From contig NZ_RAQC01000002.1 of assembly GCF_003610405.1 (NCBI RefSeq), positions 310,001 to 374,000 of the forward strand: a DNA stretch of 64,000 nt, in the 5' to 3' direction. Below the pieces are notes generated by a model that saw nothing but the letters and a program-made list of their open reading frames with translations, did no database searches and was not told the DNA's origin. Of this stretch, positions 1 to 64,000 are shown piece by piece. A program made the translations under genes and the position numbers. The stretch is from Microbacterium sp. AG238. Its GTDB lineage: Bacteria; Actinomycetota; Actinomycetes; Actinomycetales; Microbacteriaceae. Numbering within the stretch: position 1 is the first letter of the stretch; each line of letters opens with the position of its first letter.

Positions 1-1
1 C

Positions 2-76
2 ACGATCTACCTGCAGAAGTCGCTCGAACAGCCCAGGAAAGGCCTGCGCGGGCTCTTCGCGCCGAAGTCCGGCTGA
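2..76 (+). CDS. C-terminal end of an unidentified protein (partial)
   Basis: An open frame enters from the left edge and ends with TGA at 74-76. The 24 visible residues are polar and basic with a short hydrophobic stretch and end in FAPKSG. This is too little to assign a family. It converges on the emfourin gene, whose stop lies about 30 bases away, and no clear terminator hairpin is visible between them. Confidence 0.45.
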   Translation, partial: TIYLQKSLEQPRKGLRGLFAPKSG

Positions 77-107
77 GCGGTCACATCGGGTCGGGGGATC
101 TCCGGCT

Positions 108-434
108 TCAGGGCTCGGGCGGTCGCCCTGATCGCACCGCCTCCACCAGCGAGCGCCACGGCGACGCGAGGTCGTCGGCGAGGTCCGCCTGGTGCGTGGC
201 CTCGCTGTCGGAGACGACGATGTGCCAGCGGAAGCGATCGGCTCCCGGCGCTGACGCGGAGGGTGCCGGCGGTGCCGACGCGTCCCAGGGACAGCGCCGG
301 ACCAGCTCGAGCCACAGACCGCGTTCCGCGTCGCTCGGCTCGACCCGCCACGTCCGCGTCAACCCCGCGAACCCGCCGCTGCGTTCGACCACGATGCGCA
401 GCGGGCTCGACGTGCCGTCTTCGGTGTCAGGCAT
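108..434 (-). CDS. Protealysin inhibitor, emfourin family
   Basis: This is a 108-residue cytoplasmic-type protein without a signal peptide. The N-terminal strand RIVVERSGGFAGLTRTW, the central WLELVRRCPW and the C-terminal SPWRSLVEAVR segments fit the emfourin family, which are small proteins that inhibit M4 protealysin-like proteases. Its ATG (432-434) overlaps the end of the protease gene by 8 bases, so translation is probably coupled. Known emfourins sit in just such a two-gene operon with their target protease, so the context supports the call. Blocking of the neighbouring enzyme is inferred. Family recognition is from memory of the motif pattern, not from a search. Confidence 0.8.
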   Translation of the reverse strand: MPDTEDGTSSPLRIVVERSGGFAGLTRTWRVEPSDAERGLWLELVRRCPWDASAPPAPSASAPGADRFRWHIVVSDSEATHQADLADDLASPWRSLVEAVRSGRPPEP

Positions 435-1479
435 CCTCCTGCACGCCGACGCCGTGCCATCCGGCACGAACCGCGGCGACCTCCTCCGCCCCCTCACCGT
501 ACTCGTCGGCGGCCGTGGCGACGGTGGCCCGCGCGAAGGTGACGAAGTCGGAGTCGGGGGAGAGTGCGCGGGAGGTGAGCGTGCGGTACCAGATGAGGCC
601 CGCTCGCTCCCAGGCGTAGCCGCCCAGCCGCGTCGCCACGATGTGGAATGCGCGGTTGGGGATCCCCGAGTTGATGTGGACACCCCCGTTGTCGTTCGTC
701 GTGTCGACGTAGTCGCGCATGTGGCCCGGCTGCGGGTCACGTCCGAGCACGTCGTCGTCGTAGGCCGACCCCGGTGTGGCCAGTGACCGGAGGGCACGGC
801 CTTGGACGGCATCCGTGAAGATCCCCGCGCCGATGAGCCACGAGGCCTGCTCGGCAGTCTGTCCGAGCACATGCTGCTCGGTGAGTGCGCCGAACACATC
901 GGACAGCGACTCGTTGAGAGCGCCGGACTGACCCGCATAAGTGAGCCCTCCCGAGAACTCGGTGACGCCGTGGGCGAGCTCGTGCGCGATGACGGTCAGT
1001 GACCCGGTGAACCCGGTGAACACCTCTCCGTCGCCATCGCCGAAGACCATGCGCTCGCCGTTCCAGAACGCGTTGTCGTAGGCCTCGCCGTAGTGGACGG
1101 TGGCCGCGAGCACGCCACCTCGCCCGTCGATCGAATCACGGCCGAACGCGTCGCGGAAGAAGGTGAAGGTCGCCCCGAGTCCGTCGAAGGCCTCGTCGGC
1201 CCCGCGGTCGCCGGTCGGGGGATCGTCTTCGCGGCGGACGAGGATTCCCGGGAGCTCCTCGCGGTTCTGCGCGTCGGACACGGCACGCTCGGCAGCCGCG
1301 ACGCGTTCGGCGACGAGGGTGCCGCCCGGCTCGACGGAGAGCCGCAGCTGCGAACGCCCGGCGAGATCGGACGGGCGTGCCGCGAGGGTCGTCCGTGCCG
1401 CGACCGCTGCCCGCGCGAGGTGCGGCTCGCGGGCTGAGGCGACGCGGGCCAGAAGGTAGGGGGGAATGATCGCGCGCAT
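427..1479 (-). CDS. M4 family metallopeptidase, protealysin-like
   Basis: The 350-residue product is a zinc endopeptidase of the thermolysin fold. Visible features are the zinc motif HELAH (166-170), the third zinc ligand Glu190 in ALNESLSDVFG, and the catalytic His268 in GGVHINSGIPN. There is no signal peptide. The N-terminus IIPPYLLARVA carries the short PP-containing precursor segment typical of protealysins, which have a short propeptide and are often kept in the cytoplasm. The ATG at 1477-1479 is chosen because it gives exactly this N-terminus; an open frame continues upstream but looks unlike protein. It lies 53 bases after the ABC importer operon on the same strand and is followed by its probable inhibitor. 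Confidence 0.9.
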   Translation of the reverse strand: MRAIIPPYLLARVASAREPHLARAAVAARTTLAARPSDLAGRSQLRLSVEPGGTLVAERVAAAERAVSDAQNREELPGILVRREDDPPTGDRGADEAFDGLGATFTFFRDAFGRDSIDGRGGVLAATVHYGEAYDNAFWNGERMVFGDGDGEVFTGFTGSLTVIAHELAHGVTEFSGGLTYAGQSGALNESLSDVFGALTEQHVLGQTAEQASWLIGAGIFTDAVQGRALRSLATPGSAYDDDVLGRDPQPGHMRDYVDTTNDNGGVHINSGIPNRAFHIVATRLGGYAWERAGLIWYRTLTSRALSPDSDFVTFARATVATAADEYGEGAEEVAAVRAGWHGVGVQEDA

Positions 1480-1532
1480 GGCCTCACGGTAGCGGTGACC
1501 GCCGACATCGATGACGGCACGAACGCGGACCC

Positions 1533-2338
<806 letters not shown>

Positions 2339-2342
<4 letters not shown>

Positions 2343-3121
2343 GCGTCTCCCTCCGGACGCCACACCGTGGCCGTGGCGTCGCGCAGCAGGCCACGGGTGA
2401 CCTCCGACTGCGGAGCGGTGAGCAGATCGGCGACCGTACCCGTCTCGACGACGCGCCCGCGTTCGAGCACGACGGCCCCCGTCGCGACCTGCGACAGCAC
2501 CGCCAGGTCGTGCGTGATGAACAGCAACGACATCCCGTCGTTCTCGACCAGTTCACCCAGGAGTGACAGGATCTCGGCCTGGATCGTCACGTCGAGCGCC
2601 GTCGTCGGCTCGTCGGCGATGAGAAGGTGCGGGCGGGCCGCCAGTGCCATGGCGATCGCGACCCGCTGGCGCTGGCCCCCGGAGAGCTGATGCGGGTAGC
2701 GGCGCAGTGCGCCCTCAGGGAGCCTCACCCGATCAGCATCGGCCTGAGCCCGGGCCAGAGCCTCACGGCGGCCGGCGCGGCGGTGGATGCGCAGCGGCTC
2801 CGCGATCTGCCGCCCCACGGTACGCAGTGGATTGAGGGCGGTCTGGGGCTCCTGGAAGACGATGCCGATCTCTTCGCCGCGCAGAGCGGCGAGCTCGCGG
2901 TCGGGCAGCCCGATCAGCTCCCGCCCGTTCCACCGGATGCTGCCGTCGACCTCGGCGCCGTCGGGCAGCAGCCCGAGGACGGCGAGGGCGGTCAACGACT
3001 TTCCCGACCCCGACTCGCCGATGAGGCCGACCCGGGCGCCGTCGGCGACGGTGAAAGACACGTCGTCGACCACGCGGCGGCCGTCGAGCGCGATCGACAG
3101 GCTGGTGACCTCGAGGCTCAT
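2339..3121 (-). CDS. Peptide ABC transporter ATP-binding protein (DppD/OppD type)
   Basis: This is the first ATPase of the importer, 260 residues. Walker A GESGSGKSL is at 35-43, the signature LSGGQRQ at 145-151, Walker B LLIADEP at 165-171 and the H-loop in LLFITHDL. The start overlaps the stop of the permease gene by 4 bases (ATGA), and its own stop overlaps the next ATPase in the same way. The two paralogous ATPases would form the heterodimeric motor on the cytoplasmic face. Confidence 0.92.
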
Positions 3122-3999
3122 GCGACGACCGCCGGGGTGTGCGAGGCAGCCGGTGACCGCCGTCGGGCGAGCGTCGGGTCGGTCGCCTCACGCAGACCGT
3201 CGCCGAGGAGGTTCAGACCCAGCACGGTGACGGTGATCGCCAGGCCCGGCCACACCACGCTCAGGGGATGCGCCGTCAGATAGTTCTGCAGCTCGCTCAG
3301 CAGCAGGCCCCACGACGGCTGCGTCGGGGGAGCGCCGAACCCGAGATAGCTCAGGCCCGCCTCCGCGAGCACCGCGACGGCCATGCCCCACGACAGCTGG
3401 ACGATGAAGACCGGAGCGACGTTGGGGAGCAGATGACGCACCGCGATCTGCCCGGGCGTCAGACCGTTGGCGCGCGCCGCGAGCACGAAGTCGCTGTGCA
3501 GCGTGCGGCGCAGCTCCGGCCGTGTGACGCGCGCGATGTTGACGCCGAAACCGATGCCGACGGAGATCACGACGACCCAGAGCGAGCCACCCCACACCGC
3601 CGAGATCATCATCGCGATCAACAGCACGGGGAAGGCGATCAGGATGTCGACGAGTACCGCGACGACCTCGCGGGTCCAGCGGCCCGTGAGCGCGCCGAGA
3701 CAGGCGAGCGTGATACCGATGAGCGTCGCGACGACACCGGCACCGGCGGCGACGAGGACCGTCGTGCGCGCCCCCACGATCAACAGCGAGAGGATGTCGC
3801 GGCCCGAGGCGTCGGTGCCGAGCAGATGCGGCCAGCTCGGCGGGCTCCACCGCGCCGGGATGTCGACGCGCTGCGGGTCGAACGGTGTCCACACGAGCGA
3901 CACCGCGGCCACGACCCCGATGGTGACGACGACGACGAGTCCGAAGCGGCCGGCGGGAAGCGACCAGAGTCGGCGCAGCCACGGCATCCGGGCGTTCAT
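3118..3999 (-). CDS. Peptide ABC transporter permease (DppC/OppC type)
   Basis: The 293-residue inner-membrane subunit has one N-terminal membrane segment (about 18-38), then the LLGTDASGRDILS motif characteristic of DppC-type permeases, followed by about five more segments. The EAA loop (VLAEAGLSYLGFGAPP) that contacts the ATPase is near residue 225. The ATG at 3997-3999 overlaps the upstream permease stop. The reading frame stays open upstream for 468 bases, but that stretch is antisense to the DppB gene and is not protein-like. Confidence 0.92.
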   Translation of the reverse strand: MNARMPWLRRLWSLPAGRFGLVVVVTIGVVAAVSLVWTPFDPQRVDIPARWSPPSWPHLLGTDASGRDILSLLIVGARTTVLVAAGAGVVATLIGITLACLGALTGRWTREVVAVLVDILIAFPVLLIAMMISAVWGGSLWVVVISVGIGFGVNIARVTRPELRRTLHSDFVLAARANGLTPGQIAVRHLLPNVAPVFIVQLSWGMAVAVLAEAGLSYLGFGAPPTQPSWGLLLSELQNYLTAHPLSVVWPGLAITVTVLGLNLLGDGLREATDPTLARRRSPAASHTPAVVA

Positions 4000-4946
4000 A
4001 CGGCCTCCCGCTGTCTCGGATCCAGGCTGCGGTGCACGAGGTCGACGACGAACCCGACGACCAGGACGACCGCCGTGAGGGCCAGGAGCTCGCCCTGAAC
4101 CTTCGGCAGATCGCGCAGTCCGACATCCGCGACGAGCATGCGCCCGATGCCCGGCAGGGTGAACAGCTGCTCGATCACGACCGCGCCCACGACGATGCCC
4201 GCGACTTGAAGGCCGAGGACGCTGATGATCGACAGCCCGACCGTCGGAAGGCCATGACGAAGCAGCGCCGCTCGGCGGGTGAGGCCCTTCGCGGCGGCCG
4301 TGCGGACGAAGTCCTGACCCATCGCCGACAGGGTCGCACTGCGGACGAACCGCATCAGCATCGCGCCCTCCACGACCCCGATCGTGATCGCGGGCAGGAC
4401 CAGCGCGGCGAAGGCCCGCGCCGGGTCGCGCCAGCCGTCGCGCGGGAAACCCTGCGCGGGCAGCCACCCGAGCCAGATCGCGAACACCACGACGAGCATC
4501 ATCCCCGCCCAGACGACCGGCACGGCCGCGAGCGCCTGCGCCCCGAACGAGAGCGCCGTACCGTCGACGCGGCCGCGACGGAGCGCCGCGACGACGCCGA
4601 ACGGAAGCGCGATGATCAGCGCCACCACCATCGACATCACTCCGAGGGGCACGGTGACCTGAGCTTTCGCGGCGAGCTCCGCCGCGACGGGCGAGCCGGT
4701 CACCAGCGAGGCGCCGAGGTCGCCGCGCAGCAGCCCGGACACCCAGTCGAGGTACTGCGTCGGCAGCGGCACGTCGAGGCCGAGCCGCTCACGAAGCGCG
4801 GCGACCTGCTCGGGGGTGGAGTTGGTGCCGGCGATCTGCTGGGCGACGTCGCCGGGAAGTACCCGCAATGTCACGAAGATCAGCACGCTGGCGACGACCA
4901 GACCCAGCAGCAGCAGGGCCAGTCGCGTCAGCGCGTAGCGGATCAC
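3996..4946 (-). CDS. Peptide ABC transporter permease (DppB/OppB type)
   Basis: The 316-residue membrane subunit begins IRYALTRLALLLLG, the usual DppB N-terminus, and carries a periplasmic-side loop, RVLPGDVAQQIAG, followed by about five further membrane segments. The GTG at 4944-4946 overlaps the TGA of the binding-protein gene as GTGA and gives the expected family N-terminus. It pairs with the following permease to form the translocation pore. Confidence 0.92.
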   Translation of the reverse strand: MIRYALTRLALLLLGLVVASVLIFVTLRVLPGDVAQQIAGTNSTPEQVAALRERLGLDVPLPTQYLDWVSGLLRGDLGASLVTGSPVAAELAAKAQVTVPLGVMSMVVALIIALPFGVVAALRRGRVDGTALSFGAQALAAVPVVWAGMMLVVVFAIWLGWLPAQGFPRDGWRDPARAFAALVLPAITIGVVEGAMLMRFVRSATLSAMGQDFVRTAAAKGLTRRAALLRHGLPTVGLSIISVLGLQVAGIVVGAVVIEQLFTLPGIGRMLVADVGLRDLPKVQGELLALTAVVLVVGFVVDLVHRSLDPRQREAV

Positions 4947-6454
4947 CCGTCGCTCTTGGCAATCTCGGCGAGGTTGATGCGGGCGTTCACGTTGTCGACG
5001 GGCATGCCCGAGACGTTCGTGGCGACCGCGACCACCGAAGCCCAGTTGTAGAGCCAATCGGCGGCGTGATCCTCGGACACGATCCGCGCGGCCTTCTTCA
5101 GGAGGTCGTCCGCGGACTGCTCGTCCGTTGCCAGCAGCGACTGCGCGTACAGGTCCTGCACCTCGGCGTTGTCGTAGGTGAAGTAGTAGTCGGGGTTCGC
5201 CCAGTTCTCGAAGTCGCGCGGCTCTGCGTGGTTGACGACGCTGAGCTCGTAGTCCTTGTTCGTGTAGACGTCGCTGAGCCAGGTGCCGAAGTCGACGGGG
5301 TTGACCTTCAGGTCGATCCCGACGTCATTGAAGTTCGAGACCAGGATCTGGGGGAGCGTCGTGCCGTAGGCCGACGGGATGGTCAGAGTCAGAGCGAGGT
5401 CGCTGACGCCGGCCTCGCTCAGCAGTGCCCGGGCCGCCTCGGGGTCGTACGACACGACATCCGACAGGTCTTCGTATCCGGGGTCCGCCTCCGGGATCGG
5501 ACCGTACAGTGTCTGCCCTGCGCCGACGGCCTCGACGATGGCGTCGTGGTCGATCGCGGTTCGGATCGCTTCGCGCACCCGGACATCGGCCAGAGGCCCC
5601 GAGGTGGAATTCATCGCGAGCACGCTCTTGTCCGTCGCGCTGCCGGTCTCGACGACGAAGTCGCCGCCGCCCTCGACCTGGTCGGCGAGGTTCGCGTCGA
5701 AACCGACCACGACGTCGATCTCGCCGGCCAGAGCCGCGTTGATGGCGGCCTGGTTGTCGGGGATGAAGTCGAACGTCACGTCGGCTACCTGAGCCGCGTC
5801 GCCCCAGTAGGCGTCGTTGCGCTCGAGTGTCAGGCTGGCGCCCTGACGCCAGTTCGCGAGACGGAAGGGGCCGGTGCCGTTGGCAGCGGTGTTGTAGTCG
5901 ACGGTGTCGCCCTCTTTGAGGATGATGCCCGCGCGGCCCGTGAGATTCCACAGCAGTGACGAATCGGGCTGCGACAGAGTCAGGATGATCTTCTGCCCGT
6001 CAGCCGCGACCGAGGTCACGTTCGCGAGTCGTTCGCTGTCCGCCCACTCGGGAGTGGCCTGCCGCGTGGTCAATGACGAGACGACATCCTGCGGGGTCAG
6101 GGCCTGGCCGTCGTGGAAGGTGACTCCCTCGCGCAACGTGAAGGTGTAGGTCAGGCCGTCTGCCGAGATCTCGTGAGCGCTGGCGAGCGCGTCGACGATC
6201 TCGCCCTCCGCGGTGCGGGCGACGAGGCCTTGGTAGACGTTGTCGATGAGCGTCTGATCGAGCGAGATGCCCGCCGTCTGCCGGATGTCGAGGTTCGACG
6301 GTTCGAGCACGAGGCGGATGTTGACGCTCGCGTCAGGGTTCGGGGCGCCGACGCTGGTGGACGGTGCCGGATCGGTGGATCCGGTGCAGCCGGCGAGGAG
6401 AAGCGTGCCTGCGGCCAGCAGTGCGGCGGCGGTCACGGTGGTGCGGCGGATCAT
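4943..6454 (-). CDS. Peptide/solute-binding lipoprotein of the ABC importer (SBP_bac_5 family)
   Basis: The 503-residue precursor starts with a lipoprotein signal peptide (MIRR, hydrophobic core, lipobox LLAGC with Cys22). The mature part is the large bilobed family-5 binding protein, recognisable from the segments RLVLEPSNLDIRQ, TLREGVTFHDGQALTPQDVVSS and VREAIRTAIDHDAIV. It would capture peptides (or another large solute) outside the cell and deliver them to the permeases. It is the first gene of the operon; AAAGGA precedes the ATG by about 12 bases. The actual substrate cannot be read from the sequence. Confidence 0.92.
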   Translation of the reverse strand: MIRRTTVTAAALLAAGTLLLAGCTGSTDPAPSTSVGAPNPDASVNIRLVLEPSNLDIRQTAGISLDQTLIDNVYQGLVARTAEGEIVDALASAHEISADGLTYTFTLREGVTFHDGQALTPQDVVSSLTTRQATPEWADSERLANVTSVAADGQKIILTLSQPDSSLLWNLTGRAGIILKEGDTVDYNTAANGTGPFRLANWRQGASLTLERNDAYWGDAAQVADVTFDFIPDNQAAINAALAGEIDVVVGFDANLADQVEGGGDFVVETGSATDKSVLAMNSTSGPLADVRVREAIRTAIDHDAIVEAVGAGQTLYGPIPEADPGYEDLSDVVSYDPEAARALLSEAGVSDLALTLTIPSAYGTTLPQILVSNFNDVGIDLKVNPVDFGTWLSDVYTNKDYELSVVNHAEPRDFENWANPDYYFTYDNAEVQDLYAQSLLATDEQSADDLLKKAARIVSEDHAADWLYNWASVVAVATNVSGMPVDNVNARINLAEIAKSDG

Positions 6455-6600
6455 GTGGAGGAGGGTTCCTTTCGCAAGGGCGGCGGCATCGTTGCTGTCC
6501 GATGCGGGATCCGCGAACTCAGTGCGGCATACAGCCTAGGGTCCGGCGCGACCGTGAGACGCATTCGCCGACGTCTAGCGTCGCACGGCGTCGGGCTATT

Positions 6601-6965
6601 CCATCGGGTGCGGGCCGCGCACAGGCTGCGCGGGGTCGGCAAGCAGCGGAGCCCGGGGGTAGAACGACTGAGCCTGCTGGCGGCACAGCCTCACCGGTGG
6701 ACCTCGCCGCGTTAGAGCGGACCGGGCCTGTCTCCGCAGGCCGAAGGCCTCATCCCGTGACGTCGTCAGGCTGAGCTATCGTCCTGCGGTGCCTGGGCAT
6801 CTGCGACGTCGACTGAGCCTGTCGGCGGCCCATCGCCCGCTACCAAGCCTTCGCGGGCGGGTCGGTGTGCGGCCCGGCCCCGCAGTGTCCCGTCGACAGG
6901 CTGAGCGGCTGTTTTCGCGTGCCGCTGCCCGGCACGCAGCGGCTCAGCCTGTTGGCGGCACGCCG
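6601..6965. repeat. Cluster of short intergenic repeats in a 556-base gene-free region
   Basis: Between the binding protein and the next gene (6455-7010) I see no convincing coding sequence. The region holds at least five copies of a roughly 20-base element with core AGCCTGYYGGCGGC: direct copies at 6666-6685, 6811-6830 and 6941-6960, and inverted copies at about 6762-6780 and 6890-6908. A weaker match lies near 6608-6630. Such GACAGGCTNAGC elements resemble dispersed intergenic repeats I associate with Microbacteriaceae genomes. Mixed orientation would let the transcript fold into hairpins. Confidence 0.6.
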
Positions 6966-7010
6966 CCCGGCGCTCCGGCCCGGGGCTGGGCCGTGCCGGC
7001 CCGAGTGGGG

Positions 7011-7958
7011 TCAGGCGGTGGTGGCGTCGCGGATGATGCGGGCGAGCTCGGTCGGAAGCTCCTCCTGCACGTTGTGGCCGGACTCCACGGTCACGATCCG
7101 CGCCCCGGGCACACGGTCGCCGAAGGCGGCGACGTCGGCGTCGGTGAGGTAGCCCCGTGTCCCGCGCACGAGGGTGATGGGCGCCGTCACCGCCGCGAAG
7201 TCGTCCCAGCCGGATGCCGCGAGCGCCGGCGCCAGGGCATCCTGCCGCTCGGATGCCGCGGCCGCGGCGCCCGGGTCGGCGGCGAGTCCGTTGGCGATGC
7301 GGGCGAAGTGGTGCTTCCACTCCACTCGGCCGTCGTCGCGCACGCGCGAGTTGAGGTACACGCCGCGCTCGGCCGCCGCGCGGTCGCCCCCGAGACCGAA
7401 CGACAGTGCCCGCTCGACCATCTCCGCTCGTGAGGCCCAGCTGGTCGGTCCGGCGAAGAACCGCCGGATCTGCGACGCCGCGCCGGCGGGGTCGAGCCCG
7501 GGCGCGATGTCGACGATCACGAGGGAGCGCACCAGCTCGGGATGCGTCGCGGCGAGGGCCGCGGCCGTCAGTCCGCCGAGCGACTGTCCGACGACGACCT
7601 GCGGCGTGTGCGTCCATTGCGCGACCGCGGGGGCGATGTCGGCCGCGAGGGTCCGGCCCGTGTAGTCGGCGTCGTCGCGCCACCCCGAGTCGCCGTGGCC
7701 GGGCAGGTCGAACGCCAGTGCGGGGCGCCCCAGGCTGAGGATCGTGCGATCCCACGTGTGCGCATTCAGCCCGGCGCCGTGAAGGAACGTGAACTCGGGT
7801 TCGCCATCGCCGAGTCGCAGCGCGCTGATGGGACGTCCATCGGGGGCGAAGGTGAACAGCCGCTCGGCCGCGGGGGTCGGCACACCCGCTTCGGCGGCTT
7901 GAACGGGCAGGAACGAGAACTCGTCGAACGTGTCGTCGTGCACGGTGATCCTTCGCAT
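7011..7958 (-). CDS. Alpha/beta hydrolase
   Basis: The product is a 315-residue soluble alpha/beta hydrolase. The oxyanion region FLHGAGLNAHTWD, the nucleophile elbow VGQSLGG, and the C-terminal catalytic histidine in ESGHNVQEE are all present in the right order. A first segment of about 45 residues precedes the fold. The start is uncertain: ATG at 7956-7958 is used here, but one five codons upstream (7971-7973) is equally possible and would leave only 39 bases to the divergent AhpD-like gene. The substrate is unknown. Confidence 0.8.
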   Translation of the reverse strand: MRRITVHDDTFDEFSFLPVQAAEAGVPTPAAERLFTFAPDGRPISALRLGDGEPEFTFLHGAGLNAHTWDRTILSLGRPALAFDLPGHGDSGWRDDADYTGRTLAADIAPAVAQWTHTPQVVVGQSLGGLTAAALAATHPELVRSLVIVDIAPGLDPAGAASQIRRFFAGPTSWASRAEMVERALSFGLGGDRAAAERGVYLNSRVRDDGRVEWKHHFARIANGLAADPGAAAAASERQDALAPALAASGWDDFAAVTAPITLVRGTRGYLTDADVAAFGDRVPGARIVTVESGHNVQEELPTELARIIRDATTA

Positions 7959-8000
7959 CGGGGACGGGTCCATTCTCGCGCGGCGCCGGAGGTCGGTGGG

Positions 8001-8006
8001 TAGGGT
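8001..8006 (+). promoter_or_regulatory. Probable -10 element of a leaderless promoter
   Basis: TAGGGT lies 6 bases ahead of the ATG at 8013, with no Shine-Dalgarno sequence between them. The spacing would place the transcription start on the start codon itself. Confidence 0.45.
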
Positions 8007-8012
8007 TGACGC

Positions 8013-8489
8013 ATGACCCCCGAGCGGCGCATCCACCTCGCCAAGGCGGCTCGTCCGGCTTACGACGCGCTCGACGCTTTCGCGCGCACGGTGGGAACCA
8101 TCGCCCAGGATGCCGGCATCGGCGAGCGCCTGAAGGAGCTTGCTCTGGTGCACAGCTCGCAGCTCAACGGCTGTGCATACTGCGTCCGTGTGCACGTCGG
8201 GCGAGCGGTCGCCGCCGGCGTGACGGCCGACGAGGTCGCCCAGCTCGCCACCTGGCGCGAGTCGGGGGTCTTCGACGAGCGGGAGCGCACGGCGCTCGAG
8301 CTCGCCGAGGCCTACGTGAACATCGCCGATGACGGAGTCTCGGACGAGCTCTACGACCGCGTCGGCGGGGTGTTCTCCGAGGCGGAGTACGTCGCGCTGA
8401 GCTGGCTGTTCATCTCGATCAACGCGTTCAATCGCCTGACGATCGCGGGGCGGTACCCGGTGCCGCCGCTCCCGCGTGCCGGCCGATGA
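8013..8489 (+). CDS. Carboxymuconolactone decarboxylase family (AhpD-like) protein
   Basis: The 158-residue protein carries the AhpD-type redox motif C54-X2-C57-X3-H61 (CAYCVRVH) inside an all-helical fold, as in alkylhydroperoxidase-like members. This suggests peroxide reduction or a related thiol chemistry in the cytoplasm. It overlaps the downstream phosphatase gene by 4 bases (ATGA), so the two form an operon. The promoter just upstream looks leaderless. Confidence 0.88.
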   Translation: MTPERRIHLAKAARPAYDALDAFARTVGTIAQDAGIGERLKELALVHSSQLNGCAYCVRVHVGRAVAAGVTADEVAQLATWRESGVFDERERTALELAEAYVNIADDGVSDELYDRVGGVFSEAEYVALSWLFISINAFNRLTIAGRYPVPPLPRAGR

Positions 8490-9208
8490 GCGGCGCGGCC
8501 TCGCTGTCGGTGCCGGGCGCCCTGAACTTCCGCGACACCGGCGGCCTGCGGGCGGGCAGCACCTCGACGCGGCCGGGCGTCCTCTACCGGTCGGGCAACC
8601 TGTTCCGCGTCGACGACGACGGTCGGCGTGCTCTCGGCGAGCTCGGGCTGCGGCGCATCATCGACCTGCGCGACGACGACGAGGTGCGCTCCGAGCCCAC
8701 GGTCCTGGGAGACCTCCCTATTCGGACGCAACGCGTTCCGCTGTTCCTGGGATCGGTCGCCTCGCTGTTCCGCGCCGACATGTCGCTCGAGTCGATGTAC
8801 CGATCGCTGGTCGACGAGTCGGCGCCGCGGGTGCTCGAGGTGGTGCGCGGTGTCATCGCCGATCAGCCGGTGCTCGTCCACTGCACGATCGGCAAGGACC
8901 GCACGGGCGTGACGATCGCGATGATCCTCGCGGCGGCGGGAGTGGACGAGGATGCCGTCGTCGACGACTACGCGCGGACGGAGACGTTGCTCCCGGCCGA
9001 GCGGAATGCGCCGATCCTCGCGTACCTCCGCGCGCACCACCCCGACGCCCCGCAGCTGGTCGATCTGGCCACACGCTCGCCAGCCCCCGTCATGCGCGCG
9101 CTGCTGGCGGATCTGCGCGAGCGATTCGGTTCACCGGCCGAGTACCTTCGGTCGCACGGACTCGGCGACGACGAGCTGGATGAGCTGCGCCGCATCATCC
9201 TGCTGTGA
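8486..9208 (+). CDS. Tyrosine-protein phosphatase (Y_phosphatase3 family)
   Basis: The 240-residue protein contains the cysteine-phosphatase P-loop HCTIGKDRTG with nucleophile Cys133 and Arg139, preceded by the family signature NFRDTGG (14-20) and the IIDLRDDDEV segment. These fit the bacterial PTP family related to MptpB, with activity on phosphotyrosine and sometimes phosphoinositides. There is no signal peptide in this gene model, so a cytoplasmic location is likely. It is coupled to the AhpD-like gene by an ATGA overlap. The substrate is unknown. Confidence 0.9.
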   Translation: MSGAASLSVPGALNFRDTGGLRAGSTSTRPGVLYRSGNLFRVDDDGRRALGELGLRRIIDLRDDDEVRSEPTVLGDLPIRTQRVPLFLGSVASLFRADMSLESMYRSLVDESAPRVLEVVRGVIADQPVLVHCTIGKDRTGVTIAMILAAAGVDEDAVVDDYARTETLLPAERNAPILAYLRAHHPDAPQLVDLATRSPAPVMRALLADLRERFGSPAEYLRSHGLGDDELDELRRIILL

Positions 9209-9239
9209 GAACTCCGGGGAGTCGTCCGGATTCGGCTAG

Positions 9240-9272
9240 GTAGGTAAGGCATGCCTACACCGCGGGTATAGT
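9240..9272 (+). promoter_or_regulatory. DtxR/IdeR-type iron box and -10 of the SIP-domain gene
   Basis: Bases 9240-9258 match 14 of 19 positions of the actinobacterial iron-box consensus TTAGGTTAGGCTAACCTAA. A -10 hexamer TATAGT follows at 9267-9272, nine bases before the ATG at 9282, so the box covers the -35 to -10 spacer. Repression by iron-loaded DtxR/IdeR is inferred from this layout. Confidence 0.72.
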
Positions 9273-9281
9273 GGACTCATC

Positions 9282-9743
9282 ATGTCCGAGCTCCACAGCG
9301 CCGCCGCCTGTCGCGCGTCGAAGCACGTCCGGGTGCAGCATCTGGTCACGGCCGACGAGCACTCGCTCGCCGAGCTCGAGGCGCTGCTGGCGACGCTGCC
9401 GCTGTGTTCGACCGGACGGGTCTTCATCGAGGTCCCCGATGCCGCATGGATCGGCACCGTCTCGGCGCCGGCCCGCATGGTGGTGACGTGGCTCGACCGT
9501 TCCCGCCGCACCGGCGCGCCGGGCTCGGGGCGCGGCTGTGCGCCGGGTGAGGCGCTATCGCGCGCCGTCACGGCCTGGGCCGACGAGATGCTCTGCACCG
9601 ATGCCGCGCGGGCGACGCGCGTGCACCTGCTGGGCGGGTTCCTCGGCACCGTCGACATCGTCGATCACCTGACCGTGCGCTGCGGCATGGCCGCCGAGTC
9701 GATCCACACACCCGAACGCTTCGGCCTCGCGACCGCCCGCTGA
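9282..9743 (+). CDS. SIP domain-containing protein (siderophore-interaction, stand-alone C-terminal domain)
   Basis: The 153-residue protein resembles the C-terminal NAD(P)H-binding SIP domain of siderophore-interacting flavin reductases: VQHLVTADEHSLAELEALLATLP near the start, then GRVFIEVPD and a WLDR segment. It lacks the FAD-binding N-terminal domain, so it is a short version of the family. A role in iron release or ferric-siderophore handling is suggested both by the fold and by the iron box directly over the promoter. Its 3' end stops 6 bases before the convergent neighbour. Confidence 0.75.
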   Translation: MSELHSAAACRASKHVRVQHLVTADEHSLAELEALLATLPLCSTGRVFIEVPDAAWIGTVSAPARMVVTWLDRSRRTGAPGSGRGCAPGEALSRAVTAWADEMLCTDAARATRVHLLGGFLGTVDIVDHLTVRCGMAAESIHTPERFGLATAR

Positions 9744-9749
9744 AGCAGG

Positions 9750-10214
9750 TCAGTGGCGCTCGGCGCGGCGCGGGATGTAGTTGCCGTCCGCGAGCCCCGC
9801 GTCGATCTCGAACCGGTTCCGCAGGGGATTGCGGCCCGCGATCAGGTACAGCAGAGGCATGAGCAGCCCGTAGCGCCGCCACTGCCGAGCGTGTACGGCC
9901 TCATGCGCGAGGATCCGCTCGCTCGGCTCGCGGTCGCCGGTCAGGAAGCACGAGCCCACGCAGACGCCGCCGCGGCCGAACGTCCAGGCCGGCATGCCGC
10001 GGAAGACCCACAGCCCGTGACGGCGTTCGATGCGGCCGGTCGACCATAGCGCGCCCCACACGAATCCGAAGGCGGTGCCGGCGCGGGCTCCGAGCTCGCT
10101 GATGGGGGAGTCGAGCAGCACGCGGGGGATGACGCGGTCGAGCGCGGCCCCGCGAGCGACCGCCTCGTCGGCGCGCTGACGCCATCCGGCGGGCGGCGTG
10201 CGCACCGCGCTCAC
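9750..10214 (-). CDS. HExxH-motif protein of unknown function (often labelled Fe-S oxidoreductase)
   Basis: The 154-residue protein has the putative zinc motif HEAVH (about 104-108) followed by a Gln-Trp-rich helix (ARQWRRYG) and FEIDAGLADGNY, whose Glu could be a third ligand. One weakly hydrophobic segment lies at about 45-57. Homologues in related genomes often carry the name Fe-S oxidoreductase, but only one cysteine pattern (VCVGSC) is visible and it does not resemble a cluster site. Its ATG overlaps the stop of the arginase-fold gene by 4 bases, so they are co-translated. Protease activity is a guess from the motif. Confidence 0.65.
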   Translation of the reverse strand: MSAVRTPPAGWRQRADEAVARGAALDRVIPRVLLDSPISELGARAGTAFGFVWGALWSTGRIERRHGLWVFRGMPAWTFGRGGVCVGSCFLTGDREPSERILAHEAVHARQWRRYGLLMPLLYLIAGRNPLRNRFEIDAGLADGNYIPRRAERH

Positions 10215-11059
10215 GCGAGGGCCCCGACGACCCGCAGCACGGAACCCATGTCTTCCACGACCGCCTCGGGGTGCGGTGGAGCGAACCCGGAGACGGATGC
10301 TCCCGCGAGCGGGAACCGCCCGCGCAGGATGCCGATGGCGTTCGTGAGCGTCGGGAGGTCGAGTCCGAACGGGACGGCTGCGCTCACACCGGTGATCGCT
10401 GCGGGGTCGAGGACATCGAGGTCGACGTGGAGGTACACCGAGCCCGCGCCGGTGGCGGCGACCGCATCGGCCAGGCGCGCGGGGTCCGCGAGATCGTCGA
10501 CGCCCAGATGCGTGAGCCCCGAGGCCCGCACCACATCGATCTCGGGATCGTCGAACTCCCGGGCTCCCGCCAAGACGACGCGCTCGGCGGGCACCGCAGC
10601 ATCCGGTGACAGCGGGCTCGTCTCGAACACCGCGCGCAGTGCCATGCCTGCGAACGCGCCGGACGGTGACGACTCGGGGGAATGCAGATCGGCGTGGGCG
10701 TCGAACCAGACCACGGCCATATCGGGATGCAGCGCGGCCGCGTGTGCGATCGCGGGCACAGCCACTCCGCAGTCGCCGCCCACGACCACCGTGTGCCCGG
10801 TCGGTCCGGTGCCGCTCGTGCCGTCCGCAGGGCTGTCGGCGTCGCCGAGTGCCGCCATGACCAGGTCTCGGGTGCGCTGAAGCGAGCTGAACCGCCGGAT
10901 GCCGCTGCCGAGGGCCTCACCGGCCTCGACGGGGACCTCGACCCGCACCGTCGCGCTGCGCGGCAGGTCACCGGCGATCGCCTCGGCGCCGTCGATGAGG
11001 GTCATCGATCGAGCCGACGGCGAGCCCTGCCACTGCGGGACCACGATGAATCGGGTCAT
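10211..11059 (-). CDS. Arginase/agmatinase-fold (ureohydrolase superfamily) protein
   Basis: The 282-residue protein shows the ureohydrolase metal-binding motifs DAHADLH (120-126) and HVDLDVLDP (about 208-216) and the C-terminal SGFAPPHPE segment. The first motif reads GGDCG (94-98), so the usual manganese-ligand His of GGDH is a Cys. Members with this change are generally annotated only as arginase family and the reaction is unknown. The start ATG 11057-11059 is preceded by GAGGATGACGTC. It is followed by the HExxH gene with a 4-base overlap. Confidence 0.82.
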   Translation of the reverse strand: MTRFIVVPQWQGSPSARSMTLIDGAEAIAGDLPRSATVRVEVPVEAGEALGSGIRRFSSLQRTRDLVMAALGDADSPADGTSGTGPTGHTVVVGGDCGVAVPAIAHAAALHPDMAVVWFDAHADLHSPESSPSGAFAGMALRAVFETSPLSPDAAVPAERVVLAGAREFDDPEIDVVRASGLTHLGVDDLADPARLADAVAATGAGSVYLHVDLDVLDPAAITGVSAAVPFGLDLPTLTNAIGILRGRFPLAGASVSGFAPPHPEAVVEDMGSVLRVVGALA

Positions 11060-11093
11060 GACGTCATCCTCTGTTCGGGGTGCGGGAATCGAT

Positions 11094-11133
11094 TGTCGAC
11101 GCCCGGGCGGTGGCGCCGGCCCGGGCGTCGACA
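11094..11133 (-). terminator. Strong hairpin after pspA
   Basis: A perfect 15-bp stem (11094-11108 with 11119-11133) with a 10-base loop lies between the end of pspA and the start of the arginase-fold gene. It separates the TPM-PspA unit from the next one. No T-run follows, which is usual in GC-rich actinobacteria. Confidence 0.7.
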
Positions 11134-11140
11134 TCGGGCA

Positions 11141-11875
11141 TCAGCGCTCGATGGCGCCGGCGGCCCCGCCCGTCTTCAGCGCGGCGAGCCGAGCTTCGAC
11201 CTCGGTGAGCTGGCCCACGTCTTCGAGGCTCTCGAACTGTGCGTCGAGGCTCGACGCGGCGAGCTCCTGCTTGCCGGCGGCGAGTGCCTCCTGGCGGCGG
11301 ACCTTGTCTTCGAAGCGCCCGAGCTCGCTGGTGGGGTCGAGCACGTCGATCGACTTGACGGCGTCGTGGACGCGGTTCTGCGCCTCCGCCGTCTTGGCGC
11401 GCGCGAGCAGCTCGGAGCGCTTCGCGCGGAGCTGGTCGAGCTTGACCTTCATGCCGTTCAGGCCGTCCTTCAGCTTCTCGACCACCTCGGTCTGAGTCGC
11501 GATGGTCGGCGCGATCGTGCGGGCCTCGTTCTCCTCGCTGATCTGACGCTGCAGCGCGACCTTGGCGAGGTTGTCGAACTTGTCGGCGTCGGCGGTGTTG
11601 CCCACCGCGCGCAGCTCGTCGGCCTTGCGGCTGGCCGCGAGGGCCTTGTTGCCCCACTCGGCGGCCGCCTGGACGTCCTCCTGGTGGTCGCGCTCGAGCA
11701 GACGCAGGTTGCCGATCGTCTCGGCGATCGCCGACTCCGCGTCGGCGATCGAGTTGGTGTAATCCCGCACGAGCTGGTCGAGCATCTTCTGCGGGTCCTC
11801 GGCCTGGTCGAGAAGGGCGTTGATGTTCGCCTTCATGAGCGTCGAGATGCGACCGAAGATGGACTGCTTTGCCAT
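11141..11875 (-). CDS. pspA: PspA/IM30 family protein
   Basis: The 244-residue protein is almost entirely helical and coiled coil, starting SIFGRISTLMKANINALLDQAEDPQKMLDQLVRDY, the hallmark N-terminus of PspA/Vipp1 proteins that polymerise on the inner face of the membrane. A family role in membrane-stress protection is well established; the trigger here is unknown. It follows the TPM-domain gene by 41 bases with AAAGGA before the ATG, so the two probably form one unit. No PspC or ClgR-like regulator is adjacent. Confidence 0.9.
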   Translation of the reverse strand: MAKQSIFGRISTLMKANINALLDQAEDPQKMLDQLVRDYTNSIADAESAIAETIGNLRLLERDHQEDVQAAAEWGNKALAASRKADELRAVGNTADADKFDNLAKVALQRQISEENEARTIAPTIATQTEVVEKLKDGLNGMKVKLDQLRAKRSELLARAKTAEAQNRVHDAVKSIDVLDPTSELGRFEDKVRRQEALAAGKQELAASSLDAQFESLEDVGQLTEVEARLAALKTGGAAGAIER

Positions 11876-11916
11876 CGGGGTTCCTTTCGTGGTTGGTACG
11901 GAAGAGGGAGAAATCG

Positions 11917-13950
11917 TCAGAAGCGGCCGCCGCCGCGGCGGGAGCGACCGCCGCCGCCGAATCCACCACCGCCGGTGCGGCCGCGAGATCCGCCGCCGAA
12001 TCCGCCGCGCGATCCGCCGAGGCCGCCGCCGAAGCCGCTACCGCCGAATCCCGACGAGCGTCGGCCGGATGAGCCGCCGCCGAGGAGCGAGTTCAGCACC
12101 ATGCCGCCGATCATGGCACCCATCATGCTGCTGGAGTTCGATCCGGCGGAGGCCGACGTGAAGCCGCCGACGTCGGTGCGCGCCGCATCGATCGCGAGCC
12201 CGCTCAGCTGTGTCGCGCGCGTCGCGTCGGCCAGGGCGCGTTCGGGGTCGATCTGCGATGTCGCCTCGGCGCGATCGAGCGACGCCCGCGCTTCCGCGAC
12301 CCGCGTGCGCGCCGTCGCGCCGACGGCGCCGCGCCGCGTGCCGATGTAGTCCTCCGCGGCAGAGACCTGTGCGCGCGCCTGCTGCAACTGCTGGTCGAGC
12401 GTCTGCCGTGCGCGGGCCGCGCGCTGTGCGGCGTCGCGCGCACCGGCGAGGGCGGCATCGATCGCCGAGTTCGCGCCCAGGAGCGTCGACAGCGCAGCCT
12501 GCGGGCGGCGGTGCTCGCCCGTCAGCTGAGCGCGGGCGGCGTCGATCTGCTGACGCGTGGTGGACGCGACCGCGCCGAGCGAGCCGTCGGGATCAGGGAC
12601 GCCGACGGCGGCGGCGACATCCTGCTCCAGCTCGGTCACGAGGGCGGCGGCGTCGCGTTCGGCGGTCGCGAGGTCGGCGGCCACCTTCTCGACGGAGGCT
12701 TCGAGCTGGGCGGCCTGTGTCACGGCCCCCTCCGCTGCGCGCAGGGCGATGGCCGCGCTGGCGCCGTCGCCGGCCGCGATCGCGCGCTGGGCCGCGTCGA
12801 GCTGCTCGTCGGCGTAGCTCAGGCGACTGCGCGCCTGATCGGGGTTGTCGCCGATGGTCGCGAGCTCCTCGGGCGCGTACGCCGATCGGAGCCGTTCGAG
12901 CGACGCGATCGCGCCGTCGAGCCCGGTTCCGGCCGCCGCGCGGTCCTGCTGGATGCGCACCAGCGCCTCGGGTGCGTTCTGCTCGAGATCGCGCAGGCGG
13001 TCGAACTCGTCGGCACGCGCATCGAGCTCGGAGTCGGCGTGCGCGCACAGCTCGAGGATCCGCGTGTGGATGGCGCGGACGTCGGCCTCGGTGTCGGGCT
13101 GGTCGTCGTCGAGGCGCTGCTGCAGCGAGAACGCCTCGTCGAGGTCGCGCCGCGCCTGCGCCAGCGTCTGCGCGAAAGCGGCGGCCGCGTCGTCGCCGAA
13201 CTGCGCCGTCGCGAAGCCGAGCTCCTGCTCGCTCGTCCGGATGGCGTCGTCGGCTGCGACCAGCGCGCTGGCGGAGCGGCGCGCGAGAGACTCGATCGGT
13301 TCCGCGGCTGCACCCCGAGCGGAGCCGCCGGCGCCGCTTCGGCGACGGCGAACGAGGACGACGACGACCGCGATCACGGCTCCGACCGCGAGGATGCCGA
13401 GGACGATCGTCAGAACCGGGATGCCGGAGCCCTGCGCGGCGCCTCCGGAGCCTTCGGTCGTGCCGCCGGAACCGCCGACCGCAGCCGAGAGCCCTCCGGC
13501 TGCGGCGAAGGCTGCTCCGCCCCAATCCTCGGAGCGGAGCTCGGGCAGGATGTCGCGCGTCTCGATCGTGCCCAGCGTGTCGCCGTCGACGGGACCGTTG
13601 GTGTCGCCCGAGAGGTAGAAGTTGCGCTGCTCGGTGGCGATGGCCAGCACGTACTGGTTGATACCCAGGCCGCCCCGGTCGGCGACCGCGTTGGCCCAGC
13701 CTTCGGCGTCGGACGGGCTGCTGAAGGCGTCGACGTAGACCACCCACAGGTCGATACCCGCCTCGGAGCTCAGTGCTGTCAGCCTCTCGTCGACGGCACG
13801 CTCTTCACCCGACGACAACGCATCGGCCTGATCCACGACGCGCCCCGCACCGAGGTCGACCGGGTCGGTCGCCCAGGCCGCGGCGGAGCCGCCGACGACG
13901 AGCATCAGGCTCGCCACTATCGAGAGCGTCGCTGCTCGGAGCACGCGCAT
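11917..13950 (-). CDS. TPM domain-containing secreted/membrane-anchored protein
   Basis: The 677-residue protein has a signal peptide (about 1-28), a TPM domain (about 32-160, DLGAGRVVDQADALSSGEERAVDERL), a membrane segment (about 176-200) followed by RRRRSG, then a long Ala-rich, helical and probably coiled-coil region, and a C-terminal tail rich in Gly, Ser, Phe and Arg (about 630-677) ending GRF. The tail lies on the cytoplasmic side if the single anchor is right. TPM proteins assist photosystem repair in plants; in bacteria they often accompany PspA, as here. GGAAGGGGAACGG precedes the ATG. Confidence 0.82.
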   Translation of the reverse strand: MRVLRAATLSIVASLMLVVGGSAAAWATDPVDLGAGRVVDQADALSSGEERAVDERLTALSSEAGIDLWVVYVDAFSSPSDAEGWANAVADRGGLGINQYVLAIATEQRNFYLSGDTNGPVDGDTLGTIETRDILPELRSEDWGGAAFAAAGGLSAAVGGSGGTTEGSGGAAQGSGIPVLTIVLGILAVGAVIAVVVVLVRRRRSGAGGSARGAAAEPIESLARRSASALVAADDAIRTSEQELGFATAQFGDDAAAAFAQTLAQARRDLDEAFSLQQRLDDDQPDTEADVRAIHTRILELCAHADSELDARADEFDRLRDLEQNAPEALVRIQQDRAAAGTGLDGAIASLERLRSAYAPEELATIGDNPDQARSRLSYADEQLDAAQRAIAAGDGASAAIALRAAEGAVTQAAQLEASVEKVAADLATAERDAAALVTELEQDVAAAVGVPDPDGSLGAVASTTRQQIDAARAQLTGEHRRPQAALSTLLGANSAIDAALAGARDAAQRAARARQTLDQQLQQARAQVSAAEDYIGTRRGAVGATARTRVAEARASLDRAEATSQIDPERALADATRATQLSGLAIDAARTDVGGFTSASAGSNSSSMMGAMIGGMVLNSLLGGGSSGRRSSGFGGSGFGGGLGGSRGGFGGGSRGRTGGGGFGGGGRSRRGGGRF

Positions 13951-14129
13951 CCGTTCCCCTTCCGAGGTCGGAGGACCGGCCTCGCTTCCACTCTATTGAG
14001 GGCCCGGGGTCCGAGCCTATGCCGCGACTGTGAATCAGCGGGCAGCGGAATCGCGGCGCGGATACCGCGGGACGGGAAGGGCCGCGGTTACGCTGACCGG
14101 CGGCCGGAGAGGCTCGAGGTGGAGGAAGC

Positions 14130-14963
14130 ATGGACGACAGGTACGGCTCGGATGTTCTCGCAGCGGGCTGGCGGGACGCCGGACGCAAAGTCGTTCCCGA
14201 CGTCCCCGCCGATCCCGATCTCGTCGTCGAGGTTGCGGCAGACGGCTACTGCGGAGCCGTCGTCGCCGTCCGCGGCGGCAACGTCGAACTTGAGGACCGC
14301 CTCGGAAAGGTGCGTCTGTTCCCGCTCGGTGGAGGTTTCCTCGTCGATGGCGAACCGGTCAAGCTCGTGGCGCCGAAGGCCACGCAACCCACGGGACGGA
14401 TGCGGACCGCCTCCGGTTCTTTCGTGGCGCCTCAGCAGCGGGCGCGCGTTGCGCGGGCATCGCGCATCCTCGTCGAAGGACGTCACGATGCCGAGCTCGT
14501 CGAGAAGGTGTGGGGTGCCGACCTCCGCGTCGAGGGCGTCGTGGTCGAGTACCTGCAGGGCATCGACCTGCTCGACGACCTCCTCCGAGACGAGCCTCCG
14601 TCCGCCGACCGCCGCTACGGAGTGCTCGTGGACCACCTCGTCGCCGGCTCGAAGGAGACCCGTATCGCGGAGCAGATCCTGCGCGGACCGCACGGCGCGC
14701 ACCTGAAGATCGTCGGACACCCCCATATCGACGTCTGGCAGTGCGTCCGCCCCGAGGCCGTCGGCATCCGCGCGTGGCCGCAGGTGCCGCGCGGAGTCGA
14801 TTGGAAGACCGGCGTCTGCCGGGCGCTCGGCTGGCCCGCCGAGGATCAAGCCGACATCGCGCACGCGTGGCAGCGCATCCTGGGATCGGTCCGTACGTAT
14901 CGCGACCTCGACCCGGCCCTGCTCGGCCGGGTCGAAGAGCTCATCGACTTCGTCACCACCTGA
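14130..14963 (+). CDS. DUF3097 domain-containing protein
   Basis: The 277-residue soluble protein fits the actinobacterial DUF3097 family: YGSDVLAAGWRDAGRKVVPDVPADPDLVVE at the N-terminus, then RILVEGRHDAELVEKVWGADLR, which resembles a Toprim-like core, and the conserved DHLVAGSKETRIA and KIVGHPHIDVWQ segments. Family function is not known; the Toprim-like Glu/Asp pattern suggests a nucleic-acid or metal-dependent role, which is speculative. It is divergent from the TPM gene, with a 179-base gap that contains no other gene. Confidence 0.85.
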   Translation: MDDRYGSDVLAAGWRDAGRKVVPDVPADPDLVVEVAADGYCGAVVAVRGGNVELEDRLGKVRLFPLGGGFLVDGEPVKLVAPKATQPTGRMRTASGSFVAPQQRARVARASRILVEGRHDAELVEKVWGADLRVEGVVVEYLQGIDLLDDLLRDEPPSADRRYGVLVDHLVAGSKETRIAEQILRGPHGAHLKIVGHPHIDVWQCVRPEAVGIRAWPQVPRGVDWKTGVCRALGWPAEDQADIAHAWQRILGSVRTYRDLDPALLGRVEELIDFVTT

Positions 14964-15000
14964 CCAGGCACCTCGGCTCGGCGCCGACCCGGCTGCTCGA

Positions 15001-15006
15001 TACCCT
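15001..15006 (+). promoter_or_regulatory. Probable -10 element of trmB (leaderless)
   Basis: TACCCT sits 6 bases before the trmB ATG, with no ribosome binding site in between, implying a leaderless transcript. Confidence 0.45.
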
Positions 15007-15012
15007 GGACTC

Positions 15013-15762
15013 ATGCCGCAGACCGACGCGCCCGACACCGGTGACGAACCCCGCTACCGCGAGCGGCCCGTGTCGTTCGCGCGCCGCAGCGGTCGCATGA
15101 GCGACGGCCAGGAGCGCGCCTGGAACCAGCTCGGCGACTTCTACAACATCCCCGTCGAGCGCGATCAGGCCCTCCTCAGCGTCAGGCCGGGTTCGCACGT
15201 GGACCCCGCGTCGCTGTTCGGGCGCGAGGCTCCGCTCGTGGTCGAGATCGGCTCGGGCCAGGGGCACGCGATCGTCGCGGCCGCACAAGCCGTGCCCGAG
15301 ACCGACTTCCTCGCGGTCGAGGTGTTCCGCGCCGGCCTTGCGCGCACCATGCTCGACGCCGATCGTGCGGGCGTGCGCAACCTGCGCCTCGTCGAGGCGA
15401 ATGCGCCCGAGGTGCTCGAACACCTGCTGCCCGCGGCATCCGTCGACGAGCTGTGGATCTTCTTCTCCGATCCGTGGCACAAGACACGGCACACCAAGCG
15501 GCGCCTCATCTCTCCCGACTTCACGCCGCTGGCCGCGCGGGTGCTGAAACCCGGCGGCGTGCTGCGTCTGGCGACCGATTGGGAGGACTACGCCCGTCAG
15601 ATGCGAGAGGTGATGGGGGATGCCGCTGGCTTCGCGCCCGACTTCGACGGCGACTGGGCGCCGCGTTTCGAGGGACGGGTGATGACGGCCTTCGAGCGTA
15701 AGGGCATCGCCAAGGGGCGCGACATCCGCGATCTCGCCTACCGCCGCGTCGACGCGGCCTGA
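15013..15762 (+). CDS. trmB: tRNA (guanine-N7-)-methyltransferase
   Basis: The 249-residue enzyme methylates G46 in the tRNA variable loop with S-adenosylmethionine. The SAM motif VVEIGSGQGHAIV (about 73-85) and the diagnostic FSDPWHKTRHTKRRL segment (about 155-169) are intact, as is the C-terminal TAFERKG. An N-terminal extension of about 45 residues before the core is usual in actinobacterial members. It starts at an ATG with a leaderless-type promoter and is followed 15 bases later by a CPBP-like gene. Confidence 0.95.
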   Translation: MPQTDAPDTGDEPRYRERPVSFARRSGRMSDGQERAWNQLGDFYNIPVERDQALLSVRPGSHVDPASLFGREAPLVVEIGSGQGHAIVAAAQAVPETDFLAVEVFRAGLARTMLDADRAGVRNLRLVEANAPEVLEHLLPAASVDELWIFFSDPWHKTRHTKRRLISPDFTPLAARVLKPGGVLRLATDWEDYARQMREVMGDAAGFAPDFDGDWAPRFEGRVMTAFERKGIAKGRDIRDLAYRRVDAA

Positions 15763-15777
15763 CGGGATGCGGTCGCT

Positions 15778-16635
15778 GTGAAGACGCATCCGGGCCTGGC
15801 CGCCCGCCCCTACGTCTCGGCGAGCACGCTGCCGGCCCTGCTGGTATGCCTGGCCGCACCGGCGTTCTTCGTGCTCCTGCAGCCCTGGCTCGGCTGGGCG
15901 CTCCTCATCGTCGGTCTCGTCGCTGCGCTCGGCGTCGACCGCTGGCGCGTCAGCGAAGCGGGACGGCCCTCGCTGGCCCGCGACCTCTCGCTCATCGCCC
16001 TCGGTCTCGTCGTCGTGAGCCTCATCGACCTGAAAGCCGAGCTCGACAACCTCGCGATGGTGCGATTCACCCTTGCGCTCGGCGGCGCTGTGCTTCTGCC
16101 CTATCTCGTGTCGCGCTTCGTCTACCGCGACCACGCGATCCGCTTCCCCTGGCGCGGCGGGGGACGCTGGACCACCTTCCAATGGGTGTGGCTCGCCGCC
16201 GTCCTCGTGCTCGGATGGCTCATCCTGCCCTTCTACTTCATCACCTCGGGCGTGTACACGAACTGGCCGGTCGTCGATACTCCCGACCTGATCGCGAGGC
16301 TCTTCGTCGGAGTCGGCGCCGTGGGCATCTGGGACGAGCTGTTCTTCATCTGCACCTGCTTCGCGCTGCTGCGACGGCACTTCGCCGACGCGGCGGCGAA
16401 CGTCCTCCAGATGATCGTCTTCGTATCTTTCCTGTGGGAGCTGGGCTATCGAGCCTGGGGGCCGCTGCTGACGATCCCGTTCGCGCTGCTGCAGGGCTAC
16501 ATCTTCCTGCGCACGCGCTCGCTCGCCTACGTCGTGACGGTGCACCTGCTCTTCGACGCCGTCGTCTTCGGCGTGCTCGTCCATGCGCACAATCCGGGGC
16601 TCCTCGACGCCCTCTTCCTCGTCCCGGCGCCCTGA
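15778..16635 (+). CDS. Polytopic membrane protein, CPBP intramembrane protease-like
   Basis: The 285-residue protein has about eight hydrophobic segments. The segment GIWDELFFICTCFALLRR looks like a degenerate form of the EExxxR motif of CPBP (Abi) proteases, and VTVHLLFDAVVF supplies the later HxxxD/N motif. The first Glu is an Asp and the spacing to Arg differs, so catalysis is doubtful. It starts with GTG 15 bases after trmB and probably shares its transcript. Function is unknown. Confidence 0.62.
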   Translation: MKTHPGLAARPYVSASTLPALLVCLAAPAFFVLLQPWLGWALLIVGLVAALGVDRWRVSEAGRPSLARDLSLIALGLVVVSLIDLKAELDNLAMVRFTLALGGAVLLPYLVSRFVYRDHAIRFPWRGGGRWTTFQWVWLAAVLVLGWLILPFYFITSGVYTNWPVVDTPDLIARLFVGVGAVGIWDELFFICTCFALLRRHFADAAANVLQMIVFVSFLWELGYRAWGPLLTIPFALLQGYIFLRTRSLAYVVTVHLLFDAVVFGVLVHAHNPGLLDALFLVPAP

Positions 16636-16677
16636 GGGCCGGGGTACCCTGGGTCGCGGGGCCCCGACCGCGGGTCC

Positions 16678-16718
16678 GCGGACGAGGGAGCAGTACCCGC
16701 ACCAGACAAGACTGACTC
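16678..16718 (+). ncRNA. Guanidine-III (ykkC-III) riboswitch
   Basis: This 41-base element contains the three conserved blocks of the class in order: CGGACGAGG (16679-16687 region), GTACCCG (16693-16699) and GACAAGAC (16705-16712). The pseudoknot is conserved: GCGG (16678-16681) can pair with CCGC (16697-16700), and GAGCAGT (16688-16694) with ACTGaCTC (16711-16718, one bulged A). Known members bind guanidinium and switch translation on. A -10 TACCCT at 16645-16650 places it in the 5' leader, and the exporter start codon is 13 bases downstream. A short GACAG/CTGTC hairpin (16720-16731) abuts the ATG. Confidence 0.87.
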
Positions 16719-16731
16719 GGACAGGTCTGTC

Positions 16732-17046
16732 ATGTCATGGGTGATCCTGATCGCATCCGGCGTCCTCGAGGCGGTATGGGCGGCCGCGCTCGCGGCATCC
16801 GAGGGGTTCCGCCGCAAGCGGCCCGCTCTGCTCTTCGCCGTCGCGCTCGTGGGCAGCATTGCGGGTCTCGCCATCGCGATGACCGAGCTGCCCACCGGCA
16901 CGGCCTACGCCGTCTGGGTCGGCGTCGGCGCGACCCTCACGGTGGTGTGGGCGATGGTGACTCAGCGCGAGCGCGCCTCGGTGGCGCGTGTCCTCCTGCT
17001 CGTGCTGCTGGTGGCCTGCGTCATCGGCCTCAAGGTGGTGAGCTGA
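16732..17046 (+). CDS. Guanidinium exporter subunit (SMR family, Gdx/SugE type), first of a pair
   Basis: The 104-residue protein has four membrane helices. Helix 1 carries the proton/substrate Glu in LEAVWAAAL (E13), and helix 3 has the Gdx-type GTAYAVWVGVGA signature rather than the EmrE-type sequence. The guanidine-III riboswitch directly upstream makes guanidinium export, driven by proton exchange, the best call. It is followed one base later by a paralogous SMR gene, so a heterodimer like YkkCD is likely. The ATG follows a small palindrome and has no strong ribosome binding site. Confidence 0.9.
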   Translation: MSWVILIASGVLEAVWAAALAASEGFRRKRPALLFAVALVGSIAGLAIAMTELPTGTAYAVWVGVGATLTVVWAMVTQRERASVARVLLLVLLVACVIGLKVVS

Positions 17047-17047
17047 C

Positions 17048-17455
17048 ATGGCGCGGGCATGGGTCGTCCTCCTCGCCAGTGCCGTCTGCGAGGCCGTCTG
17101 GGCCACGGCGCTCGGGCAGTCCGACGGGTTCCGCGAGCCCGTGGCGACCCTCGTGTTCGTCGCCGGACTGCTCGTGAGCATGATCGGACTCGGACAAGCC
17201 ATGAAGCGGATCCCGATCGGCACGGCGTACGCGGTCTGGGTCGGCGTGGGGGCGGCGCTCACGGTCGCCTGGTCGATGGCAACCGGCGCCGAGGCGTTCT
17301 CGCCGGGCAAGATCGTCTTCATCGCGGGCATCGTCATCGCCGTCATCGGGCTGAAGCTCGTGCCTGCCTCGGCCCCGATCAGGCGATCACAGGCGGGCGA
17401 GGAGCGCCGGGCCGAAGACGAGGGCCGCCGCGATCGGAACCACGAGCGCCGCTAG
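17048..17455 (+). CDS. Guanidinium exporter subunit (SMR family), second of a pair
   Basis: The 135-residue protein has four helices with the essential Glu in CEAVWATAL (E14) and IPIGTAYAVWVGVGA in helix 3. The fold ends near residue 107; the remaining 28 residues are charged (RRSQAGEERRAEDEGRR...) and unusual for the family, and their DNA overlaps a small antisense-strand reading frame. The stop of the first SMR gene is separated from this ATG by a single base. It most likely acts as a heterodimer with the first gene in guanidinium export. Confidence 0.88.
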   Translation: MARAWVVLLASAVCEAVWATALGQSDGFREPVATLVFVAGLLVSMIGLGQAMKRIPIGTAYAVWVGVGAALTVAWSMATGAEAFSPGKIVFIAGIVIAVIGLKLVPASAPIRRSQAGEERRAEDEGRRDRNHERR

Positions 17456-17566
17456 AGCGACGATGCCCAGGATGGCGATGTTGCCCAGGATCGACCCCAC
17501 CAGGGCGCGGCCCCGGCCTGCGGCGAGGTGGATGCGGTCGAGAGGCGAAAGAGGTGCGGCGGTCAC
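17387..17566 (-). CDS. Possible small membrane protein (59 residues)
   Basis: This GTG-started frame reads TAAPLSPLDRIHLAAGRGRA followed by a single long hydrophobic segment (about 22-54) and ends ALLARL. Codon third positions are strongly G/C, as in the neighbouring true genes, and the hydrophobic pattern is coherent. It overlaps the last 69 bases of the second exporter gene in the opposite direction, which counts against one of the two tails. There is no clear ribosome binding site. No family is recognised. Confidence 0.45.
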   Translation of the reverse strand: MTAAPLSPLDRIHLAAGRGRALVGSILGNIAILGIVALAALVVPIAAALVFGPALLARL

Positions 17567-17725
17567 ATTCCGACGTTACGAAGCGGAGAGGTGTCTGCGC
17601 GTCGGTCGATCGGCTGAGAGGCATCCGACTGGGGGATGATCCGGGCCCGACGCGTGTCAATCCCCTCGGACCGCGCGGATGCGGCGCGTACCGTCGCGGG
17701 CAGCAATCGACGAAAGGACGATCCG

Positions 17726-17911
17726 ATGAGCGACTCCGATCCGCAGCGCGGCGAGCACGACGGGCCCGAGCAGGGCACGACCACGGGCGGGGCATCGGCC
17801 TTCCCTGGCGCCCCCAGCGCGGCACCCGACGAGCCCGCGCCTGATGATGGCGACGTCGACACGACCACCGATGAACGCGGACAGCCGCTCGAGAACCCGT
17901 CGGGCGGTTGA
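17726..17911 (+). CDS. Small acidic disordered protein (61 residues)
   Basis: The product is rich in Asp, Glu, Gly, Pro and Thr, lacks hydrophobic segments and ends ENPSGG. GAAAGGA lies just before the ATG. It is similar in style to the 70-residue product at 21741-21953. Small hydrophilic proteins of this kind are common in Microbacteriaceae and are without known function. It stands alone between the exporter genes and a stress-type oxidase-fold gene. Confidence 0.6.
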   Translation: MSDSDPQRGEHDGPEQGTTTGGASAFPGAPSAAPDEPAPDDGDVDTTTDERGQPLENPSGG

Positions 17912-18021
17912 CGGCGTCACCGCCGGGCATCTGCACCGCCTGTCAAGAGCACGACGCGCCGCGATGAGCGGTGTCAGCCTGTACCCACCAACGCCGGACC
18001 CGCCCCACTGAAGGAGAAACG

Positions 18022-18504
18022 ATGAGCGACAACGAAGACCCCCGGACGATTCTCGCCGAGCTGCTGCCGGACTTCCGGTTCGCCATGGTCACCACGATCG
18101 ACGACGCGGGAAAGCTCACCGCGCGCCCGTTGACCGTTCAGGAAGCGGAATTCGACGGCGACCTGTGGTTCGTCGTCGATCGGGGCTCGTCCGTCGCCTC
18201 GCATGTGACCGTCCGTCCCACCGTCGGGGTGGCGCTCAGCAAGGATGACGCGTGGGTCTCCCTCGCCGGCGAAGCTGCGATCGTCGATGACCGAGCCCGG
18301 CTCGAGCACTACTGGTCGAGCACCCTCGAGGCGTGGTTCCCCGACGGACCGGACGACCCGAGGATCACGCTGCTGCGTGTCGATGCGATCTCGGGCGAGT
18401 ACTGGAGCAGTGCGGGCGGGCGCATCGCGACGGCCATCGGTCTGATCAAGTCCAAGCTCACGGGCGAGACCTACGAAGGGCGCAACGAGAAGCTCGAGCT
18501 CTGA
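18022..18504 (+). CDS. Pyridoxamine 5'-phosphate oxidase-fold protein (general stress protein 26-like)
   Basis: The 160-residue protein has the split-barrel flavin-binding fold: FRFAMVTTIDDAGKLTARPLTVQEAEFDGDLWFVVD, then VGVALSKDDAWVSLAGEAAIVDD and a WSSTLEAWFPDGPDDPRITLLRV segment. This pattern matches the stress-protein-26 subgroup, which bind FMN or FAD and whose substrates are mostly unknown. AAGGAG (18011-18016) precedes the ATG with good spacing and decides the start over an upstream in-frame codon. It ends in a shared terminator. Confidence 0.85.
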   Translation: MSDNEDPRTILAELLPDFRFAMVTTIDDAGKLTARPLTVQEAEFDGDLWFVVDRGSSVASHVTVRPTVGVALSKDDAWVSLAGEAAIVDDRARLEHYWSSTLEAWFPDGPDDPRITLLRVDAISGEYWSSAGGRIATAIGLIKSKLTGETYEGRNEKLEL

Positions 18505-18521
18505 GCTCTCGGGCTCCCATA

Positions 18522-18562
18522 CGACGAAGGGCCGTCCCGCGATGCGGAACGGCCCTTCGTCG
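18522..18562. terminator. Bidirectional terminator between convergent genes
   Basis: A 19-bp stem with one mismatch (18522-18540 with 18544-18562) and a 3-base loop lies between the stop codons of the oxidase-fold gene and the hydrolase, so it can serve both strands. Confidence 0.85.
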
Positions 18563-18577
18563 CCGTGCGGGTGGCTC

Positions 18578-19414
18578 CTACTTCGCGAGGAAGGCGAGGA
18601 GCGCGTCGTTGAACGCGCGCGCGTGGCTCACGTTCAAGCCGTGCGGGGCATCGTGGATCAGAGCCAGTTCGCTCCCCGCAAGCTGCTCGTGGGTGCGCTT
18701 TCCCGAACCCTCGAAAGGCACGGTGCCGTCGCCGTCGCCGTGGATGATGAGTGCGGGAACGGTCACCGCATCCAGGTCGCGGCGGAAGTCGGTCGTGGCC
18801 CACGCCTCCATCGACTTCAACGCCGCGTGATGGTCCGCCTGACGGGTGAGCGCCAGCGCCTCCTGGCGCTGCTCCTCGGTCACCTTGAGCTCGCCGTCGA
18901 CGGAGAAGAAGGCGGTCGTGAAGGTGTCGTAGAACGCCGCCTCATCCGCCTTCAGGCCGTTCTCCATCTCGTCTGCGGCTTCCTGCGTCAGCGGACCTTC
19001 GGGGTTGTCGGGCGTCTGTGCGAGGTACGGCGGGACCGCGGCGGCGAACACCACGCTGCGGAGCCGCTCCTGACCGTGGTTCGCGACGTAGCGGGCGACT
19101 TCACCGCCGCCCATCGAGAAGCCGACGAGGGTCGCGTCACGCAGGTCGAGGGTGTCGAGCACGGATGCCAGATCCTGCGCGAAGGTGTTGTAGTCGTAGC
19201 CCGATCGTGGCTTGTCGCTGCGCCCGAAGCCCCGGCGGTCGTACGACACGACGCGGTATCCGGCCGCAGTGAGCGCGGGGATCTGCTCGGACCATGACTC
19301 AGCCGACAGCGGCCACCCGTGGATCAGGACGACGGGGCGGCCCGACCCGCCGGTGTCGTCGACGTGCAGCTCGATGTCGTTGAAGAGGCCCTTGTGCGCG
19401 GTGATCTCAGTCAT
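18578..19414 (-). CDS. Alpha/beta hydrolase, non-heme chloroperoxidase/esterase type
   Basis: The 278-residue enzyme has HGWPLSAESW, the nucleophile elbow VGFSMGGGE, the acid in IIHGDGDGTVP and the histidine in DAPHGLN, which together mark the cofactor-free haloperoxidase/aryl-esterase subgroup. It is cytoplasmic. Start ATG 19412-19414 follows a GAAGGGG sequence; 16 more codons are open upstream but include an acidic run unlike the family. It stands as a single gene with its own terminator. Confidence 0.88.
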   Translation of the reverse strand: MTEITAHKGLFNDIELHVDDTGGSGRPVVLIHGWPLSAESWSEQIPALTAAGYRVVSYDRRGFGRSDKPRSGYDYNTFAQDLASVLDTLDLRDATLVGFSMGGGEVARYVANHGQERLRSVVFAAAVPPYLAQTPDNPEGPLTQEAADEMENGLKADEAAFYDTFTTAFFSVDGELKVTEEQRQEALALTRQADHHAALKSMEAWATTDFRRDLDAVTVPALIIHGDGDGTVPFEGSGKRTHEQLAGSELALIHDAPHGLNVSHARAFNDALLAFLAK

Positions 19415-19530
19415 GACGTCATCGTCATCCCCTTCGCGAGGATTTTCGAGCAGTTGACGCATGATCGCCCCGAGGCTAGGTGAGGCGGCAGACTGGAGGG
19501 ATGAGGTTGACGTGACTCTCAGAGGCGTCT

Positions 19531-20331
19531 GTGCCGGAGGGTGACAGCGTCTTCCGGCTCGCCGCCCGACTGCGTCCGCACGTCTCCGGTCGAAGTATCG
19601 TCTCTGGCGAGCTGCGCTCTGGGGCGGCCGCCGGGACGTCTCTCGCCGGCTGGATGATCGCCGGGCTCGAGACCCATGGCAAGCACCTCATCACCTGGCT
19701 CGAACCCGGATTCGCACTTCACACTCACCTGCTGATGCAGGGATCGTGGACGGTGACGCGCGCCGGCCGCTCCGTGCCGACGCGAGCGAACCGGGCGGTC
19801 CGCGTGCGCGCGGAACTCGACTGCGGTGCCACGCTCTGGGGCATTGACATGCCGGTCGTCGAGATTCTGCGAGCCGGGGACGTCGCTAGGGTGCTCGGAC
19901 ACCTGGGCCCGGACCCGTTGCGGACGGACTGGGAAGCGGCCGAGGCGGTCCGGCGCCTCGATGTGCGGCCCGACCGCTCGTTCGTCGCCGCCCTCCTCGA
20001 TCAACGCAACATCGCTGGTCTGGGCAACCTGTGGGTGAACGAGCTGGCATTCCTCTCGGGGGTGCATCCGTTCGACCCCGTCGGCACGGCTGACCTCGCG
20101 GTCCTCGTCGACCGTGCCGCGCGGGCTCTGCGGCTCTCGGCCTCGGTGCCCGGCATGTACCAGGTCACGACGGGCTCAGCCCGGCGCGGGAGTGCGCACT
20201 GGGTGACCGGTCGTGCCGGGAAGCCGTGTCTGAGGTGCGGAACTCCGATCGTCGTGCGCGCCGAGGGTCCGGGTGATCCCGGGCGCAGACGCACCTGGTG
20301 GTGTCCGTCCTGTCAGCCCCGGAAGAGCTGA
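19531..20331 (+). CDS. nei: DNA glycosylase/AP lyase, Nei (Fpg/Nei) family
   Basis: The 266-residue enzyme begins PEGDSVFR, with catalytic Pro2 and Glu3 after a GTG start. It removes oxidised bases and cuts the abasic site. The H2TH region (AALLDQRNIAGLGNLWVNELAFLSGVHP) and a C-terminal zinc finger (CLRC followed 21 residues later by CPSC) are complete. The PEGDS start points to the Nei (endonuclease VIII) rather than the Fpg branch. The gene overlaps nothing and converges on a MarR gene 4 bases away. Confidence 0.92.
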   Translation: MPEGDSVFRLAARLRPHVSGRSIVSGELRSGAAAGTSLAGWMIAGLETHGKHLITWLEPGFALHTHLLMQGSWTVTRAGRSVPTRANRAVRVRAELDCGATLWGIDMPVVEILRAGDVARVLGHLGPDPLRTDWEAAEAVRRLDVRPDRSFVAALLDQRNIAGLGNLWVNELAFLSGVHPFDPVGTADLAVLVDRAARALRLSASVPGMYQVTTGSARRGSAHWVTGRAGKPCLRCGTPIVVRAEGPGDPGRRRTWWCPSCQPRKS

Positions 20332-20335
20332 TCGT

Positions 20336-20848
20336 TCAGACGGCGGACGCGCTGCCGCGTTCGCGTTGCAGCGTGGGGGCAGGCTCGACCGAGTCGACGG
20401 CGTCCTGCATACGGGAGAGGAAATCGATCACGGCCGCCGTGGCCTCGGGGGAGGTCTCGTCGGCGACCTGGTGCATGCGGTCGTGCATCGCCGAGAGGGT
20501 CGCACGCACCTCTTCGTCGGCTCGCTCCGTCGGTTCCAGGTAGACACTGCGTCGGTCGCTGGGGTGCGGCACTCGGCGCAGATAACCCGCCGATTCGAGG
20601 CGGTCGAGGAGGCTCGTCGTGCTCGCGGTCGAGATTCCGAGATACTTGGCGACGTCTCCCGGCTTCACCTGCAGGTTGCGCGATTGTGCCCGGAGCAACT
20701 GTCGGATGACCAGCAGCTCGTTCTCGCCCATCGACATCGACTCGCGCGTGCGCCGCCGCATGGCGGCCTCGGCGGCCTGGTAGAGCCGCAGCGCTTCGAG
20801 CGCGCTGGTCGCACGCCGACGTTCGTTGTCATAGAAGAAGCCGGTCAT
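20336..20848 (-). CDS. MarR family transcriptional regulator
   Basis: The 170-residue protein has a winged-helix domain with VKPGDVAKYLGISTASTTSLLDRLESAGYLRRVPHPSDRRSVYLEPT (about 60-107), flanked by dimerisation helices. The ATG at 20846-20848 is preceded by GGAGG with good spacing, which favours it over a GTG six bases upstream. It is transcribed away from a DUF7882 operon across an AT-rich 119-base gap, so it may control itself and that operon. The ligand is unknown. Confidence 0.88.
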   Translation of the reverse strand: MTGFFYDNERRRATSALEALRLYQAAEAAMRRRTRESMSMGENELLVIRQLLRAQSRNLQVKPGDVAKYLGISTASTTSLLDRLESAGYLRRVPHPSDRRSVYLEPTERADEEVRATLSAMHDRMHQVADETSPEATAAVIDFLSRMQDAVDSVEPAPTLQRERGSASAV

Positions 20849-20901
20849 CTGCACACCTCCGCGTCATTGGCTTGCGAGCTTTACCTTAGCAGATATCTAA
20901 C

Positions 20902-20929
20902 TTGACGAGATACTTGCCCAACTAGTAGC
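20902..20929 (+). promoter_or_regulatory. Likely promoter in the AT-rich MarR/DUF7882 intergenic region
   Basis: TTGACG (20902-20907) and TAGTAG (20924-20929), 16 bases apart, face the DUF7882 gene. The adjoining sequence has AGATATCT (20891-20898) and a second AGATACTTG (20908-20916), a repeated motif that could be a MarR operator. Pairing with the regulator is inferred. Confidence 0.4.
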
Positions 20930-20967
20930 GTTCTCAACAAGTCATCCAGCATCTGTGAGGAGCCACC

Positions 20968-21351
20968 ATGGGTCAGCTGTTCTACGGGAACACGTCCGAA
21001 TCGATCGAGATCCCGGACCGTCTGCTCGCGCACCTCAAGGTGCTCACGGCGACGAAGCTCCGCCGCTCGGAGAGCTTCACCCTCACCTGGCGGCATGGTG
21101 CCGACACAGCGGCAGGGCGGCAGACGATCTGGCTGCAGCCGTCCATCCCGCTCCGCTTCGTCTTCACCGGCATCGAGGCGGAGAAGCTCGACTCGGCGCT
21201 GCTCACTGAGATGGCCCGCGCGGCCACGTCGTCGACCGGCCTCGTCGTCGACTTCGCAGACTTCGAGGTTGCTCCCGCGGCCCCGATCGCGTCGGCACTG
21301 CCCGGCGGCGACGTCGTCCCTGCTTCGCGTGAGCTGGCGACCGCAGCATGA
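20968..21351 (+). CDS. DUF7882-type protein (Microbacteriaceae-specific)
   Basis: The 127-residue protein starts MGQLFYGNTSESIEIPDRLLAHLKVLTATKLRRSESF, then GRQTIWLQPSIPLRFVFTG. This is the pattern of a Microbacteriaceae family often misnamed ATP-dependent DNA ligase; no ligase motif is present. It is a small soluble protein of unknown role. GAGGAG precedes the ATG. It overlaps the next gene by 4 bases, so the two are coupled, and it is divergent from the MarR gene. Confidence 0.75.
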   Translation: MGQLFYGNTSESIEIPDRLLAHLKVLTATKLRRSESFTLTWRHGADTAAGRQTIWLQPSIPLRFVFTGIEAEKLDSALLTEMARAATSSTGLVVDFADFEVAPAAPIASALPGGDVVPASRELATAA

Positions 21352-21698
21352 GCATGCTCGAGCGGCCCGCCGCGACGCCTCGCGTTCTCAGTGCCCGCAA
21401 CATCACCTGGTCGACGGTCGCACCCGGCTTCTACGTCGCCTCGACCGACGGGGAGTTCGTCGGTTCGATCGACACCTCACCCGACGGTCACTACATCGCC
21501 CTCGACGGTCACGCGACCCCGATCGGGCGCTACGCCACGCTGAAAGACGCGCAGCGATCGCTCCTGACGACGGAAGCCCCGGGCAACCGAGCTCGCAGGT
21601 CGCGTGCACGTCGCCACCTGCGCATGACCGCCACGGCTTCGGGTGCCGTGGCCGGGGCGCTCGCCCTGACGGCGGGAGCGCTCGCCCCGTTCATCTGA
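21348..21698 (+). CDS. Unknown protein with C-terminal membrane segment
   Basis: The 116-residue protein has a soluble part (NITWSTVAPGFYVASTDGEFVGSIDTSPDGHYIALDGH) that resembles a short beta-rich domain, an Arg-rich linker (NRARRSRARRHLRM) and a single C-terminal hydrophobic segment (about 95-113), giving a tail-anchored topology with the basic part inside. Its ATG overlaps the stop of the DUF7882 gene. No family is recognised beyond its steady partnership with DUF7882. Confidence 0.6.
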   Translation: MSMLERPAATPRVLSARNITWSTVAPGFYVASTDGEFVGSIDTSPDGHYIALDGHATPIGRYATLKDAQRSLLTTEAPGNRARRSRARRHLRMTATASGAVAGALALTAGALAPFI

Positions 21699-21740
21699 GA
21701 CCGGACGGCAGCAGCCGTCCACGAAGAGAAGGAGAACGAC

Positions 21741-21953
21741 ATGAGCAATGACGACACCCGTCGCGAGACGGACGAGAACGCCTACGAGGGCCCGGACGTC
21801 GAGGTCTCGACGGCCCAGACCGACAGCGACGGTACGCAAGAGCCGGGCGGACTCGGAAAGGACGGGACGATCCCGAGCCACCCGGACGGGGTCGCTGCGG
21901 GCCACACCGGGACTGCGTCGACCTTCGAACCCGAAGAGGACGAGAAGTCCTGA
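21741..21953 (+). CDS. Small acidic disordered protein (70 residues)
   Basis: The product is hydrophilic and strongly acidic (starts MSNDDTRRETDENAYEG, ends FEPEEDEKS) with no hydrophobic segment. GAAGGAGAAC precedes the ATG. It follows the DUF7882 pair by 42 bases and is closed by a hairpin, so it is probably the last gene of that operon. It resembles the 61-residue protein at 17726-17911 in composition. No known function. Confidence 0.65.
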   Translation: MSNDDTRRETDENAYEGPDVEVSTAQTDSDGTQEPGGLGKDGTIPSHPDGVAAGHTGTASTFEPEEDEKS

Positions 21954-21964
21954 AGCACTGCCCG

Positions 21965-21995
21965 AGATGCCCGGAGATTCTTTCGCCGGGCATCT
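21965..21995 (+). terminator. Hairpin terminator after the DUF7882 operon
   Basis: AGATGCCCGG (21965-21974) pairs perfectly with CCGGGCATCT (21986-21995) around an 11-base loop, followed by TCGTGTTCT. Confidence 0.75.
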
Positions 21996-22044
21996 TCGTG
22001 TTCTCGCGGGAGAACGGGCGCGGCCGGCGAGGCCGTCTACGGGG

Positions 22045-22569
22045 TCACATGCCCTCAGGCGGCTCCGTGGCTGTCGACCACTGATCGAAGTCATCCACCT
22101 CTGGGGCGATCCGGCCCCAGCTCGCATCGACGCTCAGGTCGGCGGCCAGCAAGCAGGCGTACTCGAGTCGGGCGTCGACGGTGGGGTCGGCTACGGGAAG
22201 CACGACGTACCAGAGCGCGTCGGGCCGCAGGGCGGACCGGGCGTTCTCGCGTCGGATGGTCGACCGATCGAGTTGCTCCGATGCTGGCGCGTTATCGTCC
22301 CTGACGGAGACGAGGCATGCGTCGACCAGCTCGGATGTCGTCCACATGGTGTCTGACTCGCCGGTGGGAGGCGTTGTCGGCTCAGGCGTCGCGGATGACT
22401 CGGGTTGCGCCGTCGGGGAGGACGACGGAGTCTCGTCCGCAGTCGGCGAGGGGGGAAGGGTCGAGCCCGCGGCTCCGCCGACGCCGACGGTCGCGCAGCC
22501 TGTGGCCAGCAGCGCGAACAGGGCGAGGGTCGGTAGGCCGATCCGACGCCGAAGATTGATGCTGCTCAT
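22045..22569 (-). CDS. Lipoprotein of unknown function
   Basis: The 174-residue precursor has a signal peptide with lipobox ATGC (about residue 25), a Pro/Thr/Ser-rich linker (about 37-70) and a C-terminal domain of about 100 residues with WTTSELVDACLVSVRDD and a further Cys in YACLLAADLSVD, possibly a disulfide pair. No family is recognised. It lies 15 bases after the frameshifted M23/DUF5648 gene on the same strand and could share its transcript. Confidence 0.7.
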   Translation of the reverse strand: MSSINLRRRIGLPTLALFALLATGCATVGVGGAAGSTLPPSPTADETPSSSPTAQPESSATPEPTTPPTGESDTMWTTSELVDACLVSVRDDNAPASEQLDRSTIRRENARSALRPDALWYVVLPVADPTVDARLEYACLLAADLSVDASWGRIAPEVDDFDQWSTATEPPEGM

Positions 22570-22584
22570 GGGCTCTCCTCGGTC

Positions 22585-23665
22585 TCAGTTTTCGACGCTC
22601 GCGCTGGGAACTCGGAAGCTGTCTCCCTCGTACTGCCAGATATCGGGCCACCGCGCGATCACGCCGTCGCGTTCCTGCGCGCTGGCCGTGTAGAAGTGGT
22701 GTCGCGCGGACGGACTCCAGAACCGGGCGACGGTGACCGTATCGGGTGCAGACGAGTCGGCGGGGTACACGAAGAATGCGGTGCCCTCGTACGACCAGAC
22801 GTCTGGCCAGCGAGCCATGACCGAGTCACGTTCGCCGGCGCTCGTCGTGCAGAAGTGGCCGTTGTACTGGGCGCTCCAGAATCGGAAGAGCGGTACGGTG
22901 CCGGCGACCTCAGTTGTGAAGGCGCGGTACGCGGTTCCCTCGTACGACCAGATGTCGGGCCAGCGGGCCGCGATGCCGTCGCGCTCGGCGGCGCTCGCCG
23001 TGTAGAAGTGCCCCTGATAGCGGGCGCTCCAAAAGCGATAGACCGGGGTCGCGGCGGTAGGCGACGTGACCGGAAGCGGAGCTCCTTCGATGAGCCAGGC
23101 CGGGTTCCACACCGTTCCGGTGCGGTGCGGGCCTGAGAATATCGCCAAGTGAAGGTGAGCGTTGGCTTCGGTGCGCGGGCGGACATCTCCGGTGTTCCCT
23201 GTTCGCCCCAGGGGAGTCCACCGGAAGACGCGCTGGCCCACGCTCACCAGGGGGGCTGCCACGTTCCATGTGCAGGTATTCGGACCGTACGCCCGCCGCA
23301 TGTTGGACGATCACGAACACACCCCTGCTGACGTCGCCGTCGTCGCCGACAGCGGTCACGGTGCCGTCGGCGACCGCGAGGATCGTGGTGCCGACGCGTG
23401 GGTTCACGTAGTAGTCGGCGCCGATGTGACCGCTGTACGTCTGCCCGGGATACCCGTCCACGCCCGAACCGCGCGTCGCGCGGCTCGCGAAGGGGTAACC
23501 CCAGACGATCGGGAGTGCCGCATGCTCCGCGGGGGTCTTCACCGTGTACGTCAAGGCTCGAGCGGGTGCCGCCGAGGCGAGCACGAGAGAGCCTGCGGCA
23601 ACGGATCCGAGCAGCACTGTGCGGCGGCTGAGCGCTCGCGGGGTCTTGCTCTCGTCCGTCGACAC
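22585..23665 (-). pseudogene. Secreted M23 peptidase-DUF5648 repeat protein, interrupted by a +1 frameshift
   Basis: A GTG-started frame (23665) encodes a Tat-type signal (LSRRTVLLG, about 12-38) and the first part of an M23/LytM domain with zinc ligands H80 and D84 in GHIGADYY and YLHMERGS. Near residue 137 the frame leaves the family pattern at a run of six G on the plus strand (23250-23255). Removing one base continues SPLVSVGQRVFRWTPLGRTGN, then the second zinc motif AHLHLAI and three DUF5648-type repeats (RFWSA.Y.GHFYTAS.AERD...WPD.W.YEGTA) to the stop at 22585. So the gene is whole except for one extra base; error, slippage or decay cannot be told apart here. Role if intact: secreted cell-wall endopeptidase or binding protein. 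Confidence 0.82.
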
Positions 23666-23772
23666 GAGAGGAACCTAACAGGATGCTGAGATTCTGCCGA
23701 GGTTCGCGTGATCCGCGCACCCCGCACCGCGCTGATTCTCCCCGTGACGAGCGCCGTCGATAGGGTCGGAAG

Positions 23773-24927
23773 GTGCTCCGTCTGATCTTCTTCGCAGCTA
23801 TCGGCGCGCTTCTGGGTGGCGCGGTCGTCGAGTATGTCGGACCGCCCGACGCCGGCTGGGGGATCATGAGCATCGCGCTTCCGGTCGCCATCATCAGCGG
23901 GACGTTCATCCTCATCGGCCGATCGATGGCCGGGGGAGTGGCCGCGTCGAACGACGACATCCGTCGTGCGATCGACTCTCGACGGCTCGGCCTCGCCCGC
24001 GTCGACGCGATTCGACAGACCGGAACGCAGATCAACGATCAGCCGTTGTGCGAGATCGATCTGACGGTGCGCCCGCTCCGGGGCGACTCGTATGCGACGA
24101 CTCTGCGCACGGTCGTCGCGCTGACCGAGCTTCCCGCCTTCCAGCCCGGACTTCTGCGCCAGGTCGTCATCCTCCTCGACGGGGGCCCCGAGGTCGCCTT
24201 CGTCGACGGCGAACTCTCGCCCGCCGAGGTCGCCCACCTCGCGGTCCCGGATCGTTCGGCGGTGCGTTTCGTTCCGATGCAGAGCCACACGCGGATCTCT
24301 GGCGGGCGACGCAAGGGCCCGCTGATCGGCGTCGGGCGGCGCGGTCGTCCGCTTCGCCTTCTCGTCTTCGCGATCGTCGCCGTCGCGGTGGCGGTGGCCG
24401 TCGTCATGCCCTATCGAGAAGCCGTGGCGCAGACCGTCGCGGCGGTTCTCGACGGTCGCGCGCACGTCGACATGCGCCAGCCCGAGCCGCTGGCGCAGGC
24501 CGAGGCCGCGCTCGAACGCGAGATCGGCCACGATCGCGTGATGTCTATCTACGTCACTCCCGACTTCGTCATCGTCGAGGCCCCGGTGACCCCTGGTACC
24601 ACGCACACCGACCGTTGGATGTACCGCGGCGGGCAGGTCTCGCACTCCGGGCCGGTGTCGGTGCAGCCCAAGACTCCCGAGGAGGCCTTCTCCTGGGACG
24701 ACGTGGACCTCAGCGCCGTCCTTCCGGGCATGGACGAGGCGGCGTCTCAGAGCGGGCTTCCGGTCGGTGACGCCGGGGCGACGGTCATGCGTACCTCGGG
24801 TGCCCCCGACACCGATTCGTTCGGCCAGATGGTGGGGCCGGTCGCGATCAGGTTCTCGCTCGACGGCGACTACGAGAGCGCATCATTTCGGATGTCGGCC
24901 GATGGCAGCGGGCTCACCCGGGACTGA
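23773..24927 (+). CDS. Membrane protein of unknown function
   Basis: The 384-residue protein has two N-terminal membrane segments (about 3-22 and 30-50), a cytoplasmic domain of about 140 residues, another membrane segment (about 198-216) and an outer C-terminal domain (LAQAEAALEREIGHDRVMSIYVTPDFVIVEAPV and beyond). No family is recognised with confidence. It starts with GTG 6 bases after TAGGGT, a leaderless-type promoter. The last 14 bases overlap the 3' end of the convergent TetR gene. Confidence 0.65.
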   Translation: MLRLIFFAAIGALLGGAVVEYVGPPDAGWGIMSIALPVAIISGTFILIGRSMAGGVAASNDDIRRAIDSRRLGLARVDAIRQTGTQINDQPLCEIDLTVRPLRGDSYATTLRTVVALTELPAFQPGLLRQVVILLDGGPEVAFVDGELSPAEVAHLAVPDRSAVRFVPMQSHTRISGGRRKGPLIGVGRRGRPLRLLVFAIVAVAVAVAVVMPYREAVAQTVAAVLDGRAHVDMRQPEPLAQAEAALEREIGHDRVMSIYVTPDFVIVEAPVTPGTTHTDRWMYRGGQVSHSGPVSVQPKTPEEAFSWDDVDLSAVLPGMDEAASQSGLPVGDAGATVMRTSGAPDTDSFGQMVGPVAIRFSLDGDYESASFRMSADGSGLTRD

Positions 24928-25543
24928 GCCCGGGGCCGTCGCCATGGTCGTCGTTCCTGCCGAATCCCAGGCGGGCCAGCGCGGACCGGAGGCTGCTCGC
25001 GGCCAGCGCATCGTCGGGCAGCGCGTGCGGCGGCACGAACATCCGCGTGATGAGGGGTCCCATCAGGAGGTCGTAGATCTGATCGGCATCCGCGTCGGGC
25101 CGTTCGATCTCCCCGCGCGCGACAGCGGCGTCAATGGCATGTTTCACGCGCTCACGGCGCGGTCGGATGAAGTCGGCGTCGAGCAGTCCCGCGAGGTCGT
25201 CGTCCGTGCGCGCGACTCCGATGAGGTCGACCACGCTGTTGCGGGCGACCGGGGCTGAGAGGACAGCGATCTCCTCGCGTTGCACCGCATGCAGATCACC
25301 GTCGAGGGATCCGGTCTCGGGGGCCGGACCGGGTGCGAAGCGTCGCGCGAGAACAGCGACGGCGAGGTGGGCCGCGCTCCGAAACCGCCGATAGAAGGTG
25401 GGTCGTGTCGACCCGACGCGACTCACGAGACCGTCGACGGTGAGAGCCGAAAAGCCCTGTTCGGCGATGATCTCTTCGCCCGCGCGAATGAAGTCATCGG
25501 TGGTGTCCTGCGCGCGCGGACGACCGGCTCGTCTTCCCGACAT
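24914..25543 (-). CDS. TetR family transcriptional regulator
   Basis: The 209-residue protein has an N-terminal helix-turn-helix (about 10-58: TDDFIRAGEEIIAEQGFSALTVDGLVSRVGSTRPTFYRRF) and a C-terminal ligand-binding domain of the TetR_C type with MKH-like helices. It stands alone, convergent with the membrane protein gene, so no target is suggested by context. No obvious palindrome is seen directly in front of its start. Confidence 0.88.
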   Translation of the reverse strand: MSGRRAGRPRAQDTTDDFIRAGEEIIAEQGFSALTVDGLVSRVGSTRPTFYRRFRSAAHLAVAVLARRFAPGPAPETGSLDGDLHAVQREEIAVLSAPVARNSVVDLIGVARTDDDLAGLLDADFIRPRRERVKHAIDAAVARGEIERPDADADQIYDLLMGPLITRMFVPPHALPDDALAASSLRSALARLGFGRNDDHGDGPGLSPG

Positions 25544-25663
25544 GGAGTCACCTTAGACGTGACCATCTGGAGAACGTCCCGGATGCTTCGCCGAGCGGAC
25601 CACTGCCGCGGTTTCCGGTCATTGCAGCCCCGCGGAGCCGGCCCGCGCGGTCCCGTCGCCCGT

Positions 25664-25784
25664 TATCCTGTGAGAGCCCACCCGTGCCCTATCGAGAAAG
25701 AACACCCGTGAGCAATCGCCATTCCTCCACCGACCAGGAGGGTCGATCTTCGTACCCCCTCGCTGAGAGAGGGGGTGAATCCGA
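25664..25784 (+). promoter_or_regulatory. Possible attenuator leader of the CNNM transporter operon
   Basis: A -10 TATCCT (25664-25669) is followed by a leader of about 110 bases. Hairpin A pairs ACCCCCTC (25754-25761) with GAGGGGGT (25769-25776) and would hide the GAGGGGG ribosome binding site of the transporter. GGAGGG (25737-25742) can instead pair with the same CCCCTC, freeing that site. The two structures are mutually exclusive and both lie inside an upstream reading frame, the usual arrangement of translational attenuation. The signal is unknown. Confidence 0.5.
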
Positions 25785-25788
25785 ATGA
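25708..25788 (+). CDS. Upstream leader ORF (26 codons) overlapping the CNNM start
   Basis: A GTG-started frame ends in TGA at 25786-25788, overlapping the transporter ATG as ATGA. The peptide is polar (SNRHSSTDQEG...YPLAERGGESE). An in-frame GTG eight codons upstream (25684) could give 34 codons. AGAAAG lies before the shorter start. It passes through both alternative hairpins of the leader, so ribosome position could decide which one forms. It may also simply couple translation. Confidence 0.4.
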   Translation: MSNRHSSTDQEGRSSYPLAERGGESE

Positions 25789-27215
25789 TCGAAGCAGTCC
25801 TGACACTGCTGCTCGGCATCCTGCTGACATTGGCGATCATCGCCGCCTGCGGCTTCTTCGTCGCCCAGGAGTTCGCATACATGTCGGTCGACCGGTCGCG
25901 CATGGCCGCGCGCGCCGAGAAGGGCGATGCGCAGGCTGCACGCGTGCTGGCGATCACCAAGCGCACGTCCTTCATGCTTTCCGGCGCGCAGCTCGGCATC
26001 ACGGTGACCGGTCTGTTGATCGGTTACGTCGCCGAGCCCCTCATCGGCGAGTCGATCGGCACGCTGCTGGGCGGCGTCGGCATCGACCCGGCTGTCTCGG
26101 TGCTGATCGGCACGGTGGGCGCGCTCCTGCTGGCGACCATCGTGACGATGATCTTCGGCGAGCTGTATCCGAAGAACCTCGCCATCGCGAGCCCCGAGCC
26201 GCTGGCCCGCGCCCTCGCGATGCCGACCCGCATCTACCTGATGCTCTTCGGCTGGCTCATCACCGTGTTCGATGTCGCCGCGAATGCGCTGCTGCGTCTG
26301 CTGCGCATCGAGCCGCTAGAGGATGTCGACGAGAGCGCGACCGCCCGCGACCTCGAGGCGATCATCGAGGAGTCCCGCGCGAGCGGCGATCTACCCGACG
26401 ACCTGTCGATGATCATCGACCGCATCCTCGACTTCCCGCAGCGCGACGTCGAGCACGCGATGGTCCCTCGCTCACGCATCGACTCGATCTCGCCCGACAC
26501 GACCGTGGGTGAGGTGCGTGCGCTCATGGCGACCGGCCACACCCGCTACCCGGTCATCGGCGCCGAGGACGACCCCGTCGGCGTCGTCGAGCTCATCGAC
26601 CTGCTGCGCGGGCACTACGCCGACGACGCTCCCGTTTCGACGATGATGCGCGAGGCCGTGGTGCTGCCGACGACGATGCAACTGCCGGTCGCCCTCGATC
26701 GCATGCGGCAGACGCGTAACGAGCTCGCCTGCGTCGTCGACGAGTACGGCAACTTCGACGGCATCCTCACGATCGAGGATCTCACCGAAGAGGTCATCGG
26801 CGAGATCTCCGACGAGCACGACCTCGACGTCCACGAGATCGTGAACGTCGGTGAGGATCACTGGCGTCTGCCCGGTGACATCCACCTCGACGAGGTCGAG
26901 CGCCTCATCGGCTACGACCTGCCGAGGGACGATGCCGAGACCATCGCCGGACTCATCATCAGCGAGCACGGTGACCTGCTGCCCGAGGGTGCGGTCGTGC
27001 GCATCGACCTGCCCGAACGGGCGTCCGAGACCGTGCAGGGGCTGCGGATGCAGCGCTGGCTCGACGTCGAGGTCGCCGAGGTCGCCCGACTCGTCCCCTC
27101 GGAACTCGTCGTGCGCCTGTACGAGGTGGATCTGGATGCCGCTGAGGCGGGTCCGGTGGGCGGCGGCGATGCCGTCGTCGCTGCTGGCGCGAGCGATGAG
27201 GAGGTCATCCGATGA
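25785..27215 (+). CDS. CNNM/CBS/CorC_HlyC-domain ion transporter (hemolysin C-like)
   Basis: The 476-residue protein has a CNNM (DUF21) membrane domain (about 1-200) with segments around AAC GFFVAQEFAYMSVDRSRM, the AQLGITVTGLLIGYVAEPLIG motif and FGELYPKNLAIA; a CBS pair (about 215-340, ending CVVDEYGNFDGILTIEDLTEEVIGEI); and a C-terminal CorC_HlyC domain (about 350-440). Characterised relatives move Mg2+ or Co2+ outward. It is translated from GAGGGGG held in a hairpin and overlaps the second CNNM gene by 4 bases. Confidence 0.92.
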   Translation: MIEAVLTLLLGILLTLAIIAACGFFVAQEFAYMSVDRSRMAARAEKGDAQAARVLAITKRTSFMLSGAQLGITVTGLLIGYVAEPLIGESIGTLLGGVGIDPAVSVLIGTVGALLLATIVTMIFGELYPKNLAIASPEPLARALAMPTRIYLMLFGWLITVFDVAANALLRLLRIEPLEDVDESATARDLEAIIEESRASGDLPDDLSMIIDRILDFPQRDVEHAMVPRSRIDSISPDTTVGEVRALMATGHTRYPVIGAEDDPVGVVELIDLLRGHYADDAPVSTMMREAVVLPTTMQLPVALDRMRQTRNELACVVDEYGNFDGILTIEDLTEEVIGEISDEHDLDVHEIVNVGEDHWRLPGDIHLDEVERLIGYDLPRDDAETIAGLIISEHGDLLPEGAVVRIDLPERASETVQGLRMQRWLDVEVAEVARLVPSELVVRLYEVDLDAAEAGPVGGGDAVVAAGASDEEVIR

Positions 27216-28240
27216 GCTGGTGGGTCGTCACGATCAGCACGATCGCACTCATCCTCGCGAGCGCGTTCTTCGTCATCGTCGAGTTCGCGCTCCTCGCTGC
27301 CCGTCGCCACCGCCTGGAAGAGGAGGCCGACCGCAGCGCGTCGGCGCGGGCGGCGCTCCGCGGCGTCAACGAGCTGACCGTCATGCTCGCGTTCGCTCAG
27401 CTCGGTATCACCGCGTGCACCTTCCTGCTCGGTGCGATCACCAAGCCGGCGATCGACTACGCCCTCGCGCCCGTGTTCGAGCAGTGGGGTCTGCCATACG
27501 TCCTCGCCGACATCATCGCGTTCATGCTCGCCCTCATCGTGGTGACGTTCCTGCACCTCGTCATCGGTGAGATGGCGCCGAAGTCGTGGGCGATCGCCCA
27601 CCCCGAGGTCGCGGCGAAGGCGACGGGTATCACCGCCCGTGCGCTGACCTGGCCGTTGCGCCCGTTCCTGCTGTGGATCAACCACATCGCGAACCGGCTC
27701 GTGAAGGCATCGGGCGTCGAGCCCGTCGAGAAGGCCGCCGCGGGCGGGCAGGACGCCGACACCATCCGCGAGCTCGTCGCGCATTCGCGTGCGGCGGGAA
27801 CCCTCGAGGAGCAGTACTCCGAGCCGATCGCGCGCGCCATCGCGCTCGGGTCGCTGACGGTCGGTGACATCGTCCGCACCGACCGGGTGCCCACCGCGGT
27901 GCCGGCGACGGCGACCGCCGCCGATGTGCAGGCGGTCGCGGCATCCTCCGCCCATCTGCGCATCCTGGTGGGGGAGGGCGCGTCGAGTCGTGTCGCCCAT
28001 GTTCGCGACACGCTCGCCGTCGCACCTGAGACCCCCGCGCTCGACATCGCACGTGAGGCGCTCGTCCTCGCGCCCGACGCATCGGCGTACGACGCGCTCG
28101 CGCGCATGCGCCGCGGCCACGTCCAGCTCGCGACGGTCGTCGACGGCGACCGGCTGCTCGGTGTGGTCACGCTCGACGACCTGCTGCGCGAGGTGCTGCC
28201 CGGCGCCGCCGAGGCGGAGCTGGCGGCGCCCGCGAGCTGA
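27212..28240 (+). CDS. CNNM/CBS-domain ion transporter (second of tandem pair)
   Basis: The 342-residue protein has the CNNM membrane domain (about 1-190, with FFVIVEFALLAARRHRLEEEAD and GEMAPKSWAIAHPE) and a CBS pair that is shorter, ending VVDGDRLLGVVTLDDLLREVLPG. It lacks the CorC_HlyC domain of its neighbour, so the pair are unequal partners, as is usual in actinobacteria. ATGA overlap with the first gene. A strong hairpin at 28269-28309 ends the unit. Confidence 0.9.
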   Translation: MSWWVVTISTIALILASAFFVIVEFALLAARRHRLEEEADRSASARAALRGVNELTVMLAFAQLGITACTFLLGAITKPAIDYALAPVFEQWGLPYVLADIIAFMLALIVVTFLHLVIGEMAPKSWAIAHPEVAAKATGITARALTWPLRPFLLWINHIANRLVKASGVEPVEKAAAGGQDADTIRELVAHSRAAGTLEEQYSEPIARAIALGSLTVGDIVRTDRVPTAVPATATAADVQAVAASSAHLRILVGEGASSRVAHVRDTLAVAPETPALDIAREALVLAPDASAYDALARMRRGHVQLATVVDGDRLLGVVTLDDLLREVLPGAAEAELAAPAS

Positions 28241-28268
28241 TCCCGGTTCGCGACGCTCGCTCGGTTGT

Positions 28269-28309
28269 CAGTTCCCGCCGCCTCCCGTTGGTGGTGGCGA
28301 CGGGAACTG
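28269..28309 (+). terminator. Terminator of the CNNM operon
   Basis: CAGTTCCCG (28269-28277) pairs with CGGGAACTG (28301-28309), and CGCC (28279-28282) with GGCG (28296-28299) extends the stem after a one-base mismatch. Confidence 0.75.
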
Positions 28310-28337
28310 CCAAGTCAACGCCCATCCGGCCACCAAC

Positions 28338-28368
28338 CCCGCTAAGCTACTGTTGGTAACTTAGCGGG
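28338..28368 (+). promoter_or_regulatory. Operator of the TetR regulator
   Basis: An inverted repeat with arms CCCGCTAAGCTAC (28338-28350) and GTAACTTAGCGGG (28356-28368) has 12 of 13 matching positions around a 5-base centre. It covers the probable -10 TAACTT (28357-28362) and runs into the GGGGAGG ribosome binding site ahead of the ATG at 28377. Autorepression is the natural reading. Confidence 0.75.
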
Positions 28369-28376
28369 GAGGCGTC

Positions 28377-28976
28377 ATGAGCGACGACGGGCGGCGACGG
28401 CGGATGCCGCGGGGCGAGCGGCGCGCGCAACTGCTGGCGGTCGCGCGCGAGCTGATCCGCGAGCGAGGGACCGACGAGTTCACGCTCGGCCGCCTCGCGG
28501 AGCGCGCGGGGGTGACCAAACCCGTCGTGTACGACCACTTCGGCGATCGTGCGGGCGCACTCGCCGAGCTCTACCGCGAGTTCGAGGAGCAGCAGCGGGC
28601 GACGCTGACCGCGGCGCTCGCCGAAGCGTCGCTCACGCTCGATGCGGTATGCCGCGCCGTCGCGGGGGCCTACATCGACTGCTCGCTCGCCGAGGGGCGC
28701 GAGCTGGCGGACGTTGTCTCGGCGCTCGATGGATCCGCGACGCTCGTCGAAGTACGGCGCGAAGCGGAGGGGGCCTACCTCGCGCTGTGCGACGACGTGC
28801 TCGTCTCGTGCGGCGTCCGTCTCGATGACGCGGGCGCTCGGGCCCTCATCGGTGCCGGCGACGCCCTCACGCGGGCGGCACTTGACGAACGCGTGAGCCC
28901 CGCGGCGGCGCGCTCCACCCTCACGCGCGTCCTGCACGCCCTCGTGACACCAGCCACCCCACCGGAGGAATCATGA
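28377..28976 (+). CDS. TetR family regulator of the adjacent quinone reductase
   Basis: The 199-residue protein has an N-terminal HTH (about 14-60: RAQLLAVARELIRERGTDEFTLGRLAERAGVTKPVVYDHFGDRAG) and a C-terminal effector domain. A perfect-looking operator lies 8 bases before its ATG, and the NAD(P)H oxidoreductase gene overlaps its stop by 4 bases. So it very likely represses itself and that gene until a ligand, perhaps a quinone or electrophile, is bound. Confidence 0.9.
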   Translation: MSDDGRRRRMPRGERRAQLLAVARELIRERGTDEFTLGRLAERAGVTKPVVYDHFGDRAGALAELYREFEEQQRATLTAALAEASLTLDAVCRAVAGAYIDCSLAEGRELADVVSALDGSATLVEVRREAEGAYLALCDDVLVSCGVRLDDAGARALIGAGDALTRAALDERVSPAAARSTLTRVLHALVTPATPPEES

Positions 28977-29758
28977 CCATCTCGCACGAGCCCACGCCGG
29001 GCACCGCCCACTGGGTGCTCGCTCATCCGCGACCGACCTCGTTCAATGCCCGGCTCTTCCGCGACGGTGTGGCGGAGCTGTCACGAACGCGGAGCGTGGC
29101 GACATCCGATCTGTACGCACAGGGGTTCGATCCCGTTTTCCCCGACAGCGAGCTCGACGTGACGCTCGGCCGCGCGTCTGGCCCCGCCGGTGGCGAGTAC
29201 GGCCGCGCCCCCTTCCCGGATGACGTCATCGAGGAGCAGCGCAAGCTCGCCGCCGCCGAACTGCTCGTGCTGCAGTTCCCGCTGTGGTGGTACGGGCCGC
29301 CCGCGATCCTCAAGGGGTGGATCGACCGGGTGTTCACGAACGGGTTCGCCTACGGAGACATGGACCCCGAGCTCGGCGTGCCGAGGCGTTACGGCGACGG
29401 CGGTCTCACCGGACGCCGGGCACTCGTCGTGGTGACGGTGGGTGAGGACGAGCGCTCGATCGGCGAACGCGGGATCAGCGGCGACCTCGAGTCACTCCTG
29501 TTCCCGCTCACCCACGGTGCGCTCTGGTACGTGGGGATCGAGACGCTCGAGCTCCACGTCGTCCACGACGCCGATGGTCTGGATGCCGCGGGCGTCGACC
29601 GCGAGGCCGAACGTCTGCGTGCCCGCATCGCCGGGCTCGACAGCGAGACGCCGCGCCGATACCGGGCGCTCCGCGACGGCGACTACCGCGGCACCCGGTC
29701 GCTGCGGAGCGACATCCATCCGGGGCGGACCGACTTCGGGATCCACCTCGCCGACTGA
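28973..29758 (+). CDS. NAD(P)H-dependent oxidoreductase (NQO1/MdaB flavodoxin-like fold)
   Basis: The 261-residue protein shows HWVLAHPRPTSFNARLFRDGV at the N-terminus, the LVLQFPLWWYGPPAILKGWIDRVFTNGFAYG segment typical of quinone reductases, and GRRALVVVTVGEDERS. It would reduce quinones or related electrophiles by two-electron transfer with FAD. ATGA overlap with the TetR gene puts it under that regulator. It ends in a bidirectional hairpin shared with the tRNA. Confidence 0.9.
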   Translation: MTISHEPTPGTAHWVLAHPRPTSFNARLFRDGVAELSRTRSVATSDLYAQGFDPVFPDSELDVTLGRASGPAGGEYGRAPFPDDVIEEQRKLAAAELLVLQFPLWWYGPPAILKGWIDRVFTNGFAYGDMDPELGVPRRYGDGGLTGRRALVVVTVGEDERSIGERGISGDLESLLFPLTHGALWYVGIETLELHVVHDADGLDAAGVDREAERLRARIAGLDSETPRRYRALRDGDYRGTRSLRSDIHPGRTDFGIHLAD

Positions 29759-29797
29759 GCCGGTGTGTGCCCGCGATGGGTACACCTCCGGGCACAC

Positions 29798-29829
29798 AGA
29801 AGGGCAGCCGAGTCCTCGACTGCCCTTCT
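29798..29829. terminator. Bidirectional terminator between quinone reductase and tRNA-Arg
   Basis: AGAAGGGCAG (29798-29807) pairs perfectly with CTGCCCTTCT (29820-29829) around a 12-base loop. It stands between two converging genes, directly downstream of the tRNA 3' end. Confidence 0.85.
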
Positions 29830-29835
29830 GCTCAC

Positions 29836-29911
29836 TGGTGCCCCCGACAGGAATCGAACCTGCGACCTTTGGTACCGGAAACCAACGCTCTATCCCCTGA
29901 GCTACGGAGGC
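29836..29911 (-). tRNA. tRNA-Arg (CCG)
   Basis: Read on the minus strand, the gene begins GCCTCCG and pairs with the 3' acceptor arm CGGGGGC, followed by A and an encoded CCA (76 bases in all). The D arm, the anticodon stem TTGGT/ACCAA and the T arm CAGGTTCGAATCCTG are standard. The anticodon loop TTCCGGT gives CCG, which reads CGG arginine codons. It is the only tRNA gene I find in the window. Confidence 0.95.
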
Positions 29912-29974
29912 GTGCCGATCGAGACTATCACCGCGACGGCCGGCGCTCCGACCGGGGACGAGCTCGCGCACTTC

Positions 29975-29993
29975 ACTTTATGAGTGCTAAAGT
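29975..29993 (+). promoter_or_regulatory. Operator over a leaderless promoter
   Basis: ACTTTA (29975-29980) and TAAAGT (29988-29993) form an inverted repeat with 7 bases between. The right arm is also a good -10 hexamer 6 bases before the ATG at 30000. The winged-helix regulator two genes on is the likely binder. Confidence 0.55.
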
Positions 29994-29999
29994 CATTGC

Positions 30000-30425
30000 A
30001 TGACGCAAAACAACTTCGTTTACGATGACGCAGCCCGCATGGTCGCCGTCGGGACGAAGGCCGAGAAGGATGCGCGTCGCGCGACGCGCTGGTTCCGGAT
30101 CTTCGTCGTGCTGCAGGCGGCATACGCGCTTGCCTTCACGCTGTCGATCGATGTCGCCGGGGCGGACTATTGGAAGGCCTTCCTGCCGTTCGTCCTCGCG
30201 TCGGTCTGCATCTGGATGATCGCGCTCCGATCCGAGCGATCGGCGCCGCGCAACGGGATGCGCAACATGGGTATCGCGGTCGCGACGTGGTTCGCGCTCT
30301 ACACGCTGATGCTCGATCCGGCCCTGCAGCTGCTGCAGCTCTCGTCGCCGTGGTGGTGGGTGCTCGCGGGAGTCGTGTCGATCTCTCCGATCCTCGCCTG
30401 CCTCTTCCCGAGCTCACGCCGATGA
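30000..30425 (+). CDS. Small membrane protein of unknown function
   Basis: The 141-residue protein has a 28-residue polar N-terminus and four hydrophobic segments (about 33-52, 62-78, 89-105, 116-136), with a Trp-rich SSPWWWVLAG near the end. No family is recognised. It is the first gene of a four-gene operon with 4-base overlaps, sharing the transcript with a winged-helix regulator, which suggests it is under that regulator's control. Confidence 0.7.
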   Translation: MTQNNFVYDDAARMVAVGTKAEKDARRATRWFRIFVVLQAAYALAFTLSIDVAGADYWKAFLPFVLASVCIWMIALRSERSAPRNGMRNMGIAVATWFALYTLMLDPALQLLQLSSPWWWVLAGVVSISPILACLFPSSRR

Positions 30426-30778
30426 GTCATCCCCGGAAGGACATCGATGCGCTCATCCACTCACCCGTGCGCTTCTCCCTGCTCGCGGCCCTCCGCAATC
30501 TCGAAGATGTCGACTTCCGCTTCCTCGCCGATCTGCTCGAGGTGAGCGATTCGACGCTGTCGCAGACGCTCACCGTGCTCGCCGACGCGGGTCTGGTCGC
30601 GGTGCGGAAAGAAGCGGTCGGCCGGCGCACGCGCACGTGGGTCGGCATCACGGACGCCGGTCGCGAGGCGTTCGCCCGCCACCTGGCGACGCTGCAGGCG
30701 ATCGTCGAATCCGGCTCCGTGACCCCACCGGCACCGGCGCCCGAACCGGCGCCCGAACACAAGGACATCCCCGCATGA
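30422..30778 (+). CDS. Winged-helix transcriptional regulator (PF13601-type)
   Basis: The 118-residue protein is a compact winged helix (DALIHSPVRFSLLAALRNLEDVDFRFLADLLEVSDSTLSQTLTVLADAGLVAVRKEAVGRRTRTWVGITDAGREAF) followed by a Pro/Ala/Glu tail of about 25 residues. The ATGA overlap with the membrane protein gene sets the start; the frame is open further upstream but is not protein-like. It probably binds the ACTTTA/TAAAGT repeat ahead of the operon. No ligand site can be recognised. Confidence 0.85.
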   Translation: MSHPRKDIDALIHSPVRFSLLAALRNLEDVDFRFLADLLEVSDSTLSQTLTVLADAGLVAVRKEAVGRRTRTWVGITDAGREAFARHLATLQAIVESGSVTPPAPAPEPAPEHKDIPA

Positions 30779-31374
30779 CACCTCATCTCCGACTCGCCGC
30801 CGAGAACGAACTGGATGCCGCCGCCGACGCGCTCGCGGCGGCGTTCGAGCACTACCCGTGGACGCGCCACGTCATCCCCGACGATGACTACGCGTGGCGA
30901 CTCCGCGAGCTGCAGCTCGTCTACCTGCGGCACGCCCATGTCCACGGTTTCGTCGCGCTGGCGGGCCCGGCCGACGGCGTGATCGCCGTCTTGCCGCCCG
31001 ATGCGTCCGAGCCGGAGCCTGCCGCCGTCGACCGCATCGTCCAGCTGCACGGCGACCGGCTCGGGCGGCTCGGCGACTCCGAGGGCGCGTCGCCCGAGCC
31101 CGGGTCATGGCGCATCGAGACTGTCGGCGTGCTGCCGGCACGCCAGGGGCGCGGTCTCGCGTCCGAGCTCATCCGATTCGCGCTCGCCGAGGGTGCGCGG
31201 CGGGGAGCCGGCCGATTCGCCCTCGACACGTCCGACGAGCGCAACGTGCGGCTGTACGAACGACACGGCTTCACGGTCGTCTCACGGGTCGACCCGCCGG
31301 ACGGGCCGCCGGTGTGGGGGATGAGCGCCGTCGTCGCCGACGCCGCTCCCGCGAACGGGAGGACCCGGGCGTGA
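30775..31374 (+). CDS. GNAT family N-acetyltransferase
   Basis: The 199-residue protein has the acetyl-CoA loop VLPARQGRGLASELI (about 122-136) and the NVRLYERHGFTVVSRV segment of the GNAT fold. The substrate is not evident; relatives with an N-terminal HYPWTRHVIPDD type of sequence are uncharacterised. It overlaps both neighbours by 4 bases (ATGA, then GTGA), so it belongs to the regulator operon. Confidence 0.88.
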   Translation: MTPHLRLAAENELDAAADALAAAFEHYPWTRHVIPDDDYAWRLRELQLVYLRHAHVHGFVALAGPADGVIAVLPPDASEPEPAAVDRIVQLHGDRLGRLGDSEGASPEPGSWRIETVGVLPARQGRGLASELIRFALAEGARRGAGRFALDTSDERNVRLYERHGFTVVSRVDPPDGPPVWGMSAVVADAAPANGRTRA

Positions 31375-31790
31375 CGGCATCCGAGACTCTCGCGCGCTAC
31401 ATCGCCGCGACGAACACGCACGACTTCGACGAGGTGCAGCAGCTGCTCGACGCGAGCGCCGTCTACTACTTCGGCGATGCCACCTGCGCCGGGCTCGCGG
31501 CCGTGCGCGCCTACTTCGAGCGGACCTGGGCACTGATCCCCGACGAGGATTACGGCGCGGAGGACATCACGTGGGTCGTGGATGCCGCCGACGCAGCGGT
31601 GGCCGTCTACACGTACCGCTGGAGCGGACACATCGACGGACAGACCCGCAGCGGTTCCGGTCGGGCGACCAACGTCTTCCACCGGACCGACTCGGGTTGG
31701 CGCCTGGTGCACGAGCACCTGAGCGCGGGCTCCGCGGAGGAGGCTGGCGCAGGCAGCGACGGCGATGACATATGTCACTCCGATCGATGA
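31371..31790 (+). CDS. SnoaL-like / NTF2-fold (DUF4440-type) protein
   Basis: The 139-residue protein has the cone-shaped NTF2 fold pattern: ETLARYIAATNTHDFDEVQQLLDASAVYYFGD, then RAYFERTWALIPDEDYGAEDITWVV and RATNVFHRTDSGWRLVHEHLS. Members are ketosteroid-isomerase-like enzymes or binding proteins. It starts with GTG overlapping the acetyltransferase stop (GTGA) and closes the operon before a hairpin. Function unknown. Confidence 0.8.
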   Translation: MTASETLARYIAATNTHDFDEVQQLLDASAVYYFGDATCAGLAAVRAYFERTWALIPDEDYGAEDITWVVDAADAAVAVYTYRWSGHIDGQTRSGSGRATNVFHRTDSGWRLVHEHLSAGSAEEAGAGSDGDDICHSDR

Positions 31791-31838
31791 CAGTCGCCTC
31801 TCCCGTGGAACTCGGCGCCCTGGTCGACTGAGGGGACA

Positions 31839-31860
31839 CGCCGGGCGCACTCGCCCGGCG
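31839..31860 (+). terminator. Hairpin terminator of the regulator operon
   Basis: CGCCGGGCG (31839-31847) pairs with CGCCCGGCG (31852-31860) around the tetraloop CACT. Confidence 0.65.
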
Positions 31861-31882
31861 GTCCCGTCATCGAGGAAGTCCC

Positions 31883-32842
31883 GTGAAGAGATCGACCAAG
31901 CTCGCCATCATCCTCCCGCCCGTGCTGCTCGTCGCCGCTCTCGCCGGGGCCCTCGCGACGACCGCGACGGTCAACGCCGTCGCCACGCGAGACGAGGCCG
32001 GCCGGATCGAGCCGTACGGGCAGCGTGTGCCGGTCGGCGGGCGTGAGCTGAACGTCGTCGTGAGCGGCGACCACGGGCAGACGATCGTGCTCCTCCCCGG
32101 GCTCGGAACGGCGGCACCCGGCCTCGACTTCGCCCCGCTCATCGATGAGCTCGACGACACCTACCGCGTCGTCGCGGTCGAGCCGTTCGGGACGGGACTG
32201 AGCGATCAGACCGACGTGCCGCGCACCGCTGAGAACATCGCCGCCGAGGTGCACGAGGCGCTGCAGCAGCTGGGCATCGAGCGGTACGTGCTGGCGGGGC
32301 ACTCGATCTCGGGTGTGTACGCCCTGTCGTACGTCGAGGACTACCGCGACGAGGTGGTCGCCTTCGTCGGGATCGACAGCAGCGTTCCCGGCCAGCCAGG
32401 CGCCGATGAGCCCATCGCGACCGACGCCGTCGTGCTGCTGCGAGACCTCGGGATCAGCCGACTTCTGCGGGGCCTCGCTGACGATCCCTACGACGTCGAG
32501 GCCTACGACGACACGACGCGGGAGCAGATCCGCATGCTCGAAGCTCGGAACACCGCGGCCCCCACGATGATCGACGAGATGGGACGCGCGGCGGACAACT
32601 TCGCCGCGGCGACCGGACGGACCTTCCCGGCGGACCTCCCGGTGCTCCTGTTCGTCGTGGCCGATGATTCCGACGTCGAGGGCTGGGTTGAGCTGCACGA
32701 GGCGCAGGCGGCTTCGGTATCGCGGGGTGTGGTGGTCCGGATGGCCGGGGAGCACTACCTGCACCGGACTCTGTCGGCGGAACTCGCCGACGGCATCCGG
32801 GCATTCCTCGCAGGGGAGAGCGTGCCGGGCGCCGCGGAGTGA
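31883..32842 (+). CDS. Alpha/beta hydrolase with N-terminal membrane anchor
   Basis: The 319-residue protein starts with a positively charged stretch and one membrane segment (about 6-32), followed by an alpha/beta hydrolase domain with LLPGLGTAAPGLDF, nucleophile elbow AGHSISG and a C-terminal His in GEHYLHRT. It would act outside the membrane; the substrate is unknown. The GTG start is preceded by GAGGAAG. It is convergent with the next gene. Confidence 0.85.
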   Translation: MKRSTKLAIILPPVLLVAALAGALATTATVNAVATRDEAGRIEPYGQRVPVGGRELNVVVSGDHGQTIVLLPGLGTAAPGLDFAPLIDELDDTYRVVAVEPFGTGLSDQTDVPRTAENIAAEVHEALQQLGIERYVLAGHSISGVYALSYVEDYRDEVVAFVGIDSSVPGQPGADEPIATDAVVLLRDLGISRLLRGLADDPYDVEAYDDTTREQIRMLEARNTAAPTMIDEMGRAADNFAAATGRTFPADLPVLLFVVADDSDVEGWVELHEAQAASVSRGVVVRMAGEHYLHRTLSAELADGIRAFLAGESVPGAAE

Positions 32843-32851
32843 CAGCCGCCG

Positions 32852-33676
32852 TCAGGGAACGAGTGGCTCGGGGGCGGGCTCGGCGGCGACCGCCGGTGCT
32901 TCGGTGATCGCCGCAACGTCGGCCGCGAGGCGATCGGCGAGATACGCATGCCCCGCCGTCGAGGGATGGTCGCGGCCCGTGGCGCTGGTGTCGATGACGT
33001 CGCCGTAGTTGGCGTCGGTGATCCAGTCCTCCGCAATGGGGGAGAGATACCACCAGCCCCGGGCACCGGCGAGCTCGGCGAGATCCCGGTCGATGCGGGC
33101 CGTCTCGGCCTCCACCGGCAGCACCTGCGGTGCGGGCCCGAGCACGACGATGCGCGCGTCGGGATAGATCGCCGCGAGGTCATCCCATGCCGCGTTCACA
33201 GCGTCGCGGTATCCGGCCGCGCCTTGCTTGCGATCGTTGATCGATCCTTGCACGATCACGAGGTCGGGGTCGAGCGCGGGGTCGAGAGCGGCGATGCGGT
33301 CGCCGAACGAGGGGCCGTCGATACCGGGCTTGAGATACCCGCTGCCCCGAACGCCGTCGACGATCGTCGTCCAGCCGGTTCGCTGTGCGACGACGTACGC
33401 GTAGCCGAGCGCCGGATCGAATGCCGCGGAGCCGTAGGTCCACGAGTCGCCGAAGATCAGGACGCGCGCCCCCGTCGGAAGCGAGAGGGGCGGCGCCTCG
33501 ACGCTGGCGACCGGTCCGTCCGCAGCCGCCACCGGAGCGGCTGTCGGAGCCGACCAGGGGCGCAGGACGGCCGTGAGCGCCAGCGCGACGACCGCAGCCG
33601 TGATCGCCGAGACAGCCCACACGGTCCTGCGGCGGGGGCGGGCGCTTCGGGTCTGCACACGCTGAGGGTACGTCAT
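32852..33676 (-). CDS. SGNH/GDSL hydrolase, membrane-anchored or secreted
   Basis: The 274-residue protein has an Arg-rich N-terminus and a membrane segment (about 19-40), an Ala/Pro linker, then the GDSL block IFGDSWTYG (about 74-82), the Gly and Asn blocks RGSGYLKPG and VQGSINDRK, and the catalytic Asp-x-x-His in TGRDHPSTAGH. It is an extracytoplasmic esterase or acyl-hydrolase of unknown substrate. It is a single gene convergent with the anchored hydrolase. Confidence 0.88.
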   Translation of the reverse strand: MTYPQRVQTRSARPRRRTVWAVSAITAAVVALALTAVLRPWSAPTAAPVAAADGPVASVEAPPLSLPTGARVLIFGDSWTYGSAAFDPALGYAYVVAQRTGWTTIVDGVRGSGYLKPGIDGPSFGDRIAALDPALDPDLVIVQGSINDRKQGAAGYRDAVNAAWDDLAAIYPDARIVVLGPAPQVLPVEAETARIDRDLAELAGARGWWYLSPIAEDWITDANYGDVIDTSATGRDHPSTAGHAYLADRLAADVAAITEAPAVAAEPAPEPLVP

Positions 33677-33733
33677 CGGATCGGGTGTGCGGGACGTCCG
33701 CGTGGTGACGCGATCCGGTCCCGACGCGCCGGC

Positions 33734-34141
33734 TCAGTCGCGGACGGCGGCGACCGCTTCGATCTCGACGAGCTGGTCGTCGTACCCCAGCACCGTCACG
33801 CCCAGCAGCGTGCTCGGCACGTCATGGTCTCCGAAGGCATCGCGCACGACCTCCCAGGCCGTCACGAGGTCGGCCTGCGAGCTCGAGGCGACGAGCACGC
33901 GGGTGCTGATGACGTCCTCGATGCTCGCTCCGGCCGCGCTCAGCGCCACCGTCATGTTCTCGATGCAGGATGCCGCCTGCGCGGCGTAGTCGCCGACGCC
34001 GACCGTCGATCCGTCCGCGGCGAGCGGGCAGGACCCGGCGAGGAAGATGAGGCGTGCATCCGCGGGGGCGGTGGCGGCGTACGCGTATTCGGCGGCATCC
34101 GAGAGGGACGACGCGCGGATGAGGGTGACGGTCTTCGACAT
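33734..34141 (-). CDS. Rid family protein (YjgF/YER057c/UK114)
   Basis: The 135-residue protein has the Rid-type pattern [54 protein letters not shown] and a C-terminal VEIEAVAAV. Rid enzymes hydrolyse reactive imines and enamines, usually as trimers. The conserved Arg of canonical RidA is present in STRVLV. GAGGAG precedes the ATG at 34139-34141; the frame continues upstream but without a binding site. It is divergent from the transglutaminase-like gene. Confidence 0.85.
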   Translation of the reverse strand: MSKTVTLIRASSLSDAAEYAYAATAPADARLIFLAGSCPLAADGSTVGVGDYAAQAASCIENMTVALSAAGASIEDVISTRVLVASSSQADLVTAWEVVRDAFGDHDVPSTLLGVTVLGYDDQLVEIEAVAAVRD

Positions 34142-34245
34142 GAGGGCTCCTCGTTTCGTGGCCGAGCACCAGCCTGCCATCGCGTCCGATCCGATCACAT
34201 CCGTGAGCGGCCCGTCGCCGCTTCGCCGCGTGCGAGGATTACCCG

Positions 34246-35073
34246 GTGCAGCGCATCCTGACGGCCGAACTCGACCTCCAGCTGACCGGTCCCGTCGATG
34301 TCATCCTGCAGATCGCCGCGTCGCGGGCGGCATCCTTTCGCGACGAAGAACTGAGCGTCACGCTCGCCGGCCGCGCGCTCTCCGTCTCCGAGATCGTCGA
34401 CCCTCCGGCGTCTCCCGCGGGCACCCGCATCCACCGCGTCGCGGGCGACGCGGGGACGATCGCGATCCGTTACCGCGCTGTCGTCGAGGGTGTCGCCACC
34501 CCGTCGCCGACGAGCGAGCTCGAGACCATCGCCTACCTGCGGCCGAGTCGCTACGCGCAGTCCGACGAGGTGTTCGCGCACGCGCGCCGACAGTTCCGGG
34601 GCCTGCAGGGCCGCGAGCTGGTCTCGGCCGTCAGCGACTTCGTCGCCACCAGCACGACGTATGCGCCGGGACTCAGCCTCGGCACCGACTCGGCGGTCAC
34701 GACCCTCGCGAGCGGTCAGGGTGTGTGCCGCGACTACGCGCACCTCGTCATCGCGCTGCTGCGCGCGATGGACGTCCCCGCGCGCTACGCCGCCTGCTAC
34801 GCGCCGGGCCTTCGTCCCATGGATTTCCACGCCGTCGCCGAGGCGTACGTCGACGGCGCATGGCACGTCATCGACGCGACCCGGCTGTCGAACCGGCGCG
34901 GTCTCGTCCGTATCGCGACCGGTCGGGATGCCGCCGACTGCGCATTCCTGAGCTACTACGGCGGCAACGTCGCGCTCACGCATCTGCGAGTCGACGCGGA
35001 GGTCGACGGGGGAGCCCCCGCCGTCGACGACCCCGCCAGCGACGACCACGAGGCCTGGGTCGTCCTCGCCTGA
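34246..35073 (+). CDS. Transglutaminase-like domain protein
   Basis: The 275-residue protein has the Cys-His-Asp triad in order: GQGVCRDYAH, DFHAVAEAYVDGAWHVIDAT. Together with the N-terminal beta-rich region (about 1-75) this fits the bacterial transglutaminase-like protease group. There is no signal peptide, so it is cytoplasmic. It starts with GTG, and the window before it holds no terminator. The substrate is unknown. Confidence 0.9.
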   Translation: MQRILTAELDLQLTGPVDVILQIAASRAASFRDEELSVTLAGRALSVSEIVDPPASPAGTRIHRVAGDAGTIAIRYRAVVEGVATPSPTSELETIAYLRPSRYAQSDEVFAHARRQFRGLQGRELVSAVSDFVATSTTYAPGLSLGTDSAVTTLASGQGVCRDYAHLVIALLRAMDVPARYAACYAPGLRPMDFHAVAEAYVDGAWHVIDATRLSNRRGLVRIATGRDAADCAFLSYYGGNVALTHLRVDAEVDGGAPAVDDPASDDHEAWVVLA

Positions 35074-35130
35074 CGCCGGCGGGAGGCGTTCAGCATCGGC
35101 GCTGCGGCGCCCGCCTAGAATCGGAGGGCT

Positions 35131-36798
35131 ATGAATCCCGATGCTCTCGCCGAAGCCCTCCTGTCCGTCGTCGCCCCGCTCGCCGAGGCGCGACGCCCCG
35201 GGTCGAGCGACGGACTCACCGCCGCCGACTTCGTGTTCGAGCGCCCCAAGAACCGTGACCACGGCGACTGGGCGTCCAACGCGGCGATGAAGCTGGCCAA
35301 GCGCGTCGGCGCGAACCCGCGTGAGTTCGCCGCCGAGATCGCGGCAGCGCTCGCCGAGACGCCCGGCGTGGCGTCCGTCGAGGTCGCCGGCCCCGGGTTC
35401 ATCAACATCCGTCTGGATGCCGCGGCCGCCGGCGCCCTCGCCCGCGAGATCGTCGAGGCGGGCGCTGCCTTCGGCCGCAACGACAGCCAGGCGGGCAACT
35501 CGATCAACCTCGAGTTCGTCAGCGCGAACCCCACCGGGCCGATGCACATCGGCCACACGCGGTGGGCGGCCCTCGGCGACGCGATCGCCCGGCTGCTGCT
35601 CGCGAGCGGCGCAGAGCTCGTCCGCGAGTTCTACATCAACGACGCCGGCGCGCAGATGCAGCGGTTCGGTCGCTCGGTGCTCGCCAGCGCCAAGGGCGAG
35701 CCCACGCCCGAAGACGGCTACCCGGGCGCGTACATCGATGACCTCGCCCAGCGCGTGCTGGCGGCGCGCCCCGACCTGCTGGCCCTCGCCCCCGACGAGC
35801 AGGAGCAGGTCGCGCTCGACCTTGGCTACGAGCTTCAGATGGCGGATCTGAAGGACTCGCTCGAGAAGTTCAACGTGCACTTCGACGTCTTCTTCAGCGA
35901 GCGGCTGCTGCACGCGACCCCCGCCGACGGTGGGCCGAGCCTCGTCGACCAGGCGGTCGACCGGCTGCGCGCGCAGGGGCACGTCTTCGATCAGGACGAT
36001 GCCGTCTGGGTGCGGACGACGGATTTCGGCGACGACAAAGACCGGGTCATCCGCCGTTCCAACGGCGAGTACACCTACTTCGCCGCCGATGCCGCCTACT
36101 ACCTGAACAAGGGCGACCGCGGTTTCGCGCACAAGATCTATCTGCTGGGAGCCGATCACCACGGCTACGTCCACCGTCTGAAGGCCCTCGCGGGCGCAGC
36201 CGGCGACGATCCCGAGAAGGACATCGAAGTGCTGATCGGACAGCTCGTCTCGATCAACGGCGCTCGCCTATCCAAGCGCGCGGGCAACATCATCGAGCTC
36301 GACGACCTGCGCGACTGGCTCGGCACCGACGCGCTCCGATACTCGCTCGCGCGTTACCCCGCCGACTCGCCGCTGACCCTCGACCCCGAGATCCTGCAGA
36401 AGCGCACGAACGACAACCCCGTGTTCTACGTGCAGTACGCGCACGCCCGCACGCACAACGTCGCGCGCAACGCCGCGGACTCGGGCGTCACCCGCGACGC
36501 ATTCGCCCCCGAGCTGCTCGACCACGAGACCGAATCGGCTCTCCTCGGCGCACTCCAGGAGTTCCCGCGGATCGTGGCGTTCGCCGCCGAACTGCGCGAG
36601 CCGCACCGCGTCGCCCGGTACCTCGAAGAGCTCGCGAGCCTCTACCACCGCTGGTACGACACGTGCCGGGTCACGCCGCTCGGCGACGAGGAGGTCACCG
36701 ACCTTCACCGCACGCGCCTCTGGCTCAACGACGCCACGGGACAGGTGCTGCGCAACGGGCTCGACCTCCTGGGTGTCAGCGCCCCCGAACGGATGTGA
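35131..36798 (+). CDS. argS: Arginyl-tRNA synthetase
   Basis: The 555-residue class I synthetase attaches arginine to tRNA-Arg. It has an N-terminal tRNA-binding domain (about 1-110), HIGH at 139-142 ([10 protein letters not shown]), the RLSKRAGN segment in place of KMSKS near 379-385, and a C-terminal anticodon-binding domain ending VSAPERM. TAGAAT (35116-35121) is a probable -10 just upstream. The DUF2993 gene follows almost without a gap. In many actinobacteria argS sits directly before lysA; here four genes separate them. Confidence 0.97.
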
Positions 36799-36803
36799 CC
36801 GAC

Positions 36804-37619
36804 GTGAGCGGTGCCACGCAGCCCACCCTCCCGCTCTTCGAGGCGACCGCGGTCCCGCCGAAGCGGCGACGTCGGGCGCTGCCGTGGATCATCGCTCTCG
36901 TGGTGGTCGTCGGTCTCGCGGTCGCCGCCTGGTTCGTCGCCGAGAGCATCACGCGCAGCATCCTCACGAACACCGTGCGCGAGCAGGTCATCACCCGGCT
37001 CGCGCTGCCCGAGGACCAGCAGATCGACGTCGGATTCGACGAGCCGGTGCTGCCCCAGGTCATCGGCGGGCGGCTCGACCGTCTCGACGTCGCGAGCGAC
37101 GGCATCCCGCTCGGCGACGTCCTGGCCGATGTGTCCGTGCGCGCGACGGATGTTCCCATTCGCGCCGACGGGGGTGACATCGGATCGGCGGAGGCGACGG
37201 TGGTCTTCGCGGAGGACCAGCTCGAGACCCTGCTCTCGCAGGTTTCGGGCGTCTCGGGCGCCGGCGTGCAGCTGGATCCGCCGAACGTGACGGTCGAGGT
37301 CGAGATGCCGCTGTTCGCGCTGTCGGTGCCGCTCGGACTGGATCTGACTCCGAGCGCCGTAGACGGCGACATCGTCCTGACGCCCACGGCCGTGCGGCTC
37401 GGGGGTGCGGCGCTGACCGGAGACGACCTCCGGCAGCGGTTCGGCTCCGCCGCCGACGGCGTGCTGCGGGACTACTCGATCTGCATCCGCGACCGGTTGC
37501 CTGCCGGGCTGACGCTGCGCGAGGTGCGCGTCGAACGCGGTGCGCTGGTGGCCGAGGTCGACGTCGACGGGGCGATCGTCCGCGATCCGGCGCTTCAGGC
37601 CGACGGCACCTGCGCCTGA
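36804..37619 (+). CDS. DUF2993 (LmeA-like) membrane-anchored protein
   Basis: The 271-residue protein has a short cytoplasmic N-terminus with RRRR, one membrane segment (about 27-49), and an extracytoplasmic domain (about 60-271) with the DUF2993 features QIDVGFDEPVLPQVIGGRLDRLDVASDGIPLGD and CIRDRLPAGLTL. The mycobacterial relative LmeA takes part in lipomannan elongation; a link to the cell envelope here is an inference. GTG at 36804 has an ACGGA site in front; GTG at 36795, overlapping the argS stop as GTGA, is the alternative start. Confidence 0.75.
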   Translation: MSGATQPTLPLFEATAVPPKRRRRALPWIIALVVVVGLAVAAWFVAESITRSILTNTVREQVITRLALPEDQQIDVGFDEPVLPQVIGGRLDRLDVASDGIPLGDVLADVSVRATDVPIRADGGDIGSAEATVVFAEDQLETLLSQVSGVSGAGVQLDPPNVTVEVEMPLFALSVPLGLDLTPSAVDGDIVLTPTAVRLGGAALTGDDLRQRFGSAADGVLRDYSICIRDRLPAGLTLREVRVERGALVAEVDVDGAIVRDPALQADGTCA

Positions 37620-37636
37620 ACCCGCCCGCCCGGGGC

Positions 37637-38149
37637 TCAGTGGCCGTGGGCGAGGAGCAGCGCAACGGCGACCACGGCGACCAGCCCGAGCAGCAGTGCC
37701 GATGCAACGAGACGCTGCAACGCGGTCAAGCCCGTGCGCGCGCTGGCGAGAAGCACGACGCCCACCAGCACGGCGGCGTCGGCGATGATCCCGATGATCA
37801 GCGCCGTATCGAGGTCGATGAGGTCGAACAGGGCGACAACGAGCGCGAGCAGGGGGAGAGACGCGGTTCCGAGGGCGACCGTGGCCGTCCGCGCCATCAC
37901 GGCCAGCTCCCGTCCGCTCGGGAACTGACGATGACCGATCTGATGCGCGATGACCTCGGCGACGAAGCCGGCGGCAGCGATCGCGAAGATGCCGACCGCG
38001 AGCGCGAAGATCGACTCACCGACCGTGACGTGCTCGGCGGTGAAGAGCCCCGCGAGGATCGCGAGTCCGGTCACCGTCGCGTAGATGCGTTCTTTCAGCG
38101 CTCCGATGCGTTCGTCGAGTCCTGCCGACTCGTGCGTGACATTGCCCAT
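37637..38149 (-). CDS. Four-helix membrane protein of unknown function
   Basis: The 170-residue protein has an amphipathic N-terminal helix (ESAGLDERIGALKERIYATV), then four or five membrane segments (about 24-41, 46-68, 85-111, 114-135, 143-168) and a HQIGHRQFPSGREL loop. No family is recognised. It ends 17 bases from the convergent DUF2993 gene and is divergent from the YdeI-like gene. Ordinary codon use, so the frame is real. Confidence 0.7.
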   Translation of the reverse strand: MGNVTHESAGLDERIGALKERIYATVTGLAILAGLFTAEHVTVGESIFALAVGIFAIAAAGFVAEVIAHQIGHRQFPSGRELAVMARTATVALGTASLPLLALVVALFDLIDLDTALIIGIIADAAVLVGVVLLASARTGLTALQRLVASALLLGLVAVVAVALLLAHGH

Positions 38150-38187
38150 GATCGCCTCCTGCGCCAGGCTACAAGCGTGGAGTGCTC

Positions 38188-38781
38188 ATGACTGCCGGCG
38201 ATGAAGGTCCGGCTCTTCTCGTGGTCGCCGACGCCGTCGCCTGGCGGGCCTGGCTCGATTCGCACGAATCCGACTCCGACGGTGTGAGGTTGGTGCTCGC
38301 GAAGAAGAACGTCACCGAGCCGACATCGCTCACCTACGCCCAAGCACTCGATGAGGCGCTGTGCAGCGGCTGGATCGACGGTCGGCGGAACTCGCGGGAC
38401 GAGACCACGTTCGTGCAGCTGTTCACGCCACGACGAGCGCGCTCGATCTGGTCACAGCGCAACGTGGGGATCATCGAACGGCTGACGGGCGAAGGCCGCA
38501 TGCGCGAGAGGGGCTGGATCGAAGTCGAGCGTGCGCGCGCGGACGGGCGCTGGGAACGGGCCTATGCCGGACAAGCGGGAGCTGCGGTCCCGGCCGATCT
38601 CGAGGCAGCGTTCTCGGCCTCACCCGCGGCAGCCCGCCGATTCGCAGCTCTGCGTGCCGCCGAGCGGTACTCCGTCCTGCACCCGGTGCTCAGCGCTCCC
38701 TCGGAGGCCGCACGGGCAGCGCGTATCCGCCGCGTCGTGGCGCGTCTCGAGGGCGATGACGAGGTCTCGTCGTCTCCGTGA
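38188..38781 (+). CDS. YdeI/OmpD-associated family protein
   Basis: The 197-residue protein matches the YdeI pattern: AWRAWLDSHESDSDGVRLVLAKKN, then LTYAQALDEALCSGWIDGRRNSRDETTFVQLFTPRRARSIWSQRN. It is a small cytoplasmic protein; E. coli YdeI is linked to stress and antibiotic tolerance, but the mechanism is unknown. GGAG before the ATG at 38188 chooses it over a GTG two codons upstream. Single gene. Confidence 0.85.
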   Translation: MTAGDEGPALLVVADAVAWRAWLDSHESDSDGVRLVLAKKNVTEPTSLTYAQALDEALCSGWIDGRRNSRDETTFVQLFTPRRARSIWSQRNVGIIERLTGEGRMRERGWIEVERARADGRWERAYAGQAGAAVPADLEAAFSASPAAARRFAALRAAERYSVLHPVLSAPSEAARAARIRRVVARLEGDDEVSSSP

Positions 38782-38844
38782 GGAGGGTGACGGTGCGGGC
38801 CGTCGCCCGCGGTCACACGGGCGGGGCGCGCGCGGCTGGTGTCC

Positions 38845-38850
38845 TAGACT
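38845..38850 (+). promoter_or_regulatory. Probable -10 element of the lysA-hom-thrC-thrB operon
   Basis: TAGACT lies 60 bases before the lysA GTG, giving a leader of about 50 bases. I see no leader peptide or known riboswitch in it. Confidence 0.4.
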
Positions 38851-38910
38851 GGCGGCACCGTCGCGGCCCCGTCTGCCTGACGGTCAGCGTCTCTCCCGAT
38901 TGGTGTTCCC

Positions 38911-40320
38911 GTGTCCGCGTCCGACGTCCGCCCCGCCGTGCCGGAATGGCTGCTCCCTCCCGCTGACGTCAACGCGCTGGTCGAAGCCGTCTGGCCGCCC
39001 CGCGCCGAGCGCGACGACGACGGCGCGGTGTCGATCGGCGGCATCGCGGCCACCGACCTGGCCGCGCAGTTCGGCACGCCCCTGTACGTCCTCGACCAGG
39101 ATGCCGTCGTGGCACAGGCGCGACGGGTTCGCGAGGCGTTCGACGGCGCCGCGGCGCGCCACGGCACGACGGCGCGCGTGTACTACGCCTCGAAAGCGTT
39201 CTTGAGCACGGAGATCGTGCGCTGGGTGACGGCGGAAGGTCTCGCGATCGACGTCGCAACCGGCGGCGAGCTCGCGGTCGCCCTGGCTGCGGGGGCGGAT
39301 CCGGCTCGCATCGGGTTGCACGGCAACAACAAGTCGCCGCTCGAGCTGGCGCGCGCCGTCGAGCTGGGGGTGGGGTCCGTCATCGTCGACAGTCTCATCG
39401 AGATCGACCGACTCGCCGAGATCGCGGCTGCGCGCGGGGCCGTTCAGCCCGTGCTCGTGCGGGTGAACAGCGGCGTGCACGCCGAGACCCATGACTTCCT
39501 GGCCACCGCCCACGAGGACCAGAAGTTCGGATTCGCGCTGACGGATGCCGAAGCCGTGGTCGCTCGGGTCCGCGAGCTGCCGTCACTGCGTTTCGTCGGG
39601 CTGCACTGCCACATCGGCTCCCAGATCTTCGGCACCGCGGGCTTCGCCGAGTCGGCGTCGCGGCTCGTCGCCGTCCACGCGCGCCTGCTCGACGACGGCG
39701 ACGTGCCGGTGCTCAACCTCGGGGGCGGTTTCGGCATCGCTTACACGAGTGTCGACGACCCGACCCCGATCGAGGAGCTGGCCGACGGCATCGTCGCCGC
39801 TGTCGCGCGCGAGTGCGCCGCGCACGGCGTCCCGGTCCCGACCCTGGCCTTCGAGCCCGGTCGGGCCATCGTCGGCCGCGCCGGCGTCACCCTGTACGAG
39901 ATCGGTACCACCAAGCCCGTCCGCGTCAGCGACGAGCTCGAGCGCCTCTACGTGAGTGTCGACGGGGGCATGAGCGACAACGCCCGCCCAGCCCTCTACG
40001 GCGCGGCCTATTCGGCGCGGGTGGCCAACCGTCGCAGCGACGCTCCCGCCGCGCTCGCCCGCGTCGTCGGGCGACACTGCGAATCAGGTGACGTCGTCGT
40101 CGACGCCGAGTACCTGCCGGCCGACGTCGCGCCGGGCGACCTGCTGGCCGTTGCCGCGACGGGCGCCTACTGCTTCTCGCTCGCCAGCAACTACAACTAC
40201 GTCCCGCGTCCGCCCGTCGTCGCCGTCTCGAACGGCCTGGCCCGGGTGATCGTTCGCGGAGAGACGATCGACGACCTGCTCGCCCGTGATGCAGGCATCC
40301 CCACAGAAGGAGCCGAATGA
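38911..40320 (+). CDS. lysA: Diaminopimelate decarboxylase
   Basis: The 469-residue PLP enzyme makes L-lysine from meso-diaminopimelate. The PLP lysine is K95 in YYASKAF, with GLHCHIGSQI near 230, the EPGR phosphate site and the second-domain CESGDVV segment in place. GTG start. It is the first gene of an aspartate-family operon: its stop overlaps hom as ATGA. This arrangement joins lysine and threonine synthesis in one transcript. Confidence 0.96.
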   Translation: MSASDVRPAVPEWLLPPADVNALVEAVWPPRAERDDDGAVSIGGIAATDLAAQFGTPLYVLDQDAVVAQARRVREAFDGAAARHGTTARVYYASKAFLSTEIVRWVTAEGLAIDVATGGELAVALAAGADPARIGLHGNNKSPLELARAVELGVGSVIVDSLIEIDRLAEIAAARGAVQPVLVRVNSGVHAETHDFLATAHEDQKFGFALTDAEAVVARVRELPSLRFVGLHCHIGSQIFGTAGFAESASRLVAVHARLLDDGDVPVLNLGGGFGIAYTSVDDPTPIEELADGIVAAVARECAAHGVPVPTLAFEPGRAIVGRAGVTLYEIGTTKPVRVSDELERLYVSVDGGMSDNARPALYGAAYSARVANRRSDAPAALARVVGRHCESGDVVVDAEYLPADVAPGDLLAVAATGAYCFSLASNYNYVPRPPVVAVSNGLARVIVRGETIDDLLARDAGIPTEGAE

Positions 40321-41636
40321 CGGACTACCGCCGCCTGCGTGTGGCCCTGCTCGGAGCCGGCGCCGTCGGCTCGCAGGTCGCCGCCCTGTTGCTCAAGCAC
40401 GGAGACGAACTGGCCGATCGGGCCGGCGCCGCCCTCGACCTCGTCGGCATCTCGGTGCGCGACATCGATGCGCCGCGTGACGTCGAGCTTCCGCGCGAGC
40501 TGCTGACGACCGACCCCGAGCCGCTCCTCGTCGGCTCCGACATCGTCATCGAGCTCATGGGCGGGATCGAGCCGGCCCGGACGAGCATCCTGAAGGCGAT
40601 CGGTGCCGGTGCCGACATCGTGACAGCGAACAAGGCGTTGCTGGCGACGCACGGCCCCGAGCTGTTCGAGGCGGCCGACCAGGTCGGTGCCTCGATCTAT
40701 TACGAGGCCGCCGCCGCCGGCGCCATCCCGATCATCCGCCCGTTGCGCGACTCGCTCGCCGGCGACCGGGTGCAGCGCATCATGGGCATCGTCAACGGCA
40801 CGACGAACTACATCCTCGACCGCATGGACCGCGAGGGGTCCGACTTCGCCGACGTGCTGGCCGACGCGCAGGCGCTCGGCTACGCCGAGGCCGACCCGAC
40901 AGCCGACATCGAGGGATACGACGCGGCGCAGAAGGCAGCGATCCTCGCCTCTCTCGCGTTCCACACCGCCGTGCCGCTGAACGCCGTCCACCGCGAGGGC
41001 ATCACGCAGATCGACGCCGACATGATGGATGCCGCCCGCAAGGCCGGCTTCGTCATCAAGCTCCTCGCCGTGTGCGAGCGTCTCGCCGACGCCGAGGTGT
41101 CGCCCTCCGGCGAGACGATCTCGGTGCGCGTGTACCCCGCCCTCGTTCCTCGCGAGCATCCGCTCGCGAGCGTGCACGGAGCGAACAACGCCGTCTTCGT
41201 CCAGGCGGAGGCTGCGGGCGACCTCATGTTCTACGGTGCGGGCGCGGGCGGTGTGCAGACCGCCTCGGCCGTCCTGGGCGATGTCGTCTCGGCGGCCCGC
41301 CGCCACATCGCCGGCGGCGTCGGGGTGGGCGAGTCGACGCGCGCGAATCTGCCGGTCGTCCCGATCGGCCATGTGACGACGCGGTATCAGATCACCCTTG
41401 AGGTCGACGACCGCTCCGGCGTCCTCGCCGCGGTGGCGGGGCTGCTCAGCGACGGCAACGTCTCGGTGGCGACGCTCGAGCAGACGATCGTCGCCGACGG
41501 CGACGTCCAGACCGCCCGCCTGGTCATCGGCACCCACACCGCGCGCGAGCAGGACCTCAGCGACGCGGTCGCGTCGCTCGGCGAGAGCGGCGTCGTCAAG
41601 CGCGTCGTCTCGGTGCTGCGGGTGGAGGGGGACTGA
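40317..41636 (+). CDS. hom: Homoserine dehydrogenase
   Basis: The 439-residue enzyme reduces aspartate semialdehyde to homoserine. It has the NAD(P)-binding [16 protein letters not shown] motif (about 7-22), the conserved [11 protein letters not shown] segment (about 161) and a C-terminal ACT domain (about 355-435, [33 protein letters not shown]). The ACT domain points to feedback inhibition by threonine, as in its homologues. ATGA overlap with lysA. Confidence 0.96.
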
Positions 41637-41637
41637 C

Positions 41638-42723
41638 ATGGCACACGTGTGGCAGGGAGTGCTCCGCGAGTTCGCCGACCGCCTCGACGTCACCGACTCC
41701 TCGACGGTGGTCACCCTGGGCGAGGGCGGTACGCCGCTCGTCCCCGCTCGCGAGCTCTCGCACCGCACGGGCGCTGACGTCTGGGTGAAGTTCGAAGGAA
41801 TGAACCCGACGGGTTCGTTCAAGGACCGCGGCATGACGGTCGCTCTCTCGCGTGCCGTCGAGCACGGCGCGAAGGCCGTCATCTGCGCCTCGACGGGCAA
41901 CACGTCGGCGTCCGCGGCGGCCTACGCCGCGCACGCCGGCATCACCGCCGCCGTTCTCGTCCCCGAAGGCAAGATCGCGATGGGCAAGCTGAGCCAGGCC
42001 GTCGCCCACGGCGGTCGCCTCATCCAGATCCGGGGCAACTTCGACGACTGCCTCGAGATCGCGCGGGAACTGGCCGACCACTATCCGGTGCACCTGGTCA
42101 ACTCGGTCAATCCCGATCGCATCGACGGTCAGAAGACCGCGGCGTACGAGATCGTCTCGCAGCTGGGCGACGCCCCGCACTTCCACTTCGTTCCCGTCGG
42201 CAACGCCGGCAACTACACGGCGCACGCACGCGGGTACCGCGAGGAAGCGGCCCGTGGGGCTGCGACGCGGGTCCCGCGGATGTTCGGCTTCCAGGCCGCC
42301 GGGTCGGCGCCGCTGGTCCGCGGTGAGGTCGTGAAGGATCCCGACACGATCGCGACGGCGATCCGCATCGGCAACCCGGCGTCGTGGCACCTCGCTCTCG
42401 AGGCGCGCGACGCGACCCGGGGCTGGTTCGGTGCCATCGACGACGACCGTATCCTCGCGGCGCAGAAGCTCCTCGCGAGCACGGCGGGCGTGTTCGTCGA
42501 GCCGGCATCCGCGATCACCGTCGCCGGTCTGCTCGATCGCGCCGAGGCGGGCGTCATCCCCGCGGGCTCGAGAGTCGTCCTGACCGTCACCGGTCACGGG
42601 CTCAAGGACCCGCAGTGGGCCCTCCGCAACGCGGACGGCACACAGGCAGAACCGGTCGTCGTCGACGCTTCGACCGCCGAGGTGGCATCCGTGCTCGACC
42701 TCGCGCCGGAGGCGACGGCATGA
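41638..42723 (+). CDS. thrC: Threonine synthase
   Basis: The 361-residue PLP enzyme converts O-phosphohomoserine to threonine. K62 in [11 protein letters not shown] is the PLP lysine, with ASTGNTSAS and PVGNAGNYT as phosphate-binding loops. It begins one base after the hom stop and overlaps thrB by 4 bases. Length is that of the short class found in actinobacteria. Confidence 0.95.
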
Positions 42724-43649
42724 CCCGCTCGGTCCAGGTGCGCGTCCCCGCGACCAGCGCCAATCTCGGTCCCGGCTTCGACACCCTGGGGCTCGCGCTC
42801 AGCGTCTACGACGAGCTGATCGTCACCGAGCTGCCCGGCCCCGGCCTCGAGATCACCGTCTCGGGCGAGGGGGCCGCCGACGTCCCGACCGACGCGTCGC
42901 ACCTCGTGGTGCGGGCGATGGCCTACGCCTACGAGGCGTTCGGGCGGACCATGCCCGGCGTGCGTCTCGAGGCGGTCAACGCGATTCCGCACGGGCGCGG
43001 GATGGGATCGTCGGGCGCCGCGGTCGTGTCCGGATTGCTGGCGGCGAAGGGGCTCCTCGCGGGCGACGTGGAGATCGGCGCCGACGCGCTGCTCCGACTC
43101 GCCACCGAGCTCGAGGGCCACCCCGACAACGTCGCGCCCGCTCTGTTCGGCGGCCTCACCATCGCGTGGGTCGACGAGCACGGGCCGCAGCACAAGAAGC
43201 TGCTCGTCCACCGCGGTGTCGCGCCGCTGGTGTTCGTACCCGACTTCACGATGTCGACGTCGGTCGCGCGCGGGTTCGACCCGTTGCAGGTCACGCGCGA
43301 GGACGCGATCTTCAATCTCTCGCGGTCGGCGCTGCTGGTCGCGGCCCTCACGCAGAGCCCCGACCTGCTGCTGGCCGCCACCGAAGACAAACTCCATCAG
43401 TCGTACCGCGCCCAGGCGATGGTCGAGACCGACAAACTCGTCCGTGCCCTGCGTGCCGAAGGCTTCGCGGCGGTCGTGTCGGGCGCCGGCCCCAGCGTGC
43501 TCGTGCTCGCAGACGGTCCGGGCCAGCGTCTGGCAGCCGTCGAGGTCGCCGCGCGTACCACAGACACCCCGTGGGATGCACGGATGCTGGCGGTCGATGT
43601 ACGCGGTGGTATGGTGAGGGACCATACGGAGGGTTCCACACCCTTGTGA
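42720..43649 (+). CDS. thrB: Homoserine kinase
   Basis: The 309-residue GHMP kinase phosphorylates homoserine for thr[13 protein letters not shown] (10-21) and the ATP loop [12 protein letters not shown] (90-101) are intact, and the C-terminal GAGPSVLVL motif is present. ATGA overlap with thrC. The order hom-thrC-thrB is typical for actinobacteria. An inverted repeat lies in its last codons (see the element at 43609). Confidence 0.96.
43609..43627 (+). promoter_or_regulatory. Inverted repeat and possible rho promoter in the 3' end of thrB
   Basis: GTATGGT (43609-43615) and ACCATAC (43621-43627) form a perfect 7-bp repeat with 5 bases between. The left arm contains TATGGT preceded by TGG, which looks like an extended -10 element. 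The following 152-base gap to rho (43650-43801) has no other gene and would be a long leader, suited to autogenous control. Function is inferred. Confidence 0.4.
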
Positions 43650-43801
43650 TCTGAGCCTCCGTCGCAATTCTGCGAATCACCGCGAACACCCCTGATCCAT
43701 ACCCCGTGCCGTCGGCCGGACGCGTGTGGCAGGTGGATGGCGCCCGCCGTGGACGGCGCTGGACGCGGTTCTGTCATATCCACCGTTTAAGAGGAGCACT
43801 C

Positions 43802-45889
43802 GTGGAGTCCAACTCCGAGAACCTGACGATCGACGAGACTGTCGACGCACCGAACGAAGAGACGCCTGCGCAGCCGGATGCCGTCGTCGAGACCCCCGCC
43901 GAGGACGTGCCCGCCGAGGAGGCCTCGCCCGAGGTCGCCCCCGCTGCGGAGGAGGCTGCCGCGCCTGCCGTCGTGGCCGAGCCCGAGGAGAAGCCCGCGA
44001 AGGCTCCGCGCAAGCGTGCGCCCCGCCGGGCCAAGAGCACGGATGTCGCGCCCGCCGCCACCGACGAGACCCCGGCTGTCGCCGAGGCTCCTGCCGAGAC
44101 GCCGGTCACCGATGCGCCGACGAGCACGGATGCGGGCGCCGAGCCTGCTGCTGAGGCGGTTTCGGCCGACGTCGCGGCTGCTGCTGACGAGAGCGCACCC
44201 GCTGCCGCTGACGCGGCTGTTGATGAGCCCGCCGATGCCGAGCCCGCCGAGGCACCGAAGAAGCCGGCCCGCGGCCGTGGGCGCGGCCGCAACGCGAAGA
44301 AGGATGCCGAGGCCGAGGCCACCCCGAGCCCCGACGCCGCGGCCGAGCCCGGCGACGCTCCGGCGGCCGACAGCGCCGCCGAGACTCCGGCAGAGCAGGC
44401 GCCGGAGACGGACGCCTCGTCCGACGAGTCGTCGAAGTCCGACTCCGGTGAGGGCGACGGCGAGTCGTCCGGTCGCTCGCGGAGCCGTTCACGCAACCGC
44501 AACCGCAACCGCAACAAGGACAACGCCCAGGGCAACCCGGGCCAGGCCGGCCAGAACCAGGGCGGCAACCAGAACCAGGGCGGCAACCAGAACCAGGCCG
44601 GCAATAACGGCCCCGACGACGATGACGCCTCGGGCCAGAACGGCCGTGGCCGCCAGCGCAACAAGCGCCGCGGTCAGGGCGGCGGTGGCGACGAGTTCGA
44701 GACCGAGATCAACGAGGACGACATCCTCATCCCGATCGCCGGTGTGCTCGATGTCCTCGACAACTACGCGTTCGTCCGCACGACCGGCTACCTGCCGGGT
44801 ACTCAGGACGTCTACGTCTCGCTCGGACAGGTCAAGAAGTACAACCTGCGCAAGGGCGACGCCGTCGTCGGCGCGATCAAGCAGCCGCGTGAGGGCGAGC
44901 AGTCGAGCCGCCAGAAGTACAACGCGCTCGTCAAGGTCGACTCCATCAACGGCCTGTCGGTCGAGGACGCCGCCGACCGCGTCGAGTTCGGCAAGCTCAC
45001 GCCGCTGTACCCGCAGGAGCGTCTGCGCCTCGAGACCGGCCCCGAGAAGCTGACCCAGCGGATCATCGATCTCGTGGCTCCGATCGGAAAGGGACAGCGC
45101 GGTCTCATCGTCGCGCCGCCCAAGGCCGGCAAGACGATCGTGCTGCAGCAGATCGCGGGCGCGATCGCGCAGAACAACCCCGAGGTCCACCTCATGGTCG
45201 TGCTCGTCGACGAGCGGCCCGAAGAGGTCACCGACATGCAGCGCACCGTCAAGGGCGAGGTCATCGCCTCGACCTTCGACCGTCCCGCAGAGGACCACAC
45301 GACGGTCGCCGAGCTCGCGATCGAGCGTGCCAAGCGTCTGGTCGAGCTCGGCCGCGACGTCGTCGTGCTGCTCGACTCGATCACGCGCCTCGGCCGCGCG
45401 TACAACCTGTCGGCCCCGACGTCGGGCCGTGTCCTCACCGGTGGCGTCGACGCGTCGGCGCTGTACCCGCCGAAGCGCTTCTTCGGTGCGGCACGCAACA
45501 TCGAGAACGGCGGCTCGCTGACGATCCTCGCCACGGCGCTGGTCGAGACCGGTTCCAAGATGGACGAGGTCATCTTCGAGGAGTTCAAGGGCACGGGCAA
45601 CAGCGAGCTGCGCCTGTCGCGTCAGCTGGCCGACAAGCGCATCTTCCCCGCCGTCGATGTCAACGCTTCCTCGACGCGTCGTGAAGAGATGCTGCTCTCC
45701 TCCGACGAGGTCAAGATCACGTGGAAGCTGCGTCGCGCCCTCGCCGGCCTCGACCAGCAGCACGCGCTCGGCGTCATCCTCGACAAGCTCAAGGAGACGC
45801 AGTCCAACGTCGAGTTCCTCGTTCAGATGCAGAAGTCGATCCCGGCGCCGACCACGCACTCCGGCGGGCACGACAACAGCATCCGCTGA
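43802..45889 (+). CDS. rho: Transcription termination factor Rho
   Basis: The 695-residue protein ends in a complete Rho core: RNA-binding CSD (about 300-375, [26 protein letters not shown]), P-loop VAPPKAGKT (about 437) and the RNA-translocating region. About 295 residues precede it: an acidic Ala/Pro/Glu stretch with two basic patches ([28 protein letters not shown]), then a Ser/Arg/Asn stretch ([12 protein letters not shown]) and a Gly/Asn/Gln tract ([13 protein letters not shown]). I see no Rho_N helical domain, which is normally near the N-terminus. GTG start preceded by AAGAGGAG. It is followed 2 bases later by prfA. Confidence 0.95.
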
Positions 45890-45891
45890 TC

Positions 45892-46968
45892 GTGTTCGAG
45901 TCGGTCCGAGGGCTGCTCGACGAGCACCGCGCGGTTCAGGAGGAGCTCTCCGACCCCGCGGTGCACGCCGACGCCGCGCGCGCCAAGCGCGTGAACCGGC
46001 GCTACGCCGAACTGTCGCGGATCGTCGCGGCCCACGATGCGTGGGTCGCGGCATCCGACGACCTCGCTGCGGCGCGTGAACTCGCCCGCGAGGACGACGC
46101 GTTCGCGGCGGAGGTCCCGGCTCTCGAGGAGGGGCTGCGTGAGGCGCAGGAGCGGCTCCGGCGCCTGCTCATCCCGCGTGACCCCGACGACGCCCGCGAC
46201 GTCATCATGGAGATCAAGCAGGGTGAGGGGGGAGCGGAGTCCGCTCTCTTCGCCGCCGATCTGCTGCGGATGTACATGCAGTACGCCGCGTCGCGCGGGT
46301 GGAAGACCGAGCTGCTCGAACGCAACGAGTCCGACCTCGGCGGCTACAAAGACGTGCAGGTCGCGATCAAGGGATCGTCGACCGACCCTTCACAGGGCGT
46401 GTGGGCGCACCTCAAGTACGAGGGCGGGGTGCACCGCGTGCAGCGCGTGCCCGCGACCGAGTCGCAGGGCCGCATCCACACCTCCACGACGGGCGTGCTC
46501 GTGTTCCCCGAGGTCGACGAGCCCGAAGAGATCACGATCGATCCGAACGACCTGAAGATCGACGTCTTCCGTTCGTCCGGGCCGGGTGGACAGTCGGTCA
46601 ACACGACCGACTCCGCCGTGCGGATCACGCATGTGCCGACGGGCATCGTCGTCTCGATGCAGAACGAGAAGAGCCAGCTGCAGAACCGTGAGGCCGGCAT
46701 GCGCGTGCTTCGGGCCCGCCTGCTCGCGAAGCAGCAGGAGGAGCGGGATGCCGCGGCATCCGACGCCCGCCGTTCGCAGATCCGGGGCATGGACCGCTCC
46801 GAGCGCATCCGCACGTACAACTTCCCCGAGAACCGCATCGCCGACCATCGGACGGGCTACAAGGCATACAACCTCGACCAGGTGATGGACGGCGCCCTCG
46901 CGCCGGTCATCGAGAGCTGTATCGCCGCCGACGAAGAGGCGCGCCTAGCCGCTCTGGCCGACGACTGA
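45892..46968 (+). CDS. prfA: Peptide chain release factor 1
   Basis: The 358-residue factor releases the peptide at UAA and UAG codons. The GGQ loop ([19 protein letters not shown], about 229-247) is intact, as are the N-terminal helical domain and the [10 protein letters not shown] segment. The start is GTG (VFESVRGLL) 2 bases after the rho stop. The Gln of GGQ is the methylation target of PrmC, encoded 1.8 kb downstream across a divergent cysEK insertion. Confidence 0.95.
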
Positions 46969-46997
46969 CCCAGCCCCTTCTCGCTTCGGTCCTTCGA

Positions 46998-47049
46998 CTC
47001 GCCAAGATCTGCGGGTCCGGCGGGCCTGGCACCCGCCGTTCCTGGCGAG
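46998..47049. terminator. Two-tier hairpin between prfA and cysE
   Basis: Outer stem CTCGCCA (46998-47004) with TGGCGAG (47043-47049), and inner stem GGCGGG (47019-47024) with CCCGCC (47032-47037). It lies between convergent stop codons. Confidence 0.6.
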
Positions 47050-47073
47050 CCGACGGGGGCGTCGGGGGAGTAG

Positions 47074-47646
47074 TCAGATGTGGTACTCGGGAGCGGTGAG
47101 CACCGCGCGGGTGTCCTCGCCCTCGCGGCGGGCACGCGGCCGGGCGGGGACACCGACCAGCACCGAGTCGGCGGGCGCATCCTTGGTGACCACGGCGTTG
47201 GCGCCGACGACGCTGCCGGCGCCGATCGTGATCGGACCCAGGATCTTCGCGCCGGCGCCGACCGCGACCCCGTCTTCGAGAGTGGGATGCCGCTTGCCGG
47301 CGTGACGGGTGCGGCCGCCGAGCGTCACGCCGTGGTACAGCATGACGTCGTCGCCGATGACGGCGGTCTCGCCGATCACGACGCCCATGCCGTGGTCGAT
47401 GAAGAACCGCCGGCCGATCCGCGCTCCCGGGTGGATCTCGATGCCCGTGAGCCAGCGGGTCAGCTGCGACCCGGCGCGCGCGAGGAACCGCGCACGCCGG
47501 AGCCACAGCCGGTGCATGATGCGATACGACCAGACCGCGTGCAGCCCCGGGTACAGCAACGCGATCTCCAGGCCGCTGCGAGCCGCGGGGTCGCGGAGCT
47601 TCGCGGCGGCCAGATCCTCGCGGATGCGTGCGCGGAGCGTTCCCAT
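47074..47646 (-). CDS. cysE: Serine O-acetyltransferase
   Basis: The 190-residue enzyme acetylates serine with acetyl-CoA for cysteine synthesis. It has a short N-terminal helical domain and the left-handed beta helix ([43 protein letters not shown]...) with the [11 protein letters not shown] loop. The C-terminal Ile of TAPEYHI could insert in the CysK active site, as known in the cysteine synthase complex. Its ATG shares one base with the cysK stop (TGATG). Confidence 0.95.
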
Positions 47647-48599
47647 CAGTCTTCGCGCAGGTCCTCGAACAGCGGGGTCGACAGGTAGCGCTCTCCGAAC
47701 GAAGGGATGATCACGACGATATTCTTGCCCTCGGATTCGGGGCGTGCCGCCACCTGGAGTGCGGCCCAGACGGCCGCTCCCGACGAGATCCCGACGAGGA
47801 TGCCCTCCTTCTGCGCCACCTCGCGCGCGACGCGGATCGCGTCGTCGAACGTGACGTCCTGCACCTCGTCGATGACGCCCTGATCGAGGATCGGCGGAAT
47901 GAAGTTCGGCCCGATGCCCTGGATCTTGTGGGGTCCGGGCTTGCCCTCGGTCAGCAGGGGGGAGTCCTTCGGCTCGACCGCGACGACCTTCACATCGGCG
48001 ACGCGTTCCTTCAGCACCTGACCGACCCCCGTGATCGTGCCGCCCGTGCCGATGCCGGCGACGAAGTAGCCGACCTGGCCATCGGTGTCGCGGAGGATCT
48101 CCTCGGCGGTCGTGCGACGGTGGATGTCGGGGTTGGCTTCGTTGGCGAACTGCTTCGCCAGAACGGCGCCGGGAGTCTCGGCGGCGATCTTCTCCGCCTC
48201 GGACACGGCGCCCTTCATGCCCAGCGAGGGGTCGGTCAGCACGAGCTCGGCGCCGTATGCCTTGAGCAGCAGGCGGCGCTCCATCGACATCGACGAGGGC
48301 ATGGTGAGGATGACGCGGTATCCGCGCGCAGCACCGACCATCGCCAGAGCGATCCCGGTGTTGCCGCTGGTGCCTTCGACGATCGTGCCGCCGGGCTGGA
48401 GGGCGCCGGCCTTCTCGGCGGCGTCGACGATGGCGATGCCGAGACGGTCCTTCACGGACGACGCGGGGTTGTAGAACTCGAGCTTGGCGAGCACGGTGCC
48501 CGGCAGACCCTCGCTGACGCGGTTCAATCGCACGAGAGGCGTGTTGCCGTACGCGGTGGTGATGTCGGGGTGGATGCCGTGGGTGACCGGGTCGGACAT
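47646..48599 (-). CDS. cysK: Cysteine synthase A (O-acetylserine sulfhydrylase)
   Basis: The 317-residue PLP enzyme makes cysteine from O-acetylserine and sulfide. K50 in [11 protein letters not shown] holds PLP, with [12 protein letters not shown] and [10 protein letters not shown] as phosphate loops. GAAAGG precedes the ATG. It forms a two-gene operon with cysE and lies divergent from prmC, so this pair breaks up the usual prfA-prmC order. Confidence 0.96.
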
Positions 48600-48709
48600 G
48601 TCTGCCTTTCAGGTTTTCGAGCGGATGCCGCGTCGCGGCGGGATCGTCGCCCCAGCCTATTGTCGTGCTCCGATGAGGGAGCCGAATGTGACGAATCCGC
48701 GAGCGTGAT

Positions 48710-48715
48710 TAGGCT
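48710..48715 (+). promoter_or_regulatory. Probable -10 element of prmC (leaderless or very short leader)
   Basis: TAGGCT lies 10 bases before the prmC ATG, with no ribosome binding site in between. Confidence 0.4.
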
Positions 48716-48725
48716 TGTCGGCGCC

Positions 48726-49607
48726 ATGAGCACCGCGTCCCTCCCTGCACCGACCCTGACCGAGGTCCTGCGTGCCGCGACCGCCGAGCTCGAGACCGCC
48801 TTCGTGCCGACTCCACAGGTCGATGCCGAGCTCCTCGCCGCGCACGTGCTGGGCATCGGGCGCGGCGAGCTGTCGGCCGCGGTCTTCCGCGGCGATGCGA
48901 TCGGCTCCGAGGATGCCGCGCGACTGGCCGAACTGGTCGCGCGTCGCGCGGCCCGCGAGCCCCTGCAGCATCTCACCGGGGTCGCGCCCTTCCGTCACCT
49001 CGAACTCCGCGTCGGTCCCGGTGTCTTCGTGCCGCGTCCCGAGACGGAGTCGGTCGCCCAGATCGCGATCGACCTGCTGCGCGCGGCCGCCGGCCCCGAG
49101 CCCGTCGCGGTCGACCTCGGCACGGGCTCGGGAGCGATCGCCCTGGCGCTGGCGACGGAGGTGCCGCACGCGCGGGTGCACGCGGCGGAGAACTCGGTCG
49201 ACGCCTTCATCTGGACGAAGGAGAACTTCGCCCTCGTGGGTGCGCCGAACGCGCGCCTCGCCTTCATCGACCTCGAGCACGCGTTCCCGGAACTCGACGG
49301 CACCGTGTCAGTGCTCGTCTCCAACCCGCCCTACGTGCCCGATGACGCCATTCCACGTGACCCCGAGGTGCGACTGTGGGACCCGCCGGCGGCGCTGTAC
49401 GGCGGCGCCGACGGGCTGGACGTCGTCCGCACCCTCTCACGCGTCGGGCTCCGCCTGGTGCACCCGGGGGGCAGCATCGTCATCGAGCACGGCGAGCTGC
49501 AGGGGGCCGCCATCCGCGGCATCCTCGCCGCCGACGGATGGTCTGCGACCGCCACGCATCCCGACCTCACGATGCGCGACCGCACCACGACGGCCGTCCG
49601 CTCCTGA
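48726..49607 (+). CDS. prmC: Release factor glutamine methyltransferase
   Basis: The 293-residue enzyme methylates the GGQ glutamine of release factors. N-terminal helical domain with PTPQVDAELLAAHVLG, SAM motif VDLGTGSGAIALALA (about 125-139), and catalytic SNPPYVP near 199. Its stop codon lies within the loop of a 12-bp hairpin, an unusual terminator position. The substrate prfA is on the same strand upstream. Confidence 0.95.
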   Translation: MSTASLPAPTLTEVLRAATAELETAFVPTPQVDAELLAAHVLGIGRGELSAAVFRGDAIGSEDAARLAELVARRAAREPLQHLTGVAPFRHLELRVGPGVFVPRPETESVAQIAIDLLRAAAGPEPVAVDLGTGSGAIALALATEVPHARVHAAENSVDAFIWTKENFALVGAPNARLAFIDLEHAFPELDGTVSVLVSNPPYVPDDAIPRDPEVRLWDPPAALYGGADGLDVVRTLSRVGLRLVHPGGSIVIEHGELQGAAIRGILAADGWSATATHPDLTMRDRTTTAVRS

Positions 49608-49619
49608 GAGCGGACGGCC
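49592..49619 (+). terminator. 12-bp hairpin with the prmC stop codon in its loop
   Basis: GGCCGTCCGCTC (49592-49603) and GAGCGGACGGCC (49608-49619) pair perfectly; the 4-base loop CTGA contains the TGA stop (49605-49607) of prmC. A separate promoter for the next gene follows. Confidence 0.7.
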
Positions 49620-49626
49620 TCCGCCG

Positions 49627-49632
49627 TACACT
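49627..49632 (+). promoter_or_regulatory. Probable -10 element of the threonylcarbamoyladenylate synthase gene
   Basis: TACACT lies 9 bases before the ATG at 49642, without a ribosome binding site. It follows directly on the prmC hairpin. Confidence 0.45.
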
Positions 49633-49641
49633 GGAGCGGTC

Positions 49642-50400
49642 ATGTCTCCCGTTTTCGACTGCCGCGACGAGACCCAGGTCCTCCCCGGCATGCGCCAGGC
49701 GCGCCAGGCCATCGGTCGCGGCGATCTCATCGTCCTGCCCACCGACACCGTCTACGGTGTCGCCGCCGACGCCTTCAGCGCCGCGGCCGTCACCAAGCTG
49801 CTCGCCGCGAAGGGGCGGGGTCGCCAGTCGCCGCCCCCGGTGCTGGTCGCCGGCATCGCGACGATGCGCGCGCTCGTGGCCGAGGTGCCCGAGCCCGTCG
49901 AGCGGCTCGTCGAAGCGTTCTGGCCGGGAGGTCTGACGATCGTCCTGCCCGCGCAACCTTCACTGTCGTGGGACCTGGGCGAGACCCGGGGAACCGTCGC
50001 GGTGCGCATGCCCGCCGACAGGTTCGCCCTCGAGCTCTTGGAGGAGTGCGGGCCCCTGGCGGTCTCGAGCGCCAATCTCACGAAGATGAACGCTGCCGTC
50101 ACGATCGACGACGCGATACGGATGCTGGGCGACAGTGTCTCGGTCTACCTCGACGGCGGCCCTGCCGCGACCGGTGTGGCCTCGACGATCGTCGACGCGA
50201 CGACCTTGGTGGGCTCAGACCCGGCCCCGGTGCGCGTACTCCGCGAGGGTGCCGTCAGCCGCGAGGCACTGCGCGACGTGCTCGGCGACCTGCTCGAACC
50301 CGACCCCGAGCCCGAGCACGCCGAGGCGGCGAACCGCACCCCCATGGAGCCCGGCTCCGGGGGCGGCACCGGCGAGACCGCCGGCGGCAGCGTCGCGTGA
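49642..50400 (+). CDS. L-threonylcarbamoyladenylate synthase (Sua5/YrdC family)
   Basis: The 252-residue enzyme makes the activated intermediate for the t6A modification of ANN-reading tRNAs, from threonine, bicarbonate and ATP. The YrdC core is complete: LPTDTVYGVAADAF, FWPGGLTIVLPAQ, TVAVRMPAD and GPLAVSSANLT. The tail after about 215 residues is acidic and Gly-rich (EPDPEPEHAEAANR...) and not the Sua5 C-terminal domain. GTGA overlap with wecA. Confidence 0.92.
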   Translation: MSPVFDCRDETQVLPGMRQARQAIGRGDLIVLPTDTVYGVAADAFSAAAVTKLLAAKGRGRQSPPPVLVAGIATMRALVAEVPEPVERLVEAFWPGGLTIVLPAQPSLSWDLGETRGTVAVRMPADRFALELLEECGPLAVSSANLTKMNAAVTIDDAIRMLGDSVSVYLDGGPAATGVASTIVDATTLVGSDPAPVRVLREGAVSREALRDVLGDLLEPDPEPEHAEAANRTPMEPGSGGGTGETAGGSVA

Positions 50401-51554
50401 GGCTCTACCTGGCCACCTTCGTGGTCACGGCCCTCGTCACCTTCGGGTTGACGTGGCTCGTCCTCAAGGTGAGTCTGCGGTACAAGCTCTACCCCGAGAT
50501 CCGCGACCGCGACGTCCACCGGACGCCGACGCCGAGACTCGGCGGCGTCGGGATGTTCCTCGGTGCCACCGCGGTCATCCTGGCCTCGTCGCAGATCCCG
50601 TTCTTCGCGATCTTCTGGGCCAAGCCCGAACCGATCTGGGCCATCCTCGCGGCGACCGCGCTCATCGTCGTCGTCGGCGTCGCTGACGATCTGTGGGACC
50701 TCGACTGGCTCATCAAGCTCGGTGCGCAGTTCGCCGCCGCGGCCATCGTCGTGGGTTTCGGGGGAGTGCAGATGTACACGATCCCGCTCGGGGGCCAGAC
50801 GGTGGTCTCGAGCGCCGCGAGCTTCACGATCACGGTGTTCTCGATCGTCGTGGTGATGAACGCCGTCAACTTCATCGACGGCCTCGACGGCCTCGTGGCG
50901 GGGGTGGCCCTGATCGCGAACGGCGTGTTCTTCACGTACACCTATCTGCTCGGGCGCGACTTCGGCGCGAGCAGCTACGCGAACCTGGCATCCTTCCTGG
51001 CCGTCGTCCTCCTCGGGGTCTGCGCCGGCTTCCTGCCGCTGAACTGGAACCCCGCGAAGCTGTTCATGGGCGACTCGGGAGCCCTCATGATCGGGCTGCT
51101 CATGAGCTGCTCGGCGATCCTCGTGACCGGCACCCTCGTCCCGGCCACGGGAGACAACGACGTGTTCGGCCGCTCGCAGCTGCTGGGTGCGTTCATCCCG
51201 ATCCTGCTGCCGGTCGTCGTCGTCCTCCTGCCGCTGCTCGACTTCGGCATGGCGGTGATCCGCCGCATGTCCCGCGGTAAGTCGCCGTTCTCGCCCGACC
51301 GCAAGCACCTGCACCACCGCATGCTCGACATGGGCCACAGCGATCGCGACGCCGTCCTCGTCTTCTATGCCTGGACGACGGTCGTGAGCCTCTCGGTGCT
51401 GCTGATGTACATCGGCACGACCGCGGCCTGGCCCGGCGACTACCTCTTCGGACTCGGCTTCCTCGTGCTCGGCGTCGCCGCGTGCCTCGTCGTGACCTTC
51501 ATCCCCGCGCGCCCTCAGCGCCCGACCACCCTCGTGAAAGAGCCCTCCTCGTGA
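50397..51554 (+). CDS. Undecaprenyl-phosphate sugar-1-phosphate transferase (WecA/TagO-like, MraY superfamily)
   Basis: The 385-residue membrane enzyme has ten to eleven hydrophobic segments. The motifs VADDLWDLDW, NAVNFIDGLDGLVAGV and FMGDSGALMIG with HLHHRMLDMGHS are those of polyprenyl-phosphate HexNAc-1-phosphate transferases, which start wall polysaccharide or lipid-linked sugar synthesis. GTG start overlaps the preceding stop; its own stop overlaps the AtpI-like gene. This position just before the ATP synthase genes is common in actinobacteria. Confidence 0.92.
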   Translation: MRLYLATFVVTALVTFGLTWLVLKVSLRYKLYPEIRDRDVHRTPTPRLGGVGMFLGATAVILASSQIPFFAIFWAKPEPIWAILAATALIVVVGVADDLWDLDWLIKLGAQFAAAAIVVGFGGVQMYTIPLGGQTVVSSAASFTITVFSIVVVMNAVNFIDGLDGLVAGVALIANGVFFTYTYLLGRDFGASSYANLASFLAVVLLGVCAGFLPLNWNPAKLFMGDSGALMIGLLMSCSAILVTGTLVPATGDNDVFGRSQLLGAFIPILLPVVVVLLPLLDFGMAVIRRMSRGKSPFSPDRKHLHHRMLDMGHSDRDAVLVFYAWTTVVSLSVLLMYIGTTAAWPGDYLFGLGFLVLGVAACLVVTFIPARPQRPTTLVKEPSS

Positions 51555-52036
51555 CTGCGAACACCCCCGATCCCACCGCTCGCCGCCGCATCTCCAGCAC
51601 ACCCGTCCTGCGTGCCGCGCTCACGTGGGGGCTGCTCGTCGGCGTCGTCGTCGCGGCAGTCCTCGCGCTCGTCGGCGGGCTCGTCGCGGGGGCGGACGGC
51701 GCCTGGAGCGGCGTGCTGGGCGCGCTGGTCGGCATCGTCTTCCCCGCGTTCACCGCCCTCAGCATCCTGATCGGCAACCATTGGTACGGTCACCCGCAGT
51801 GGCTCCAGATCTTCTTCGCCGTCGTGCTGGGCGGCTGGCTGCTGAAGTTCGTCCTCGTGATCGTCGCGCTGCTTCTGCTGTTCCAGGTGGAGTGGCTCGA
51901 GCGCGGGATCTTCGCCCTCGCTGTCATCGTCGCGGCGGTCGCGTCGCTGGTGGTCGACCTGATCGTCCTGAGCCGGATGCGGCTCTCCGGTGCATCGGAT
52001 GTCGAACTTCCGACGTCCGACACGATCCAGGATTAG
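51551..52036 (+). CDS. AtpI-like small membrane protein
   Basis: The 161-residue protein has four hydrophobic segments (about 18-43, 52-70, 79-105, 112-136) and a polar C-terminus. Its place between wecA and atpB and its topology fit the actinobacterial AtpI position, although sequence similarity to AtpI is weak. AtpI helps assemble the c ring in other bacteria; here that is inferred. GTG start overlaps the wecA stop as GTGA. Confidence 0.7.
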   Translation: MTANTPDPTARRRISSTPVLRAALTWGLLVGVVVAAVLALVGGLVAGADGAWSGVLGALVGIVFPAFTALSILIGNHWYGHPQWLQIFFAVVLGGWLLKFVLVIVALLLLFQVEWLERGIFALAVIVAAVASLVVDLIVLSRMRLSGASDVELPTSDTIQD

Positions 52037-52054
52037 GTCGAGCCGTAACCTTTG

Positions 52055-52072
52055 GTAGTGTGGGACTACACT
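52055..52072 (+). promoter_or_regulatory. Probable promoter region of the atp operon
   Basis: TACACT (52067-52072) is a -10 candidate, embedded in a GTAGT/ACTAC inverted repeat (52055-52059 with 52065-52069). The leader to atpB (about 100 bases) carries no further gene. Confidence 0.4.
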
Positions 52073-52178
52073 CTGCGGCCGGTGTGCAGTGGCGACACTG
52101 AGGCCCCGCTGGAGTCGTTCCCCTTCTAAACCCTCACCGAGCTAGTCCTGGCTGGCCCGAGAAGCTGGAGCCAATACG

Positions 52179-53268
<1,090 letters not shown>

Positions 53269-53299
53269 TCCCGACGCGACCCACAGATAAGGAGACAGG

Positions 53300-53854
53300 A
53301 TGCTGAACGCTCTTGTCACGCTTGCGGCGGAGGAGGGATCCAACCAGGTCCCCATCCTCCCGGCGGTCTACGACATCATCTGGTCGGCTGTCTGCTTCCT
53401 CGTCATCATCTTCGTGGTGGTGCGCTACGCGATGCCGCGCCTGAACACGGTGCTCGACGCGCGCAGCGCGGCCATCGAGGGCAACATCGCCAAGGCCGAT
53501 GAAGCCCAGCGCAAGGCCGAGGCGGCGCTCGAGGAGTACACCGCTCAGCTGGCCGAGGCCCGCAAGGAAGCCGGCGAGATCCGCGACGCCGCTCGCGAGG
53601 ACGGTCGCAAGATCGTCAGCGAGGCGAAGCAGAACGCTTCGGCCGAGGCCGAACGCCTCACCGCAGCCGCGCACACGCAGATCGAGGCCGAGCGCCAGGC
53701 GGCCGCCGTATCGCTGCGCAGCGAGGTCGGCACGCTGGCTCTCGACCTCGCCGGCGGCGTCATCGGCGAGACCCTGTCCGACGACCAGAAGGCTCAGGCT
53801 GTCGTCGACCGCTTCCTCAGCGAGCTCGAGGCCTCAGAGAAGGCGTCGAACTGA
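53300..53854 (+). CDS. atpF: ATP synthase F0 subunit b
   Basis: The 184-residue stator subunit has one membrane segment (about 23-43) and a long charged helix (about 50-175) that forms the peripheral stalk dimer. AAGGAG precedes the ATG; its stop shares one base with atpH (TGATG). Confidence 0.95.
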   Translation: MLNALVTLAAEEGSNQVPILPAVYDIIWSAVCFLVIIFVVVRYAMPRLNTVLDARSAAIEGNIAKADEAQRKAEAALEEYTAQLAEARKEAGEIRDAAREDGRKIVSEAKQNASAEAERLTAAAHTQIEAERQAAAVSLRSEVGTLALDLAGGVIGETLSDDQKAQAVVDRFLSELEASEKASN

Positions 53855-54642
53855 TGGGCAGCGCGACCACTCAGGCACTCGTCGCGACGACGTCGGCCAT
53901 CGCCGAGACCCCCGGGCTCACGCTCGAGGTGTCCGGTGAGCTGTTCGCCGCCGCGCGGGCTCTGGCGGACTCGCCGCAGCTGAGCGGCGCGCTGACGGAC
54001 AACGCGGCTTCGTCGCAGATTCGCGACAAGGTCGTCGGCGACGTGTTCGGTCCGGCGTTCGCGCCGCAGACCGTGTCGTTGCTGCGCACGGCCGTCGCGC
54101 AGCGCTGGTCCTCTGTCGACGACTTCGTCGACGCCGTCGAGGAGCTGGCGATCCGCGCCGCCGCCGTCGCCGATCAGGGCGATCTCGAGAACGAGCTGTT
54201 CGGTGTGCTGCACACCGTGTCGGCGAACCCCGAGCTCGAACTCGCTCTCGGCAGCCGGCTGGGGGAGGCCTCGGCCAAGGGGGCTCTCATCGAGCGCCTT
54301 CTCGACGGACGCTTCGGCGCCGGTACGCGCCTCATCGCGTCGTCGATCGTGCAGCGTCCGCGTGAACGTCGCGTGCGTCAGCTGCTCGAGCGAGCCATCC
54401 GCATCGTCTCGAACCAGCGTGGTCGCGTGGTCGCGAGCGTCCGCACGGCGACCCCGCTCAACGATCAGCAGCGTGCCCGTCTCGCCGAGACCCTCTCGAA
54501 CCGATACGGCACCGCCGTCGCGCTCAACCTCGTCGTCGACCCCGGGGTCGTCGGGGGTCTGCGCATCGAGATCGGCGACGACGTGATCGACGCCACCGTC
54601 GCCTCCCGCCTCTCCGATCTCCGCCAGCGACTGGCGGGCTGA
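53854..54642 (+). CDS. atpH: ATP synthase F1 subunit delta
   Basis: The 262-residue subunit links the stator to F1. It is about 80 residues longer than the E. coli protein (177), as is typical of actinobacteria: a helical N-terminal segment (about 1-75) precedes the delta core, which ends [34 protein letters not shown]. Confidence 0.93.
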
Positions 54643-54715
54643 CCCACCTCACCGCCCGCAGGGGCGCACCGGCCGGATGCATCCGGACCCTCAGACTCAG
54701 GACCGAAGGAACACC

Positions 54716-56356
54716 ATGGCAGAACTGTCCATCAGCCCGGATGTCATCCGTGACGCGCTGAAAGACTTCGTCGCCGCGTACGAGCCCACCGGGGCCGCCG
54801 CGACCGAGGTCGGCACCGTCGTCGACGCGGCCGACGGCATCGCCCACGTCGAGGGTCTGCCCGGCGTCATGGCGAACGAGCTCGTCCGTTTCGAGAACGG
54901 AATCGAGGGCCTCGCGCAGAACCTCGACGAGCACGAGATCGGTGTCGTCGTCCTCGGCGACTTCGCCGGGATCCAGGCGGGCCAGAAGGTCACGCGAACC
55001 GGCGAGGTGCTCTCGGTCGGTGTCGGCGAGGGTTACCTCGGCCGCGTCGTCGACCCGCTCGGCAACCCGATCGACGGCCTCGGCGAGATCGCCACGACCG
55101 GCCGACGCGCCCTCGAGCTGCAGGCGCCCGGCGTCATGCAGCGCAAGTCGGTCCACGAGCCGATGCAGACCGGTATCAAGGCCATCGACGCCATGATCCC
55201 CGTCGGCCGCGGTCAGCGTCAGCTGATCATCGGCGACCGCCAGACCGGTAAGACGGCCATCGCGATCGACACGATCATCAACCAGAAGGCCAACTGGGAG
55301 TCGGGCGACGTCAACAAGCAGGTTCGCTGCATCTACGTCGCCATCGGCCAGAAGGGCTCGACCATCGCTTCGGTGAAGGGCGCGCTCGAGGACGCCGGTG
55401 CCATGGAGTACACGACGATCGTCGCGGCTCCGGCATCCGACCCCGCCGGCTTCAAGTACCTCGCCCCCTACACGGGCTCGGCCATCGGCCAGCACTGGAT
55501 GTACGAGGGCAAGCACGTCCTGATCATCTTCGACGACCTGTCGAAGCAGGCCGAGGCCTACCGTGCCGTGTCGCTGCTGCTGCGTCGTCCGCCGGGCCGC
55601 GAGGCATACCCCGGTGACGTCTTCTACCTGCACTCGCGCCTGCTCGAGCGTTGCGCGAAGCTCTCCGACGAGCTGGGCGCGGGCTCGATGACGGGTCTGC
55701 CGATCATCGAGACCAAGGCCAACGACGTCTCGGCCTACATCCCGACCAACGTGATCTCGATCACCGACGGCCAGATCTTCCTGCAGTCCGACCTGTTCAA
55801 CGCCAACCAGCGTCCCGCGGTCGACGTGGGTATCTCGGTGTCGCGTGTCGGTGGTGACGCTCAGGTGAAGTCGATCAAGAAGGTCTCGGGAACGCTGAAG
55901 CTCGAGCTCGCGCAGTACCGCTCGCTCGAGGCGTTCGCGATGTTCGCGTCCGACCTCGACGCCGCGTCGCGCCGTCAGCTGGCGCGTGGTGCGCGTCTGA
56001 CCGAGCTGCTCAAGCAGCCGCAGTACTCGCCGTACCCGGTCGAGGAGCAGGTCGTCTCGATCTGGGCGGGGACCAACGGCAAGCTCGACACGATCGAGGT
56101 CGAGGACGTCCTCACCTTCGAGCGCGAGCTGCTCGACTACCTCAAGCGCAACACGTCGATCCTCGACACGCTGCGCGAGACCAATGTGCTGGGCGACGAC
56201 ACCGTCGCCGAGCTCGAGAAGGTCGTCGACGAGTTCGTGCTCGAGTTCCAGGGCGGAAAGGGCCAGGCCATCAACAGGCCGGGCCACGAGGAGACCGCTG
56301 CCGCCGAGGCCGATGACGTGAACCAGGAGCAGATCGTCAAGGGCCGCCGCGGCTGA
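54716..56356 (+). CDS. atpA: ATP synthase F1 subunit alpha
   Basis: The 546-residue subunit has the N-terminal barrel, the P-loop GDRQTGKTA (about 173), and the arginine finger segment [11 protein letters not shown] tail of about 35 residues beyond the usual end ([15 protein letters not shown]...[10 protein letters not shown]) is present, in line with actinobacterial alpha subunits. ACCGAAGGAACACC precedes the ATG. A palindrome (54673-54686, CCGGAT/ATCCGG) lies in the gap after atpH. Confidence 0.97.
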
Positions 56357-56374
56357 CGCGGAGGACGACACACT

Positions 56375-57277
56375 ATGGGCGCACAACTCCGGGTCTACAA
56401 GCAGAAGATCAGTTCTGCTCAGACGACCAAGAAGATCACGAAGGCGATGGAGCTCATCGCGGCTTCGCGCATTCAGAAGGCGATGGGGCGCGTCCGCGCA
56501 TCCTCTCCCTTCGCGCGGGCCGTGACGCGTGCCGTCTCCGCGGTGGCGACCCACTCCGACGTCGAGCACCCGCTGACGACCGAGCGCGAGACCATCCGTC
56601 GCTCGGCGGTCGTCATCTTCGCCTCCGACCGCGGCCTCGCGGGCGCGTTCAACTCGCAGATCCTCCGCGAGGGTCTCGAGCTGGCCGAGCTGCTGCGGTC
56701 GCAGGGCAAGGAAGTGGACTACTACCTCATCGGCCGCAAGGCCGTCGGGTACTTCCAGTTCCGTCGGATGCGGGCTGCGGGCGAGTGGACGGGCGACACC
56801 GACACACCGCACTTCAGCACCGCTGAGCAGGTCGCCGGGGCCCTCCTCGACGCCTACGCTCAGGGCGGCGAAGACGGCGGAGTCGACGAGATCCACCTCG
56901 TGTACAACCGCTTCATCAGCATGATGACGCAGACGCCTGAAGCAGTGCGTCTGCTGCCGCTCGAGGTCGTCGAGGCCGACGCTGCGACAGCGGACCAGGC
57001 TCCGGTCTACCCGCTGTACGAGTTCGAGCCCGATCCCGAGACGGTGCTCGATGCGCTGCTTCCGGTCTACGTCCAGAGCCGCGTGTTCAACGCGCTGCTC
57101 CAGTCGTCCGCCGCGAAGCACGCCGCGACGCAGAAGGCGATGAAGTCGGCGAGCGACAACGCCGACAAGCTCATCACCGATTACACCCGCCTGCGCAACA
57201 ACGCTCGCCAGGCCGAGATCACTCAGCAGATCGCCGAGATCGTCGGCGGCGCCGACGCTCTGGCGTCGGGCAAGTAA
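56375..57277 (+). CDS. atpG: ATP synthase F1 subunit gamma
   Basis: The 300-residue central-stalk rotor protein has the paired coiled-coil ends ([35 protein letters not shown] and [27 protein letters not shown]) and the [10 protein letters not shown] motif of the middle domain. GGAGGA precedes the ATG. Confidence 0.96.
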
Positions 57278-58744
<1,467 letters not shown>

Positions 58745-58745
58745 C

Positions 58746-59003
58746 ATGGCTCTGACGGTCACGCTCGTCTCCGCCGAGGCGGAGGTCTGGTCGGGTGAGG
58801 CATCCCTCGTCGTGGCCAAGACCGTCGAGGGCGAGATCGGCTTCATGGCGGGTCACGAGCCGGTGCTCGCGATCCTCGCCGAGGGCCAGGTGCGCATCAC
58901 GCAGCCTGGCGGCGAGAAGATCGTCGCCAACGCGCAGGACGGCTTCCTGTCGATGGAGGGCGACGAGCTCACCATCGTGGCCGGGAACGCCGCTCTGGCC
59001 TGA
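58746..59003 (+). CDS. atpC: ATP synthase F1 subunit epsilon, short form
   Basis: The 85-residue subunit contains only the beta-sandwich domain (LTVTLVSAEAEVWSGEASLVVAKTVEGEIGFMAGHEPVLAILAEGQVRI...). The C-terminal helical hairpin of the usual 120-140-residue protein, which brakes ATP hydrolysis in other bacteria, is absent. The frame is not broken: a natural stop and a strong terminator follow, so the short form looks native. Confidence 0.93.
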   Translation: MALTVTLVSAEAEVWSGEASLVVAKTVEGEIGFMAGHEPVLAILAEGQVRITQPGGEKIVANAQDGFLSMEGDELTIVAGNAALA

Positions 59004-59018
59004 CCTGTACCGCGTCTA

Positions 59019-59052
59019 CGAGAGACCGCACCCTCCGGGGTGCGGTCTCTCG
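59019..59052 (+). terminator. Terminator of the atp operon
   Basis: A perfect 14-bp stem (59019-59032 with 59039-59052) with a 6-base loop, directly after atpC. Confidence 0.88.
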
Positions 59053-59072
59053 CGTGTGAAGGGAGACTCCGG

Positions 59073-59825
59073 ATGCTGGTGCTGCTACCGCCCTCCGAGA
59101 CCAAGCGTGCCGGCGGCACAGGCGGGCCGCTCGTCATGGACGAGCTCGCGCTTCCGCAGCTCGCACCCCAGCGGCGCGCAGCCGTCGACGCGCTGGTCGA
59201 GCTGTCGCGCGATCCGGATGCCGCGGCGCGGGTGCTGAAGCTCGGTGCCCGCCAGCTGGGCGAGATCGCCGTGAACGCCGGGCTGAAGACCGCTCCGACG
59301 ATGCCTGCGGTCGACCGCTACACCGGCGTGCTGTTCGACGCCCTGGACTCGGCGAGCCTCGGCCCCGCGGCGCGCGCCTGGCTCGGCGAGCATGTGCTCA
59401 TTCAGTCGGCGCCGTTCGGGCCGGTCGCCGCGCTCGACCCGATTCCGGCCTATCGTCTCGCGGCCGGAACAGCGCTTCCCGGCATCCCGCCGCTCCGCCG
59501 TCACTGGGCTGCGGCCGGCTCCGCGGCCCTGGGCGAGCTGAACGCGTCGTTCGTGCTCGATCTGCGCTCGGACGCCTACGTCGCGCTCGCTCCCGTGCCC
59601 GCGGAGGTGCCGTCGGCCTTCGTTCGCGTCGTCTCGGCGGGTGCCGACGGTACTGTGCGCGCCCTGAACCATTTCAACAAGCACGCCAAGGGCGAGTTCA
59701 CTCGCGCTCTCGCGTTGTCCTCCGCTGTGGTGGGGTCACAGGTCGATCTCATCGCCTGGGCAGACGTGAACGGATGGGCGCTGCGAGAGGCGGCAGGATC
59801 CGCCGAGCTCGAACTCGTCGTCTGA
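59073..59825 (+). CDS. yaaA: Peroxide stress protein YaaA (DUF328 family)
   Basis: The 250-residue protein begins MLVLLPPSETKRAGG and has AYRLAAGTALPG, VLDLRSDAYVAL, and the FNKHAKGEFTRAL segment of YaaA, which lowers free iron and oxidative DNA damage in E. coli. GGGAG precedes the ATG. It starts right after the atp terminator, so it has its own promoter. Confidence 0.92.
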   Translation: MLVLLPPSETKRAGGTGGPLVMDELALPQLAPQRRAAVDALVELSRDPDAAARVLKLGARQLGEIAVNAGLKTAPTMPAVDRYTGVLFDALDSASLGPAARAWLGEHVLIQSAPFGPVAALDPIPAYRLAAGTALPGIPPLRRHWAAAGSAALGELNASFVLDLRSDAYVALAPVPAEVPSAFVRVVSAGADGTVRALNHFNKHAKGEFTRALALSSAVVGSQVDLIAWADVNGWALREAAGSAELELVV

Positions 59826-59934
59826 TCGGTATCGTGCCCCCGTCAAAGACCACGCGGGGGCGCGTGTTTCGCTAGCATGAGCGGCGACCGATGACGCGAG
59901 CGCGTCGTCCAGGTCACGACTGAGGAGGTCGTTC

Positions 59935-60666
59935 ATGCCGGGTTACTACGACGACGGTGCGGGGGCGGGGGCTCTCTTCGCGCTCGTCCTGCTGCTCCTT
60001 CCCATCTTCCTGATCCTTCTGCTCGCGGGCTACATCATCAGCTCGTTCTTCTACATGAAGATCTTCGAAAAGGCCGGCGTGCAGGGCAAATGGCGCGCTT
60101 GGGTGCCGTTCTACCGCGAGATGGTCTTCGCGAAGCTCGGCGACCTCTCGCCCTGGGTCATGCTGGGCGCGATCATCGCGACAGGCGTGCTGAGCAACAT
60201 CCCGGCCATCGGCTTCATCTTCGGATACCTCGCCCTCGTCGCCCTGGCTCTCGCGAGCGTCCGCGTCGGGCAGAAGCTCGGCAAGGACTGGCCGCTCGTC
60301 CTGCTCTACATCATCCCCGGCCTCGGCTCGCTGATCTGGCTGGGCATCGCAGCCTTCTCGAGCTCGCCCTGGAACCCGAACATCCAGCCGTCGCCGTGGC
60401 GTACCTCGTTCCTGCGCGACACGACGGTCTGGCAGGGCATCCCCGTGCAGCCCGACGGGGGAGCCGCGCCCGCTGCGGGCGCCTACGGAGCCGCAGGAGC
60501 CGGTTACGCTCCTCCCGCTGCGTCCAGCGCTCCGCCGGCCGGTTCCTACCCGCCTCCCGCAGCGCCGCCGGCGCCCCCGGCAGGTGCCTACCCGCCCCCG
60601 GCCGCGCAGCCGCCGGTCACGCCGCCGACGACCGAGCCCCCCGCTCCGGACGCGCCGCGGCAGTGA
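59935..60666 (+). CDS. DUF5684 membrane protein with Pro-rich tail
   Basis: The 243-residue protein has five hydrophobic segments (about 14-38, 67-87, 90-105, 117-139 and nearby), with MKIFEKAGVQGKWRAWVPFYREMVFAKLGD between the first two, the signature of DUF5684. The C-terminal third is a disordered Ala/Pro/Gly/Tyr tail with repeated YPPPAAP units. Members are sometimes called large exoprotein or signal peptidase I-like, neither of which is supported here. GAGGAGG precedes the ATG. Confidence 0.82.
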   Translation: MPGYYDDGAGAGALFALVLLLLPIFLILLLAGYIISSFFYMKIFEKAGVQGKWRAWVPFYREMVFAKLGDLSPWVMLGAIIATGVLSNIPAIGFIFGYLALVALALASVRVGQKLGKDWPLVLLYIIPGLGSLIWLGIAAFSSSPWNPNIQPSPWRTSFLRDTTVWQGIPVQPDGGAAPAAGAYGAAGAGYAPPAASSAPPAGSYPPPAAPPAPPAGAYPPPAAQPPVTPPTTEPPAPDAPRQ

Positions 60667-60671
60667 GCACC

Positions 60672-60705
60672 CGAGGAGCCCTCGTCGAAAGACGGGGGCT
60701 CCTCG
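60672..60705 (+). terminator. Terminator after the DUF5684 gene
   Basis: A 15-bp stem with one mismatch (60672-60686 with 60691-60705) and a GAAA tetraloop, directly after the stop. Confidence 0.85.
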
Positions 60706-60751
60706 TCGTCTCGCGCGCCGAGATCGCGCACGGGGGGTCTAGCGTGGAGGG

Positions 60752-61735
60752 ATGGACGACGCAGTGCAGACCCGCCGACTCGGATCCTCCGGCCTCCTCG
60801 TCTCGGCCGTCGGGCTGGGATGCAACAACTTCGGTCGACGCGGGACGCCCACGCAGACGTTGGACGGAACAGTCGAGGTGCTCGACGCGGCCCTCGACGC
60901 CGGCATCACCTTCTTCGACACCGCCGACATCTACGGCGGCGAGCCCGGTCTCTCCGAGACGCTGATGGGCGAGGCCCTGCGGGGGCGTCGGGATCGCGTC
61001 GTCGTGGCGACGAAGTTCGGCCACAGCGCCGTCGACCTGGGGCTGCCTGGCGCCAAGGGATCGCGCGTGTACGTCCGCCGTGCGGTGGAGGCGTCGCTCG
61101 AACGCCTCCAGACGGACTGGATCGACCTCTATCAGTTGCACACCCCCGACCCCGAGACGCCGATCGAAGAGACGCTCGATGCGCTGTCGGAGCTCGTCCG
61201 CGAGGGCAAGGTCCGCTACATCGGGCACTCCAATTTCGCGGGGTGGCAGGTCGCTGAGGCCGAGGCCGTCGCGCACGCCCGCGGGGATGTGCCGTTCATC
61301 TCGGCCCAGAACCACTACAGCCTGCTCGCCCGCGCCGCCGAGCGCGAGGTGCTCCCGGCCGTCCGGCATTTCGGGCGGGGCTTTCTGCCGTACTTCCCGC
61401 TGCACAACGGTCTGCTGACCGGAAAGTTCACGCGCGACCACATCCCGGCCGACTCACGGGTCGCGCGGGAGCGGCGTCACCTGTGGGAGAACGCACCGTG
61501 GGATGCGATCGACGCCTACCGGTCGTTCTGCGACGAACGGGGTATCACGATGGTGCAGGCGACGTTCGGCTGGCTTCTGGCGCAGCCGGCGCTGAGCAGC
61601 GTGATCGCCGGGGCGACCTCGGCCGAGCAGGTACGCTCGAACGCTGCGGCGGCCTCGGCGTGGCATCCCAGCGTCGATGAGCTGGCCACCATCGACGCGC
61701 TCTTCCCGCTGCCGTCGGATCCCGCCGCCGGCTGA
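60752..61735 (+). CDS. Aldo/keto reductase
   Basis: The 327-residue NADPH-dependent oxidoreductase has the TIM-barrel tetrad: Asp and Tyr in FFDTADIYGG, Lys in VVATKFG, His in YQLHTPD, and the cofactor site SSVIAGATSAEQV. The group resembles AKR families acting on small aldehydes and sugars; the substrate is unknown. TAGCGT 6 bases before the ATG indicates a leaderless promoter. Confidence 0.92.
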   Translation: MDDAVQTRRLGSSGLLVSAVGLGCNNFGRRGTPTQTLDGTVEVLDAALDAGITFFDTADIYGGEPGLSETLMGEALRGRRDRVVVATKFGHSAVDLGLPGAKGSRVYVRRAVEASLERLQTDWIDLYQLHTPDPETPIEETLDALSELVREGKVRYIGHSNFAGWQVAEAEAVAHARGDVPFISAQNHYSLLARAAEREVLPAVRHFGRGFLPYFPLHNGLLTGKFTRDHIPADSRVARERRHLWENAPWDAIDAYRSFCDERGITMVQATFGWLLAQPALSSVIAGATSAEQVRSNAAAASAWHPSVDELATIDALFPLPSDPAAG

Positions 61736-61807
61736 CCAAATCCCGCTCCACGGGTGCGTCCACTAGAGTGTGACACGCCCATCCGTCGACGAAAGAAGAG
61801 TGACAGC

Positions 61808-62632
61808 GTGCCCGACCCCACGACCCAATCCCGGATCGTGGACGTCCCGTCCGGTGCGATCGAACTCCGGTGGGCCGCCGCGACCGACACCGGACGTCGT
61901 CGCGACAGCAACCAGGATGCCGTTCTCGCGCAGTATCCGCTGTTCATCGTCGCCGACGGCATGGGTGGGCATATCGGCGGTGAGATCGCCAGCGCGAGCG
62001 CCGTCGAACGCCTGCGCGGCGTCGCCGACCGCGGTGTGGTCACCCCCGAAGACATCGAAGAGGCGCTCGAACGCGCGGTCGGCGACATCGCCGATCACCC
62101 CGAGACGACCGACGATGGAACCGGCACGACCGTCACGGGCGTCTACCTCGACATCGTCGACGGCGAACCGCAGTGGACGACGCTCAACATCGGCGATTCC
62201 AGGGTTTATCTGCTGCGCGACCAGGCCATCGCCCAGGTCACGACCGACCACTCGGTGGTTCAGGAGCTCGTCGCGGCCGGACGGCTCAGCCCCGAAGAGG
62301 CGGAGCAGCACCCGTACGGCAACGTCATCACACGTGCGGTCGGTCCGAGCGATGGCGTGACCCCCGACTATGTGCGCCTCGACGTCGTGGACGGCGATCG
62401 TTTCGTCATCTGCAGCGACGGGCTGACGAAAGAGCTCACCGACTACGGCATCCTGCATTTTCTGCTCGAGAACGACGACCCCGCTGCGGCGGTGTCCGCC
62501 ATGATGACCGCCGCCCTCGAGAACGGCGGTCGCGACAACGTGACGATCATCGTGCTCGACGCGCACGTCGTGGGCGCCTCGGACGATTCGTCCGACGACT
62601 CCTCCGACGGCTCCTCCCCGAGCGCGGGCTGA
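61808..62632 (+). CDS. PP2C family serine/threonine phosphatase
   Basis: The 274-residue protein has the metal-binding motifs RDSNQDAVLA, VADGMGGHIGGE, TLNIGDSRVYLL, FVICSDGLTKEL and GGRDNVTIIVL, all with the Asp residues kept. It removes phosphate from Ser/Thr residues, presumably opposing a kinase encoded nearby beyond the window. The C-terminal tail is Ser/Asp-rich. GTG start; TAGAGT (61764-61769) is a possible -10. It is followed by an FtsK/EccC-type gene, a common pairing in actinobacterial type VII-like clusters. Confidence 0.92.
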   Translation: MPDPTTQSRIVDVPSGAIELRWAAATDTGRRRDSNQDAVLAQYPLFIVADGMGGHIGGEIASASAVERLRGVADRGVVTPEDIEEALERAVGDIADHPETTDDGTGTTVTGVYLDIVDGEPQWTTLNIGDSRVYLLRDQAIAQVTTDHSVVQELVAAGRLSPEEAEQHPYGNVITRAVGPSDGVTPDYVRLDVVDGDRFVICSDGLTKELTDYGILHFLLENDDPAAAVSAMMTAALENGGRDNVTIIVLDAHVVGASDDSSDDSSDGSSPSAG

Positions 62633-62699
62633 GTCCGGCCTTCCCGCATTCGCGGTGATCAGCCGCGCGCAGGGTGCGGGTGTCGCTTGACTCGCATAC

Positions 62700-64000
62700 G
62701 TGCATCCGACGGTCTCGCTCGACGCCCCCATCCGCTTCCCTTCACTGCGGCCCGATCCGCAGCGGCCTCCGTTCCCCGTGTGGGCGCTCGTCGTTCCGGC
62801 TGCGGGTGCCGTCATCCTCTGGCAGATCACCGGGTCGCCTACCGTGCTCTGGTTCGCCGCGTTGGGGCCCCTCGTCGCGGTCGCGACGCTCCTCGACGGG
62901 GCGCGGGTGGCCCGTCGAGAGAGGCGCCGGTCCGCGGCTCGCGCCGAGGCGGACCTCCGAGCGGCGCACGCGGAGCTCGACGAACGGCATGCGCTCGAGC
63001 GAGCGGATCGGTGGCGTGCGACGCCCGGTCTCGCCGGCCTTCTGGTCGCGCCGGATGACCTCTGGCGGCCGAGGCCGGGGCGCGAGGCGCTGGTCGTGGG
63101 ATCGGGTGATGCGCCGTCGCACACGGGTGTCGAGGGTGACGCGCCGCCGGACTTCCGACGGGCCGCCGCGACGGTTCGGCGGGCCCCGATCACCGTGCCG
63201 CTCGAGGTGGGAGTCGCCGTCGTCGGGTCCGTCGCTCCCGCGGCATCGATCGCGCGCGCTCTGGTGCTGCAGATCTGCCTCGTCCACGCGCCCGGCGAGG
63301 TCTCGGTCGTCGCCGCGACGGAGGAGTGGGCCCGTGACCTCCCGCACACCTCGACGCCCGGGGGATTGCGGCTCTGGTGGGGGACGGGTGCTCCGCCTCC
63401 CGACGCCGACATCGTGATCGTGTGCGCCGATTCCGCTGCTCCGTCGCCCCGGTGCGGGGCCGTCGTGCGGGTGACCGGCGTCGACGACGCAGTGCTCGGG
63501 TACGGTGGCTCGTCCACGACCATCCGCCCCGAATCGATCGGGCGCGAGCAGGCGGCGGCGACCGTCGCGCTGCTTCGGGAGCGCGCTGCGGCGGTGGCTG
63601 CGGACCACATGGCGAGTCTGACCTTCGATGAGCTGCCGACGCCGCGCGGTGCGGGACTCACCGCCGTCCTCGGCGCGGGCCGTGGCGAGCCGGTCGAGAT
63701 CGACCTCGTCGAGGACGGGCCGCACGCGGTCGTGGTGGGGGTCACCGGCAGTGGGAAGAGCGAGCTGCTCGTGACCTGGATCGCGGCGCTGGCGCGACGC
63801 CTTCCACCGGCACAGGTGAACTTCCTCCTCATCGACTTCAAGGGCGGCCGTGCGTTCGACGCTCTCTCGTGTCTGCCGCATGTGGCCGGTGTCGTGACCG
63901 ACCTCGATGAACGCAACGCGGTGCGCGCGATCGAGAGCCTCCGCGCCGAGGTCCGGCATCGCGAGCGGGTCCTCGCCGAGCTCGGGGCACGCGACATCGC
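62700..64000 (+). CDS. FtsK/SpoIIIE-type ATPase, EccC/EssC-like (partial, runs off the right edge)
   Basis: An open frame from GTG 62700 (in-frame TGA at 62688) continues to the window end without a stop, at least 433 residues. It shows two membrane segments (about 26-45 and 48-66), an Arg-rich helix, a long linker, then the P-loop GVTGSGKSELL (about 350-360) and LLIDFKGGRAFD, the FtsK/SpoIIIE signature. The two-segment N-terminus plus FtsK domain is the EccC/EssC layout of type VII secretion. No EsxA-like or FHA gene is visible within the window. The start is the first possible one; no good ribosome binding site precedes it. Confidence 0.82.
   Translation, partial: MHPTVSLDAPIRFPSLRPDPQRPPFPVWALVVPAAGAVILWQITGSPTVLWFAALGPLVAVATLLDGARVARRERRRSAARAEADLRAAHAELDERHALERADRWRATPGLAGLLVAPDDLWRPRPGREALVVGSGDAPSHTGVEGDAPPDFRRAAATVRRAPITVPLEVGVAVVGSVAPAASIARALVLQICLVHAPGEVSVVAATEEWARDLPHTSTPGGLRLWWGTGAPPPDADIVIVCADSAAPSPRCGAVVRVTGVDDAVLGYGGSSTTIRPESIGREQAAATVALLRERAAAVAADHMASLTFDELPTPRGAGLTAVLGAGRGEPVEIDLVEDGPHAVVVGVTGSGKSELLVTWIAALARRLPPAQVNFLLIDFKGGRAFDALSCLPHVAGVVTDLDERNAVRAIESLRAEVRHRERVLAELGARDI

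Follow-up and report, generated by a model that had tools for sequence, protein, structure and literature searches.

The ykkC-III RNA, also called guanidine-III, was described upstream of emrE genes, in putative 5' UTRs, with Actinobacteria as a main taxon (Weinberg et al., 2010; PMC2864571), and a mainly actinobacterial distribution of the class is given in a later account (PMC12186494). SMR proteins of the Gdx type that are linked to guanidine riboswitches have already been published (PMC7695847; PMC12186494), as have paired Gdx proteins (PMC9574504). About 20% of Gdx transporters belong to such pairs, and opposite Arg/Lys biases of the two subunits are a mark of heterodimers (PMC9574504). 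Here we describe a locus of Microbacterium sp. AG238 that combines these elements. It lies in a window of 64,000 nucleotides (the whole stretch of DNA that was analysed), and all coordinates are positions in that window. With high confidence, we read it as a guanidine-III ON switch followed by a two-gene Gdx operon for a heterodimeric guanidinium exporter. The aptamer match, the covariation of its pseudoknot, the gene pair, its affinity with Gdx and the opposite charge biases were observed directly, and we infer ligand binding, switching direction, heterodimer formation and transport.

Guanidine-III Aptamer

A cmscan search against Rfam matched RF01763 (guanidine-III, ykkC-III) at 16656-16721 on the forward strand, upstream hairpin included, with 40.3 bits against a gathering score of 36 (E = 5.9e-05 for 64 kb and 4227 families), or 4.3 bits over the cut-off. 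The first-pass annotation had proposed a 41-base guanidine-III element 13 bases before the first of two SMR genes, and both figures are correct: the aptamer core covers 41 nt (16678-16718), and 13 nt (16719-16731) separate it from the ATG of gene A at 16732. At E <= 0.001 the window's genome has no second guanidine-III match and none to guanidine-II or guanidine-I. The P2 pseudoknot helix joins GCGG (16678-16681, forward strand), recognized from the sequence, to CCGC (16697-16700, forward strand), located from the alignment of relatives. P1 joins GAGCAGU (16688-16694, forward strand) to ACUGACUC (16711-16718, forward strand) with A16715 bulged, and both of its strands were located from leader folding and the same alignment. 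None of the four P2 pairs is disrupted, and the conserved blocks ACGA, GUACCCG and ACAAGAC are complete; an A takes the place of the usual C before GACAAGAC.

Guanidine-III elements were surveyed at E <= 0.001 in 148 genomes, including the window's own. Matches occurred in 82 of them (81 over the cut-off), 83 in total, and 81 of the 83 precede ORFs that resemble the SMR proteins of the window (one ORF in 68 cases, two in 13). Inspection of all 83 loci found no SMR-like ORF downstream of the match at L076 or L083. The L083 match, at 32.7 bits, is below the cut-off and likely false, and it was excluded from the RNA alignment; L076, at 43.7 bits, was retained in the RNA counts. The window aptamer ranks 80th by score among the 83 matches and is thus a weak class member. 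Its low score fits two features that also occur in relatives, a shortened joining segment and the bulged A of P1.

The layout of P1 and P2, which we take to be that of the published guanidine-III structure, was then tested by covariation. After removal of identical cores the alignment held 69 of 82 elements (68 distinct). Across P1 and P2 the eight core pairs are present in 99.8% of cells, and relatives show compensatory substitutions; P2 is paired in 100% of cells (68 of 68 distinct rows) and the four inner pairs of P1 in 99.6%. The outer P2 pair is C-G in 56 distinct rows, G-C in 11 and U-A in one, and P1 changes in relatives from C-G to A-U and from A-U to C-G. Double-change cells numbered 33 against a shuffled mean of 6.0, a value reached in none of 500 shuffles, and when the helix partner was slid every slid version was worse and most of the covariation signal was gone. 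Two of the five covariation measures stayed near the shuffles (pairs with a double change, 81/500; further pair types, 17/500). In 7 of 68 rows the fifth P1 pair is not formed; the window's row has G and A in those columns. The check suggested at first pass, a covariance search with the Rfam guanidine-III model, thus returned a match above the gathering score, with both helices supported in relatives. A chance RNA match was rejected on the score and the covariation. Judged by sequence, the RNA is a guanidine-III riboswitch aptamer, predicted to bind guanidinium and to control expression. It shares with RF01763 the covariance model, the conserved blocks, the H-type pseudoknot and the position before SMR genes, but it differs in the outer P2 pair (G-C, compared with C-G in 67 of 68 single-gene relatives) and in the bulged A of P1.

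SMR Gene Pair and Gdx Affinity

Gene A (16732-17046, forward strand; 104 aa) and gene B (17048-17455, forward strand; 135 aa) are one base apart, and ORF prediction, Pfam, a PDB search and trees identify both as Gdx-like SMR subunits. They are the sole PF00893 matches in the window's genome (A 71.9 and B 66.9 bits; cut-off 23.7), and both carry GTAYAVWVGVGA, which bears out the earlier description of two adjacent SMR genes with a Gdx-type motif. By inspection, the SMR residues named in PMC9574504 are kept in A and B: the central Glu (E13/E15), the Trp (W16/W18), the Tyr switch (Y59/Y61) and the GXG fulcrum.

PF00893 is blind to subtype, and resistance to particular quaternary ammonium compounds is known from some Gdx proteins (PMC12186494). 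The pair might then be a Qac-type (EmrE-like) multidrug exporter that stands behind a guanidine riboswitch by chance, and the failure of both proteins to reach the SugE cut-off would suit that reading. We consider it extremely unlikely. SugE is nevertheless the best NCBIfam model for both proteins, ahead of every Qac model (88.4 vs. 44.8 bits for A; 64.2 vs. 48.3 bits for B), and no Qac model cut-off was reached. In the PDB comparison Gdx-Clo scored about twofold higher than the best EmrE chain (A, 69.6 vs. 33.9 bits; B, 66.0 vs. 27.4 bits). A 103-row tree, flagged for its small number of columns, a bootstrap that had not settled and long branches that meet at the Gdx/Qac split, placed A and B with Gdx-Clo and E. 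coli Gdx, while EmrE, MdtI, MdtJ and L094 (labeled Qac-like by us) lay across a 100/93 branch. The comparison with Gdx and EmrE groups that had been proposed thus set the pair on the Gdx side, and the EmrE/Qac assignment was rejected on the model, PDB and tree results together.

The scores of A and B against the NCBIfam SugE equivalog (NF008512) are below its cut-off of 126, which Gdx-Clo and E. coli Gdx pass, and this indicates that A and B are divergent Gdx-like proteins. We therefore file them as Gdx-subtype SMRs outside the SugE equivalog, with guanidinium/proton exchange as their predicted activity. They resemble Gdx (SugE) SMRs in tree position, PDB affinity and the central Glu, Trp, Tyr and GXG, but differ in falling below the equivalog cut-off and in being two specialized subunits instead of one.

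Charge Bias and a Predicted Heterodimer

Arg/Lys bias was calculated with the formula of PMC9574504, using loop limits of our own set relative to the GTAYAVW motif. Subunit A was negative (-1 to -6) and subunit B positive (+1 to +12) in all 13 riboswitch-linked pairs. Lone relatives had a bias of 0 in 62 of 66 cases and of plus or minus 1 in the remaining four; two of the 68 single-gene loci (L067 and L068), whose motif was missed by the pattern, were dropped from this count. The window's values are -5 for A and +12 for B. The value for B includes an Arg-rich C-terminal tail of about 30 residues (17366-17455); when this tail is left out, a hand count gives +3. Loops 1 and 3 of subunit A are positive, so its N and C termini are predicted to be outside; those of subunit B are predicted to be inside. 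The locus has the adjoining genes and the opposite biases of described paired SMRs and differs from them in nothing essential; the long tail of B recurs among the 13 B subunits only in L065 (+11), and the other 11 have at most 5 Arg/Lys there.

Phylogenetic analysis was also used to compare the subunits. A 49-row tree was built without L077, L079, L043, L048, L094, EmrE, MdtI and MdtJ (long branches or outgroups) and with about two thirds of the singles thinned out (22 retained). In it the A subunits form one clade (99/97) and the B subunits another (100/98). Both clades span five family codes (f1, f8, f9, f12, and f14), for which reason the pair looks old. Members of the two clades stand together at 12 of 13 loci having an A; at L090 the motif script recovered only A. 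In the 103-row tree two changes are required for A and two for B, and neither was recovered as one group in any bootstrap tree. There the A and B of L077 cluster with each other and away from the remaining subunits, and a long branch carries the A subunits of L043 and L048. From these placements, pairs may have arisen more than once.

The catalytic residues seen by inspection in both A and B would allow each protein to work as a dual-topology homodimer, the two being merely adjacent. This is highly improbable given biases that are opposite in every pair and neutral in nearly all singles, and given separate A and B clades whose members co-occur. The heterodimer suggested by the first-pass annotation is thus supported by the charge biases of all 13 pairs, and A and B are predicted to form one, which may be obligate.

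Switching Model

The weak ribosome-binding site of gene A was placed by eye at about 16719-16725. In a pseudoknot-free fold of 16656-16745, the leader and the start codon lie in a hairpin with the aptamer 3' strand (-41.7 kcal/mol; z = -2.35); among 200 dinucleotide shuffles, 4 were as stable. This predicted competing hairpin, a putative OFF state taken from the minimum free energy fold, covers the aptamer 3' strand, the leader and the ATG at 16702-16740 on the forward strand. In relatives, the leader scan (3 of 79 loci, lacking the core pattern, were dropped) found a competing helix of at least 4 bp in all except 7 of 76 loci. Leader energies (L036, with a long leader, was dropped from the 79 loci) were -8.9 kcal/mol for the own leader, -5.7 for shuffled leaders and -7.8 for those of other species, and none of 5000 reassignments bound as well (64 distinct strand/leader pairs), a result inflated because the loci are related. 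With one row for each of the 11 P1-strand classes, the median fraction as good was 0.02 (5-95% range 0.00-0.26).

Guanidine-III is described as freeing the Shine-Dalgarno sequence and blocking RNase E scanning (PMC12186494). From the leader folding and this account we infer an ON switch. Without guanidinium, the aptamer 3' strand would pair with the leader, so that the start codon of gene A and its ribosome-binding site would be masked. Binding of guanidinium would stabilize the P1/P2 pseudoknot, which would consume the 3' strand and release the start region, and the bound state, following the literature, would also protect the transcript against RNase E. The products of genes A and B would be two SMR subunits, each with a fixed orientation opposite to that of the other, and would assemble into an antiparallel heterodimeric proton-coupled guanidinium exporter.

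Enforcing P1 in 16656-16760 gave a fold of -34.0 kcal/mol against -45.1 for the free fold, a loss of about 11 kcal/mol (calculated with no pseudoknot or ligand term). This difference, the low score within the class, the P1 bulge and the shortened joining segment could all be signs that the riboswitch has decayed and is non-functional in this genome, leaving the genes expressed without guanidine control. Decay is highly improbable, however, as the identical bulge and P2 type recur before the pairs of L065, L066, L074, and L080, and the P2 pairs and conserved blocks of the window element are complete. A functional switch is the reading that we prefer.

Riboswitch Subtype and Gene Neighborhood

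The subtype of P2 mostly follows gene architecture. GCGG/CCGC was found before 11 of the 13 pairs (all except L043 and L048), before none of the 68 singles, and at L076, while CCGG/CCGG is present in 67 of 68 singles (Fisher p = 6e-12, a nominal value since the loci share ancestry). In the window the pair comes after a CAAX-protease gene, and a relative of this gene is upstream of 37 of the 83 loci, comprising 35 singles and the pairs of the window (L001) and L065; 52 loci were seen over 500 upstream bases only. Two larger regions, L101 (G059, with a pair) and L107 (G035, with a single), have the order DUF3097-TrmB-CAAX in common, and the window's downstream neighbors are present in L101 and were not found in L107. 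None of the window's neighbors is shared by the four other pair regions (L102-L105). G022 has both a single and a pair, at separate places.

Twelve further SMR loci have no guanidine-III match, and the motif pattern gave proteins in four of them (L089, L090, L091, and L094). L091 is a pair with a guanidine-II match directly upstream (38.4 bits; gathering score 32), and the pairs of L089 and L090 have no riboswitch match over a gathering score. The DNA upstream of the Gdx-like pair of L089 contains a palindrome and what looks by eye like a divergent TetR-like start; a regulatory protein may have taken over from the riboswitch there.

The presence of a pair and of singles behind the CAAX-protease gene suggests exchange of a whole cassette. 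A GCGG-type switch with a heterodimeric pair may have replaced a CCGG-type switch with a homodimeric Gdx behind the same CAAX gene, with control elements swapped on a conserved pump; the latter part comes from pair relatives that stand behind guanidine-II (L091) or behind no recognized guanidine switch (L089 and L090). We regard this history as evenly poised between right and wrong. Our earlier judgment was somewhat more favorable, and it was lowered because the gene order is shared with L107 only upstream and because the L077 pair falls outside the A and B groups.

Guanidine-II and Related Elements

Within the genus (taken as G000-G088), 17 genomes have a guanidine-II (RF01068) match over the cut-off, and in 15 of them the match lies directly before an antiporter gene of the Na/Ca-exchanger family (Na_Ca_ex), a relative of that of L113 (L111-L116, L119, L121, L122, L128-L132, and L134). 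This arrangement also occurs at L118 and L135, which belong to the same taxonomic order. In the remaining two of the 17, guanidine-II precedes a Gdx pair (L117) or neither gene was found (L133). Pfam confirmed PF01699 in the five antiporters tested. Guanidine-III is also present in one of the 17 guanidine-II genomes (G077, as a switch without SMR) compared with 58 of 72 other same-genus genomes (nominal Fisher p = 1e-8). A search of 88 genomes, 53 of them G000-G052, found no Na_Ca_ex relative in any same-genus guanidine-III genome, the window's own included. G033 has a Na_Ca_ex gene without a listed guanidine-II match. The guanidine-II-linked antiporter may be a guanidinium exporter that replaces Gdx. 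A literature search found nothing on guanidine-II with a Na_Ca_ex antiporter, and this association is possibly more interesting than the guanidine-III pair.

Two side observations concern related RNAs. The GCGG-type guanidine-III of L076 (the same place as L127; G077:C2) precedes an ORF judged by eye to be cytochrome b-like, and two guanidine-II matches are nearby on the opposite strand, the second directly before the Na_Ca_ex gene. Guanidine-I (RF00442) matched in 24 of 148 genomes at E <= 0.001, one of which reaches the gathering score; the sub-threshold matches may be a related RNA.

Significance

The locus illustrates a known system well and is not a new kind; the finding is right but ordinary, and the link between riboswitch subtype and gene architecture, with its cassette pattern, is a modest addition to published biology. 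The annotation of the two genes changes from small multidrug resistance to predicted guanidinium export. Related species provide a natural comparison, in which lone and paired Gdx proteins have the same upstream genes and different subtypes of one riboswitch class. This comparison offers a way to study what drives the evolution of paired SMRs and whether the riboswitch and its transporter are adjusted to each other.
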